Below are positions 1 through 64,000 of a stretch of DNA of 64,000 bases, piece by piece; positions within the stretch are counted from its first letter, which is position 1; each line of letters starts with the position of its first letter. The stretch comes from Macrotis lagotis (lineage: Eukaryota > Chordata > Mammalia > Peramelemorphia > Peramelidae), in the NCBI RefSeq assembly GCF_037893015.1, contig NC_133658.1:883555038-883619037 (forward strand). The letters run 5' to 3'. A program made the translations under genes and the position numbers. The notes under the pieces were generated by a model. It saw only the letters and a program-made list of their open reading frames with translations, was not told where the DNA came from and did no database searches.

Positions 1-99
1 ATAAGATCCTAGAGAATAAAACTTCATTTAAAAAACTAACTTTTCTTATTTCATCTTAGCTTAGGAAAATTATGTTTAATACTTGCTAACCATGGTTAT

Positions 100-1490
100 C
101 CCTTAGGGTTCTGTCCTGGGCCCTTTTCTCAGTTTATACTATTTTATTTGGTAAGTTCACCAGCTTCCATGGATTTAATTACTATCTCTACTTTGATGAT
201 TCTCAAATCTACCTTTCCTGACCAAATCTCTCTGCTGACCTCCAATCCTTTCAAACATTTCAAACTGGATGTCCAAAAGAAATCTTATACCTCAAATGTC
301 CCAAACAGAATTCTTTATCTTTCCCCCGAATCCCTACCCTCCCATCTCCTACCTTTTCTACCAGTTATTTCTTCTTCCTTCTCAGAAATGTGTAAGTGAA
401 CTAGATTTAAATGAGATAGGTCTGTAACATCACCAACCTCACTTTCTCCTCCAGAGCCATCTAGGTCCAGTAGCCAGATATGGATTAGGATGATTTGAGA
501 TGGTTCTGGATGCAGGGAGAGACATAGCCCTTTTTAAGCTAAGGGCTTTAATAGGTCTTGATTTGACTGGGGTGAGGCCCACACAGTAATTAAGGTAGGT
601 ATGAAATAAAAAAGAAAAGAAAAGAAAAGCCTTTTGCATAGTCAAAAAAAAAATCCATCTGAGAGGGAACCCTCTCAGTATTTGGGCTAAAACAAGAATA
701 ATGGTCATTTACATGTAGTCTAAGTCAATCTAGATCCAAGAAAATGGCTAATCAAAGAGAGCCAGAATCTTCCCTATTACTGTAGAGGAAAACACCATGC
801 TCCTAGTCTCTCAGGCATGAAACCTTGAGATCATCTTAGACTCCACAATATTTCTCACCCTCATATCCAAGTTGTCAGAGCCTACAGACTTCATCTTTGC
901 AACCTCCTTCAATCATCATCTCGCACCTGGACTATTGTAATAATCTACTGGTGGGTCTGTCTGCCTGCCTCAAGTCTCTCCTCACTCTAGCCCAAAATGG
1001 CTAGACAAGTGGCTCCCTACTGTCTCCAGGATCAAACACAAAATCCTCTTTGGCATTCAAGTTTCTTCAAAGACTTCTCCTACATTCTGAGTCTTCTTAT
1101 ACCTTGCTTCCCCACCCACCCAAGATTCTACAATATAGTGACATTGGCCCCTGACCATTCCAATAACAAGACACCCCATCTCTGTTGTCCTCAAAGCCTA
1201 GAATGTTCTCCCTTGACTCTAACTACTGACATCTCAGGTTTCCTCTAAATCCCAACTACATTCTAACTTCTACAAGTAGTCTTCCTTCATCCCTCTTCAT
1301 TCTGGTACCTTTCCTGTTAATTATTCCCTATTTATCTTGTGTGTAGCTTTCTTTGCAGTTATTTCCTTGTAAGTTGTCTCTCCTGTAAGGTCCTTGAGGG
1401 TGAGGCTGTCTTTTGTCTTTTTTTGGATCCTTAGTGGTTCATAAAGTCCTAGCACATGGTAAGTGTTTAATAACTATTTAATGAATGATC
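100..1490 (+). mobile_element. L2 LINE, reverse-transcriptase to 3' end (decayed)
   Basis: The opening reads as GSVLGP-like then SSPASMDLITISTLMILKS, and later FKLDVQKKSYTSNVPN, which fits the L2 RT block around YADD and the KLN-x-x-KTE motif. The 3' half follows: the CTGGACTATTGTAATAA block, GGCTCCCTACTGTCTCCAGG, and the CTTGAGGG...GTGTTTAATAACTATTTAATG end near 1390-1490. A composite SINE (about 420-600) interrupts it. Confidence 0.7.
420..600 (-). mobile_element. Composite SINE fragment (old)
   Basis: CACTTTCTCCTCCAGAGCCATCTAGGTCCAGTAGCCAGATATGGAT matches, on the minus strand, the downstream half of the composite SINE seen whole at 34441-34741. Confidence 0.6.
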
Positions 1491-1499
1491 TAAAACATT

Positions 1500-1790
1500 T
1501 GGCCTTTTGTCTGTTCTGTCTCCCATCTCCCTGTCTTTGCACTGGCAGTGCCTCCTGCCTGGAATGCCCTCCTTCCTTACCTCTGCCTCATAGTCCCTCT
1601 CTTCCCTTAAGATGTAGCTCTGGACCATCTCCTGCATAAAGCTGTCCTAATCTTCTCACGTTGATGGTTCCTATGCCAAACTACTCTGTAAATATTATCA
1701 CTATCCCATTTATTCTTTGACCTTATCTTCCCTGTACCAAGCAGTGTCTGACCTACCTCAGGACTTCATAAATACTTGCTGAATGACTGG
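1500..1790 (+). mobile_element. L2 3'-end fragment
   Basis: CTGGAATGCCCTCCTTCC, CATAGTCCCTCTCTTCCC and the closing CATAAATACTTGCTGAATGAC fit an L2 3' end. Confidence 0.55.
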
Positions 1791-2069
1791 TGCCTCTAGA
1801 GTCTGCCCTCTCAAGGTAGATAGTGCTGGTGCTTATTGTTATGTCAGCTGCTTCTGCTCAGGGGGTCTCTCATAAGCAGTGTTGAAGACAGCATTGTCTA
1901 AAGCTACTGTGATTCCCCCGACTTCTCTTTGCATTCCCCAGAATTTCTCCTATTTGTCATTTCTTTATATTTCTGGATTTCTGCTCTCTTTTCTACATGA
2001 TGATTGGCTGGTTCTTATCCTTCATTATCAAAGAAAAACAAAATGACATCACTATGTCTTAGACAAATT

Positions 2070-2760
2070 ACAGTGTGTCCCACTGTGGTTGCTCAGGCCA
2101 ACACAAACATGGAATTTTCTACCACAGGTTGGGTACATATAGTCTATGCGAACACCTGGGCTATTCTAAACTTACGTATGCCATGTTTCCTTTGAGCTGC
2201 TTCCATTCTGCCTTCCTCACTGATGAGGGCACACCATGCTGGGCGGTCCTGTGCCAGGGTCTCCCATGCTGTATAATTAATTCTAAAGTTCTTCAATGAG
2301 ACCTTCAGGGTGTCCCAGTATTGCTTCTTCTGACCCTCTAGTGAGTGCTTGCCTTGTGTGAGTTCTCCATAAAATAGTTTTTTTGGCAAGTATACATCTG
2401 GCATTCTAATAACGGGTCTAGCCCATCGTAGTTGTACTCTCTGTAGTAATGTTGGAATGCTAGGCAGTTTAGCTCCAGAAAGGACCTCAGTGTCTGCTAT
2501 CTTCTCCTACCTTGGGATCTTCAGAATCTTCCTATGACAATTTAAATGGGAAGTGATTCAGTTTCTTGCCATGGTAGATTCTCCAGGTTTCACAGGCATA
2601 CAACAATGAGGGCAACACAATGGCTCTGTAGACCTTCAGTTTGGTAGTCAGTCTAATACCTCTGTTCATCCAAACTTTCTTTTGGAACCTTAGTACTGAG
2701 CTAGTTCTGGCAATGTGTGTGTCAACCTCATTGTCAATGTGAACCTCCTTGGAAAGGACA
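2070..2760 (-). mobile_element. Non-LTR retrotransposon RT C-terminal fragment (R4/RTE-like)
   Basis: The minus strand reads the end of a reverse transcriptase: a PSLLYACETW-type block near 2600, then RWARPVIRMPDVYLPKKLF, YGELTQGKHSLEGQKKQYWD and WETLAQDRPAW. This string is typical of R4/RTE-type LINEs; exact family not determined. It has frameshifts and no intact ORF, and is distinct from the L1 and L2 elements here. Confidence 0.65.
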
Positions 2761-3169
2761 CTGTGAAGTTAAGTGAACTTGCCCACTTACTCGGAACTTC
2801 TCCATTTGCAAAATACAAAAACAAAGATTCTCCAGAACCAATCTCAAGTTCTCAGTTTGGGATTTATTTCCTGAAGGCACAATGGTCTGCTCACAATTCC
2901 TTGAACACTATCCTCACTTTCCCATCTCTGTTCCTGAATGCTGTCTCTCCTCCCATCTCTTGGCTTCCCTAGCCTCCATCAAGTCTCAGTTCTAAGGTAA
3001 AAAGGCCTTTCCTGGCCCCTACTAGCCTGCTCACCCCCAGTTAATAACACTTCTCTCTCATTTTACTTTTCCATCAATTCTACATATTTTAAATGTATCT
3101 GATCCTTTACATAAAGTTTCTCTTAGCAGAATGTATGTTCTTTGAGAGCAGACTGTTTTTTTCCTTTCT

Positions 3170-3181
3170 TTGTATCCCCAA

Positions 3182-3214
<33 letters not shown>

Positions 3215-3250
3215 TATATATATATATACACATATATATATACATATGAA
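3170..3250 (+). repeat. (TA)n/(CA)n microsatellite after an L2 tail
   Basis: Alternating TA and CA runs directly after an L2-like 3' end (GAGAGCAGACTG...TTTGTATCCCC). Confidence 0.85.
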
Positions 3251-4372
3251 TATGATTGCTAAATGACTATTGCCCACGTCCTCTCATTAGTTTAGTGTAG
3301 GAAACCCACCTAATGTCCTAGGAGTTTTCTTTGTTTTATCTTAACATCTCAAGGATATTAGTGGAATACACCCAAAGTCTGCTGGTTATCTCTTTACAGA
3401 GGTGGAGGATTACAAGTAGAGAGCTCTGCAGAGAATGTAAGATTTGGTTGATGGGTTGGCTAGCTCTGTTGAACTGCATTTTTTTCTTTCAATTTTGTTC
3501 CTTGATGTAAGGGATGGCTCTTTGGAAAGGGAAAAAGGAGGTATATGTTAGGAAAATAAGATAATATAAAAATGAAAAATATAACTAAAATTTAAATTAA
3601 AAAATTGTTCTTGTCTGACACTGCTAAACTATATGTATATAATAAAAATGCAAAATACAAAGTATCAGAATAGCAATGTAGCATAATCAAACTCCTTAAA
3701 CTGCGTAATTTCATTAAAGAAAATATATTTTAGTTGGGAAATAAGTTACTTTAAAGAAACAATGTGATCAATTTCATTCTTGCCAAATTAGCTTAGTATT
3801 TTAACATTTCCTAAGACTGAGTGTTAAAAGAAAATAAGAAAATCGAATGAAAAACCTATTTTAAGTTCTAACGATAAGCTTTATACTATGCTAATGAACA
3901 AAATCAATTTTAAAGGGATTGCTAAGCATATTGATAGACAACACACTTCTATAATTATGATATTTCAAATTTAAGATGCATGTTTACTAAACACTTCCCT
4001 TGGTTTTAAAAGTTCCTCTTCAATACTTCATTATATATTCTTAACAGTGTGGACAATCCCTCTACCTATATAAATCAAAACCACTCCAAAATTAAGGAGA
4101 CTATGTATGGGTGAAAAATTCATCTCCCTTCTTTCCTTCAGTAAGCCTGGTCAGGAGTTTCTCTAAATCTAATTTGGACAGACACTGGGAAACTGCCAAA
4201 TCATCTGCCATCTGGTCTACAATGGGATGGATCAGGCATAGATGCTGAGCATCCATGGGCAGCCTCATACCCTGAAGAACTATCACAACAGGGCAAAACT
4301 AATTTTAAATTAGAATAAAACAGATGAGACTTGCAGTCTTTTTGGGAAAAAAAAGACCTAAATAAGAGCATC

Positions 4373-4529
4373 GTTTTTTTTAGGTTTTTGCAAGGCAAAT
4401 GGGGTTAAGTGGCTTGCCTAAGGCCACACAGCTAGGTAATTATTAAGTAGATGTCTGAGACTGGATTTGAACCCAGGTACTCCTGACTCCAGGGCCGGTG
4501 TTTTATCCACTACGCCACCTAGCCGCCCC
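4373..4529 (-). mobile_element. tRNA-derived SINE
   Basis: Complete copy with its A-tail at left. TAAGAGCATC is duplicated at 4363-4372 and 4530-4539. Confidence 0.93.
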
Positions 4530-5324
4530 TAAGAGCATCATTAACCTAAGAAACTGAATACTAAGATCTATGTACAGAATTATAATAATGAATTAAAAAG
4601 TTAAGAGAGTCGAAGAGCTTACATTATATTAATACCAAATATCAGAGTATTTTATTTGGCCCATATCATATTCCCAACCTCAAAATTATTTATAATTTAT
4701 TTATTCTATGTCTTAACACATTATGCTAACAGTTACCCTCCCCATTACTGTAACTAGATTTCTACCCTCAAAAGAAAAACAGCAGATTCCTAAACATTAT
4801 AAGAAACAATAAAACTGAGAAAATATATTAAGATAAATAAATTCTTCTCCCTACAGTCTAAGTAATAAATTCATATGCAACATCAATGATCATATACAAA
4901 TGATCTTAGGAAATCCAGATATTTCAAATGGATAAAATGGCCTTTCCTGCCTGACCTGCAATCTTTCTCTGGTTTAACTCATTAATACAATTTATCATAA
5001 ATCTCATCAGGTCAAAAGAGAGATTACTTGATTCATTGGTTTTAAAATCAATTTTATTCCATGTTAATCCAAATTTTTTCATCAATTTTTAATTTCTGCT
5101 AAGCCTGTACCCTTCCTAAAATGAGCTTATTTTCTCAAATGAGTTAACCTATGAACACTCATATATACCTTCTTCCTGTGTGGATTTTATCTACAAAATA
5201 AACAAGCTATACCAGACTATGTGCTCACATATTCAGAAAGAGAAAGACTTCTGAAAGTAAAGCAGCAGACCTAAGATTCAAACATGGGAGCTCTGAATTG
5301 ATTTTCAGACTTTTTTTTTGTTCT

Positions 5325-5570
5325 TCAGTTGTTTTCCAGTTATGTTCAATGCTTTGTGTCCGTGTTTGGGATTTCTTGGTAGGGATGCTGGACTGGTCTG
5401 TCATCTCCTTCTCTGGTTCATATTACAAATGAAGAAACAGGCAAACTGATTAAATGACTTTCCCAGAGCCACATAATCAATACATGTATAAGGCCAGATC
5501 TGAACTCAGGAAGATGGATCTTTTCTGTCTCTGGGCCCAACATTCTATCTACTGAGCTACCTAGCAGTCC
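5325..5570 (-). mobile_element. MAR1-like long SINE (old)
   Basis: Matches on the minus strand the longer SINE with a TGACTG-rich tail and a GGAGAAGG-type middle; well diverged. Confidence 0.65.
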
Positions 5571-6609
5571 CAACTTTAGATTTAGATGACCTCTAAGTTC
5601 ACTTCAGTATGTGGAAATAAAGACAGAAACAGAGTGTAAGGAAAAAGAGAATAAAGGAAAAGAAAGGGGAGAGACAGAGAAAGAGAATAAGGAGGGAGAA
5701 AGGAGAGACAGAAAAGAGAAAGGGGGGAGACTTTCAAATTACCTAGTTTCAAAAGGAAACAAGGATATAACTGTGTATCACCCCAGATAACTTCTTTCAC
5801 TTCTTCCTCTTCCAGTAAATGAGTTGGATAAGATGGTCTCTATAAGTCACTTTCAGCTCCATTGCTAATTCTAATCAAATTCAAACAGGGATGAAAAGGA
5901 CTTACTGTTCTCACCACAAATTGAAGTGTCTTACTCATACCTGAGTTTTTTGATCTATCCCACACTCAATATGACAGTGTATCCTATTTCCATTTCATCA
6001 GGGAGGGGCAAGAGATGCTTATGCTGATTTATATCTCTGTCATTAGGTCTAATACCTTCCATTTAATCTATAGCTACCTTGTATTTACCTTGCCACACCT
6101 ATACATGAAGGCCAGGATGATGGACTTGCTTAGAGGACAAATAACAACAGGTCAACAAAAGATCACCTTGCATAGTACTAAAAAGTTGACTGTGCCTGTG
6201 TGACCTTTGCTGAGTCATGTTACCTCCCAGGCCTCGCTTTCCTTTCCCTCCTAGCTTTGATAACTTGGCCAAGGTGCACCTCTTCTATCTGGCCTCCTTT
6301 TTGAGGCAGGCACATCTTTTTGCTTGTCTCTGCATCCCCAGAGCACAGCACAGTGTCCAGTTTAATAGTCACTTGCCTGGAAGACCATTTGAGGGCCCTC
6401 CCAGCTCAGTTCTGGCTTTTCAGAAATCTAGCATGTGGGTCAAAGTCAGGATATCAAAAGTCAGGAGACTCTGAGATTAGCTTTTTTATCCACCAAGTCA
6501 AAGTCTCTTAACTCAGTCCAGTGAAAACACCTAGAAAGGCCTTGAAGTGCAATGCCAAAAGGAGAGGGAGGAGTTATCACATATGGAAAATGAAAGGGAA
6601 CAGGGAGAA

Positions 6610-6780
6610 GAAATAAGCATTATAGACCATTTATGTGCCAGATACCAGGCTGAAGGTTTTACAACTTTTATCTCATTTAATCTTCACAATAACCAGGGGT
6701 GGCAGGGGAGGCACTGTTATCCCCATTTTTAAAGTGAGGAAACTGAAGCAGAGGTTTCAGTGATGTGTCCATGGTTAAAG
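6610..6780 (-). mobile_element. MIR-like CORE-SINE fragment
   Basis: ATCTCATTTAATCTTCACAA and CCCCATTTTTAAAGTGAGGAAACTGA are the reverse of the usual MIR core. Confidence 0.55.
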
Positions 6781-6789
6781 CGCTACTGT

Positions 6790-7635
6790 CAGACCAGGTT
6801 TGCACTTGGAGGCTGCATTCTGTGGCCTGGACACAGGAAGACCTAAATTCATATATCCTGGCACCTCCCTGGGAGGGGGGTTGCCAGGTACTCAGTGGTC
6901 CTGGCCCACAGGAGGCATCAGGGTCCCTCAGGAAACCTTCCTTCCACCAGGAACCTCCCAGTATTTGATCAAAGGCATCTCCTGGAAGCAGGTATCTGGA
7001 GCTGGAACAAGGAACAGGAGCCTCTTAGTGCTTCCTTCCAACTTCCCGTCCCTAGCTCATCTGCACACAGCAATTGTAGGAACTTCACAGAACCTCTGGA
7101 GCTTGCACAATGCCTCTCAGGACTTCAGACACCATAGTCATTCACATCACATCATTGCTGATTTTCTTATTTTGACAAGGCCAAGGACTTTGGAGACAAG
7201 AGCTATGTGTTCTGGGTCCTCAATAGTGGGGCGATGGCCCCTGCTAGGGGTAGGGAGTGGGCAAACCTCTACTTCCCAGGATGACAGCTGAGGGCACAGG
7301 CCTAGAAGCATTGTTCTCCTTGGGGCATAGGGACCTGAACTGTTACAGTGGCTCTGAGGGTAGATGGTGGCATGTTTTCTACACTCAATCCATGCAGCCT
7401 CCTGTCTGCCCCTCAAGATGCCCATGCTCCCTCACCCAAAATGGACTAATGATGCCCTATGAGTGGTTGATGGGATTGCAGGTAGTGGGTGTGATTGGCA
7501 CCTTTTTCACAGGCATTGGTTGCTTCACCAGATGAAGGCTGGTATGACTAGGGCAGAAGCTGGCCCGGCCTTCAGGAAGATGTTGCTACTCCCAAGGATC
7601 CTACACCTATCTGGCTGTTGGGAGCAGTTGCTCAA
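6790..7635. other. GC-richer segment without an assigned gene
   Basis: About 850 bp of noticeably higher GC than the flanking intron, with overlapping open frames on both strands (the longest 163 codons, plus strand, without an ATG at its start). A hydrophobic stretch (GLQVVGVIGTFFTGIGCF) is readable at 7470-7530. No family was recognised and there are no clear splice sites. Probably an old retrocopy or repeat. Confidence 0.3.
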
Positions 7636-7649
7636 AAAAGAATAGTATA

Positions 7650-7797
7650 TAGGGGCAGCTAGGTGGCGCAGTGGATAGAGCACCAGCCCTGGAGTCAGGA
7701 GTACCTGAGTTCATATCCGGCCTCAGACACTTAATAATTACTTAGCTGTGTGGCCTTGGGCAAGCCACTTAACCCCATTGCCTTGCAAAAAAAAAAA
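7650..7797 (+). mobile_element. tRNA-derived SINE
   Basis: Complete copy with A box, B box and long A-tail. AAAAAAGAATAGTATA is duplicated at 7634-7649 and 7798-7813. Confidence 0.95.
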
Positions 7798-8424
7798 AAA
7801 AAAGAATAGTATACAACTTACACTTTTTGTTTTATATTTTCTTTTTTATACATGTAATCATTAAATGAAAATTATAGTACAGCAGATATTCTTCAACATT
7901 TCTGCATCATGGACCCAAACCTTTGGCAGTCTGGTAGGACCTACACAACTCTTCTTGGAATGTTTTTAAATAATTGAGAAAAATGTTAAATTTCAGAAGG
8001 AAATTAGTAAAAACTAATAATTTTTTCTCTAAGTTAACATTCTCTGAAATCTATCCATACACCATTCTTCTACCTCCTCAACCAGTTCCTAAAGGATACA
8101 TGTAATGATGTTACCTAGTTTCTAAAAATACATATTAAATACAGTGGTAACAAAACTGTTCCATTTGTATCCCCTTCTGTATATTTTAATATTTGATAAA
8201 TGTTTTTTTATACCTATTATTACCTCAGTCTTCCCTCCCTCTTCAAGGCAGTCACCCCCCGCTTTTGTAGCTATAATATTATTATCCCCCACTTTAGAGA
8301 CTTTGGATGGTTTACCATATACACAGGTAAGGAGGAACAGAGCTGGGTTTCAATCTCTAGTCTTCTGCCCCCAAAATTTAAAATCCAATAGAAAGAAAAA
8401 GACTAATGTAAAAGTGTAAGACAA

Positions 8425-8581
8425 GGGACAGCTAGGTGGCTCAGTGGATAGAGCACCAGCCCCTGGAGTCAGGAGGACCTGAGTTCAAATCTAATCTCAG
8501 ACACTTAATAATTACCTAGCTGTATGACCTTAGGCAAGTTACTCAACCCCACTGCCTTGCAAAAAAAAAAAAAAAAAAAAG
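8425..8581 (+). mobile_element. tRNA-derived SINE
   Basis: Complete copy, slightly diverged (GGTGGCTCAGTGG A box), with a 20-base A-tail. Confidence 0.92.
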
Positions 8582-8584
8582 AAA

Positions 8585-8790
8585 ACCTTTTCAACCATTC
8601 TGAAAACCAATTTGGAACCATGTCCCACAACTTAATAAACTGTTGCTATCATCTGAATCAGCAGTACCACCAGTTGGCTTACATATGCTCAGAGAAATGA
8701 GTAACAATTGAAAAATTACAAAAAGAATGATTTCAGAAAAACCTGGAAACACTTGTATGAACTGATGCAAAATCAACTGAACAGAACCGG
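8585..8790 (+). mobile_element. L1 3'-end fragment
   Basis: CAGAAAAACCTGGAAACACTTGTATGAACTGATGCAAA is the marsupial L1 3'-end block in sense orientation. Confidence 0.6.
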
Positions 8791-10572
8791 GAGAAGAAAA
8801 AAAAAATAGAATAACTAGAAAGATAGAATTTAAGCAACAGGAATCAAGTATAAGAGTCTGAAATATTTTTTTTAATTTAATATTTTCTTTTTCCAACAAT
8901 TACAAGTAAAAATTTTGTTTCTTAAAACTTTGAATTCCAAATTCTTTTCCTCCCTCTGAACCCCCCCCCATCGAGAAGGAAAACAATTTGATACAGGTTG
9001 TACTTGTATTATCATTCAAAACATATTTCTATGTTAACCATGTTGTGAAATAAAACAGACCAAAAAAGATATAGACAATATAGAAAAATTATGTTCTGAT
9101 CTTCATTCAGATTCCATACATTCTTTCTCTAGAGATGGATGGCATTGTTCTTTGACCACTGTATTGCTGAGAATAGCTAAACCATTCATAGTTGATCATC
9201 ATGCAATATTGCTATTACTGTACATAATGTTCTCCAGGTTCTGTTCATTTCTCTTTCAATCAGATCGGGTAAGTCTTTCCAGATTTTTCTGAAAGCATCC
9301 TACTCATCATAATTCTTACAGCATAATAGTACTCCCATCATAATCATATACAACTTGCTCAGCCATTTCCCAATTGAGACATCCTCTCAATTTCTAATTC
9401 TTTCCCTTCACTAAAGAGCTACTAAGTATTTTTCCTTTGTTTTTTATCTCTTGGGACACAGACCTAGTAGTGGTATTACTGGATCAAAGGGTATGCATGA
9501 TATCATAGTCCTTTGGACATAGTTCCAAATTGCTTCACAGAATGACTAAATCAGTTCATAACCCCACCAATGGTGCAATAGTATTAGTTTTCCCACATTC
9601 CTTCAACATTTGTCATTTTCCTTTTCTGTCATATTAGCAAGGTAGGTGTGGGGTGTAGCTTATTTTGATTTGCATTCTACTAATCAATAGTTATTTAGAG
9701 CATTTTTCATAACTACAGCCTGATTACTTCATCGGCAAACTGCCTGCTCATACCCTTAAGAAATGGTTTCTTATTTCTATAAATTTGGTTCAGTTCTTTC
9801 TATATTTGAGAAAGAGGTCTTTATCAGTAAAGTTCATGCGTTGCACCTCCCCACCTCTCCCATTTTCAACTTCACTGTAAAAATTCTTTCAAGTCTTTTT
9901 AAATGTAAGATAATTTACCCCATTGTACCTCTCCTTTTCACTTCTCCTAGTGCCTTTCTCTTTCTCATCCTTTAATTTATTCTTTTGGATAATTTTTTCA
10001 TCATGGTCAACTCAACTGTATACTCTGTCTATGGACTCCTATCTGCCCTAATTAGGAGAAGGCTTTTGGATGTTATAAGTTCATTTCCATATAAGAATGT
10101 AAATGATTTAACCTTACTGAATCTTTTGTGATTTCTATTTACCGTTTTATGTCTCTCTTGAGTCTTATAATTGAAAGAAATTGGCTAATACAATCCTTTA
10201 TATCAGGAAAGCTTAAAAGTTGTTTCACTGACTATATTATCTCTTCCCCTGAAAAACCTTGTTTTGCTGAGATGATTCTTGGTTGTAATTCTAGCCCTTT
10301 TGCCCTCCAAAATATCCTATTCCCAGGCCTCTGATTCTTTAATGTGGAATCTGCTCAATCTTGTTTTATCCCGATTGCAGCTCCATGATATCTGAATGAC
10401 ATTTTTTGGACTGCTTATAACATTTTCTCCTTGACCTCTAAGCTCTGGAATTTGACTATAATATTCCTGGGAGTTTTAATTTTGGAATCTCTTTGTGGAT
10501 TCTCCTAAAGTCCATTTTACCCACTGGTTTCAGGACATCAGGAAAGTTTCCTTGATGATTTCTTGAAACTTG

Positions 10573-10748
10573 GGGGCGGCTAGGTGGCGCAGTGGATAAA
10601 GCACTGGCCCTGGAGTCAGGCGTACCTGGGTTCAAATCCAGTCTAAGACACTTAATAATTACCTAGCTGTGTGGCCTTCGGCAAGCCACTTAACCCCATT
10701 TGCCTTGCAAAAAACCTAAAAAAAAAAACCACCCTAAAAAAAAAGAAA
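10573..10748 (+). mobile_element. tRNA-derived SINE
   Basis: Complete copy; GAAACTTG is duplicated at 10565-10572 and 10749-10756. Confidence 0.92.
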
Positions 10749-10954
10749 GAAACTTGAAGGCTATGGTTCTTTTTTTGATAATGACTCTCAGGAAGTTCAA
10801 TAATAATTAAATTTTCTCTCCAGGTTCTATTTTCTAGGTCAGTTGTTTTTCTAATGAAACAGTTCACATTATCTTTGTTTTTTTATTCTTTTGTTCTGTT
10901 TTCTTGATGTCTCACAAATTCATTAGTTTCCACCTGCCAAATCTAATTTTTAAG

Positions 10955-10968
10955 GAGTTGTTTTCTTT
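10955..10968. repeat. Target-site duplication, left copy (PSME3 retrocopy)
   Basis: GAGTTGTTTTCTTT, identical to 11708-11721 on the other side of the retrocopy. Confidence 0.9.
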
Positions 10969-11707
10969 TTCTTTTTTAGAAACCAATTTGGCTCTTATAA
11001 TGTAATATCTAGAAATCTGGTCCAGATAAGATGCAGCTTCACTCTCCAGTCCTTAATTCTGCAACTGTCTCCTCCTGGATGGATACACCAAAGTTATATC
11101 CCTGGGGATAAGGAGCTGAACCCACATTTTGACCGTGCTGCATTTTTCGATCAACAGTTGGATTTCAGGTTTCACCTTTTCAAGTATGTCTACCGACTGC
11201 TGGTTGCTTTTTAACATCCCATTAGGCATCACAAATACTTTAGTTCCCTAGAAGGCCTCCTCACACTCATCCTACTTCCTCTTCTTCAAATTGGGACCAT
11301 CCAATCCATCATAGCTATTGGTAAGGAGGATGGGATCAGGAACAGGGAGATTCATATCTGAGTGAATCTGAGTTAAATCATGGATGTTTAAGATAGGCTC
11401 CTTCAACAAACTATCAAGTTCTAACAACTTCTTTGGGAAAAAATTTGCCACCAAGTCTTCTGCCTCACTTGTGATCTGCTCCCTGAAAGAATCAACCTTG
11501 AGCTTCACTTCCTGATCCACCTTCAGCAGGGAGGCCATGGCTGGGGCGGGCCACGTCCACTCAGCTGGGGGGAAGGGGTCTGGGGTGCGGACCGGAGGAC
11601 TTGAATATTCAAGCCGGCCTGTCTGGCTCCCTCACTTCCTTGCTGCTGCCTCCTGGGCACCTGCCTGCCTTCCTGCCTACCTCCCTGCTCGCTCACTAGC
11701 TTGCCCC
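10969..11707 (-). pseudogene. PSME3: Processed pseudogene of PSME3 (PA28 gamma), 3'-truncated
   Basis: From an ATG at 11538 the minus strand reads MASLLKVDQEVKLKVDSF and stays open for 88 codons, nearly identical to PSME3, the nuclear REG-gamma proteasome activator. Two in-frame TAG codons follow (in the KKRR-L-DECEEAF-Q region). Homology then continues through VMPNGMLKSNQQ, a roughly 13-nt deletion in the PRIEDGNN region, and a 2-nt deletion before the ESEAASYL-like segment. It stops at RAKLVS, about 60 residues early. No introns remain, and GC-rich 5' UTR is kept at 11539-11707. A 14-bp target-site duplication (GAGTTGTTTTCTTT, 10955-10968 and 11708-11721) flanks it, and an A-rich stretch follows the truncated end. 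This fits L1-mediated insertion of an internally primed or shortened cDNA. Not functional. Confidence 0.95.
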
Positions 11708-11721
11708 GAGTTGTTTTCTTT
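11708..11721. repeat. Target-site duplication, right copy (PSME3 retrocopy)
   Basis: GAGTTGTTTTCTTT directly after the GC-rich 5' UTR end of the retrocopy; identical to 10955-10968. Confidence 0.9.
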
Positions 11722-12812
11722 AATGAATTTTTGTACCTCTTTTTCCATTTGGCCAATTCTGTCTTTTAAGAGTTTTTCTCTTGAGTAATTTTTGTTAATC
11801 TTCTTCCATTTGGCTAATTCTGTGAACAGTACTTTTTATTTGATTTTTGTGCTTCCTTTACCATTTGGCCTACAATGTGGTGTTTTTTTAAAGGTATAAT
11901 TTTCTTCAGTATTTTTTTGTGCTTTCCATACTAAGCTATGACTTTTTTCATGATTTTACAGCATCACTCTCATTTCTCTTACCAATTTTCCCTCTCTTAT
12001 TTGATTTTTAAAATATTTTCTAAGGTCTTCCATGGCTTGAGACCAATTCATAATTTACTTAAAAGCTTTGAATGTGGTTTTCTTCTGAATTTGTGTTTTG
12101 ATCTTCCCTGTCTCCATAAGCTTCTATAAGAAGTCAGATCTTTTTTTTCTGCTCATTTTCCCAGTCTAATTCTTGTCTTCTAATTCTATGATAAAGTGGG
12201 GCTCTTCTTCCAGAAGGGAGGACTGTTCCAAGTTTCAGGGTTTTTTTGTAGCTAATTCTGGGGACTCCAGAAGTTTTAAGTTCTTCTAAGGTGGTATGAT
12301 CTTGGGAGAGGTTGTATTTACTACTCTCCTGGCCTTTTGCTCTAGTCTTTGAGTAACTACAGGAACTCTTCTTTAAGTGTGACCAGTCTCAGCTCACCTG
12401 TGAAAACAAACTCTACTATGCTGCTAATGTTCCTCCTCAATGAAAGGAAAGACTGAGACCCTAATCCAAAAGTGAACAATGCAACAAATTCCTGCCTCCC
12501 CACCTCCAGTGACAAAAAAGAACCCCTGTGAAGTCTAGAAGTCAAGACTGTCATTGAAGGAAAGAAAATTCATTTGGGCCCCCACTCTATTCCAATTAGT
12601 GTCAGTCAAACTGATATGATTTCATAGGAGTAGTAATTACAATCTCTGTATATTAGATCCCAGAGCTAGAAGTACAGATTATAAAATCATTGTGTAACTA
12701 AAGGAAGGTAGGTAGTGGCCCTCCACCCTTGTTTTGCCTTGTCTTGATGTCCAAGCCCAATGAGGTAGAGGTGACTCAAATATATGGAAAGTTCCAGTTT
12801 GTTTTTATACTT

Positions 12813-12960
12813 CCTGAGGCAACTAGGTAGAGCAGTGGATAGAGCACCAACCCTAGACTCAGGAGGACCTGAGTTCAAATCTGCCCTCAGACACTTAATT
12901 GCCTAACTGTGTGATCTTGGGCAAGTCACTTAACCCCATTGCCTTGGGGGGAATAAAGTA
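12813..12960 (+). mobile_element. tRNA-derived SINE, older copy
   Basis: A box changed to GGTAGAGCAGTGG. TTTTTATACTT is duplicated at 12802-12812 and 12961-12971. Confidence 0.88.
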
Positions 12961-13849
12961 TTTTTATACTTAATCATCTCCTCCTGCCTAATCTAAGAAG
13001 TAGTCCATCCATCTTGTGACCACCAAGTTGTTATGTATAATTTCTACTGTATCTTCTCCTGCCTAACCCAAGGGAAAGTTTATCCATCTTGTGACTACTT
13101 AGTTAATGGAGATGTTGCTTGCTTCACCCACTAGTGAATTTGCTGATATTTGTTTCTGCCTTTGGTTCACATATGTCTTGTGAATCAATGGAATTATCCT
13201 GCATTTGAGGTAGCTTTTGAATGTCTAGCTATCAACCCATATCAAAGTTGGACCCTGGAACGGGAGGGCATCTCAAATCATGAACATGAACTTAAGTCCA
13301 CTACATCATAAACCCTTTAATAAAGTACTATTGATTCAGAATTCTGCCTCAATCTCTTCCATTGTTGGAGGGACAATTTCAATCACCACAACAGCAAGCA
13401 TGCTAGCACTCCCCCTTTCTCTGGGTCCAAGACACAGATCCAAATATGGGCAATGCCACAAACGAAGTCCTGTCATGTCCTTCTGACCAGTTGTCTGCTG
13501 CCCCCCCACCATTTCTGTCAACCTTCTAAGTTGTCTTGAGATGGAAAATTGTTTCACTCCATCCTTTTATGGTTCTTCTGCTCCAGCAGTTGTTTTGAAG
13601 TATTATTTAAAGCTGTTTGGGGAGATTGACAGGGAGTTCAGGTAAGTCCCTGACTTTTCTCTATCATATTGACTCTGCCCTTGATTTTCTAAAAAACTTT
13701 TAATGAAAAAGATGAGGGCTGAAAAGACACTCTGAATTAGATGTATAGAACTCATGAAAAGACAATCACTGAAGCACTTTTTTAAATGTAAAGAAGAGAA
13801 AAGAAGGAAACATAGACAAACAGGCAGGGACAACTTAGAAAATTACAAG

Positions 13850-14150
13850 CTAAACATAATAGAGATTAATATTTTGTATACAGTTCTCTCTCTGTTCTAT
13901 TGTGTTTGTGAAAAAAATTTCTATTTTGTTTATGTTCAGAATTAATATTGAAATGAAGGTTAAAAATAATCTGATAAAAGAACAGCGATGGAATGGTTTA
14001 AAAAAGTCAACAACTTATTACACATGAAAAAATGTAAAAAAGTAAAAACACTGAATTAGAAAGGTAAAGATTAAAAAAGAAAATGGAAGGCTAGAACAAA
14101 ATTTACTAGATATCAGCGGAAAGCCAAATAGCAAGGGTGGCATTCATCCA
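13850..14150 (+). repeat. Interspersed repeat, copy 1 of 2
   Basis: Shares blocks with 41740-41990: TTCAGAATTAATATTGAAATGAAGGTTA, AAAAAAGTCAACAA and GAACAAAATTTACTAGA. Possibly part of an L1; family not identified. Confidence 0.5.
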
Positions 14151-14534
14151 AATATGTTCACTTTTCTCCCAGACCCACTATTTATTCTCTGGACTTTCTA
14201 CCACAGCCTCACATTTATTCTAACTCTAGAGAAGCTTCCTCTGATTAGCCAGTGTCAACCTGAAACCTCCACCGGAAGAAACGTCCAAGTCAGCCATACT
14301 CATTCTCCATAGGCTCCACTTCTGACTCAGGAATTTTACATCTCTAACATTTTGTTTTTTCACCTTGGAGCTACTTCAATCCCCTGTGGTCCTATTCTCT
14401 GATTAGACTGTTCCTACCCCAAACCTCGATTTCAGGAAGAATTTGATCTGGTCATGTTTTATTTTCCTCCTGATACACTAACTCACCAAACTTTTTATAA
14501 CTCACCTCTGAGAGAGGTATAAATTTTTCAGTTC

Positions 14535-14710
14535 TGTGATCTTAGGGCTAGTCATAAAATTTGTCTGCCTCAGTTTCTTCATCTGTAAAATGGGAATAAT
14601 AATAATAGAAGCTACCCACTAGGTATCCACAATAACCCTAGAATTGTTGTGAAGAAAAAATAAATTATTTGCAAACCCTAGTATACTACATAAATTTTAG
14701 CGTTATTAGT
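14535..14710 (+). mobile_element. MIR CORE-SINE
   Basis: TCAGTTTCTTCATCTGTAAAATGGG and TTGTTGTGA with a TTTGCAAACC end are the classic MIR core and tail. Confidence 0.75.
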
Positions 14711-15059
14711 AAATTTTTTTATTATCTTCATTTATGAGTTTTTTTATGTCTTAATAAATGCTGTTTTTGTAAAAGTACCATGAAGAGCTGAGATTTATGC
14801 ATACATTGCAGATGTCATAAATTGTTGGTGTTGATTGGTTTTATCTACCATTTCCTACCTCCCTTTTAAGAAATTCTGTTATCAGAAATGGTTATTTGAA
14901 GAGAGGAAGGGAGGTAGAGAAATATCATACCACATAAGTAAACAGTAGCAATAAAAAACTATTAAAATGGATGTAGGGCTATTAAATAGCTGTAACTATC
15001 AAAATTGATATAAATTATTATAAAAGTTGAAAAATAAAACATTACCAAACTCCTTTAAT

Positions 15060-15795
15060 TAGTCAAATTTTATCTTAATATCTAAACTAGGAAAGAACAA
15101 AGCAGTTTATAGGCGAGTTACAGGCCAAAGATATTAGTAATTATTATTTTTAAAATATTAAATAAAATTCTAGCAGAAAGACTATAGCATTTATTGAAAA
15201 ATTATCAACTTGGATTTATACTAGGGATAATATAATTATATCCAAAACAAGATGCAGAAGCATATAGTTTTTATCAATAGATGCAGGAAAATACTCCCAC
15301 AATATAACATTCATTTATACTAAAAACTTTACAAAACACTGGCACAAAAAAACTTTTAAAATATGAAAAACTATGTAATGAAAACTAATGGAATAGAGAA
15401 ACACTTAACTTTCTCAATCAGTAGAAGAATAAAGCAAGGAAGCCTCTTTCCTCCCTAGAAACTGAATTCTAAAATGCTAAGAATAGAAGAAAAGATAAAA
15501 ACAATAATACACAGAAAGACAAAAGCACCCCTATTTGTTGACAATATAGTAGTTTATAGGGAAAAAAACTGTAGAGAATCAGTATAACTGAGACAGTAGT
15601 TTCCAGGAAAGCTGCAGGTTCTGAAGTAAACTCAAAAAAATCAATAGCCAGCCTTTCTACACAGCAATAACAAAACACAATTAAAAACTGAAAGGGACAC
15701 TTCCCTTTCAAAATAATATAAAAATACACAGAATATATGAGCCAATCTACTATATAGCACAACCAAGACACATAAATAATTAAAAACATTTTTTA
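15060..15795 (+). pseudogene. L1 ORF2 reverse-transcriptase fragment
   Basis: Readable with frameshifts on the plus strand: FLSIDAGKYSHNITFIYTKN (the IDAEKAFDKIQH region), RRIKQGSLFPP (RQGCPLSPLLF region) and APLFVDNIVVYREK (LFADDMIVY region). Many stops; inactive. Confidence 0.75.
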
Positions 15796-15810
15796 AAGAA
15801 ATAATGAAGA

Positions 15811-15977
15811 GGGGCAGCTAGGTGGCGTAGTGGATAAAGCACTGGCCCTGGAGTCAGGAGTACCTGGGTTCAAATCCGGTCTCAGACACTTAATAATTAC
15901 CTAGCTGTGTGGCCTTGGGCAAGCCACTTAACCCTGTTTGCCTTACAAAAAAAAAACAAAAAACCTAAAAAGAAAAT
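15811..15977 (+). mobile_element. tRNA-derived SINE
   Basis: Complete copy; AATAATGAAGA is duplicated at 15800-15810 and 15978-15988. Confidence 0.93.
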
Positions 15978-16389
15978 AATAATGAAGAAAAACCATTGGC
16001 AACTGTGGAGAGCAGGGAATGTAATAGGAAATGACTATAGGCAGAGAGAAAAACAGTCCAGGCTAAAGAAGGTCTGAAATGAGATGCATTCTATGTGTGT
16101 AGAGAAGAGACATTTTAAAAAAGTGCTCTGGGGGCAAAATTAAGAAGACTTGAAACTGACTTAATATGGGTGGAATGAGAATTAAGGATTACTTCAAGGG
16201 TGCCAATGTGGATGACTGAAAGGATGCAGAATAGTACTCTAAATAGAAGTGAGAATGGGGGAGGGGGGAGCAGATGAGTCTTAGAGCCCAGGAAAATAAT
16301 CAGGGCTGAAAATAAGGATTTGGGAGTCAAATGCTTAGAGATCATTGAATTTATAGAAGCTAATGACTTCCAACTATTCTTTAGTCTAG

Positions 16390-16540
16390 GTCATGTCTTG
16401 ATCATCTCTTTATTTTTCTAATGGAGGACCCCAAGGATCTATATTTGGTCCTGTGCTGTTGATCATGTTTATCAGTGACTTGAAGAAACACAACAAATTT
16501 ACAGATGACACCAAGCTATATAATCACTTTCAAACTAGTT
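16390..16540 (+). mobile_element. L3/CR1 LINE reverse-transcriptase fragment
   Basis: Reads PQGSIFGPVLLIMFISDLKK then KFTDDTKLYN, equivalent to the CR1/L3 PQGSVLGPVLFNIFINDL and FADDTKL motifs. Confidence 0.7.
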
Positions 16541-16574
16541 TTACAGGTACTGTAGGAAGGTAGACTTTAACAGA

Positions 16575-17190
16575 AATAAATGCCAGTCAGTATACAAAGA
16601 TTAAGCACCTCCTCCTGTACCAGGCACTTTGATAAGCACTGGGGATACAGAGAGAAGCAAGAGACAACCCCTGCCCTCTGGGAGCTCACAATCAAAAGGG
16701 AAAGACAACAAGTAGACAAATGTGTAAAGACAAGCTATTTACAGGATAAACAGGCATTAGCATTAAAAGGGAAAAGATTTCTATAGAAGATATAGTTTTA
16801 ATATGGGTTTGAAGGAAACCAGGGAGGAAGAGCACTCAAGGAATGAGGGACAGTCAGAAGGCTGATGTCATTGAATTATACAATTTGTAGGAGAAAACAA
16901 AGAAGACTGGAAAGGTGGCAAGGAGGTAGTTATGTAGTGCTCTGAACACTAAAGGAGTTTGTATCTGATCCTAGAGGCAACAGAGAGCCACTGGAATTCA
17001 TGGAGTTAAAAAGTGATAAAGTCAAGCATAAGCTTCAGGAAAATCATTTGAATAACTGATCGAAAACAGGACTAGTAGAGGGAAAGACTGGAAACAGACA
17101 GAGCCACCAAAGGCTACAGAAGTCCAGGTGTGAGATGATAAGGATCTACCAGGGAGGGCACCAGTATCAGAGAATAGAAAGAAGCACATT
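16575..17190 (+). repeat. Ancient interspersed repeat
   Basis: GCACTTTGATAAGCACTGGGGATACAG, ACCCCTGCCCTCTGGGAGCTCACAATC and GAGAGCCACTGG are blocks of an old mammalian repeat. Related blocks occur near 23285-23560, 30345-30760 and 41235-41350. Confidence 0.5.
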
Positions 17191-17417
17191 CAAGAGATGT
17201 TGAAAAGATGAAAACAACAGGACTTGGTACCTTGAATTTGGGGTGGAGGTGTTGAGAGATAGGAATACAGGACGATTCCTATGGTGAGTAGGAGAATGGT
17301 GTTACCCTCTAATAAGAGTAGAAGGTTTTGCACTTGAGTTAAAATAAAGTCAACTCCATTAAATAAAAAATGCGAGAAGGCATGGACAGACAGCAACTCT
17401 TTTGAAAGGAATCTATA

Positions 17418-17562
17418 GGGGCAGCTAGGTGGCAGAGTAGATACAGCACTGACCCTGAAGACAGGAGGATCTCACAGATGTGATCTCAGACATTTGATAC
17501 TTACTAGTTGTGTGACATAGGACACATCACTTAATCCCATTGCTCCACTCCACCTCCCAAAA
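17418..17562 (+). mobile_element. tRNA-derived SINE, old copy
   Basis: GGGGCAGCTAGGTGGCAGAG start; strongly diverged B-box half. Confidence 0.75.
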
Positions 17563-17689
17563 AGAAGAAAGAAAAGCATATGTAGTTTTTAGAAGACTGA
17601 AGGAGTCTGACAGTCAAAAAAGCAGGTTGGGCTGCATTATACTGCTTTTAAGAATTCTGGCCTGGTCAGATCTCAACAGGAAGATTATT

Positions 17690-18205
17690 CAATTTTGGGC
17701 ACTTTGGGTTTAAGGATATTAACAAGCAAGAGAATGAAGAAGGCAACCAGAAGGAGAAGGACCTGGGTCTGTACCACATGGGTGATGTTTAAAAAAAAAA
17801 AAATAGGCCTGGGCCTGTTCATCCTGGAAAAGGGTAGACACAATAGCTTTCTTCAAATACCTGAAGGGCAGTAATGCGAAGGAGAAATCAGACTTGTCCT
17901 GCTTGGTTCCCAAAGAGCATAACCCAGTGCAGGACTGTCCAAAATGCAGTTGCCTGTGGGTTTAGTATATGCTTTAGCAAACGAATCCAAGCTGCCACAG
18001 AGCTCTCACTAAAATGGCAAATCAAAATATATTGACTGTTGTTTCAATAAGAATTTTTAAAAGTAAGATTGCACAGCCCTGACCTAGAGCAAGAGGTAGA
18101 AGATGCAAAGTCACAAACTTAAGTGCACTACCAGGAAAAAGTTCCTAACAATGAGTCACAGGAAGAAAGGGCTGTCCTTGAGGATTTTCAAGCAGAGGCT
18201 GGGAT
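17690..18205 (+). mobile_element. L3/CR1 LINE 3'-end fragment
   Basis: CTTCAAATACCTGAAGGGCAG, CAGACTTGTCCTGCTTGG and GTTCCTAACAATGAG fit the L3/CR1 3' region. Confidence 0.65.
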
Positions 18206-19921
18206 AGCTACATAATTATCACCATCACTACCATTTTAAATGTATTAGCTCACATATTATGTAGTTCTATCATTATTACCAATTGAGAAAATTGGAAGCA
18301 CAGAAGTTAATAAGCAAGATGTCCAACTGTTTCCTGTTCCTTCTAAGTTATTAAAGGCATATTTATATCAAAGAAGGAATTTGGTAGGATACTTCCCCCC
18401 CCCTTTTAAATGGTTTATATGACATCACTGTTCTTTAAAAATTTGGTAAAATTAAAAAAATTTTGGTAAAATTCACTTGTAAATTCATTTGGTTCTGTGG
18501 CTTTTTTCTTAGGGAGCTCATTTATTTCTTTTTCTAAAATAGGATTATTTAAATATTCTATTCCTTTTTCCCCTAACCTGGGCAATTTATATTTTTGAGC
18601 ATATTCATTCATTTCATTAGGCTATGAGTTTTATTGGCACATAAATGGACAAAATAATTCCTAATAATTCCTTTAATTTCATCTTCACTGTGGTACATTC
18701 ATTTCTTTTCATTTTTGATACTGGTAATTCGGTTTTCTTTGTTTTAATCAAATTAGTCAATGGTTCATCTATTTTTATTACCCCCCCCCCCCCATAAAAC
18801 CAGCTCTTTATTTCATTAGTTCAACAATTTTGTTTTTAAAACTTTCAATTGTATTACTCTGTTCCTTGATTTTTCAGGATTTCTATTTTGGTGTTTAATT
18901 GGAGATTTAAAATTTGTTCTTTTCTATTTTTTTTAGTTGAATGCTCAATTCATAGTTATGCTCTTTTTCTCTTCTATTTATGTAAGTATGTAATGACAAA
19001 AATTTTCCCCTAATTAGTGCCTTGGAAGCATCCTATAAATTTTGCTATGTTGCCACACTGCTATCATCGTTAATTATTTGTTCTTTGACCTACTCATTCA
19101 TAAGAATTTTAGATTATTTACTTTCAAATTAATGTTTAATCTATGCTTCCAAGGCTTTTTAGTAACTGATTTTTCTTGCATTATAGTGTAAAAAGCATTC
19201 ATTTAATAGCTCTGCGTTTTCGAATTTGTTTGTGAGATTTTTATTGTCAATTTGTCAATTTCTGTGAGGGTGTAATGGACAATTAAGGGAAAAATACTTT
19301 CTATTTCCACTCAATTTTCTCTATAGTTGTCATATATGACTCATCTAAAATTCTCCTTAACTTCTCGTTTATTTTACAGTTAGATTTATCTTGTTTTGAG
19401 AGTGTAAATTGAGGTTTCCCAACTAGTATAGTTTTACTTTATTTTCCTGTAACTCATTTAATGTACCCTTTAAAAATCTTAATGTATATACATAAATATT
19501 GATACTGCATCATTGTCCATGGTTACTTCTTAGTAAATGTCATTTCCCTGATTATCTTTTATTAGGTCTTCTTTTGTTTTTTCTGAAATCATGATTACTA
19601 CCCCTGACTTCATTTGAATCATACACAGAAGATCTGCTCCATTTTAATTTCGTGTCTTTGTTTCAAGTGTGTGTTTTTTTTAATGAACAAAATATTGCTA
19701 GATTTTGGGTTCTAATCCAGTCTGCTATTCACTTCCATTTTATTCCAATCATTCATTCATTCCAATCACATTCACGATTATAACTGTTAACTGAGTATTT
19801 CCCTCTATCCTGTTTTTTTCCTGTTCATCCTTTTTTTTAACTCTATCCCTCTTTGAATATCTTTTGCTGCTTACTACTGTCTCATTTAATCTTTCCTCCC
19901 TCATCACTTTTTCCCTTTTCT

Positions 19922-20078
19922 TTTTTCTTCCTTTTTTTTTTGCAAGGCAATGGGGTTAAGTGGCTTCCCCAAGGTCACACAGCTAGGTAATTATTAAGTG
20001 TTTGAGGCTGGATTTGAACTCAGGTACTCCTGACTCCAGGGCCAGTGCTCTATCCACTGTGCCACCTGGTTGCCCCTA
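19922..20078 (-). mobile_element. tRNA-derived SINE
   Basis: Complete; near-duplicated ACTTTTTCCC(C)TTTTCT at 19906-19921 and 20079-20095. Confidence 0.92.
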
Positions 20079-20127
20079 ACTTTTTCCCCTTTTCTCTTAG
20101 CCCCTTCCCGTTAACTGAGATGGATTT

Positions 20128-20130
<3 letters not shown>

Positions 20131-20158
<28 letters not shown>
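20131..20158 (+). repeat. (AC)14 microsatellite
   Basis: Perfect AC dinucleotide run. Confidence 0.97.
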
Positions 20159-20366
20159 TTCCCTCTTTGAACCAGTTCAGATGAAAGTTAAGTGATATCT
20201 ATTCCCCAACCCCATATTCCCATCCATTGTAAAACTCTTACTCGCAAATCTTTTATATGAAATAATTTTTCTCATTCTCCCCCCTTGTTTCAGAACAACC
20301 CACTTTCTAATTTTTCTCATTCTTCCTCCCCCTTCTCTTAGATCAGATCAATTTCTCAATCTCACT

Positions 20367-20530
20367 CTTTTTTCTTTTTCTTTAAGGTTTTTTGCAAGGC
20401 AATGGGGTCAAGTGGCTTGCCCAAGGCCACACAGCTAGGTAATTATCAAGTGTCTGAGGCCGGATTTGAACTCAGGTACTCCTGACTCTAGGGCCAGTGC
20501 TCTATCCAACTGTGCTACCTAGCCACCCCA
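20367..20530 (-). mobile_element. tRNA-derived SINE
   Basis: Complete; TCAATCTCACT is duplicated at 20356-20366 and 20531-20541. Confidence 0.93.
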
Positions 20531-21309
20531 TCAATCTCACTTTCTTTTAAGATTATCACAACATAACATGAAGCATAATATAATTTAACAAAACATTTAC
20601 ACCCATGGCCTCCAGGTACACTCCTTCTAACTTCCCTAATATTGATAGTTTTGGGGGTTACTCTGTATCCTCTTCCCATCTAGGAATGTAAACAGTTTAA
20701 CCTTTAAGGTCCTTGTGATTTCTTATTCTTGTTTACTTTTTTATACATCTCTGTGAAGTTTGAAATAACTGAGAAAACAAAGTTTAAGCTTCCAAACATT
20801 TCAATTTATTATGCAATGCATGCCAATTGCATAACAAATAGGGACCGGGCCTCCTTAATTTGGTACTAGGTCCTGAATATAGGGGAGACAGATTTTTATG
20901 TATTAAAAGTACAAACCAGACTACAATCTTAAGTAATCTGACTGGAGGATTAGGATCTTTTCAAACTGGAAGGGGAGAAAAAAACAGATACAATTTCTTG
21001 AAATCAGAAAGAACAGGTCCCACTACCTCCAAGTCAAAGGAACAAGGAAACAGTAACTGAGTTATCAGTACGGGATCAGTTTTCATAAAAGATATATTTA
21101 GTGCTTGAGATGTATGACTGTGAGAAAACTCCTCTGATCAAGCTTTCAATCTGATTGGGTCACTGATCAGCATACCCGAGGTCATTTAAAGATAACAAAC
21201 TAATGAACTAATTCATACAATATTGTCATAATTATAATGGCAAATGATGATTCTCTCATCACCATCTATCTTCAGTCTAAAACTGCAGAATTATCCCTTT
21301 CTTTATACT

Positions 21310-21441
21310 AGAGGGTGAAATAATCAGGGTTAAATGACTTGCCCAGGTTCACACAGCTATGTCATGTGCCTGAGGTCAGCTATAAACTCAGATTCTCCTA
21401 ACTCCAGGACTGGTGCTCTATTCATCATACCTACCTGCCCC
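21310..21441 (-). mobile_element. Old SINE fragment (MAR1/MIR-like)
   Basis: TTGCCCAGGTTCACACAGCT and CCAGGACTGGTGCTCTATTCA on the minus strand. Confidence 0.65.
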
Positions 21442-22074
21442 TTAATATTGTATTCTTAAATCATCTTTTACACTAGTTTTCACATTGGTACTGCAACTAA
21501 AGAAAATGTGAACTTTTAAGAATCATTGTCCTTATTTTACAGATCAAAAACAGAACAGAGTCAAACTTCACATGGCCTACACTTTCCAAGGAGTAGAAAA
21601 GAGTTTTACTTCATTAATTTCCCTCTGAAAAATCTCTTTCTGATTATCCTTGTTTACATAAGGAATCAAGGATCAATGGATGTATTTGCAGGAATGCTGG
21701 ACCCAATCAATCAATAATCTATGATCACTAAAAAAAAAAATGTGATCACTGAGGGTAGGAATCATGTTTACAACAGAGCTTTGTATTCTCTAAGCTATCT
21801 AAGTATAACGTTATGGCTGTATCCAGCAACCACTGAAGTTGTTTAATAAATGATTGTGAAGAAATGTATTACAACTTTTAAATAATTAAAAAGTGAACCA
21901 CTGAAGGGGTCTGGTCATTCTGAGAAGTTGGTGCCTAAGACTCAAAGACAAAAACAAAATTTGTTAAGAGAAATATGGAAATCTATTGACTTACAATTGC
22001 AAAATGGAAAACATTAACTCAAACATTAACAAATATCTCTCTTGATACTATTTGACAAGGAACAAAATTAATTT

Positions 22075-22195
22075 TGAAAAACATATTGCTTGCCTTTTCA
22101 ATGAGGAAGAAGAGGAGGAAGGGAAAGAATTTAGAACTCAAAATTTTCAAAATTATTTTAACATGAAATTAGAAAAAACAAAATATTTAAAAAGT
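22075..22195 (+). mobile_element. L1 3'-terminal fragment
   Basis: ATTGCTTGCCTTTTCAATGA followed by AATTTAGAACTCAAAATTTT and an A-rich end is the marsupial L1 terminus. Confidence 0.65.
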
Positions 22196-22452
22196 TAAAA
22201 GAGAAGGAAAAACATACATTTTGATAGGTAAAAATGAACTTTAAAAAAAGACACTGTTAAATGTATTCTTCAGGTCAATGAATTAAAACAACAATCCATT
22301 ATGAATGGAAGTGTGTTACAGCAAATATATTTTATAGCATTTCAAGATGTTAATCTATATTCACCTAGAATCTATCAGAGAAAACTATATTATTTGCAAA
22401 TTTAATGAAATACCATGGACAAAATAAAAAATTTCTTTCCAGGATTAAGCTA

Positions 22453-22647
<195 letters not shown>

Positions 22648-23008
22648 CTAAAAAACAAAGATATAATTTTAAAGGTATTAAAAAAAATTTACCTTTATGC
22701 AGTATTTGAAATTTTACAAATTGAGGCATAAAAGTATCCCAATTGGTTCTCACAACAAGCATCACATTCCTTATTTTATATATGAAGAATTGAACAGCTC
22801 AGAAGTTGACTTGACAAGTATCACTTGGTCTAGACTTTCCAAGGAGCAGAACACAGGCTCATCTGATAATAACAATAATTTCACTGGTATAGAACACTAG
22901 AAAAACCACCCTCTGATAACCTTGCATATACAATTTTGTCAGTTAAACTCTTTACTATTTGATTTAAAAATCTAGCCCAGTCTGTTGATATAGAATGAAC
23001 CCAATGGC

Positions 23009-23025
23009 GGGGGGGGGGGGGGGGG
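23009..23025 (+). repeat. Poly(G) tract
   Basis: Seventeen uninterrupted G residues. Confidence 0.9.
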
Positions 23026-23284
23026 AATTAATATTTGCCTAATTAAAATTACTTAAAAGAAGCAGTTGGTCTAGTGGATAGAGGAAAGATTTTGAAATCA
23101 TGTGTGAATTCATTCTGGCACCAAGTTTCAGGACCATGGCTTTAGATATATATTATATGATAAATGAAACCCCAGAAACCATGGAATCCAAATACCTCAT
23201 TGCAGGGATTAGGAAAATTAGCTACAAATAGTTCATTCCAATTCTTCTCTTTCTATCTTCAGATTCAGACAGACTAATGAATGA

Positions 23285-23560
23285 GGAATAGAAAGCTATG
23301 CCCTCTGGCCAGAAGCTAGAGTCCATAAGAGGGCAATGAGGCTAGCAGCACAAGGAAGGCAAATGCCAGATGTAAGACACTGAGAGCCACTGAAATGCTT
23401 TGACCAGGGGGATGACATGTTCAGATCTATGGGCCTTATGAAGACTGGGACAGTTAGGTAGAAGATAAGAGAAAAAGAAGGGTTAGGAGAATCTTGAAAG
23501 GAAACTGGAGGAAGGGCAATAAGAGTATGATACAATGGTAGCAGGGAGACCGAAATGGAG
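23285..23560 (+). repeat. Ancient interspersed repeat fragment
   Basis: GAGAGCCACTGAAATGCTTTGACCAGGGGGATGACATG matches the repeat near 16.9-17.0 kb. Confidence 0.45.
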
Positions 23561-23659
23561 ATGGACACAAATGAGGCAGTGGGAATGTAATCAATGGGAT
23601 TTGGAAACTGCCTGGATAGAGTACATGAGACACCATTAACCAATAGGTATGTCTGGAGA

Positions 23660-24300
23660 GGGGCAATCTTGTTAACTTCCTATCTACACCATTCTTACAT
23701 CCACTCCCCAGTTCTTCATTTGAAGGCTTCTGCTCTACATAAGCAGCACCTCTTTCAGCATCTTACCTTAGGTCTAATTTCAATAGCCTCCTAACTCATC
23801 TTCCCTTTTACAACTTACCCCTCTCACAGCTGCCAAATAAATGTGTATTTCTATTTCTATTCCTAAAACATATTGTAACCATGTTACATTCCCTGGTAAA
23901 AAAAAATCTTCAATAACTACCTCTTGCCTGAAAGATAAGATGGAAAATCCTCAGCCTGGTATTTAAAACTCTCAACCATCTGGTGCCCAGAAACCTTCCT
24001 AGTACAGTTTTATATGGTTGCATTTTCTGCAGTCTGTTCTAGTCACAGTGCCTTGAAAGCAGCTGTCTAACAGGACCCTTCCATCTCCTACTTCCTCACA
24101 TTTCCCTGTCTGACACACTCTCTTCCCTTTCATCCCATAAAATCCCACCATCTCTAACATGAGGCTCTTCCTAATTCTCATAAACAGTGATTATACAAAA
24201 TTTTATTGTATCTTCTCAGTAGAATAAAAGCTTTCTGAGAACAGAACCCCAAGTACAATAGCTGACACAAAGAAGGTACTGAAGAAGTGATTACTGAATT
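23660..24300 (+). mobile_element. L2 LINE 3' part
   Basis: Blocks in L2 order: CAATAGCCTCCTAACTCATC, TTCAATAACTACCTCTTGCC, CCTCAGCCTGGTATTTAAAACTCTC and the end with AAAGCTTTCTGAGAACAG...GGTACTGAAG. Confidence 0.6.
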
Positions 24301-25550
24301 AAACAATGAGCACAAGAAGCACTATCAGTATTGTTTTGAAATACATAAAACAGGAAAATCCCCACCATTTAACTTCAAATGCAGTACTTATAAAGCCAGT
24401 ATCCCCAGGGAAGACTAACCACTAAATTGTTACTGGAGGTGAGATCTGAAGAAGAAAATAATGATCAATGTGAAGTGTTATGCCTTTCATACCAATGAAA
24501 TCACAATGTGGGCCACCAAATTCTGCTTTCCACTCCTATAAGCCCAGACAAGAAACGATGGTCAAATTTTCTTGGTTAACTCTACTAGAAAATTTTATCC
24601 CAAAGACAAAAGCCAATTCACATGCACTATCTAAAATACATTTAATTGATAAAAATGATTTAGTTATATATATATTAAAATAGGTATAATATGCAAAGTA
24701 CCACTAAAAAACATTTCCCTTATACAAGTATTTTTCTATTCTTTTATTAAAGCAGTCTTTTCATTAATATTTTCTTTAGCTAAAAACTGCTTTAATTATA
24801 TTTCTTTAAAGATACATTACTTTTTCAGAATACTGGAAGAAGATCAGAAGCTCCACAAAACCTCTTGTTATACTTGCCTCCTCTTATAAATGAAGAAAAA
24901 CACACTGTTATAAATGGGAAAAGTGGAGAAGATATCAATAGAGGGGTATGTGATTTTTAGTTAATTTAATTCAGTCTGTCAGAAACAAAAGCATAATTGT
25001 TGACCTCTTACAGAATTGTTATTTTTAACTTAGAGTCTCTGCTCCTTCCACATAGCAAAAAGTATAATATGATGTTCCTGAAGGTACAGTAATATCTCAA
25101 AGAACTTACTGAATCAAATATTACATTTTGTTTACCATAATTTGTCATGTGTCCCAAAGTCCAAACAGAAGATTAACTCTGAATAAACAAGGTTCTCCAA
25201 ATGTCTGTTTGTAGATGGGATCACACTAGATCCACAGAACCTTTTACTGAGCCAGTGATTTTATATAGACAATTCAAAGAGACTGGCCTAGGAATCTACA
25301 GAGAAAAAAACAAAGTGGAAGAAGAATGCACTTGGATCCAGATGAAGACAATGTGGACAGCTCAGCAGTATGGCATCATCAGTACATGTAAATTTTGTAC
25401 AGGTACTACAGGAAAAGAATGAGCTGGAGTAAAAAAAGATAATGAAGAGGTTGGGCTAGATCACATTTGGAAAACAGCAGTTCAGTCAATAATTACAAGT
25501 ATGCCACAAAATTTCTAATTTAAATAACTTCCAAGTGATGCAGTATGGTC
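24300..25550. other. Intronic sequence, nothing recognised
   Basis: AT-rich DNA between the L2 3' end and a SINE. No exon, RNA gene or clear repeat was identified. Confidence 0.5.
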
Positions 25551-25716
25551 TTTTGTTTGTTTGTTTGTTTTTAGGTTTTAGCAAGGCAAAGGGGGTTAAG
25601 TGGCTTGCCCAAGGCCACACAGCTAGGCAATTATTAAATGTCTGAGACCGGATTTGAACCCAGGTACTCCTGACTCCAGGGCCGGTGCTCTATCCACTGT
25701 GCCACCTAGCTGCCCA
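25550..25716 (-). mobile_element. tRNA-derived SINE with (TTTG)n tail
   Basis: Complete SINE outline. The left end is a TTTG repeat grown from the A-tail. Confidence 0.92.
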
Positions 25717-25794
25717 CAGTCATACTAGGAGATTGTGAGGCCCAAAGAGATCTTGTTGGTAAAGCACTCTGCAAACATTACCACACCACATGTA

Positions 25795-25965
25795 TGCCAG
25801 TCAGAGGAAAGACCTGGTTTCAAATCTGACCTTAGAAACTTACTAGCTGGTGATTCTGGGCATGTCCACAATCAGTCTGTAAAATGGGCATAATCATAGC
25901 ATTCACCTCACAGGGTTGTTGTGAGACTCAAACCTTAAAGCACAGTATAAATCCTAGTCATTCCT
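25795..25965 (+). mobile_element. MIR CORE-SINE
   Basis: TGTAAAATGGGCATAATCATAGC and CAGGGTTGTTGTGAG core. Confidence 0.75.
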
Positions 25966-26938
25966 ACTTCTTCCATGTTCTCATTAGGCATGGTGGAGTT
26001 TTTCCTCTAGGGGGCCTGTGTGTCATCCTGGGCTCCAGATGGAGACACTAATCAGCTGGGGCCACCCCAGAGACCCTGCTCAAATCCTCCCTGTGTCCTC
26101 TGGATCAGAGATGAGGGTCGAGCCTGGGGCTCACTACTCATACTCTCCAGGGAATCCTTCTCAGTCTGGCTGCAGGCTTTTCTCACCAAGCTGCTCCTGA
26201 CACAAATTTCCAGCTAGCTTCCTAGTCTTACACAAGACCCCTATACAGGAAATGATCAAGTCCCTCACAACCAACCAACCCAGTCAGTTCACCAAACAGA
26301 TTTCAAAAGCATTAAAATTAATCAAGGCATTTTTTCACTTATTTGTAAAACCTATGGTTGCTTCAGTAGAGGTGGTCGGACCTTGTCCACACCTCTTTCA
26401 GATCAAGATATCCTCTTCACACTAGACAAAGGGGCTTCACCTTGTGTGTGATCTGGACCCCTAGGGCAGTGTGAGGAAGCCTCAGTATCTCCAGCTTTAT
26501 AAAATTCTAGTAGAAGGAAACAATATATTTCAATTAGGGGCTGCTGAAAATATGTAATTCTTTTTCTCTTTTAAATTCATAGATCACCTAAAATCTAGCC
26601 AAGGAGGCAAGGGGCATGTCTGAAGCTCAGGATGCAAATCCCTAACCTTGAGTCACCAGATCCTGACATGGTACCTTAAAGTACTATGCTAGTACTAAGC
26701 TAGTTGCAATTATTAGGAAGGACCTCGGCATTGAGACAGCCCCTGTGCACCAGATGTTCTTCTCTGCTGAGAAAATAGGCAAACAAGTACAATGACCTGC
26801 CCAGGGTCTGAGGCAATGTCTGAATCCAGGTCTCCCTGGCTCTAAGGTCAGCTCTATGTACTGTCCCACCTGGCTACCTCTATCTGCTTCAGTCTGGTGA
26901 GGAGTGCAGAAGCTGGGTGGGGAGACTTCCATAGCACA

Positions 26939-26951
26939 CCCCCCCCCCCCC
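26939..26951 (+). repeat. Poly(C) tract
   Basis: Uninterrupted C run in a GC-richer stretch (26.0-27.2 kb) where no gene was recognised. Confidence 0.85.
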
Positions 26952-27389
26952 AACAATCCTGGCCTGCAACAGGAATTCACCACTTCCTAGAGTCAACATT
27001 TCCTGATGCAGGGCTTCGTCTCCAAGATCCGACCTCATGCGGAGAGGCAGCAGGGGCCAGGTCATATCAGACTTGGTCAAACCCCTTGCCAGTCTCATCT
27101 CACACTGAGGGGGAGATTTCTTCCCTCTTCAGGCTTTCCTTCTCATGAGGGAAGAGGAAGAGCAGTGGGAAGGGGGGCTTCCTCCTCCTTTTGCACTTTT
27201 CCTGTCTAACCTCTGGAGCAATGAAAAGGGATGTGCATGGGACCCTGACTATAGGCCTTCCATCTGGAGCTGCCTTTGTCTCTTGTCTGATCTCTAGACA
27301 TTTTGGGAAGAAGCGATGCCTTCCATTCAAGAACAGATTCTTGTATCTGATTATACTCTCATCCCGGTGATTCTGAACCTCAGAGGTCA

Positions 27390-28560
27390 TCTTCTAAAAC
27401 ACCATTCCCATCCCTCACCACCTAACTCCTTAGTGCCATCCCTCTCAAGCTTCCCCCTCCCAAAGTTCCAAACACTACCAGTCCCTTCCACTGCGTCATC
27501 CAGAATGTCTATTCTAGAAATCCCATCTTCTGGCCATTACCGAAACTTGGCTCCCCTTTGACCCAGCATCCCTGGCTGTGCCTTCCCCCCCCTTCCTTTT
27601 GGCACGCTGGGGGAGGCAGGAGAGCTGGAATACCCTGTTGTTCCCCCCACCATGGTCAATTCCAGGTTCTCCTCATTCTACCATCATTGGAAACCTATTT
27701 TTCTTCCACTTAGGTTCACAATCTTCATCTCTACCCCCTCAAACAGTGTCTTGAACTGTTCTCCAGACTTCCAGTGCACAACCACTCACAGATTTTCCCT
27801 CTGACCTTTCCACTCCCATGTCCCCCATTAAACCCCTCCCCCCCACACCACACACCTATATATACAACGTTTCCAGCTTCCCATTGTGTATTCTCTTCCC
27901 CACTGGATTGTAAATCCTTGTCTTTCTTTTTTATTTGTGTTGCCAGTGCTTTGCAATATTTGGCAAATACTAAAGTACTTTACAAATGACTCCTAAATTA
28001 AACTTAAATTCCCCAATTCTCACCTTCTTACTAGGAAATTCCAACCTATATACTGACTCTCCTTCAAAAACCCTCTAACTCTGCAGATCTTCAGCCTACT
28101 CATTAAACCACCAACTTCAAACCACCCACAAAGAGGGTCAAAGTCTTGATGTTGCCATCACCTACAAATGTGTCACCACCATGTTCAAGAATTCCTAAAT
28201 CCTTACCTATCATCTATTGGCTTTCACTTCTACCTTCCCTTTCCAAACCCTAATCTTCATCTGTACACAACCTTCAATCCTTTATCCTATCAATTCTCTC
28301 CCAAGCCATCTTCCCTGTACTAATCACCTCTCCTCCTCTTTTCCCTATCTTGTCCCCTTGATGAACCAATTCAGCTCTACACTATCCTCTTCTGGAGTTC
28401 CTAGTTTCCTTATTATTTCACCAATTAAGCCTGACCCTAACCCTCAGCTTCGGATCACTGCTACCCTCTGCTACCTCACGCTGTTGAACAAAGGAGGAGA
28501 CAATCATATGTGTTCTGAATGGATCTACTACAAATCTATATTATACAACTTCAACTGAGT
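27390..28560 (+). mobile_element. L2 LINE, endonuclease/RT upstream part (decayed)
   Basis: CATTACCGAAACTTGGCTC (an ETWL-type motif) and following blocks such as CCATGGTCAATTCCAGGTTCTCC resemble the L2 ORF2 upstream of the RT. Frames are broken. Confidence 0.5.
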
Positions 28561-28604
28561 CCTCACTACTACTAGAATCATAGATTTAGAATTTCAAGAC
28601 ACCA

Positions 28605-28855
28605 CTGTTATTGTTTCATTGCTTTTTCAGACATGGTCATGACCCCATTTGGGATTTTCTAGGCAAAGATATTGGAGTGGCCTGCCATCTTTCTCCAGCT
28701 TATTTTACAGATAAGGAAATTGAGGCAAACAGAATAAAGTGAATTGCCCAGGGTCACACAGCTAGTGTCTGAGGCCAGATATGGACTCAGGAAGATGAGT
28801 CTTCCTGCCTCCAGACTAGGCACTCTATCCACTGTACTACCACCTTAGAGGGCCT
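28605..28855 (-). mobile_element. MAR1-like long SINE
   Basis: Minus-strand match over both halves: GGGATTTTCTAGGCAAAGATATTGGAG, GCCCAGGGTCACACAGCTAG and CACTCTATCCACTGTAC. Confidence 0.75.
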
Positions 28856-28859
28856 TAAC

Positions 28860-30010
28860 AACCCCCTCATTTTATGGCTTTGACAACTAAAGCCCTGAAA
28901 GATTAAAAGGGTGTGGTCACACAAATAATTAGTAGAACAAGGAAGCAAACAGATCTACTACCTCCTATCTAAGTGTCCTTTCCCATATTCTACAAGGCCC
29001 CTCTCTTTCAAGTTGGGTAAGAAGGATAAAACAAAAATAGTCAACAAGGAAATGCAAATAAGGGAGATTCCCAGACAGTAGTCAATTATCCACTAGTTCT
29101 AGTAGAACTAAATCCAGAGAACTTTGAGAACTTACAGATGCATCTGCCATAGCCCTGTTAGGGGTCTTTGAGAACAGACCTGAAGAATTCTCTCCCAACT
29201 TGGAGAGTGACACTACTCTCCTGGTTCTCCTCCTGTTCAAATATTCCTCCTTCAGGTGGAATAGTTTATTGAAATACCATTCAGCAAGTGAGTCTTACCA
29301 GTATTCTGAACGGATCCCTCTTCCAGTCTTTAGTCCTCTCAAACTAGTTGTTTTGCCCATGACCAGTAGTTTTTCCCCTTTTCATATCATTGGTCAGCAG
29401 CTGGATTTTTTTTTAACTGATCCAATTACTTGTTCTTCCAATATCAAGAAGTCCATACCACATATCAGAGGAATCAGTCAGTTAATTCCAGATGTCAGGT
29501 CTTCTGATGGTTTGAAGAAATGAGTCCTTAATTCTTGACATTCTCTTTTTTTTTTCTTTCCTTTGAACTGTGATAAGACTGATCCTTCCTCACACCAACA
29601 GTGCTTCCATTATCTCTTTAAGCCCTTCTTTTTAAGAGCTTTCATCTTTTGACATTTCCTTGAGAGTACTAGTCACTCTTAAAAACCACGGTATTAAAAA
29701 CAAAAGAATAAAATATATATGTATGGCAAGTAGACAACAAGCATTTGTTAAAAGTCAAGACTGAAATGAAGATTCATCACTGAAGATTGAAGTGAAAAAG
29801 AGAATTCTGATAGTAGTGTAAAAGGTTGAAGGAGTGGGGGAGACAGTAACAGGAAGAATAAGGAGAAGGAAGGGGATTCAAGATAATTCAGAACTGTGGG
29901 CATCAGGAACTGACTAAACAAGAGTGAAGGAAGAAAGGAGAATCCTGGACAGATCCAAGATTATAAATGGGAGAGTTGCCTGAAGAATGAGAAAAGGAGA
30001 GTGAGAAATC
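28860..30010. other. Intronic sequence, nothing assigned
   Basis: No exon or well-defined repeat recognised. The purine-rich block at 29790-30010 is only low-complexity. Confidence 0.45.
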
Positions 30011-30017
30011 TTTGTCC

Positions 30018-30289
30018 TTGAAGAAGACCATATCATGGGGGTGATGTCATGAAAAACACATGAATTGGATTGAGTTGGGGGGGATGGGCTGTGTTAAGTC
30101 ACCAGTCTCACTTTCTCCTTTGGAGTCATCTGGGTCCAGTGGTAAAATATGAATCTGGATGACTGGAGATGGCTCTGGATGAAGGCAATCAGGGTGAAGT
30201 GACTTGCTCAAGGTCACACAGTAAGTCATGTGTTCTCCTGAATCCAAGGCAAGTCAATGCTCTACCTACTGTACCTCCTAGCAGCCTCT
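30018..30289 (-). mobile_element. Composite SINE (tRNA head plus unrelated tail)
   Basis: Minus-strand copy of the family seen at 34441-34741: tail blocks CCAGTCTCACTTTCTCCTTTGGAGTCATCTGGGTCCAGT, then a SINE head. Confidence 0.7.
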
Positions 30290-30344
30290 AGAGAGATAAA
30301 TAAGCAGGAAGGAGGACTGGGCTGAGGAGGGAAGAAAACAACCT

Positions 30345-30760
30345 AAGAAGCTAGGAGATATGCAGGTGGGGATGATCTGAGGGCAGCATCCCTCCAATAA
30401 AGAAGTCAGAAGGGAGGTCAGGTCCAGAGATGTAGATTTGATAGTAAAGTGCAAAAGGTGAGGGTGGAAGCCCTAAGGCTTCCAAGGATAAAAAGAGTAG
30501 AAGGAAAGGGGGCTATGAAGGGTTTTAAGAACCAAACAGGATTTTCTATTTAATCTCCAAGAGAGGGTCTGAAGTCTATTAAATGGGGGGGGGGGGGGCA
30601 GAGGTGACACGGCCAGACTTGCACACTTTGGAGAGACACAAGGTGGGTAGGCTGACCATTGGCATCAGGGTTTCTGCTGTGTGAGTGGGGAGAAGAGGGT
30701 GTATGAGAGAGACTGCAAAGGAAAAAACAACAAAACCTGGCAACAAACTGGTTATATAGG
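30345..30760 (+). repeat. Ancient interspersed repeat with poly(G)
   Basis: GAAGGGTTTTAAGAACCAAACAGG is shared in character with 16.9 kb. A 14-base G run lies at 30585-30598. Confidence 0.4.
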
Positions 30761-30879
30761 TCAAGTAGGAGGAAAAATCAAGGAAGAGGTTGTGAGCCTG
30801 GGCAACTGAGAGCAAGCAATGCTCACCAAGTGACAGACAAGGGAATTTACAGGCTTGAAGTACAGTTCTTGTCTATCTT

Positions 30880-31225
30880 GGTTGGATATTTAACTGGCAA
30901 GCCTTAAGGGGAATATGACTGCTATCTTCAAAATTCAAATGAAAAAGAATTAAGGGTTCTTTTGCTTGGCTCAAAAGAACAAATTGAAGCAGATTTTAGC
31001 TCCTTATAAGTAAAAACTTGTTAATAATTAAAGCTGTCCAAAACCCAATGGGCTGCTTTAGGAAGCTGTAAACTCCACATCACTGGAGGTCTTCAAGGAG
31101 AGGCAGCATGATCACTTTTTGGGAACGTTACATGTAGGTGAGATTCATTATTCAGGTTAAGTTTTGGACTGGATGACCTTGGCATGTCCTTTCAAATACT
31201 GAGATGCTATGATTCAGTCTGAGTC
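30880..31225 (+). mobile_element. L3/CR1 LINE 3'-end fragment
   Basis: CATCACTGGAGGTCTTCAAGGAGAGGC, GGACTGGATGACCTTGGCATGTCC and GAGATGCTATGATTC fit the L3/CR1 3' end. Confidence 0.7.
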
Positions 31226-31489
31226 AGCAATGAGATGAAGCAGCCAAAGAGCCAATGTGATGTGAAGCTGCATTAGCAAAGGGCAGCCCAATTCAGGGAT
31301 TTCAGTTTTGTACACAGTAGTCTTTTTCTGTTCTTTGTATGGGAAGATTGTCATGTTTTTAATTTCTTTCAAGTTCATAACTTTTATTTTAACAAAGACC
31401 TTTAAGATCTCCCTCCTCTGATTCTAGAAAACCTATGAATAAGAAATATGTAAGTTGACCTTCTTATATCAAGCAGAATGAATAATAAC

Positions 31490-31680
31490 ATACAGCTCTG
31501 AAAGGTTTACAAAACAGTGTCCTCACAAAAATTCTGAAGCAGGTAAATCATTGTACTTGCAGAGAAATGAAGTAACTCCCTCCCTGGGTCACACAGCTAC
31601 ATAAACATTCAAGGCAGGACCTGAACTTCAGTCTTCCCCAAGATCAATAGCTTTTCCCCTATCATGTGCTGACCCACTTC
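31490..31680 (-). mobile_element. MIR-like SINE
   Basis: Minus-strand MIR-type pattern, GAAATGAAGTAACTCCCTCCCTGGGTCACACAGC. Confidence 0.5.
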
Positions 31681-32039
31681 CCTATATCATTTCAACTCTA
31701 ATCCAGAAAAAAAGACATTATTTTAAGTTTAAAAAAAAATCCAAGAAGCAGTTAATAGATGTTTTTGTGGTGTGTGTGTGTGCACACAGACAGATACAGA
31801 CACAGACATGGATGAATCCAAGATTTGAAATTTGATTTGTGAAAAAGGTGGCTGGCAAAAGAAAAACCAATTCCAGCTCCCCAGAATTCCTGGAGCCCTT
31901 GACCTCTACTTGTCCCTCCTCTCTTGCCAGCTCCCCCAGCATCCTTCAACCTCAACTTCAACTCCATCATCCATAGGAAGCCTTTGTCAATGCTCATGAC
32001 AATGCCAGTGGTGTTTCTTGGGGATTCAAGTCAACTGAA

Positions 32040-32180
32040 TCTGTCTAGATCTTCCCTGTAAACCTGTCTGGTGTCTTCCCCTCAGACTGGGAGCCTTTGG
32101 GAGCAGAGACTAGTTCTGTCTTTCTTTCTGTCCCTACTGTTGTCTGGTGCATGGTGAGCGCTTAATGACTAATATGGCCA
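32040..32180 (+). mobile_element. L2 3'-end fragment
   Basis: GGGAGCAGAGACTAGTTCTGTC then GTGCATGGTGAGCGCTTAATGAC. Confidence 0.6.
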
Positions 32181-33949
32181 AGGTAAAAATTTATTTTGCT
32201 TCACTATGAATATGTTTTGTTTCTCTTTTTTTCTTACTTAGGAGGAGATGGGAGGGAAGAGGATATAAATGCTTGTTAATTTAAAAAATACTCATTAAAA
32301 ATAAAATTTGAAAATATTCATTAAAGGACAAAATAAGAAAGCAACTCAAAACTGTTCAATAACAGTTATAAAACTTCCATATCCTTTGATCCAACAATTC
32401 CACTACTGAACTTATAGTCTATGAACCTATTTGTTTACAGCTAATTTTATTTGCTATAATATTTAATTGCAAATAAGTTTAAAAATGGAAAAAACTATGT
32501 GACCATGTTAGGGACTGTTGTGTGTAGGAGCACTGTAAACTATCATCACCTGGTGTCCTTGAGCATCAGAGCCTTATTTTACTAAGTGCCAAGGGAGTGG
32601 AAGTGGATTAGAGACTGGGAGGGATATTTAAGCACTGGTATTTAGTTCAATAAATGGAGTACTTGTCATCCTTATCTCCTGCCCCTTCAACACTGGCCTG
32701 GGGAAGATTGAGGGAGTCCAGAAAGGGACTCAATATACGACATATGAACTAGGACTCAACATGACCACAGATTGGGTAAGAATTAAATTACATTAGATGA
32801 ACACAAAGGTATATTATACTATCATGAGAAACAATGACTAAGAAGAATTCAAAGAAATGTGTTAAGAATTATACAAAGTTTTGCAAAGGGAAGAAAATGG
32901 GTCTAAAAGAAAAACACATGGAAAGGAGGAAACCAAATGAACCACAAAATTTAGGTTAAAGACAATGGACAATGTTGGTGGCTCTTTAAGTACAAGAACC
33001 AAAGTTAGGGTCCTCTCAAAGTTTACCTCACTGTAATTTGGCAAAGATTACAAAGTAAGTGTTAGAGGACTGGATTACAGTAGGTACAGTGGGAATTGTT
33101 CAGACTATTCTGGATATCAAGACCCAGTTAAGCCATTCCTGAGAAAATACGTTGCCGCAAAAGGTACAGATGGAAGTTAGACACAAGGGTTCTATGAAAA
33201 ACAACCTAATTATAGCAACAATTTTTCTGGACATGCACAATAGAAAAATATTCTGGAGGACAGCAAAAAAAATTCTGGTAAAATAATATAAAGGATTATT
33301 CTTAAGAAATTAATATTTTTATCTGTGTTTTGTAAATTGGGTATTTTGTTCCTTCCCCTTCTTTGAGAACAGGGGCTGCCACTTTTGTTTTGGTGCCCTT
33401 AGCCCCAGGCAGAGTCTACCACATAGCAGGCACCTAATATATTCTTGTCATCTTTGTCATTTTTTATTCAAGGAAATATAGTAAGATTTATATGAATCAA
33501 TGCAAAATGAAACAGAAGCAAAAGAACATCTCTAAGAGAAAGCAGAATTTTAAGCTATTAAAAAAATTAGAGAAGGTACTGGAGAAGATGATAAAGCTGA
33601 ACAGCTGTTGCTGGCAAGGAAGCAGATGTCCAGGACAGAATGTTGTCTACCTTGTCCAGAATCACTGTGTCCAGGTGGCTTTGCTTAACTGGCTTTCTTT
33701 GTTATAAAAGAGGCTCAATTTGGGTGGGATGGGAGAGAAGTTCAGGAATGAATCATGCAAAAATAAATACCATAAACAGACTTATTTTTAAAAACTCTTA
33801 AAGATGCCCAACCTTCCTTATATTTTAGAAACAAGAATAACAAAGTCAAATAGTTACGCAGTATAAATCATTGGCAATCACTGCTAGAGTTTTTGCTTAA
33901 CTATTTTCAAGGATTATACTTTTTTGTTTGGTTGATTTTATAAGATTTG

Positions 33950-34120
33950 TTTTAAAAAATTCATCAATAAAACAAGTTTGTTTTAAAAATTGTGTAGTGC
34001 AAGTATAACCTATATGTCAAATTGTTGAACATCTGGAGAGAGAGAGAATATGGAACTCAAAATTTTTATAAATGAATGTTAAAAATTGTCTTTACATGTA
34101 ATTGGAAGAAAACCACATTT
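33950..34120 (+). mobile_element. L1 3'-terminal fragment
   Basis: ATATGTCAAATTGTTGAACATC, AATATGGAACTCAAAATTTTTATAAATGAATGTTAAAAATTG is the marsupial L1 terminus. Confidence 0.7.
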
Positions 34121-34240
34121 AAAGGGAAAAGACTGTGCAGTGCTTTCAATGATGCCAGATTGCATGGTAAAACAAAAGTCTTATCATGTTCATACCAATA
34201 TTCTCCCATTGATGAAAAACAATTTTAAACCACCACCACC

Positions 34241-34270
34241 AAAAACAAACAAACAAACAAACAAACAAAC
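34241..34270 (+). repeat. (AAAC)n microsatellite
   Basis: About seven AAAC units. Confidence 0.9.
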
Positions 34271-34440
34271 CCACAAACCCATACAATCTCAAGTGACCAA
34301 AAGGCCAAGGGTTTTAAAACTACCAGGTAGGCACAACCAAGTTGTAACATACTAGCTATCTATAATACAAGAAGCAGCAAAGACAAGAATGGAAGATTTA
34401 AGCCCATCAGATGATGGAATAAGGTATAACATGGAACATT

Positions 34441-34741
34441 GAGGCAGCTAGGTGGTGAGGTGGAGAGAGCACCATCCCCAGAATCAGGAGTATATGAGTT
34501 CAAATGTGGTCTAAGGCACTAAACTTTCTAGGTGTGAGACCTTGGACAAGTCACCTAACCCTAATTATCTCATGTCCATGGCTATCTCCAGTCATCCTGA
34601 TTCATATGTAGTCACTGGACCCAGATAACTCTGGAGAAAAGTTACACTGGTTGACTTAGCCCAGCATCCTCTCACTCAAATCCAATTCATGTGCTTGTCC
34701 TTGACCCTGATGTCATGGTCTTCTTTAAGAACAAAGGACAA
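34441..34741 (+). mobile_element. Composite SINE (tRNA head plus unrelated tail)
   Basis: A diverged tRNA-type head (34441-34560) followed by a fixed tail: CCATGGCTATCTCCAGTCATCCTGATT, CACTGGACCCAGAT, CCAATTCATGTGCTTGTCC and GATGTCATGGTCTTCTTTAAGAAC. Other copies lie at 61762-62060 (+), 30018-30289 (-) and 420-600 (-). A young SINE inserted exactly at its 3' end. Confidence 0.8.
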
Positions 34742-34870
34742 GAGGCAGCTAGGTGGCGCAGTGGATAGAACACCAGCCCTGACCTGAGTTGAAATCGGAC
34801 CTCAGACACTTGATAATTACCTAGCTGTGTGGCCTTGGGCAAGTCACTTAACCCCTTGCAAAAAAAAAAA
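34742..34870 (+). mobile_element. tRNA-derived SINE
   Basis: Has the A box. A deletion removes part of the middle (CCAGCCCTGACCTGAG joins directly), and the tail is AAAAAAAAAAA. Confidence 0.9.
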
Positions 34871-35469
34871 GACAAACATAATCCCTCTACACCAGACCTT
34901 ACATCTGCAAAGTGTTTATAATTTATAGTATTTTCCCATCCATTCACGTATTTCTACTAACAGAATGACATTAAATGTCTGTCTTAGAACATCAGAGCAC
35001 AAAGTAAGAATACTTGACCAAAGTGAGCATTGGGGACAAGAAGCCCATCACAAAATGTTTACAATTTCAATGGTCTAGTGCTGGCTAGCTTATCTTGACA
35101 TTCAATACCTTACTGAATTATGATGACACAGTATCACCTAATTTCACAGTATGCATTCACTTTCTGACCTGCCATATTTTAGGCCCCTGGAGTGGGCTCC
35201 AGAACTTTGTTGGATGAATTGTTACCTAGTCACAACTCCCTGTTACTTAAATCCTATGTGTAAGATTTAACATTTACCCCATTAGCAACAAGGTACCATG
35301 AAGAGGCTGGGCAAAAACCCCCACCAGCACCTGGTGTGTCTGCCTTCCTCAGTACTCTCTCCAATCCATTCCATCCTCATTAAGTCATTAAAGTGATTTT
35401 ACAAAAGCAAGGGACTGACAATTTAACACCCTTATTGATTAAACTCCTGGGTCCCTGACATCTCCAGGA

Positions 35470-35910
35470 GTAAATACAAACAAAATGCTCTATCCATACC
35501 TAAAGCCCCCAGCCCCTCCTCCATTCCAGTCTCCTTATACTTCATTCCCCAATACATTCCCCAACTCTTTGACTCAGTGGTCCCTGGATTCCTGGTGTCC
35601 CATCAAAACCCTCCATCTTTCAGCTCCAGATATTTTCTCTGGTGATCCCTGGAATACTATCTCTTTTCAACTCTTCCTTTTTCTCTTAAGTTCTGACAAA
35701 TCCTCCCTTCTTTAGGAAGTCTTCCCCAACCTTCCCCCTCTTAATTCTTATTTATGCTGTCACAGTTTGCTTTGTATATTTGTTTGCACACTACCTCCTC
35801 TAATTAGATGGTAAGGTCCCCAAGAAAAGGGATTGTCTTTTGCCTTTCTTTGTATCTCCACCCCACTTTCCAACAGTAACTGGCATTTATCAAATGCTTG
35901 TTAATTGTTA
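35470..35910 (+). mobile_element. L2 LINE 3' end
   Basis: GGAAGTCTTCCCCAACCTTCC, GGTAAGGTCCCCAAGAAAAGGGATTGTC and GGCATTTATCAAATGCTTGTTAATTG. Confidence 0.65.
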
Positions 35911-36905
35911 TTACCATTTAATCAATGGAAATGATATTAAAGAAGAGGCCTCAGATGTGAGACTGTAAGCCCCTGAAGAGCAAGGGCAGCAAAGGGCCAC
36001 AGTCCAGATCCCAGGCACTCCAAGAGACTTCCTCATAAGCTCACATCAAACCAGAGGACTTTCAGTGGCAATTCACTCACTTCTAGATCTATCCAACTGT
36101 TCAGCTTAGATTTTCTCACCATCTTTTCTACAAGAGTCTTTATCAAAAGCTCTACTTTCGCCATCTAGCTTCTGTATCTGATGCATCACAGTACTGCGCA
36201 GTCCTCCTGAAAGAAGAATCTGAGAAATGTTTACTACTAATTCTATCACTGAAAAGTGGTACAATGCCACTACTATGGCTGAGATGCAACAAGCTTCCAT
36301 CAAAAGACAAAGAATAGGGGGCGGAGCCAAGATGGTGACAAGAGGCGATCATGTCTTAGGCTCTCATAAAATCTTCGAAACTAAGGACTTTAACTAAATT
36401 TTCGAGAGACAGAACCCACAGAGGGACCCAGTGAGGCAGTTCTCCTACTCAAGATAACCTGGAAAAGAGCAGAAAGGCTCTGCTCCCCAGGGTTGGAGGG
36501 GTGGCCCACCAGAGCTAAAGAATTTCAGCCTCCTGGAGGCAGCCCCAGGGCGCTGGGAGCAGCTTGGCCACTACATTCCAGATCCAGCAAACATAAGCAG
36601 GCGGAGCTGATAAGCAGGAACCCCCAGGGCATTGAGCTGAGGGAAGGGAGTGAAGAGAGACTGCCTAGCTCTGTCCTCTGCCCAAGGAACAGGACTCTGG
36701 GGCTCTGACCACATTCAGATCCTGATCCCAGTCTAGGCCCCCCCATAGAACAGCAGGGGCCCCCTCCACCTCAGCCCCATGGCAGAGGGGGAGCATATGG
36801 TCTTCCACAGACCAGGAGGGAAGACAGAGCCTCACACACTGAGACCCTTGTGGGAGTGTCCCAAAAGCTCAGGAAGCACCCCCAAAACAGGCTTAGGCAG
36901 GGAAA

Positions 36906-37997
36906 ATGAGCAAGCAGAGAAAAAAGAGGAACACCATTGAGAAATATTTTGCATATGAGCCCAAGAAGGATCAATATACTCAGTCTGAAGATGAGGAAGC
37001 ACAAGCTCCTGCATCTAAAGACTCCAAGAAAAACAGAAATTGGGCTCAGGCTATGACAGAGCTCAAAAAAGACTTTGAAAATCAAATGAGGGAGTTAGAA
37101 GAAAAACTGGGAAAAGAGAGGAGAGAGATGCAGGAAAAACATGAAAATGAAGTCAGCAGTCTAGTCAAGGAAATCCAAAAAAATGCTGAAGAAAATAGCA
37201 TGCTAAAAACCAGCTTAGGTCCAATGGATAAAACAGTTCAAAAAGTTATGGAGGAGAAGAATGCTTTAAAAAGCAAAAGTGGCCAGATGGAAAAAAGAGA
37301 TAAGAAAACTCTCTGAGGAAAACAAATCCTTCAGACAAAGAATAGAACTCAGGGAGATCGATGAATTTACGAGAAATCAGGACTTATTACTTCAAAACCA
37401 AAAGAATGAAAAATTAGAAGAAAATGTGAAACATCTCATTGAAAAAACAACTAATATGGAAAACAGATTTAGGAAAGATAATTTAAAAATTATTGGAATA
37501 CCTGAAAGTCATGATCAGGAAAAGAGCCTTGACATCATTTTCAAAGAATTATTACAGGAAAATTGCCCTGATATCCTAGAAGCAGAGGGCAAAATAGAAA
37601 TGGAGGGAATCCACCAATTCCACCCCCCCCAGAAAAAGATCCCAAAAAACCAACCCCTAGGAATATTAAAGCCAAGTTCTAGAACTCCCAAGTCAAAGAG
37701 AAAATATTACAAGCAGCCAGAAGGACACAATTCAAATACCGTGGAGCTGCAGTCAGGATCACGCAGGACTTAGCAGCAACTACATTAAAAGCTCGTAGGG
37801 CTTGGAATATGATATACCGGAAGGCAAAAGAGCTTGGAATGCAACCGAAAATGAACTACCCAGCAAGGCTGAATGTCCTCTTCCAGGGAAAAAGATGGAC
37901 TTTCAATGAACCAGGAGAATTTCAAATGTTCTTGTTGGAATGGCCAGAGCTGAACAGAATGTTTGATCTTCAAATACAGGACTCAGGTGAAGCATAG
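36906..37997 (+). pseudogene. L1/HAL1 ORF1 (RNA-binding chaperone), frameshifted
   Basis: Three overlapping frames (36906-37316, 37279-37773, 37809-37997) together cover a whole L1 ORF1p-type protein: coiled-coil trimerisation region, RRM-like region and C-terminal domain. At least two frameshifts and a stop at 37314 break it. The intact protein would bind element RNA as a trimer. It is element-derived, not a host gene. Confidence 0.85.
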
Positions 37998-38512
37998 AGA
38001 TTGGAGGAGAAGGGGAAAATATGAGGGACTTAATGATGATGAACTGCATGTATTCCTGCATAGAAAAATGACACTGATAATACTCATGTGAACCTTCTCA
38101 GTTAATAGAGCAGGTAGAAAGAACTTTTATAGTTGAAGCACAGGAGAAAGCTGAATTCGACGATAAAAATATGGTATAAAAATGGAGTCAACAGAAAAAA
38201 GGGAAATGTAATGGGAGAAAGAAAAAAGGAGGGGGGCAATAGGCCAAGATATTTCATATACTAAGATTTTTCTTTATTACAATGAGCTATTGCAATGATA
38301 TGGAAGGGGGGAAGACAAGGGGGAATGAGGGAACCTTTGCTCTCATCAGAGGTGGCTAGGAGAGGAAACAGCATTTATACTCAATAGGGTATAGGCATCT
38401 GGAATAAGAAGGAGGGGGGAGCAGGGGGAAGAGGGGGGATGTGAATAAAGGAGGACAGGATGGACCATGGGGGGAGAGTGGCCAGATATAACACATTTTC
38501 TTTTTTACTTCT

Positions 38513-38650
38513 TGCAAGGGGCTGGGATTGGATGGCCTGTCCTGGACCACAGGGCCAGGTGGATGCTGGGCCTAAGGGGTGGTATGGGGGCTCAGGGCCT
38601 CTTGGCCCCAGGACCAGGGATCTGTCTGCTGCGCCACTCAGCTACCCTAC
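38513..38650 (-). repeat. Diverged antisense SINE module in HAL1 3' UTR (1 of 3)
   Basis: It aligns with the tRNA-derived SINE on the minus strand (the reversed box CTGCGCCACTCAGCTACCC is clear at 38626-38646) but is much more diverged than free SINEs nearby and unusually G-rich. Confidence 0.65.
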
Positions 38651-38837
38651 AGCAGAGTCAGAGTGAAAGGAGAGAGAATATATAGTACATGGTAGTGGAG
38701 AAATACAAAAGGAGGGAGTTGCGATCAGCAATGGCAACAGTGGAAAAATACAGAAGTAACTTTTGCGATGGACTTATCATAAGGAATATGATCCACCCAC
38801 AACAGAGTTCTTGGTGTTGGAACAAAGACTGAAGCAC

Positions 38838-38998
38838 ATTTTTTATTTATTATTTTTTTTGGGGGGTGCAGGGCAAATGGGGGCTGGGTGGCCTGCCTGG
38901 GGCCACACAGCAGGGTGATCATCGGGTGTCTGAGGCCAGATTTGGACCCGGGTGCTCCTGGCTCAAGGGCCAATGCTCTGTCCACCACCCAGCCACCC
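38838..38998 (-). repeat. Diverged antisense SINE module in HAL1 3' UTR (2 of 3)
   Basis: The full SINE outline is kept (GGCCACACAG, TTTGGACCCGGGTGCTCC, CACCCAGCCACCCC). Many A and T positions of the usual SINE are G or C here. The same module, at the same place in the 3' UTR, recurs in the element at 63008-63789. Confidence 0.75.
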
Positions 38999-39039
38999 CT
39001 ACTATTATTACTATTTTATTTTAGGTCTTTTTTTTCTTT

Positions 39040-39183
39040 TTTTGGTTTTTTGCAGGGCAGTGGGTTTGGGGTGGCTTGTATGTCACATGGCTGGGTGATT
39101 TTTGGGTGTATGGGGCCGGATATGGGCTCAGGTGCTCCTGGCTCCAGGGCTGGTGCTCCATCCATTGCGCCACCTGGCCATAC
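39040..39183 (-). repeat. Diverged antisense SINE module in HAL1 3' UTR (3 of 3)
   Basis: SINE-like on the minus strand, ending CATTGCGCCACCTGGCC. Counterpart of 63372-63508 in the other copy of this LINE tail. Confidence 0.75.
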
Positions 39184-39403
39184 CTACAATTATTACTATT
39201 ATTTTTTTTAATTTTAATTTTTTTCTCTCCCCTTTATCGCTCAAGCGAGTCTATATTTTTTGGAGGGAGGGGGGTATTTTGTTTACTCTTAAACAAGAAT
39301 ATTTTATTAATGTATAAAAACATTATTTGTACAAAATGAGAATAAATATTAAATATTAAAGTGAAAAAAAAAGACAAAGACTCTATGGCATGGCAGAGGC
39401 TTT

Positions 39404-39419
39404 AAGAATGTCTCATACC
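39404..39419. repeat. Target-site duplication, left copy
   Basis: AAGAATGTCTCATACC, exact match to 39918-39933. Confidence 0.9.
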
Positions 39420-39917
39420 TAGAAACTAGGAGGGATGGGAATTCAGGGAAGCCTGGAGGGATTTGTATGAACTGATGCTGAGCGAGATGAGCAGAACCAG
39501 AAAAACACTGTATACCCTAACAGCAACATGGGGGTGATGATCAACCTTGATGGACTCACTCATTCCATCAGTGCAACAATCAGGGACAATTTGGGTCTGT
39601 TTGTGATGGAGAATACCATCTGTATCCAGATAAAGAACCGTGGAGTTTGAACAAAGTTCAAGGACTTTCCCTTTAATTTAGGGGGAAAAAAAACCCTGAT
39701 ATTTTATTGTATGATCTTGTTATCTCTTATACTTTTTGTTTCTTCCTTAAGGATATGATTTCTCTCTCATCACACTCAATTTGGATCAATGTACAACATG
39801 GAAACAATGTAAAGACTGACAAATTGCTTTCTGTGGGGGGATGGGGAGGGAAATAAGATGGGGGAAAACTGTAAAACTCAAAATAAACAAAATCTTTAAT
39901 CAATTTTATTAAAGAAA
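39420..39917 (+). mobile_element. 498-bp LINE-tail insertion with perfect 16-bp duplication
   Basis: Starts near GAAACTAGGAGGGATGGG and ends in AATAAACAAAATCTTTAATC-type A-rich sequence. It contains the TGAACTGATGCTGAGCGAGA and ATGGGGGTGATGATCAACC blocks of a marsupial L1-type 3' end. Both sides carry AAGAATGTCTCATACC (39404-39419 and 39918-39933), an exact target-site duplication. It is therefore an independent, 5'-truncated insertion only 36 bp downstream of the HAL1 3' end. Related sequence occurs at 57180-57600 and its tail at 42360-42520. Confidence 0.85.
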
Positions 39918-39933
39918 AAGAATGTCTCATACC
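39918..39933. repeat. Target-site duplication, right copy
   Basis: AAGAATGTCTCATACC, exact match to 39404-39419. Confidence 0.9.
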
Positions 39934-40469
39934 CAGGTATTTGATTGTATGCATATATATATAAGAAATTATTTTGAAATGTCATTTTTATGTTGTTTTA
40001 TAAGGAATAACCAGTCATTTTTCTCAATATTTTATCAAGAGGTAATTTATATCAACATATTTGTGATTTTAAATTTTTCATCCTATTTTAATAGTCTAAT
40101 CATTTGTTAGCCTTCTGTCTGTCATAATTATAGCCCTTGTTTTGTATACAATCTCCTGAACTTTAGAGACAACTGTTATAAACTAATAACAGGCAACACT
40201 TATTTTGGGTTTTAAGACTTACAGAGATCTTACAAACATTCTAGAACCTCCTAGTTATTAAAGGAGGTTATCACCTGGGAGGGAGATATTATAAGTATTC
40301 TTATCTTTTTTTTTTTTAACACAGTTCAGGAAATCATGACCTGGAAAGACTATGTGGCTTGTCCCTGGTTACAAAATAAGGTCAGAGATGGAATCTGAAC
40401 CCAGGTTTTCCTCACTTCCATTCCAGAATTATATTATACTACTCACTCCTCTTCCAGAAATGATTTAAA

Positions 40470-40775
40470 ACAATTCATTGAAAATCAAACAATAAAAATC
40501 TCTAAATTACAATTGTTTAGAGATGACATAATAAGATGGAACCTGAATGAAAAATGCCTATTGGGGTAAAAAAAATCTTCACATTAAATATTTCTGATTA
40601 TATATATAATCTAAGATCTAAAGGACAAACAAAAACATGAAAGAACAAAGGATATAAACATTAACAACTAGATAAGAGGTTGCTTCAAATCACGAAGAAG
40701 AGAAATGCAAATCAAACTCATCTGAGGTTTCACTTCCTGGCAAATTGGTAAAGATGTTGTTTGTCCTTTATTTGA
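40470..40775 (+). mobile_element. L1 ORF2/3' fragment
   Basis: GAGAAATGCAAATCAAACTCATCTGAGGTTTCACTTCCTGGCAAATTGG is the end of L1 ORF2 and start of its 3' UTR. Confidence 0.6.
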
Positions 40776-41106
40776 CATCAGTGCCATTTCTTAACTCCTG
40801 GATGAATCAGATTTAAGCGAGGTCGATTAAGCGAGGTCGAGTTGTGTCGTCGGCCTCAGTACTTCTTCTAGAGTCCAGTGACAAGACAAGAATCATTATG
40901 ACTGGCCATGGTCCAGGAGCACTGGATGACCCTGGTGTCTTTGATGTGTGACCAAGCTCTAAGCGTTCCTCTGAATCCACTTCAGCTGCCTTCATAACCT
41001 CTGGAACAAACTGTTCCAACAGAGGAATCTTCACATGCTTGGGGTACACATCCCCTAAGTTTGAGGCCTGTTGGTTAGCCTCAACCTGGTTTAGCCCATA
41101 GGTCAA
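40760..41106 (-). pseudogene. Unidentified coding-like sequence, possible retrocopy
   Basis: On the minus strand an open stretch of about 97 codons reads YGLNQVEANQQASNLGDVY then PLLEQFVPEVMKAAEVDSEE. About 50 nt after its stop is an AATAAA (40773-40768, minus). It is inserted between L1 and other repeat sequence and shows no splice sites. This is how a processed copy of a small mRNA would look, but I do not recognise the parent. The ATG could be absent, since the first in-frame methionine may not be the true start. Confidence 0.35.
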
Positions 41107-41360
41107 GACGATTCACTAGGGTGTGGCCACTGTGCTTGCCAGAGGTGGGGGTTGGGTGACAAGATGGACACCACAGGAGGAGGAACAGCCCTGGGCATGG
41201 CAAGCCTGAACAGCAGAGGCGCAAGTCCTCCTTAAATACCCACATGTGTTTACTAAGTACCTACGCTCAACATAGTGTCCAGCAATAAGAAGTGAATAAA
41301 CGTTCAAGAAGATAAGAAAAAATCTAAGGTATCCCCTGCCCTCCAAAAGATTTCAATCTG

Positions 41361-41475
41361 GGGCAGCTAGGTGGCACAGTGGGGAAAGCATCCTTCCTGG
41401 AGTCAGGAGGACCTGAATTCAGATTCTGCCTCAGATACTTGACAGATGAAATTGCATCACTGTAAGGAACTTGGC
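41361..41475 (+). mobile_element. SINE head fragment
   Basis: GGGGCAGCTAGGTGGCACAGTGG start; the second half is lost. Confidence 0.75.
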
Positions 41476-41477
41476 AC

Positions 41478-41665
41478 CTGGGGCAGCCAGGTGTCTAAGT
41501 AGATAGTGCCCCACCTGGAGTCAGGGAGATTCCAAGAAATCTGACCTCAGATACTTACTAGCTATGTGACCCTGGGCAAGTCACTTCTCTCTGTCTGCCT
41601 CACTTTCCCCATCTGTCAAATGAGTCAGAGAAGGAAATGGCAAACCACTCCAGTATCTTTTATAG
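41478..41665 (+). mobile_element. MAR1-like SINE
   Basis: TAGCTATGTGACCCTGGGCAAGTCACTTC, GAGAAGGAAATGGCAAACCACTCCAG: head and middle of the longer family. Confidence 0.75.
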
Positions 41666-41739
41666 AATGAATCATATTTAAAAGGAAATAAAAGCTGTAC
41701 ATAATATTCATATCATGTGTATAGTCATCTACTTCTGAT

Positions 41740-41990
41740 CTACACAACTGTAGAAACTGTTTTATGCTTATATTCAGAATTAAAACTAAAATGAAGTTTA
41801 AAATTATGAAATAAAAAATAAACTAAGCAACCTGGTAAAGAACAATATTGAGATGGTTAAAAAAGTCAACAATTTCTCACATACGAGAAACAAACATAAG
41901 GCAGAAAGGCAGAAAGAAATAAAAAGGTAACAATTCAAAAAGGATAATGAGAGGTTGGAACAAAATTTACTAGACATTAAAGAAATGCAA
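41740..41990 (+). repeat. Interspersed repeat, copy 2 of 2
   Basis: Pairs with 13850-14150: TTCAGAATTAAAACTAAAATGAAG, AAAAAAGTCAACAATT and GAACAAAATTTACTAGACAT. Confidence 0.5.
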
Positions 41991-41997
41991 GAGTGAG

Positions 41998-42146
41998 AGG
42001 CAAGGGGCAGCTAGGTGGCACAGTGGATAAAACACTAGCCCTGGAGTTAGGAGGACCTGAGTTCAAATCCAGCCCTCCACATTTAAGCCCTAGCTGTGTG
42101 ACCTTGGGCAAGTCACTTAACCCCACTGCCTTGCATAAAAAAAAAA
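41998..42146 (+). mobile_element. tRNA-derived SINE
   Basis: Complete; AAGAGTGAG is duplicated at 41989-41997 and 42147-42155. Confidence 0.92.
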
Positions 42147-42359
42147 AAGAGTGAGGCATAATCAAACTCTCAAAGGAAAGATAGTAGGCCAGACCACCTG
42201 CTTGCTTCTCTCCTAGCTTCAGTTTCCCTCTCACAAAAGAGCGTAGTAATATTATGTTGTCAGAATTGTGGAAAGTGAAGCACATTAAAACACTGTTGGT
42301 AGATTTGTGAACTGTTCCAACCATTATGGAAAGCTATTTGCAATTATGCCAAGAAAGGG

Positions 42360-42520
42360 GAAGGGTTTTTCTCATTACATTCAACTGAGATCAATGCATA
42401 CCATGGAAACAATGTAAAGACTTACAGACTACCTTCTGTGGGGGGTGGGGGTGAGAAGCAAGAATGGGGAAAAATTGCAAAACTCTAAATAAAATCGTTC
42501 TTAAATTATTTAAAAAAGGG
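42360..42520 (+). mobile_element. LINE-tail fragment
   Basis: ATTCAACTGAGATCAATGCATACCATGGAAACAATGTAAAGACT and the GTGGGGGGTGGGGG block match the tail of 39420-39917. Confidence 0.7.
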
Positions 42521-42818
42521 GGGCAGGGTTTAAGCATGTGACAGGCACTGTACTAATTGCCTTAATAATAATTATATCAGTAATGTAATATATTTAATAT
42601 ATAATTTAATAACAACATTTATATTGTGCTGGTGGTCTGGCACCCTAAGAACTTTTCAAATATTATCTGATCCTCCCAAGAATCCTAAAAGGGAGGTGCT
42701 GATATGTCCATTTTCCAGATGAGGAAACTGAACTCAGGTCTCAGGTCTTCCTGATTCCAGGCTAGAACTCCATCTACAAAAGCAGAAAGATCCCACATAT
42801 ACCAAAATATTTATTTGT

Positions 42819-42982
42819 TTTGTTTTTATTTTGTTTTTGGCTTTTTTCAAGGCAATGGGGTTAAGTGACTTGCCCAAGGCCACACAGCTAGGTAATTATT
42901 AAGTGTCTGCAACCGTATTTGAACTCAGGTCCTCCTGACTCCAGGGCCAGTGCTCTATCCACTGCGCCACCTAGCTGCCCCC
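42819..42982 (-). mobile_element. tRNA-derived SINE
   Basis: Complete; CAAAATATTTATTTGT is exactly duplicated at 42803-42818 and 42983-42998. Confidence 0.95.
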
Positions 42983-43009
42983 CAAAATATTTATTTGTAA
43001 TTAAAATGT

Positions 43010-43440
43010 CTTCTTTTACAGGATGCCTCCCCTAAGCTCTAGTAATTCTAGTGCCTTCTGTGTTTAATACTTATTTATCCTGTGCATAGCTTACTTTCTA
43101 TTTGTTTGAATGTTGTCTCTCACCTTAGATTCTAAGTTCCTTGAAAACAGGAATTATTGGGACAGTGATACATTGCTGAACTGGGACACTGATGCATGGC
43201 TAGTGGAGTTGTGAACATATCCAACCTTTCTGGAGAAATGTATGGAACTCTGCCCATAGAATAATAAAACTATTCAAACCCTCTGACCCAGGGATTCCAA
43301 TTCTAGGAGAACAGGGATTGTCTTTTGTCTCTTTTTCTATCCCTAGCACTTAGGAGTTTATTGAATGACTAATTACAAGCTTTTTTGCAGAAGCAAAATA
43401 CCAGAAACAAAATAGATGTCCATAAACTGTAGTAACAATA
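43010..43440 (+). mobile_element. Nested L2 3' end and L1 3' fragment
   Basis: L2-like sequence (43010-43155), then L1-like sequence (GCATGGCTAGTGGAGTTGTGAAC, CCTCTGACCCAGGGATTCCAATTCTAGG, 43158-43307), L2-like again (43305-43375), then the L1 continuation (GTCCATAAACTGTAGTAACAATATGG). The interleaving shows at least one nested insertion. Confidence 0.5.
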
Positions 43441-44989
43441 TGGAACAAGATCACAGAGTCTTAGCTTGGGAGAGATCTGAAGAGGCTATTTCAACCCCCA
43501 ATTTTCCAAAAGAGGAAACTGAGGCTACAAAGGATACAGTAATTTGTCCAAGGTCACAGAGCTCCTAAGGATGTGAGATGGGATTTGAATCCAAATCCTT
43601 CTCAACTCCACAGAATTTCTCAATCCCTCTCTCCACTGTCCCAACATGACTGTTGGTCAATACATGAACAGAATGAAATACCCCACACCATGAAAAACGA
43701 CAGAGCTAGAAGTGACCTCAAAGGTCATCAGACCCAACTTCACTTTACAAATAAAAAAACTGAGGCTAAGGAAGATGAATGTCAGAGCCAGAGCTTTAGA
43801 ATACACTAAATACAAAGAATACAGAAAAGCACTGGAAATCTTACCTGAGTAGTTACAAAACTAGGTCAGCAGAACCAGGAAGGGGGCAGACAAAATTATT
43901 TCAACAATGTCAATGGAAAGAACAAAGGTTGGAAATGGAATGCTGTGTAATTAAAACAGGCAAGCTTGGCCCTGAAGAAGGGAGAAGACGGATCACCCCA
44001 CTTCTGCATGTAGAACCCCGCAGGTACTATCTATCAGGCTAGGCTGCCTGGTTTGACTCCTATTTTTCTGTTGTCTACAATCAATCAACATTTATTAAGG
44101 GTCCACTACATGCCAGGCCCCAGGGCAGATAACCCTGCCTTGTTTCTTCTTTTTTAATTAAGGATAGTTCTCTAGGTAGGGGAGAGGGAGAAGGAATGTT
44201 GGAAATGATGATGTAAAAAATGCATATGTATACAGCAATTAAAAAAATACTACTGAACTGATATTTTAGACAACTTTTGGGATTTGATTTTTAATTAGAG
44301 TAGGATCAGCATACAGACTAAAACCACATTTGAGGGTTGTTTCCTTTCAGAAGAATGGAAGCCCCATGAAAGCAGGGATTGTTTGGTTATCCCCAGCATC
44401 TTGCACAGAGTAGACAATCACCAACATGAAGCACAGTCAGATCCAGATTCAGATCCCAAAACAAAGGCTGATGCAAGCTTGCCTTGGATATGAAGACTGG
44501 AAGAAGGGGCAGCAAAATTGTCCTTGAGGCAGGGTGTGAGCCAGTCTGCAAGAACTGGGAGCTATTCATTCACAGAGGAAGCAGTGGAGGGGGGAGGGCA
44601 CCTGTCCAAAGAGGGGACAGGGACAACAGGGTGGGAGCAGAGGACCCCTTCAGGGCCCAGGAACACCATGGAGGTCATGCCACTTTTGCTCTACAATGGC
44701 TTCTCTGAAGGGTCTGTGGCTCAATCAGGACAGTCCTGGCTTTACAAAAGGGCCAGGGACCACATCACAATTTCCCAATCTGACTCCTCCCTGCCTATGA
44801 ACCGGTCCTACCCCAGGGGACTTTAATACCTAAGTAAATACACTGACAACTGAGGTTAAAATAGTTGCACCGAAGCCTTGTCACCACTAACCTGATGATT
44901 TACTCTTTTCTTCTGTTCACTGTGGTGTAGTTCTTTGTGAACTATTGAGAGCATGGTTTTGGGCACAATAGGAATAACAGAAAATTAAA

Positions 44990-45190
44990 TAATTTTAAAG
45001 TTCTTTATGTATATATTATCTCATGTGATCCTCATAATAACCCAGTGAAGTGCTATGTGGAATATCTCCATTTAAGAGGTAAAGAAACAGAGTCTTTAAG
45101 GAGCTTAAAACTATCCCATAGCCACACAGGTGCCAGAGACAGAATTCAAACCCAGAACTCCCTAGACTCCAAGTCTCTTTCCACTAAATA
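44990..45190 (-). mobile_element. MIR-like SINE
   Basis: TATTATCTCATGTGATCCTCATAATAACCCAGTGAAG and CCACACAGGTGCCAGAG, the reverse of MIR. Confidence 0.6.
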
Positions 45191-45884
45191 CTATGCTTCC
45201 TGCATGGTCTCTACCACAGCAAGAAACCAGTCTAAAAGGGAACAGAAATGGTGAGATGACAAGTCACAAAGAAAAGGCTGCCTGGAAAGTCAGGAGCTAC
45301 CTGGACCTCCTAGTCTGTCTGCCAAGGAGCTCAGCTGATCAAGTGCCTACTGTGTGGTGGGCACCAGCCCAGGAGTTCCTGAAGAAAGAGTGGGACAGGG
45401 GGTTTCCTGAGCAGGGTGCCCAGTTTCCAGTGGGCCACAGTTGACTAACAGTCAGGTAGACTGACAAGCAGAGCTCTTGAGCAGCTTCATGTCATCATTT
45501 TAAAAGAGGGAAAAGAAAAAGAACAGGACACATTAGAAAACTGTGTTGTTCTTAAAAAGGAAAACTTCAGGTGCTTGAGGTGAGGAACTTTTAAAGTAAA
45601 AACAACTGTGTGAGTTCAGCCTGAGCCTTCCCACCTCGCCTCCAAGAATCCCTTTCTCTCCCTACAAGTAGACCTGGCCCAAGCAAGGGTTTGAGAGAAG
45701 TTCAAGGTGGAAGGGGAGAGAGGTGACCCCTTTCTTCCCTCCCCTCTGGAGTCATCCACCCAAGGTGTGTGTGTGTGGGGGGGGGGGGGGATCCAGGCCT
45801 CCAGACCCACCAGAAGGTCAGCGGTCCTGCAGCAGAACCAAGTCTATTCCATGCTGCCCCACCCCCTACACCTCAGCATACTCT

Positions 45885-46440
45885 TATCACACACTCATAC
45901 TCTTCACAAATTCATCAGAACACACATTCATTCACACACTCACACATACTCACTGTCCATCTCACACATCTCATCACTCACACACCTATTCACACATCCA
46001 CTCACATACTCTATTGCACACACAACCCCTCTAATATGCTCTCACATATCAATACATTCAATCAGTCTCACATCTACTCACAAACACACATTCACATTCT
46101 GTCAGTCGTCCAACACCATCCCTCAAGTCTCACACACAACACTGACACACTCGGTCTTACACTGTTGCACACACACTAGCAGGCTCAACCCTCTCACATG
46201 CGGTCATGCACACTTTCACATACATCCTATCACAGTCAATGATCACGCTGTCACATGCACACGTTACCTATCTCATAACACACACGCCATCACACTTAGT
46301 CTGACGCTCAAAGCCACACTTCCACACATATACAACGGTATCCCGTCAGCTTCGCACCGTCCCACACACCAAGCCGCCGCACACTCCGTCACACACACAC
46401 GCTGTCACACTAGCACCGTTACACACACACTATCACATGG
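45885..46440 (+). repeat. CA-rich degenerate simple-sequence tract
   Basis: Over 500 bp of interrupted CACACT/CACACA-type sequence leading into the CpG island. It creates long open frames rich in His and Thr that are not genes. Confidence 0.85.
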
Positions 46441-46493
46441 ACACAACAGCATCCCGCGGAGTCCTCTGCACACTCCCGCAGACACCCCGGACG

Positions 46494-46656
46494 GGCACGC
46501 TCAGCGCCGGGCACGCTCGGGGCACACTCGGTACCGGGCACACTCGGAGCACACTCGGCGCCGGGCACACTCGGCGCCGGGCACACTCGGGGCACGCTCG
46601 GCGCCGGGCACACTCGGAGCACACTCGGGCACGCTCGGCGCCGGGCACACTCGGGC
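46494..46656 (+). repeat. GC-rich minisatellite next to UBE4B exon 1
   Basis: About ten degenerate units of GGGCACACTCGGCGCC or GGGCACGCTCGG type, 11-17 bp each, in the first 350 bp of UBE4B intron 1. Likely to vary in length. Confidence 0.85.
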
Positions 46657-46825
46657 AGTCTTACACCACGCTAGCGCGCTGACCGCACTCCGCTCCGCAC
46701 GCCGCCCTCCCTCCGTGCCCCCCCCCCGCACCCGCTCATTCACGCACACTCCCCCACGCGCGGGCCTCGCCCCCGGCCGCACACGCGCGCTCGCGCCGGC
46801 GGCGGGGGCGGCCCCTCCCCCTCAC

Positions 46826-46849
46826 CTCATCGGCGCTCAGCTCCTCCAT
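46826..46849 (-). CDS. UBE4B: UBE4B first coding exon (partial gene)
   Basis: On the minus strand an ATG at 46849 opens eight codons, MEELSADE, followed directly by a GTGAGG splice donor at 46825. These are the known first residues of UBE4B, the vertebrate Ufd2 homologue, an E3/E4 U-box ligase that extends ubiquitin chains in cytoplasm and nucleus. The exon ends in phase 0, and the next exon (22647 downward) opens in phase 0 with [12 protein letters not shown], the expected continuation. The ATG context is AAAGCGATGG, with purine at -3 and G at +4. The exon lies in a CpG island, as expected for a widely expressed gene. The rest of the gene, including the C-terminal U-box, is off the left edge. 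Seen: codons, splice site, phase match. Known: family function and N-terminus. Confidence 0.95.
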
Positions 46850-46975
46850 CGCTTTCCTCTTAATGGTGGAAGGCGTCGGGGCGGGGGGCGTGGGGGCCGG
46901 GCCGGGCCGGCGCTGCTCCGGCTGTCCTCGGGCCGGGGGCGGCTGCGCGGGGCCCGCTCCCCCGACGGGGCGGCC

Positions 46976-46987
46976 TCAGAATTGCAT
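46976..46987 (-). other. Minimal upstream ORF (MQF-stop) in putative UBE4B 5' UTR
   Basis: If transcription begins near 47.4 kb, an ATG at 46987 opens a three-codon frame, ATG CAA TTC TGA, ending about 127 nt before the UBE4B start. Two other upstream ATGs lie near the putative start site: 47408 (MAALLF-stop, inside the YY1 motif) and 47388 (a 16-codon frame). Whether any is in the mRNA depends on the real start site. Confidence 0.4.
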
Positions 46988-47399
46988 AGTCAGAGGTGAA
47001 GCCGGGAGAAGGGGCCCCCCGGGAGAGGCGCCCCGGGCGGCCGCGGGGCTGCGCTGGGGGACGGAGGCGCCCGGCTCCTCGTGGCGGCCGCCGCGGCTGC
47101 AGCCCGGGCGCTCGCTCTGGCCCGCGCTGGGCTCGGGGGAGCCTCCTCGGGAGCCGCTGTGGCCGCCGCCGCCGCCGCCGCTTCTGCCGCCTCCTCGGGC
47201 AAGGCCGGCCGCCACGCCACGCCCCGCCCCGCCCCGCCGGCCCGTCTGCCCGCCCGCCTGCCTGCGCGCCAGAGCCCCGCCGGGGGCCGGGGAAGGGGCC
47301 GGGAGTGCGGGTGCGTCGGGCCCGAGCGCCGAGCCTCCTACCCCTCCGCCCGCCGCTGGCCCCCCTGGCCCCGCCAAGGATTATTCATCAAAACAACAG

Positions 47400-47427
47400 G
47401 GCGGCCATCTTGGAAAGGGATCACGTG
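47400..47427 (-). promoter_or_regulatory. YY1-type site next to a CACGTG E-box (putative core promoter)
   Basis: The E-box core reads GGTCACGTGATCC, which resembles USF or TFE3/TFEB (CLEAR-like) sites. Ten bases downstream on the minus strand is CCAAGATGGCCGC, a strong YY1 consensus. The pairing and spacing fit a TATA-less housekeeping promoter. Which factors bind is inference. Confidence 0.55.
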
Positions 47428-47471
47428 ACCCCGCCGGGGAGGCGGGGCTCCCGGCCCCCCGCAGGAGGCGG

Positions 47472-47476
47472 CCAAT
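47472..47476 (+). promoter_or_regulatory. CCAAT box
   Basis: GGCCAATGGGAGC matches the NF-Y consensus. It lies about 60 bp upstream of the inferred UBE4B start site, a normal distance, and NF-Y works in either orientation. Confidence 0.5.
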
Positions 47477-47659
47477 GGGAGCGCGGGCCCCGGCGCGCCG
47501 GCGTTCCTCTCCTCCGGGCGGTGCGGCCCCCGCCCCTCCCCCTCCCCTCCGCCTCCGCCTCCGCCTCCCCCTCCTCCCTCCCCCGCTCAGCAACAGCCCG
47601 GGGAGGCGGGAGAGAAAGGCGGGGCTTGGGCGGGGGGGGGGCGGGGAGGCGGACGGACG

Positions 47660-47673
47660 GCTGCCATGGCAAC
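47660..47673. promoter_or_regulatory. RFX-type palindrome (X-box-like)
   Basis: GCTGCCATGGCAAC is one base from the perfect palindromic RFX dimer site GTTGCCATGGCAAC. It lies in the CpG island about 250 bp upstream of the inferred UBE4B start. Function is inferred from the motif only. Confidence 0.4.
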
Positions 47674-47979
47674 GGCGCGGGGCAGGGCGGGGGCAGGGCG
47701 CGGGGACGTGGACCGGAGGAGGCGGGGCGAAGGCGAGAGCGAGGCCGGGGCCGGAGGCTGACACAAAGGGGACCTGACGGGGCCGCCGCCGGCGTGGGGG
47801 GGAGGGGCGGGCTGCGTGTCCTCGACGCGCCGCGCCGCGCCGTGACGTACACGCACGCCTCCTCCGGGCCGGGAGGGGGCGGGGCGCAGCCCTGAGCCGC
47901 AGCGGCCGGGGAGGGGGAGGGGTGCGATGGGGGCGGGGAGCAGACTGTGAACACGCGGCGCCGGCCTCGGGAGAGGCGC

Positions 47980-48062
47980 GCGCTTGTGTGCGTGTGTGCG
48001 TGTGTGTGTGTGCGCGCGTGTGTGTGTGCGTGTGTGCGTGTGCGTGTGTGTGCGCGCGCACC
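47980..48062 (+). repeat. TG-rich tract (TGTGTG/TGCGCG)
   Basis: Alternating purine-pyrimidine run with CG steps, at the upstream edge of the CpG island. Confidence 0.9.
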
Positions 48063-48187
48063 TACTCTGTGTGCAGCACACACACAGCCAAGGCCTGGCA
48101 GAATGTGTGAAATGCAAAATCCTTCCCGAGGCCCGACTGACTAACCAAAGGCTGTGCAGAAGCAAACTGTAGGCCTCGCGGTCGGGC

Positions 48188-48252
48188 GTGTGCATGCACA
48201 CACGCACACACGCACACACGCGCGCACACACATACACGCACACACACACACG
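48188..48252 (+). repeat. CA-rich tract (CACACG/CGCGCA)
   Basis: Reverse-polarity partner of the TG tract 130 bp to the left; the two could pair as an inverted repeat. Confidence 0.88.
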
Positions 48253-48950
48253 CCGAGGCTCCCAGTCAGCACGTGCACGCCAGCAGCCACACACAAGATG
48301 GCCTTGCCCTTGCCGCCGGAGGCACACCCCGGGCCTGGGGGGAGGGGTGCCCCAGGATCACGCTGTACACACACCTCCCGCTTACACCACCGGCCTCCTG
48401 GAAGCCTCCAGAAAGTGCTCAGCACTCGCACACACTCACACAACCAGGGTCTCCTCCCCATGCACACAAATACACCGGACCCCTGCAAACACCAGCATAC
48501 CTCAGCATGCCCGCACACATACGCACACATCACCACACCGTGTGTCCCCTCGCTACATACACACCTGCCAACACACAAATTCACTATAATCCTCTTGATT
48601 ATGCACAGCAACACAAACGTTTTTGACTGTACACACAAGTAGACCACATCTGTGAATACATCCCATCCCCATGAAGACAAAATGCATACCCTTCACTAGG
48701 CACACATACACATAAGACCATTTACACACAGGAAAATAGAGCTCATTATATTGTACACACACCACCATATACACACATGCCAGAGTCATGCACTTAAACA
48801 CATGCCATTATGCACATTTTCCTCATATAACCATAAACTCCCTCACCATGAACACAAAGATACCTCAGTGGACACTGATACACCTGGCCATACAAAGTGA
48901 AATATACGTTATTGTACACACACACATACACACACACACAATCTCATTTC
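48250..48950 (+). repeat. Degenerate CACACA tract
   Basis: Interrupted CA-rich sequence, ending with a cleaner (CA)n at 48906-48945. Confidence 0.8.
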
Positions 48951-48999
48951 TAGAGGCATTCTCATAGCAAATATCTCACTGTTCACAGTCCCATCTTTT

Positions 49000-50540
49000 T
49001 TTCCCCTCCCTTGATCTGCTAAGCTCATCCATCTGTTCTGAGATAGCTGACTGGGTGTGAAAAAATGGAACATGAACAGAATTTCAGCTATTTTGACTTA
49101 GTTGGCTTTTTAAGAAAACATCTTGTTGAGCTATTTGAATACATTCAGAAGATGATTAAATATGGGAGCATCAAGTAATGGAAAGTTTTAAATCTAGACA
49201 CACAATTCAATGGATTCCTCACCCCAAGACAATGAGTAAAAGCAGGGAAATCAGGAGCTACATAGACAAGGGGATAAGCATTTCCTGATAGGCATGTGTA
49301 TCCACACTGACATATGGAAACCACAAAGTGGTCCTGCCGGAATTGAGTTCCAAGTTTTATCACATAAAAGAAGGTATTTGATTTCTTACCTGGTTGTAAT
49401 TTTAAAGATAGTGTTCCAGAATTGGAACAGTTACAATTCATTTCATATAAGCTTAAATTTAGTAACCTAACAGCTAGATATTTAAGGAATTTGTGAGGCA
49501 ATTGAGGGCTTTGTAAAATGTCTGCAATCCAGGAAAAGAATTCTTTTGTGAAGAGATTATCTAAAACTATTTAAGTCAAATAGTATATTGCTAGTAATTA
49601 TGTAAAAGAAGCTTTCACTTTTGAATTGTCCAAGTTTTGTATAAAATACAAATTTAACCAATTCATTTCAATCTGATGTAACCCTTGGTTCAGGACCACC
49701 ACCCCCCCAAGCCCTGGCCTCACAGTGCATCAGGAATCTCCCCAAAAGGATTATATTTTCTCCTTGACTCCTTAAGCCCCAAACCAGAGTTTGTTCCAGA
49801 AATCAACAAATAAATTCCTATTTAGATTTCTCCAGGACAACAAAGTCCTAGCTCCTATATTAATATTGAAGATAAAAATAGCATGTTAGATAGAAGACAG
49901 TCTTTATTTCACCCTAAAGAAAATGCTGAAGGTGCAAAGGACCTATAGGAATCCTTAAACAGTGTATAAACTCCTCTTAATAGAACATGAGGCTGTCAAT
50001 GGGGCAATACCATGACCAAATTCTTTATTCTTGCATCCTGCTACACTGTAGTTCATATTTCTCAGAGACAGCAAATACAATTTGGAATTATCAGATAGTC
50101 TTACCATCTTCCGTCAGACCTATATTATATGAATAAAACAATGTACTGTCTCTGCTCCCCCACATCTTGGCTTCCATCCATTGCTCCTTCTCCAGCTAGG
50201 AGGACCACATGAGTGATTTTCTTCTTTTTCCAAGAAGTAAGCTCTTCTGGGAATGATCTACACTTCTTTTCTTTTTTCCCCCCTCAGAACTAGATTTTAT
50301 CAGTTCTATAATCTATGCTTCTATAATTTTCCTTTTCTTTGGCACATGGGCAGGGCCAAAGTAAAGGTCAAGTGCAGAAAAAGATTACAAAATTTGTTTC
50401 CAATTACAATATTCCTCTATACCCATGATTTCCTGCGTCTACTTCATCTTACAAGATTTTGTGGGACCAAATGAAAGGATGTACTTAAGTACTATATAAT
50501 TGTAATCTGTCATTGAGAGATGGCATGGAGTAGTGAATGA
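49000..50540. other. Intergenic sequence, nothing assigned
   Basis: AT-rich, apparently unique DNA upstream of the UBE4B island. No coding or RNA gene recognised. Confidence 0.5.
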
Positions 50541-50544
50541 TGAT

Positions 50545-50762
50545 TGGTTTTCAACTCTGTGACCCCATTTTGGGGTTTTCTTGGCAAAGATACTGAAGTG
50601 GTTTGTCCTTTCTTCTCCAGATCACTTAATAGATGAGAAAACTGAAGTACACAAGATTAAGTGACTTGCCCAGGGTCACCTATCTAGTAAATGTCTCATG
50701 CCAGATCTAAACTGATGAAGAAGAGTCTTGATTTCAAACCCAGGGCTCTATTCACCATGGTG
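50545..50762 (-). mobile_element. MAR1-like long SINE
   Basis: TGACCCCATTTTGGGGTTTTCTTGGCAAAGATACTGAAGTGG and GACTTGCCCAGGGTCACC on the minus strand. Confidence 0.8.
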
Positions 50763-50994
50763 ACTTTTGTCTGCCCAGTATGAATAAAAAGTTTCATTAC
50801 AAACCAGGACCTCTGATTCTTTCTAGTTGAAAGATTCTGATCAAGTCTCGTAACCTCCTAGATCTCTAGGTGAATTTTTGAGACACTAAGTTGCAGGAAT
50901 CCCAAGTCCAGTTTCTGTTTTCCTCTTCTGTTGTAGGTTGGATCAAACTCCTCTGGAAGCCTTCCTTTTTTAAAAATTTTTTTTTTAATTTTAC

Positions 50995-51105
50995 TTATTT
51001 AAGACAATGGGGTTAAGTGACTTGCCTAAGGTCACACAGATTTGAATTCAGGTCCTCCTGGACTCCAGGGCTAATGCTCTATTCACTGCACCACCTAGCT
51101 GCCCC
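50995..51105 (-). mobile_element. tRNA-derived SINE, internally deleted
   Basis: CAATGGGGTTAAGTGACTTGCC through CACCACCTAGCTGCCCC; the middle part is shortened. Confidence 0.85.
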
Positions 51106-51717
51106 AAAGTCTTCCTTTATAGCTCATAGTCTTATAGGAACCTCCATCCTTTTCAGCTTCTCTGCTTGGTTTCATACTCTGCCCTGTACTGCCCTGCCAT
51201 GCCCAGGATAAACGGATCACCTGAAATCTCATCACCTTGAAGCCTGGCTCTGGATATTTAACATTTTCTCAACTCACAATTGCCTCTCCCCTAGGATCAA
51301 GCTTTACCTTTCTCCAAAAACTTCTCTATAGAAGGCTCACAATTCCAGGTAACTCTTCTCCATTAATAGCTCTTGTTTGGCTTCCATACCAGCCCCTCCC
51401 TCCCATCTCCTTGGAAGTTCCTCTCCCCCTTAACTTCCTTTTGTAAGTAGTAGATAAACTGACTCATTGACCAAAGAGGCTGTCTCTTTTCTTATTTCTT
51501 TCCTCATTACTTAGCAGATAGTAGGTACTTAATATTTTTATTATTTTAAACGGAAAATGTAATAATATAATAATTATAACATTATACAATATATTGTCAG
51601 TATATTATATTGACAATTACATAAATTTATTTTATGTTAATACATCCCCATGTATTAATATGTTGATGATTGATATGTCAATAGATTTTTTATCAATATA
51701 CAATCATTATTTGTTAT

Positions 51718-51925
51718 TGATGAGTCATTTTAATCACATCTGTCTCTTCATGATCCTATATGGGGTTTTCTCAGCAGACATACTGGAGTGATTTGCCATT
51801 TCCTTCTCTACCTCATTTGACAGATGAACAAACTGACACAAACAGGATTAAGTGCCTGAGTCAGATTGGATCTTAGGTCCTCCTAACTCCAGGGACAACT
51901 CTATCCATCGCCTAGTTGCTTTCCT
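51718..51925 (-). mobile_element. MAR1-like long SINE
   Basis: GGGGTTTTCTCAGCAGACATACTGGAGTG and CATTTCCTTCTCTACCTCATTTGACAGATG on the minus strand. Confidence 0.7.
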
Positions 51926-52734
51926 CAATCATTATAATATATTATCATTATCATTATTATTTTATTTGACAACAATCATAATAAATTATTATTATTGTAA
52001 GTATTATATTTGGGGACTCAACATTCATGCTGCCTCCTGATTCATTAGCCTCCTAATCCCAACATTCACTTGGTGACAGCAGCCCCAACCCTACCACTGC
52101 CCAAATTTCTTCATAAAAGAAGTGAGAAAACTATCCATCTCTCTTTGGATTGCCTGTGACTGTGTTGTAAGAAACATTGTAAATACCCCACCTAGTGGTG
52201 CCTAGAGCTCATCTCTGTTTAAACCCATGTTCCTCCAAACTTTTCAAGTTAACTCATGGTGCAAAACTAAGGTAAGCCTTGTTTCTCTGCTCAAACTTCT
52301 CAGGAAAAGCAACAGGTCAAGCCTACCACAAAACAATGACTCACAAGCCAAAGCAGGAAGGTAAGAGGATCATGGCTCTAGTACTGGAAGGGATCACACA
52401 CGTCGTCCAGGTTAGCATCTTCCAAAAGGGAGGATCTAGACTCATCCAGAGGATGGTTAGCTACATCATCCACTCAGTACTCTATAGGGGTCAATGATGT
52501 CTTTAATGCCATTCTCATATAAGTGTCTATTCCATATACTCTTCCCAATATCAATCACCAATAATTGGCAACTCAGTATTATTTCAATAATTTATATCAA
52601 TTAGCTTTTATGAAGTGATATTTACTTGAAAATATCTAGCAAAACCAAATTACAAACATCTGTGCTTTCCCCATTCCCTAATACCTTGGAGACATGCCTT
52701 TTTACCCTCTCTCCTTTATTTTGTTCCTCAAGTA

Positions 52735-53240
52735 TATGTAAAATTGGGGATATTCTTTTCTTTTTTCTTTCTTATTTTATTTTTCTCAATTAATTACATA
52801 TAAAAATAGAAATATACTTCTTTTTTCCCTCTTATTTTATTTCTTTTTTGCTCACATCCTGGTAAAAATGGGAATGCTCTTCTTTTTAATCTCTTTATTA
52901 TTTATTCCTCAATTTCATGCAAAAATGAAGACTCTTCTTACCTTTTCTCAATTACATATAAAAATGGGAATGCTCTTTCTTTTTACCTCTTATTTTATTT
53001 TTTCTCAATTACATGTAAAAATAGAAATATTCTTTTTTCCCCCTCACATTTTATTTCACTTTTGCTCACATCCTGGTAAAAATGACAATATTTTTCTTTT
53101 TTAGCTTTTTATTATTTATTCCTCAATTACATGTAAAGATGGGAACTCTACTTTTTTTCCTACTTTTTCTCAATTACATATAAAATGGAAATACTCATTC
53201 TTTTTTCCTCTTTTATTTTATTTTTTCTCAATTGCATTTA
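52735..53240 (+). repeat. Higher-order tandem repeat, left part
   Basis: AT-rich monomers of about 40-62 bp built on CTCAATTACATATAAAAATG plus a T-rich spacer. Four monomer types alternate. The GCTCACATCCTGGTAAAAAT type recurs at about 52850 and 53064, a higher-order period near 214 bp. A HAL1-like element interrupts the array at 53241 and it resumes at 56245. Confidence 0.8.
53227..53240. repeat. Target-site duplication, left copy (HAL1-like, minus)
   Basis: CTCAATTGCATTTA, identical to 56245-56258. It is also a monomer sequence of the surrounding tandem repeat. Confidence 0.9.
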
Positions 53241-54838
53241 TTTTTTATGGTTTATTTTTTATTATCTTTTCCTTTTTTTGGTTTGTTTATTTTATATTGT
53301 TACAATGATCTTGTTGTGAGAGTAAACATAAATCCCCCCTCCCAAAAAAAAGATGAGAAACCTCAAGAATAGTGAGAGAGAAAAAAATGTACTTCAGTAC
53401 TTCAGTTCAGATTCCAATGGCTGTCTCTGGGATGAGCTGTCTTCTTTATCATAAGTCCATCAAAGAAGTTGCTTCAGTATTTTTTCCCCAGTTGCTATTA
53501 CTAGCTGTGTTTCCTTCCACTCTATTCCTTCCCACTCTCATTTATTCTATTCTCTGTCTCTTCACCCTGTCCCTGATCAGAATTGTGTTGTATCTGAGTA
53601 CCCTCTCTTATGATCTTCCTTCTCTTCTACCACCTATTCCTCCCTCCCCTCCCCCATTCCCCCTTATCCCATCCCTTTCCTCTCATTTTTCTCTAGGGTA
53701 AGATAGATTTCTATACCCTATTAAGTGTATATGTTATTTCCTCTCTGAACCATTTCTGATGAGAAGGAAGGCTCACTCATTCTCCCTCACCTTCTCCCAT
53801 TCTACTCCACTGTAAAAGCTTTTTCTTGACTCTTATGTAAAATATCTTAGCCTCTTCTTCCTCTCCTTTCTCTTCCTCCCAGTACTTTCCTTTATCACCC
53901 ATTGATTCCATCTTTTTACTATATTATACCATTATATTCAGTTCCTTCCTGTGCCTTGTCTATATGCTCCTTCTAACTGCTTTGCAAATGAGAAAGTTCA
54001 TATGTTATCAGTATCTTCTTCCCATGCAGGAATACAAACAGTTCAACATCATTAAATTCCTCAGAATTAGTCCTTCTTTTCCACCCCCTCCTATGGCTTC
54101 CCCAGAGTCCTGTACTTGGAGATCAAACTTTCTGGTCAGCTCTGATTGTTTCAATAGGAAAGTCTGAAAGTCCTCTGTTTCATTGAAAGTCCATCTTTTC
54201 TCCTGTTCAGTTTTTCTGGGTAGTTGATTCTCAATTGTAAACCAAGATCTTTTGCCTTCTGGAATATCATATTCCAAGCCCTATGAGCCCTTTAATGTAG
54301 ATGCTGCCAGATACTGTTTAATCCTGTCTATAGAGTTGATAGTTGAATTGTTTGTTTCTGGCAGCTTTTAGTATTTTCTCTTTGATTTAGGAGTTTGGAG
54401 TTTGGCTATAATATTCTGAAAGTTTTTCTTTTGGGATCTCTTTCAGGGGGGTGATTGTTGAATTCCCTCAATTTCTATTTTACCCTCTGCTTCTAGGATC
54501 TCAGGGGAATTTTGCTGTATCGTTTCTTGAAAAATGAAGTCTAGTCTCTTTTCCTAGTCATGACTTTCAGGTAGCCCAATAATTTTTAAATTATCTCTTC
54601 TGGGTCTGTTTTCAAGGTCAGTTGTTTTCCAATGAGATATTTCATATTTTCTTCTAACTTTTGTTTTTTCTTTGGAATAGTTTTATTTCTTCTTGATTTC
54701 TTGCAAAGTTGTCAGTTTCCTTTAGTTATTTTCTTCAGAGAGATTTTTAAATCTCTTTTACTACCTGGCCAATTTTGCTTTTTAAGGCATTCTTCTCATT
54801 TGCCTTTTTGTGTTGATTTTTCCATTTGGCCTAAACTG

Positions 54839-54993
54839 TTTTTTTTTTTTAGGATTTTGCAAGACAAACGGGGTTAAGTGGCTTGCCCAAGGCCATATGA
54901 CTAGGTAATCACTTAGTGTCTGAGACTGGATTTGAACCCAGGTATTCCTGACTCCAGGGCCAGTGCTCTATCCACTACACCACCTAGCCACCC
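54839..54993 (-). mobile_element. tRNA-derived SINE inside HAL1 ORF1
   Basis: T-run at left and reversed A box at right. CCTAAACTG is duplicated at 54830-54838 and 54994-55002. It postdates the HAL1 copy. Confidence 0.9.
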
Positions 54994-55018
54994 CCTAAAC
55001 TGATTTTTAACATATTAT

Positions 55019-55177
55019 TTTTTTTTTTTTAGGTTTTTGGCAAGGCAAATGGGGTTAAGTGGCTTGCCCAAGGCCACACAGCTAGGTAATTATTAAGTGT
55101 CTGAGACCGGATTTGAACCCAGGTACTCCTGACTTTGCAAGGCTGGTGCTTTATCCACTACGCCACCTAGCCGCCCC
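55019..55177 (-). mobile_element. tRNA-derived SINE inside HAL1 ORF1
   Basis: Young-looking copy with AACATATTAT (55009-55018) and AACATGTTAT (55178-55187) as a one-mismatch duplication. Confidence 0.9.
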
Positions 55178-56244
55178 AACATGTTATCTTCTTCTGTATT
55201 TTTTTGTGTTACTTTCACCAAGCTGCTGATTTGGTATTCATGATTTATCTGCATCATTCTCATTTCTCCTCCCAATTTTTCCTCTACCTCCCTTAATTGC
55301 TTTTCAAAGTCTTTTTTGAGCTCATCTATAGACTGAACCCATTTTCTATTTCTCTTGGAGGTTTTGGGTACAGAAGCTTCGATTTTGTCATCTTCTATGG
55401 TCAGATTCTTTTGTCATCTTCTGAATCTTCCATGGGACCAAATTTTCTATGGTCAGATTCTTCTTTTTCTGTTGTTTGCTCATTTCCTCAGCCTGTGACT
55501 GATTTACCACACTTCTAAGGCTTTGGAGGGGTTTTGGGGACATTTCACAGGGACCTCAATTCCTCCAAGTTCTCATGAGAAGTTCTGACTGCTCTCTTGC
55601 CTGTGCTCTGGGATGTGGATGAACACAGGCCCTCCCCTCTGCCCTGAAGCTTTGAGGATGAGCCCTGCTCAGTTATAGTAGTGTGGAAGCCCAAACTGCA
55701 ACCTGGATCTGAGTGTGGGCAAACAGCTGAGTCCTGCCCCAGGGAGAGCAGAGAGACCTCTGCAGTCTCCCCCAACTCCCTTACCATCTGTGAGCTGTGT
55801 TCTGTAGATGCTGACTGGCTTCCCCGATTCCTGCTGCAGGTTCTCACTGCAGGGCTGAGGCTAGTGTTCACACTCACTCTGGTATGGCAGAGTTCTCTCA
55901 CCGCCCCTTCAAGCTGTTCCCCGTGATTCCTAGGCCAGGGGGTCTGAAAATCACCCCCTCTGCCATAGACTCAGGCACCCCTAGGGCCCTGGCCCTGCAC
56001 TGCTCAGCAGTGACTTTTTCCAACCCCTGGTCCCAATGAAACAGACCTTTCCTGTGGAACTTCTATGTTGTCTTAGACTGGAAAATTGTATCACTCAGTC
56101 TTTTTGTGGGTTCTGCCCCCTCTAAATTTTGACTTGAGTCGTAATTTGACACTTTTGGGAGATTTTGGAGGAACAAGTTTCCAGGAATTCCTGATTTCAC
56201 ACCGCCATCTTAGTTCTGCCCCCATCTTAGTTCTGCCGCCCCCC

Positions 56245-56258
56245 CTCAATTGCATTTA
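56245..56258. repeat. Target-site duplication, right copy (HAL1-like, minus)
   Basis: CTCAATTGCATTTA, identical to 53227-53240, where the tandem repeat resumes. Confidence 0.9.
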
Positions 56259-56410
56259 AAAAATGGAAATACTCTTCTTCCCCCCCCCCTTATTATTTTA
56301 TTTCATTTTGCTCACATCCTGGTAAAAAATGGGAATACTCTTGTTTTTTAACTCTTTATTATTTATTCCTCAATTTCATGTAAAAATGGAAACTCTTTTT
56401 CTTACTTTTA
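56245..56410 (+). repeat. Higher-order tandem repeat, right part
   Basis: Continuation of the array after the HAL1 insertion. The next GCTCACATCCTGG monomer is at about 56310; removing the insertion and one duplication copy puts it about 228 bp after the previous one. Ends in the TTTCATGTAAAAATGGAAAC monomer. Confidence 0.8.
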
Positions 56411-56810
56411 ATACCCCTCAAGCAGGTCAGAATAACTTGTAACCAGAGAACAGATAATGTGTTGCTGCTGTTATTTTAAACATTGTTGAGTCATCCATTT
56501 TGTAAAGTGGAATTTGAAGTCTAAGAGACCAAATAGCAACAAAGATCTAAAACTTTATTAGTATCAGTATCATATGCATCAGTTTTGTTCCAAAGATAAG
56601 AATTTCAGTGTCATAGATTTTCTTCAAGGACAGTGACCTATGAACTGTCTTGTGTTACCTCAAATAAAGGTAAATTTTATCTAGTTTTATTATTTAATGT
56701 GGAATTAACATATATTTGTGGAACTTATCCTGAAGTACAGGTATATTTTGCATGATTTACTCACTTGATGAGACTGTTCTTTACATACAATTTAGAATTA
56801 ATTAATGATT

Positions 56811-57012
56811 TGGGACTTGGAATCAGGAAGACTCAACTTCCTGAGTTCAGATCTGGCCTCAGTCACTTACTAGTTACATGACCTGGGCAAGTCTCTTCAT
56901 TTTGTCTGCCTCAGTTTCTTCATCTGTAAAATGAGTTGGAGAAGGAAATGGCAAATCACTCCACTATCTTTGTCAAGAAAATTCCAAATGGGATCATCAA
57001 GAGTGAGACAAA
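56811..57012 (+). mobile_element. MAR1-like long SINE
   Basis: GGCCTCAGTCACTTACTAG, GTTTCTTCATCTGTAAAATGAGTTGGAGAAGGAAATGGC and CCAAATGGGATCATCAAGAG: head, middle and tail. Confidence 0.82.
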
Positions 57013-57179
57013 TAGGATATTTAACTGTCTTTAGTTATCATGCATAATTGGCAACTTTGAAGGATAGTAGAGGTCATCTTCCTATAAATAGTGTTCTGTT
57101 ATCTATGTTTTATGTGAGAATTATATTCTTTTCAGTCTCTACTCATCCTAAGAGGGGAACTGAATGGGAATGGAATTGG

Positions 57180-57600
57180 ACTTAATTCCATCAATTGGGG
57201 AATGGCTGAACAAACTGAGATATATGTAAGTTATGGGACATTATTGTTCTCTTAGAAACCTGGAGGGATGGGAATTCAGGGAAGCCTGGAAGGATTTGCA
57301 TGAACTGATACTGAACAAGATGAACAGAACCAGAACATTGTACAACCCAGCAGCAGCATGGGGGTGATGATCAACCTTGACTTTCTTATTCTATCAGTGC
57401 AACAATCAGGCACAATTTTTGGAGTATCCGTGATAGAGAATACCATCTGTATCCAGAGAAAGAATTGTGGACTGAACAAAAACCAAAGATTATTACCTTT
57501 AATTTTAAAAAAAATACCCTGTTATTATGCAATTTTACTATCTCTTATACTTAATTTGTCTGCCTTCTGTAATTCTGATGGGGGTCTTCTTAATGGGGAT
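57180..57600 (+). mobile_element. L1-type 3'-end copy
   Basis: CATCAATTGGGGAATGGCTGAACAAACTG, then GAAACCTGGAGGGATGGG and ATGGGGGTGATGATCAACCTTG: the same 3' end as 39420-39917, extending further 5'. Confidence 0.75.
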
Positions 57601-57731
57601 TTACATATGTTATCTCATATTGGAGTCCATATTATTAATACTGTTTATGGTTCAGCAATTCCTGGAACTGACACAAAGCCTCATTGATCTAGGACAGATT
57701 CTTGTTCTACCTTGACCAAAGGTGGGGGGAA

Positions 57732-58084
57732 TGTCAACCTCTGGGAAACTCTGGGTCCCCACCCTACACATTCTAGGAGTTTCTAACTGCCCCTGTTCCT
57801 GGTCAGAGATAGCTTCAAGGACATTTCTTTGACCTTATTTATATAAACCTTCAACATTCCTACAATTGGGCTATTTTGTATAACCAAACTATATTCCTTC
57901 CTGCTGTTTACCATGATTTTTCCCTCTAAGGATCCCCTTTTCCCCTTTGTCCCTGGGCATCTATTTCTGAATAAGACCAGATGCTATCCTGAAATTGCAG
58001 TTCTTTGACACTGAATAAATGCCTCACTTTATTTACTGATCACCTCCTAGTTGGTTGGAGGTTGTTTTCCCCTTTAGGTTGACA
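57732..58084 (+). mobile_element. Solo LTR of an endogenous retrovirus (about 353 bp)
   Basis: Starts TGTCAACCT and ends AGGTTGACA, a 9-bp inverted repeat with the canonical TG...CA termini. Inside are a TATA-like TATATAA (57840-57846) and AATAAA (58014-58019) about 170 bp later, in U3-R-U5 order. No internal gag/pol sequence or second LTR lies beside it. No clear flanking duplication was seen (GGGGAA versus TCAGCA). Family unknown. Confidence 0.7.
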
Positions 58085-58439
58085 TCAGCAAGAATAATTT
58101 GTTAAAATAGGAAATTACCAGATGGTAGCTGGAGTGGGTGAGATCATTCCTCTCTTCACCTTCTCTGCCAACCATCACCAAATAGCAGCATGCCTTTGCA
58201 ATGGCTGTTGCCAAGGGTTAGAATAATCATCCTCCCTGCCTCCTGTTCTTGGCTTTCCTCTTTGAAGACTCAGTTGGATCCTACCTTCTGCCAAAGATTG
58301 TTAATGCCTTAACTCTGAGATTATGCTTTCCATGGAAACTCTGCTTGGTCTGAAGTCCAAGAATCCATGTCCTTCCCAGAATAAGCCTGAAATTTCTACC
58401 TGTTAACTCAGATTGATCTCCTCTGTCTCTTCTCACCTC

Positions 58440-58710
58440 TCTCAGCCTCCTCTTCAATCTGACTACTGGGTGGAGTTCTAAACTCCTCCCCAACCTTTTC
58501 TTTTCCTACTTAAAAGAGGCTGCTCTGCTTGGTTTCCATTCCAGATACCTCCTATGGTCTTCCCCTACCCTTTTCCAGATTACTTTTATATACTGTCTTC
58601 CCTCTTTAGATTGTAAATTTCTTAAGGGCAGGGACTGTCTTTTTCTAATTTGTATTCCCAGCACACTTCAGAGCATATAGTAGGCACTTAATATATGTTT
58701 ATTTTATTTA
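58440..58710 (+). mobile_element. L2 3'-end fragment
   Basis: TTAGATTGTAAATTTCTTAAGGGCAGGGACTGTC and CATATAGTAGGCACTTAATATATG. Confidence 0.65.
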
Positions 58711-59269
58711 ATTTAATGTATCTACTTATTTACATGTGCACTCCCTTCATTGAAAGTAGGATCTTTGAAGTCAGGGATTGGTTTTTCTTTTCTTTTTAGC
58801 CCTAATACTTAGCATAGTGCCTAAGTTTGACTGATGATGTGGCAACATTCTGAATCTTTGGGCAGTTGTCTAGCCCTAATCTTAATTCCAAGAGCTAATG
58901 CCATTCTGTTTAGCCTATCCTAGCTTCTGGCATTTTCCCCAGGCTGAAAACTTTCTAGTTATTGTGAGGAATGAAGGGCATTGTTGGTCTTCACAGGGTG
59001 TGGAGGGGGGCACTCTTTGAAATCCATTATAAAGGGGGAATGGCCCTAGCAATTACAAAACTGGGAGAGTTCTCCTAATCCCATTTCAAAGATGACAAAC
59101 CCAAGATTAGAAGAAACTAGTCCTTAAATGGTCAAGAGTAACCTAGAGTCTTAACCTTCTCCTTTGCATGTGCTCTAGGAGATCTATCTGTTCTTGCTTA
59201 TTAGTATAATGAGCAGGGTGGGGGAAATGTATAGGAACCAATGTATCAATTAGATGTGACCCAGCCTAT

Positions 59270-59430
59270 GGTTGGCATGAAGGGGCAGGAACAAAGTCTT
59301 TCAAAGTGCATAAAAAAGCTTGTATGGTGGGATTTCCTCACCCCTCTCTCCCACCATGAGAGAGGTGTACCATTTTGTTAAGATATCTTAATAAAAACCA
59401 TTTTAATCACTCTAGACTAAGTATTCTTGA
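59270..59430 (+). mobile_element. Possible LTR fragment
   Basis: GCATAAAAAAGC (TATA-like, near 59310) and TTAATAAAAACC (poly(A)-like, near 59389) about 80 bp apart, between unrelated flanks. Ends unclear. Confidence 0.3.
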
Positions 59431-59754
59431 ACTATTTATAACATTATGATTCCATTCCCCAAAATATTATATTGGACATTTCTAAGGGAATGTCAGAGTT
59501 GTCACTATCAAACAAACAGTCTGTAAGTCTGGAGCGTTGGGTCTCTGACCAAATCTGTCTGAGCCCACATCCAACTTTTCCCTCTCTCAAGATTTCACCA
59601 CTGCCCTTCACTTTTAGACTTTATAAAAAAAAAGGTGTCTAGAGTCCTCTGACTTTTCATTCTATTCATTTCAGTATCTACATATTGATGCAGAGAAACC
59701 TGGGTATAGAAGGTGATGAGATCAGTAGGAGACAAACTTTGTATATCTTTTGTT

Positions 59755-60185
59755 TGCATTAAGATTTTTCTTCTGCCTTTATCAGCTAATATAGGCCACA
59801 CCTGAAGGCCTGACCTTCAACCTGATTTGGATTGCATGGTCTCCTGGTGGGCCAGCCCGGGAGCCAGGCACTGGAAACACCCAAGACTACCCAAAAATGG
59901 CCCCTCCTCAAAAGACAAAATCTATGTGGGACTTTGGTCACTACAGAGTCACCACCCCTCCCATGTACTCTGAGTGAGAATTTAAGGAGAGATCAAAGAA
60001 GGGGCTCTTTCTCTTCTACCTCCCAGTCTCCTTTTGAAGCCATTGGCCAATTCAATCAGCAATCCACGTGGTCTTCTCTTTAAGCTCTTCTTAACTTTTC
60101 TATTACCTTCTTAATGTGTTGTAACTTCTTTTAATAAATCTCAATCTTCTTTCCAAAGCCTGAATTCCTGAGTCTGAGTCAGGGC
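59755..60185 (+). mobile_element. Possible LTR fragment
   Basis: Moderately GC-rich sequence with a promoter-like layout: a CCAAT-like GGCCAATTC near 60045 and AATAAA at 60133-60138, followed by a CCTGAATTCCTGAGTCTGAG-type end. No clear terminal inverted repeat, so this is tentative. Confidence 0.35.
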
Positions 60186-61109
60186 AGTTATGGAATTCAA
60201 GAAACAAACAGAGGCAATATATCTTTAATTCTCCTCTTTTTTTGATTCCTCCATTCAGGTCTAACCAGTCCACTTATGTCCTTTGATCTCTTCAAAGGCC
60301 TTACTCCACTGACTACTCTCACTTTTTTCTTCAGTTCCTTCCTTTTTGGGAGCTCCTTCTCTATTACCTGTTTTGGAGCTCAGGACTCCAAAAGATTTGT
60401 GATCTCAGACATGATCCAGTGAGGCAGGTGACAATCCATTCATTATGACCCTTCACATAAAACTTGTACCTATGTTTTCCAATAAACTAAACTGTTTCTT
60501 CTGTGCTGAATATGTCAAATAGTTAACCTCTGAGTAGGCCTTAATATTAACACTGATCCCCATCTCATTATCCAAGTTATGAGATGAAGTCAATCAACTT
60601 TCAGGACTCCAGGTAAATCCTTGTCCCCAGACAAATGCAATGTCTTAACCTGAAAGGATTTAGTCATTGACCTACCACCCCTCATCAACATCATCAACAT
60701 ACCTCTCATTACCTCATCTGTACAGGGAGTCTTTGCCTGGGAAGGGCTAGCTAGGTACTTCACTAAAAGTTCATTGACCTCATCTCCTGGCTTGGGCAAT
60801 GGGTAGGGGAGAGAGGTCAGTATTAATGTAAGTTGCATGGTCAGTGCAGAGGGAAAAGATTAATTATAGAAAATATTTCTCTTAACATTTCCTCTACCTC
60901 AGCAAGACTCTTGATTGGTTGAATCCATAACTACATGTATAAGGAAGCAGAGAGATGAATAGGGATTTTCTAGACAGGGAGAAACAGAAAGATGGGGAAT
61001 GGAGGATGGAGGTCTCCAAGACCCATGTATGCAGGGATGACTCAATACCACTGACAAGACTCAAGAAATAAATCCAAAAAAGCATTTGAACACCAGAAAT
61101 AAAGTATCT

Positions 61110-61272
61110 CATTGGGAGTCTGAGGACCAGGTTTCAAATCTCACATCTGTCTCATGTGTAGCCTTGGGTGAGTGATTTACTTTTCTGGGTCTCAGTTTCC
61201 TCCTCTATAAAATGATGGATTTGGACAAGATGATTTCTAAGGTCTCTTCCTCCTCTAAATCTATGATCCCTT
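61110..61272 (+). mobile_element. MIR-type SINE downstream of RBP7
   Basis: GGGTCTCAGTTTCCTCCTCTATAAAATGATGG and CTCTAAATCTATGATCC. Confidence 0.65.
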
Positions 61273-61309
61273 TGGGCCTCTCTGTTGATAAATAACAACA
61301 GAGCACTTA

Positions 61310-61554
61310 AGTCGTTTAGAAAAAAAATTTATTGTAACTTGCCAGACAGGTTGTGACAATCTCTCTGGGCAAGGTTAATAAAAAAGAGAAGGAAGGGATT
61401 GTCTTCTGCTCTATGAGCCCTGGCAAAGTTGTTTGGCACCAGCTCAGTAAGAGCTACAGGTCTCCTCAGGGTGGAGGTGCACACTCAGCACTGGTTTTCT
61501 CCCTCAGGCTCTCTGGAACCTCTGTTTGCATACTTGGCCTTCACAGAACATTTC
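61310..61554 (-). CDS. RBP7: RBP7 terminal exon with 3' UTR (partial gene)
   Basis: On the minus strand an acceptor (CTGACTCTAG) at 61555 is followed by EMFCEGQVCKQRFQRA and a TGA at 61506-61504. This matches the C-terminal end of RBP7 (CRBP IV), a roughly 134-residue cytosolic beta-barrel retinoid carrier of the FABP/CRBP family. The family's fourth exon is short and encodes this final strand. RBP1, RBP2 and RBP5 have different tails here, so the assignment is specific. About 190 nt of 3' UTR follows, with AATAAA at 61333-61328. Exons 1-3 should lie beyond the right edge; exon 3 (around GWTHWIEG) was not found by 64000. In human the gene lies just upstream of UBE4B on the same strand, as here. 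Confidence 0.93.
61328..61333 (-). terminator. RBP7: RBP7 polyadenylation signal
   Basis: A canonical AATAAA on the minus strand about 170 nt after the RBP7 stop codon, followed by a T-rich stretch. Cleavage is expected about 10-30 nt further on, near 61300-61318. Confidence 0.8.
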
Positions 61555-61761
61555 CTAGAGTCAGACGCAGAAGGGAACAAGGGGATTGGGGGAAGAAAGA
61601 AAAAATCGTGAGATCAGCATTTAAGAATACAATCTCTTCCCAGAGATCTTCAATGGATTAATAACCAGTTTGTCAAGTTTGGCCACAATCCAAGGGGCTC
61701 TGTACCAAGGCGCCATGGGCTTTAGGCAGGAGCTCTATAAGGGTAGAGCCAAACATATTTC

Positions 61762-62060
61762 ATGCAGGTGGCACAGTGTAATCAAGAGAACAGGAGTTCA
61801 AATGTGGCCTCAAACACTTGACTCTGTTACTATCTGTGTGACCTTGGTCAAGTCACTTAACCCTGATTACTTCACATCTGGGGCCATCTCCAGTCATCCT
61901 GAATCATATCTGGCCACTGGACCCAGATGGCTCCAGAGGAGAAAGTAATCCTGGTGACTTAACTCAGCACCTTGTCATTCAAATCTAATCCATGTGCTTG
62001 TCATGGCAGAAAACCCCCTGATGTCATGGTCTCCTTGGATATTGAAGCACAGACATCACT
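61762..62060 (+). mobile_element. Composite SINE in RBP7 last intron
   Basis: Head with GTGTGACCTTGGTCAAGTCACTTAACCC; tail GGGGCCATCTCCAGTCATCCTGAATCATATCTGGCCACTGGACCCAGATGG. Same family as 34441-34741. Confidence 0.82.
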
Positions 62061-62597
62061 ACAAGGCATATCCCCCTATCATTAATTGATTCTGCAATTA
62101 ATAGAAGAAAACTTCAATAGCTGTGAATATCCTTTGGATCAATCATAGTTTGTGTAACATTGAACAGGATTTTGTGACTTTAGGGTTTGGAAACTGAATG
62201 CTATTTTTGTTTTTGTTTTTTTAGGGTTGAGGAGGTAATCAAAGATATTTCTAAAGCACTACATTAGTGTAACCTAGAACAATGCCTTGTACATGGTAGG
62301 AGCTTTAAAATGCTCATTGTTGGTTGAAATGCTATAGCAGACACACATGAAAGCAAAAAGAATTGGGCAGAGACAAGGGGAGACACATCTAGTCTCAGAA
62401 TCAGCAGAACCTCTGCCACATCATCATCATCATCATCACCATCACTGGCTGGGTGACCCTGGACAAATGGATCAACCTTTCAGGGTCTCAGGCAACTCTG
62501 TAAGACTAAAGTATTGGGGTTCTACTTTGACGGTGGGAGAAACATCCTCCTCATGCAGTTCTTCATGCCAATGAAATCACAATAAGAAGATAACATT

Positions 62598-62735
62598 GGG
62601 GCAGCTAGGTGGCGCTGTGGATAGAGTACTGGCCCTGGAGTCAGGAGGAACTGAGTTAAAATTTGACCTCAGACATAATAATTACCTAGCTGTGTTGGGC
62701 AAGTCATTTAACCCTATTGCCTTAAATAAATAAAA
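62598..62735 (+). mobile_element. tRNA-derived SINE
   Basis: GGGGCAGCTAGGTGGCGCTGTGG start, small internal deletions, AAATAAATAAA tail. Confidence 0.9.
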
Positions 62736-63182
62736 ACAATTTTTATAAAAGAAAACATTCTATAGTCCTGCCCCCAGAGGGTTACCTCCCTTCTCTCACA
62801 GAAGTTGGACTACATGGTCAATCTGTTGGTTTCTTTTGCTTTAAAGATATTTCTTTGTTAGAAGGGAAGAAGCTCTATGTATTTGGATAGATTGTTCCTT
62901 CTTTTGGTGGGGAGGCCTTTTGCCTCAGAGTCAGGAAAGTTTCCATTCTTGCCTCTGATTCATACTGGGCAAGTCACTTAACTTCTGGGTATCCCAGGCA
63001 AACTTTTTAAAAATTTTTAATTTTTATTTTTTAATCATATTTATTTTATTTTTGTGCAAATTATTTTTTATACATTACTAAAATATTCTTAAGAGTAAAC
63101 ATAATACCCCTCCCCCAAAAACATAAGACCCTCATGAGCAATAAAGGAAAGAGAAAATAATTAAAATTAAAATAAAAAAATA

Positions 63183-63328
63183 GGGACGGCTAGGTGGCGC
63201 AGTGGATAAAGCACCGGCCCTGGAGTCAGGAGTACCTGGGTTCAAATCCAGTCTCAGACACTTAATAATTACCTAGCTGTGTGGCCTTGGGCAAGCCACT
63301 TAACCCCATTTGCCTTGAAAAAACCTAA

Positions 63329-63330
<2 letters not shown>
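63183..63330 (+). mobile_element. tRNA-derived SINE
   Basis: Close to the window's SINE consensus: A box GGTGGCGCAGTGG, B box GGTTCAAATCC, tail CCTTGAAAAAACC. Followed by (AAT)n at 63330-63369. It has no counterpart in the 36.3-39.4 kb copy, so it is a later insertion. Confidence 0.9.

Positions 63331-63369
<39 letters not shown>
63330..63369 (+). repeat. (AAT)n microsatellite
   Basis: About thirteen perfect AAT units after a SINE tail. Confidence 0.95.
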
Positions 63370-63371
<2 letters not shown>

Positions 63372-63508
63372 GGGGCAGCTAGGTGGCGCAGTGGATGGAG
63401 CACAGGCCCTGGAACCAGGAACACCCAAGTCCAAATCTAGCCCCAGACACCCAATAATCACCCAGCTGTGTGACCCTGGGCAAGCTACCCCAACCCCAAT
63501 GCCCTGCA
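63372..63508 (+). repeat. Diverged SINE module within LINE 3' end
   Basis: SINE-like with cytosines replacing many thymines (CACCCAATAATCACCCAGC for the usual CACTTAATAATTACCTAGC). Counterpart of 39040-39183. Confidence 0.8.
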
Positions 63509-63563
63509 AAAAAAACAAACAAACAAGTAAAAACAAAATAAAATAATTATAATTATAATAATA

Positions 63564-63710
63564 GGGGCGGCTCGGTGGCACAGTGGACAGCACACCAGCC
63601 CTGGAGTTAGGAGCACCCAGGGTTCAAATCCGATCCCAGACACCCAACAATCACCCAGCTGTGTGACCCTGGGCAAGCCACCCAATCCCACTTGGCTCCC
63701 CCCAAAATAA
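63564..63710 (+). repeat. Diverged SINE module within LINE 3' end
   Basis: Further diverged SINE (CACCCAACAATCACCCAGC). Counterpart of 38838-38998. Confidence 0.8.
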
Positions 63711-63875
63711 TAATAATTAAAAAAAGTGCTTCAGTCTGTTCCAACACCACCAGCTCTGTCACGGGTGGATCACATTCTTTACGATAAGTCCAGGCAAACT
63801 TTTAAGACAGTGGTTCTCAAAATTTGGTTGGAGATAGAGAGAAAAAAGTAGTTAAGTATATATCACCTAATATGG

Positions 63876-64000
63876 ACTAAACAGGCAGTTGGGTGGTACA
63901 TAGAGAGCTGGGCTTGGAATCAGGAAGGTTCACCTTCATGAGTTCAAATTTGGCCTCAGACACTTACTAGCTGTATTCCCTGGGTAAGTCACCTAACCTT
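63876..64000 (+). mobile_element. Old SINE, cut by window edge
   Basis: CAGGCAGTTGGGTGGTACATAG head and GGCCTCAGACACTTACTAGCTG, truncated at 64000. Confidence 0.75.

Follow-up and report, generated by a model that had tools for sequence, protein, structure and literature searches.

A HAL1 retrotransposon lineage with captured antisense SINEs that carry strand-specific A-to-G hypermutation, consistent with RNA editing that became heritable

The window analysed here, a continuous stretch of 64,000 nucleotides, contains three copies of an L1-derived retrotransposon. Copy 1 (36314..39368, plus strand) consists of a 5' UTR, an L1-type ORF1, a 3' UTR with three SINE modules and a poly(A) tract, and is flanked by the target-site duplication AAAAGACAAAGA (36302-36313 and 39369-39380; checked for copy 1). 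The frame of its ORF1 (36906..37997, plus strand) is broken into three overlapping open pieces, the last of which contains the L1 dsRBD-like domain PF17490 (Pfam, E 5e-07), while Pfam returned no match on the other two. The C-terminal half of ORF1 is 72% and 67% identical to the corresponding part of two autonomous L1s; no ORF1 match was found in a third region that was fetched. ORF2 is absent between ORF1 and the 3' UTR, which starts right after ORF1. Copy 2 (53238..56230, minus strand) resembles copy 1 in these respects, both being about 3 kb long with an ORF1 and without an ORF2, and the two are therefore HAL1 ('half-L1') elements. In the searched genome of 3.66 Gb, the end of ORF1 lies just upstream of the 3' UTR in 29 of 30 loci recovered with the spacer probe described below, with only the last 36 bp kept in L010. 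The first-pass annotation had proposed a LINE subfamily that captured SINEs and spread with them; capture and amplification stand, but the element at 36.3-39.4 kb is a HAL1 and not a LINE with both reading frames.

The SINE and L1 types of the window are presumably marsupial, judging from their look, and ARAGORN found no tRNA in it. HAL1 elements as a class are already known, and as far as the available parts of PMC5753468 and PMC5322556 describe them, they share with the copies studied here the L1-type ORF1, the lack of ORF2, the 3' UTR with poly(A) and the target-site duplication, but the 3' UTR analysed here differs in bearing captured antisense SINEs. No report of a HAL1 with captured SINEs was found in the literature searched, which excluded most subscription papers. 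The genome also has L1 copies with ORF2 reverse transcriptase domains, and six high-scoring ones (L059-L064) share 3' ends that are 94-97% alike and include a short 3' UTR unrelated to that of HAL1. An autonomous L1 sharing the HAL1 3' UTR was looked for among them and rejected, as 0/6 of these fetched 3' ends of high-scoring RVT_1 matches fit the UTR body; they match the HAL1 3' UTR only in SINEs, and the six represent one young L1 group, so that an older autonomous donor may still exist. One of them (L064) contains extra L1 pieces in inverted orientation.

Alignment with the other SINEs of the window identified three modules in the 3' UTR of copy 1, all on the minus strand and antisense to HAL1: module A (38513..38645), the oldest by divergence and the one with a family-wide target-site duplication, module B (38866..38999) and module C (39045..39185). 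A and B are separated by a SINE-free HAL1 spacer (38646..38840, plus strand). Copy 3 (63002..63795, minus strand) is the 5'-truncated 3' end of a member of an older module-bearing subfamily. By the same alignment it carries module B (63564..63692, plus strand, antisense to its minus-strand HAL1), module C (63373..63513, plus strand) and a nearly canonical SINE, D (63184..63331, plus strand), in the same orientation as the modules; its truncation falls inside the A-B spacer, so that the position of A lies outside the copy. Two modules had been noted before at matching positions in the copies at 36.3-39.4 and 63.0-63.8 kb, and these positions hold, but the number does not, since copy 1 has three. 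Their absence from the copy at 53.2-56.2 kb was borne out for its 3' UTR, where both the A site and the B/C site are empty. SINE D is 94.8% identical to a standalone SINE and was not found in the remaining HAL1 copies aligned, and is therefore a later private insertion in copy 3. With A-to-G (A>G) changes at 0/29 adenines it is a built-in unedited control.

The SINEs are putative CORE-SINEs of the WSINE1 type, which they resemble in their CORE-like middle and A-rich tail. Late SINE copies in this genome have target-site duplications. Marsupial tRNA-CORE SINEs such as WSINE1 are known (available part of PMC3403934), and the HAL1 modules differ from marsupial CORE-SINEs in having lost about half of the adenines on their antisense strand.

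Several further repeats lie in the window. The ORF1 region of copy 2 contains two nearly canonical SINEs (54843-54994 and 55020-55177) in the same orientation as their host, with 1 and 0 of 29 adenines changed to G and with target-site duplications of their own (cctaaactg; aacatattat/aacatgttat), which are ordinary late insertions. Copy 2 adjoins a tandem array (52943-53237; period 57, 5.3 copies, units like 'ctcaattacatgtaaaaatg'), and array-like units can be seen by eye on its other side (56240-56420), so copy 2 may have inserted into the array. The minus strand at 9847-12048 holds more L1/HAL1 fragments of ORF1-like and 3' UTR sequence, whose identity to copies 1 and 2 is about 66-75%.

To assess how widely the modules are shared, we searched the genome with several queries, scoring only the best 40 candidates of each search. 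With the 671-bp module region as query, each of the 40 scored matches (self included) began at query base 1-3, ended at 670-671 and was 90-100% identical. The SINE-free spacer (38700-38865) was chosen as a probe that avoids bias; it gave 2,807 first-look candidates, of which the best 40 were scored and 30 loci were cut out (self included). The first-pass annotation had suggested counting the 3' UTR copies with modules at the same junctions, and this count, made with the SINE-free probe, gave 30/30 for B and C (C being mostly deleted in L028) and 29/30 for A, the exception being L025. With copy 3 as query, all 40 scored matches (self included) ran along most of B and C at 79-100% identity and represent the older subfamily. 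With copy 2 as query, all 40 (self included) ran uninterrupted through both sites at 85-100% identity, and the four that were read have no SINE inside. Copy 2 belongs to a SINE-free family, a sister of the module-bearing one.

When the flanks of the B/C site were joined into one query, 6 of the 40 scored matches read straight through, and three such copies that were fetched (L080-82) have A present and B and C absent. At the B/C site of 11 further copies there is one module in 4/11 and two in 7/11. Empty sites are thus available for both A and B/C in copy 2 and L106-109, and for B/C in L080-82, and copies occur without any module, with A alone, with A and one more module, or with A+B+C. These states indicate that the SINEs were captured stepwise and then amplified along with HAL1; as a sequence fact the chimeric HAL1 is certain, and chance is excluded as the cause of the shared junctions.

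The inference of capture followed by spread was upheld by three observations: the junctions agree among the loci read throughout the genome, the divergence of modules between copies is about that of the flanking HAL1 body (mean identity to copy 1 in the young set, 0.907-0.924 for modules and 0.917-0.940 for the body), and the A duplication is found family-wide and not per copy. Differing junctions or duplications around individual copies, the signs of independent later SINE insertions, were sought for A, B and C and none were found, D alone being private and later. Later insertions into HAL1 copies do happen, as illustrated by D in copy 3, by the two SINEs with their own duplications in copy 2 and by one in L104, but for A, B and C an origin of this kind without capture is refuted by junctions and internal states common to dozens of unlinked loci, and we give it practically no credence.

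Two loci found in these searches deserve a separate mention. In L020 (G000:C9:327309580), the 3' ends of two module-bearing HAL1 copies make up an inverted, tail-to-tail pair with about 20 bp between them, which would form a long hairpin if transcribed together. L072 and L073 (G000:C9:381705692 and 381672244) are HAL1 loci about 33 kb apart with an identical match profile, probably owing to a local duplication, as judged from the profiles.

The target-site duplication of A provides information on the order of events. It is perfect on both sides in L080 (TATAACACATTTT), and five SINE-free copies have an empty A site whose sequence is close to TACAACACA-TTTT. The right-hand part of the duplication is intact (ATTTTAG) in 3/3 A-only copies. 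Elsewhere among the module-bearing copies it is altered in 16/16 that retain the site, to ATTTAAG in 11 of them and to something else in 5, and the 36 young copies with a placed A no longer have it. Furthermore, A has 29 changes other than A>G, compared with 8 each in B and C, and no clear duplication was seen around B or C. Because A is more diverged, and because of the states of the right-hand duplication, A was likely captured before B/C. This order is likely and not proven, because a tree of the HAL1 body, in which module-bearing copies cluster with a support of 90, does not place the A-only copies at the base (48 sequences, built on the spacer, a portion of the upstream UTR and the 3' end, with L084 left out because of its low coverage and young copies thinned to 13).

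The captured modules have an unusual composition. We compared the earliest available form of each module (for A taken from the A-only copies, for B and C from the majority of older copies) with the majority of other SINE copies as reference, reading the HAL1 sense strand. On this strand, A>G changes are present at 18/29 adenines in A, 16/29 in B and 16/29 in C, against T>C changes at 4/30, 3/30 and 1/30 (Fisher, 1.4e-4, 2.5e-4 and 8e-6, respectively). The reference adenines are conserved in other SINEs and G is therefore the derived state. Individual copies show the same: 48 copies of B have 35-59% of their adenines changed and 49 copies of C 38-64%, and in another 23 modules at the B/C site, which come from 16 copies, the A>G changes number 9 to 16. 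Among the modules read at this site none was partly or wholly unedited, the least edited one having 9/30, so that the onset of the process does not show in these copies. T>C changes are somewhat raised as well in A and young B (0.16-0.20 per site), and less so in old B (0.085) and C (0.045-0.070), compared with 0.038 in other SINEs. We consider it nearly certain that the captured SINEs underwent strand-specific hypermutation.

This excess is absent from the other SINE copies read. The comparison set comprises 42 copies, 20 of them from the window and including late insertions in HAL1 copies such as D; L070 and L075, which are HAL1 modules, were excluded. The number of A>G sites per copy is 0 in 23 copies, 1 in 14, 2 in 4 and 3 in one, and the pooled counts are 25/1155 for A>G and 46/1208 for T>C. 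Some of these copies are only 70-75% identical to the query, yet have kept their adenines. An ordinary antisense SINE in the spacer of a module-bearing HAL1 (L104, 116-249) likewise has 0/29 A>G changes and is a late, unedited insertion.

Could the modules descend from an old SINE subfamily, or several, with a higher GC content and with these G states in place beforehand, so that no editing took place in HAL1 at all? B and C share 14/16 of their A>G sites (p=1.4e-4), as a common pre-existing subfamily would predict, and such a source might lie beyond the best 40 candidates scored per search. We used a SINE probe with 10 shared G states, which gave 42 matches at 86-94% identity; 12 stretches were fetched, along with one second match inside a fetched stretch. 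This probe should rank a SINE with the G states first, but 7 of the 12 fetched matches are ordinary SINEs with 1-3 A>G changes and the other 5, with 9-14, all lie in HAL1 flanks. Every fetched match with at least 9 A>G changes is thus HAL1-borne, and no standalone SINE with the module G states was among the 12 probe matches read (of 42). Together with the adenines kept in the 42 other SINE copies, even at 70-75% identity, and with the range of 9 to 16 changes at the B/C site, which argues against a ready-made subfamily, this makes a SINE-subfamily origin unlikely in our view. Nor can one subfamily explain all three modules: the changed sites of A shared with B or C number 12 against 9.9 expected (p=0.11), an overlap close to chance which indicates that A changed separately. 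There were probably at least two separate episodes of change, and B and C may share one of them or be a duplication.

The latter possibility, in which a single module was captured, edited and then duplicated in tandem to give B and C, would reduce the captures from three to two and would leave two independent events; it is compatible with editing and does not compete with it. The sites common to B and C suggest it, as do their similar ATT-rich spacers and the single module at the B/C site of 4/11 fetched copies. However, apart from A>G changes the early forms of B and C have nothing in common but 85 G>A and site 135, the latter being a position that varies in other SINEs too, and copies with a single module show a mixture of B-like and C-like states that could result from recombination between B and C. 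We regard the duplication as a serious possibility, although we lean somewhat towards separate captures.

The HAL1 body provided a second control. Three comparisons gave A>G and T>C counts of 17 and 7, 8 and 4, and 54 and 25 (the last not polarised) in a body with 1.57 A per T, so that A>G exceeds T>C per site at most about 1.5-fold, as against about 5- to 17-fold in the modules. In young copies, A>G changes per site compare with T>C changes as 0.018 to 0.017 in ORF1, 0.024 to 0.014 in the spacer, and 0.018 to 0.018, 0.023 to 0.021, and 0.013 to 0.020 in other body segments. Since the bias in the body is low, an antisense RNA of the whole HAL1 is an unlikely pairing partner, and the limitation of the bias to the modules indicates a partner RNA limited to the SINE.

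We also considered that hyper-editing continues in each new copy, which is unsupported for the young subfamily: singleton A>G changes in young copies occur at 12/1881 positions in modules and 114/18640 in the body, i.e. they are not raised in the modules, and thus no late per-copy editing is visible. When all minor alleles are counted, A>G is raised in modules (86/1881 vs 351/18640 in the body, p=1.2e-11), a pattern consistent with changes passed on within sublineages, whichever their direction.

L1 3' UTRs often contain G-rich tracts, and an explanation other than editing would be that selection drove the modules towards G, either because G-rich or G-quadruplex-like sequence was favoured in the HAL1 3' UTR or because signals such as premature poly(A) sites were removed from it. 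Indeed, several of the A>G changes create GGG runs, e.g. TTAAGTGG to TTGGGTGG. However, of the sites where an A>G change by itself creates a GGG run 12/21 are changed, a frequency no higher than that at the remaining sites (38/66). Changes from T or C to G are found at 5/68 positions in A and at 0/68 in both B and C, and this rarity, a near absence in B and C, fits a deaminase rather than selection for G. We therefore think selection quite improbable.

ADAR favours a 5' T or A next to the edited adenosine and avoids a 5' G. Grouped by 5' neighbour, the changed sites in the modules are 20/24 for T, 14/21 for A, 8/12 for G and 8/30 for C, i.e. 34/45 for T or A and 16/42 for C or G, keeping in mind that sites recur between modules and are not independent. 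The pattern is thus partly ADAR-like, with 5' T or A favoured but, given 8/12 at GA sites, without avoidance of a 5' G. The low rate at CA sites (8/30) may reflect later CpG decay.

Taken together, ADAR editing with heritable fixation seems to us the best explanation of these observations, and one in which we have moderate confidence. A HAL1 lineage, derived from L1 and retaining only ORF1, would have taken antisense SINEs into its 3' UTR, first A and then B and C, and, presumably moved in trans by L1 ORF2p, would have passed each insertion to later copies, giving rise to the chimeric family. Early on, when the modules had just been acquired, complementary sense SINE RNA could have paired with the HAL1 sense RNA, and ADAR would have deaminated adenosines in the HAL1-SINE double strand (A-to-I). 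The partner may have been supplied in trans, as SINE RNA, or by a sense SINE lying further downstream on the HAL1 transcript itself; pairing among the three modules is not expected, since all of them point the same way. Reverse transcription would read inosine as G and so leave permanent A>G changes in new genomic copies. Only edits on the RNA that is reverse-transcribed are inheritable, and it is on that strand that the bias sits. Repeated cycles would act as a ratchet that brings the modules near saturation, because a G cannot be edited again, and leaves the unpaired HAL1 body normal. That the antisense modules paired with SINE RNA and were edited by ADAR, with the edits fixed by retrotransposition and L1 as the driver, is in our judgement fairly probable, if well short of secure. 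On balance we also incline to the broader proposition that RNA editing became heritable in this lineage and turned one way until the captured SINE had lost about half its adenines.

The first-pass annotation had suggested that the modules could hybridise with SINE RNA. This suggestion gained unexpected support from the strand-specific A>G changes, although the pairing itself is deduced from them. Predicted duplexes of modules with SINE RNA have energies of -293 to -295 kcal/mol with the A>G changes alone, as compared with -300 kcal/mol; for the modules as they now stand in copies 1 and 3, where other changes have been added, the values are -153 to -248 kcal/mol. Editing as an escape from double-stranded RNA is unsupported, since A>G changes alone hardly alter the predicted duplex energy.

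ADAR hyper-editing of inverted SINEs is known, and A-to-I edits are normally lost along with the RNA. According to the available part of PMC2873906, clusters of A-to-G changes are a hallmark of ADAR, the DNA editing reported for retrotransposons is G-to-A by APOBEC, with A-to-G discussed for RNA traces, and re-integration of edited retrotransposons is expected to be rare. The modules share with ADAR and APOBEC editing the clustering of one substitution type on one strand, but differ from the APOBEC DNA editing in that part of PMC2873906 in being A-to-G, heritable and common to a whole family. No report of a family-wide, strand-specific A-to-G rewriting of a retrotransposon or of captured SINEs was found in our search, which many subscription papers lay outside. 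A whole repeat family seems to carry editing in the genome, almost exclusively in segments with which an abundant partner RNA could pair. If this is true, DNA alone would tell which retrotransposon RNAs formed double strands in the ancestral germ line, the edited adenosines and their order could be read from it, and the family would preserve in the genome, like a fossil record, the formation of dsRNA and the activity of ADAR in the germ line.

As for the architecture of the element, SVA is a non-autonomous composite retrotransposon built from other mobile elements and amplified as a unit. The chimeric HAL1 is likewise a composite of mobile elements that amplified as a unit. In contrast to SVA, which is without ORF1 and in which the SINE-derived part is founding, here SINEs joined a working HAL1 lineage, apparently stepwise. 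A half-LINE that gains SINEs one after the other while still spreading represents a route to composite elements.

Lastly, at the start of the antisense modules a T-rich run precedes a CAG or AAG that resembles a splice acceptor (38493-38518, 38846-38872 and 39022-39052), from which exonisation might conceivably occur.
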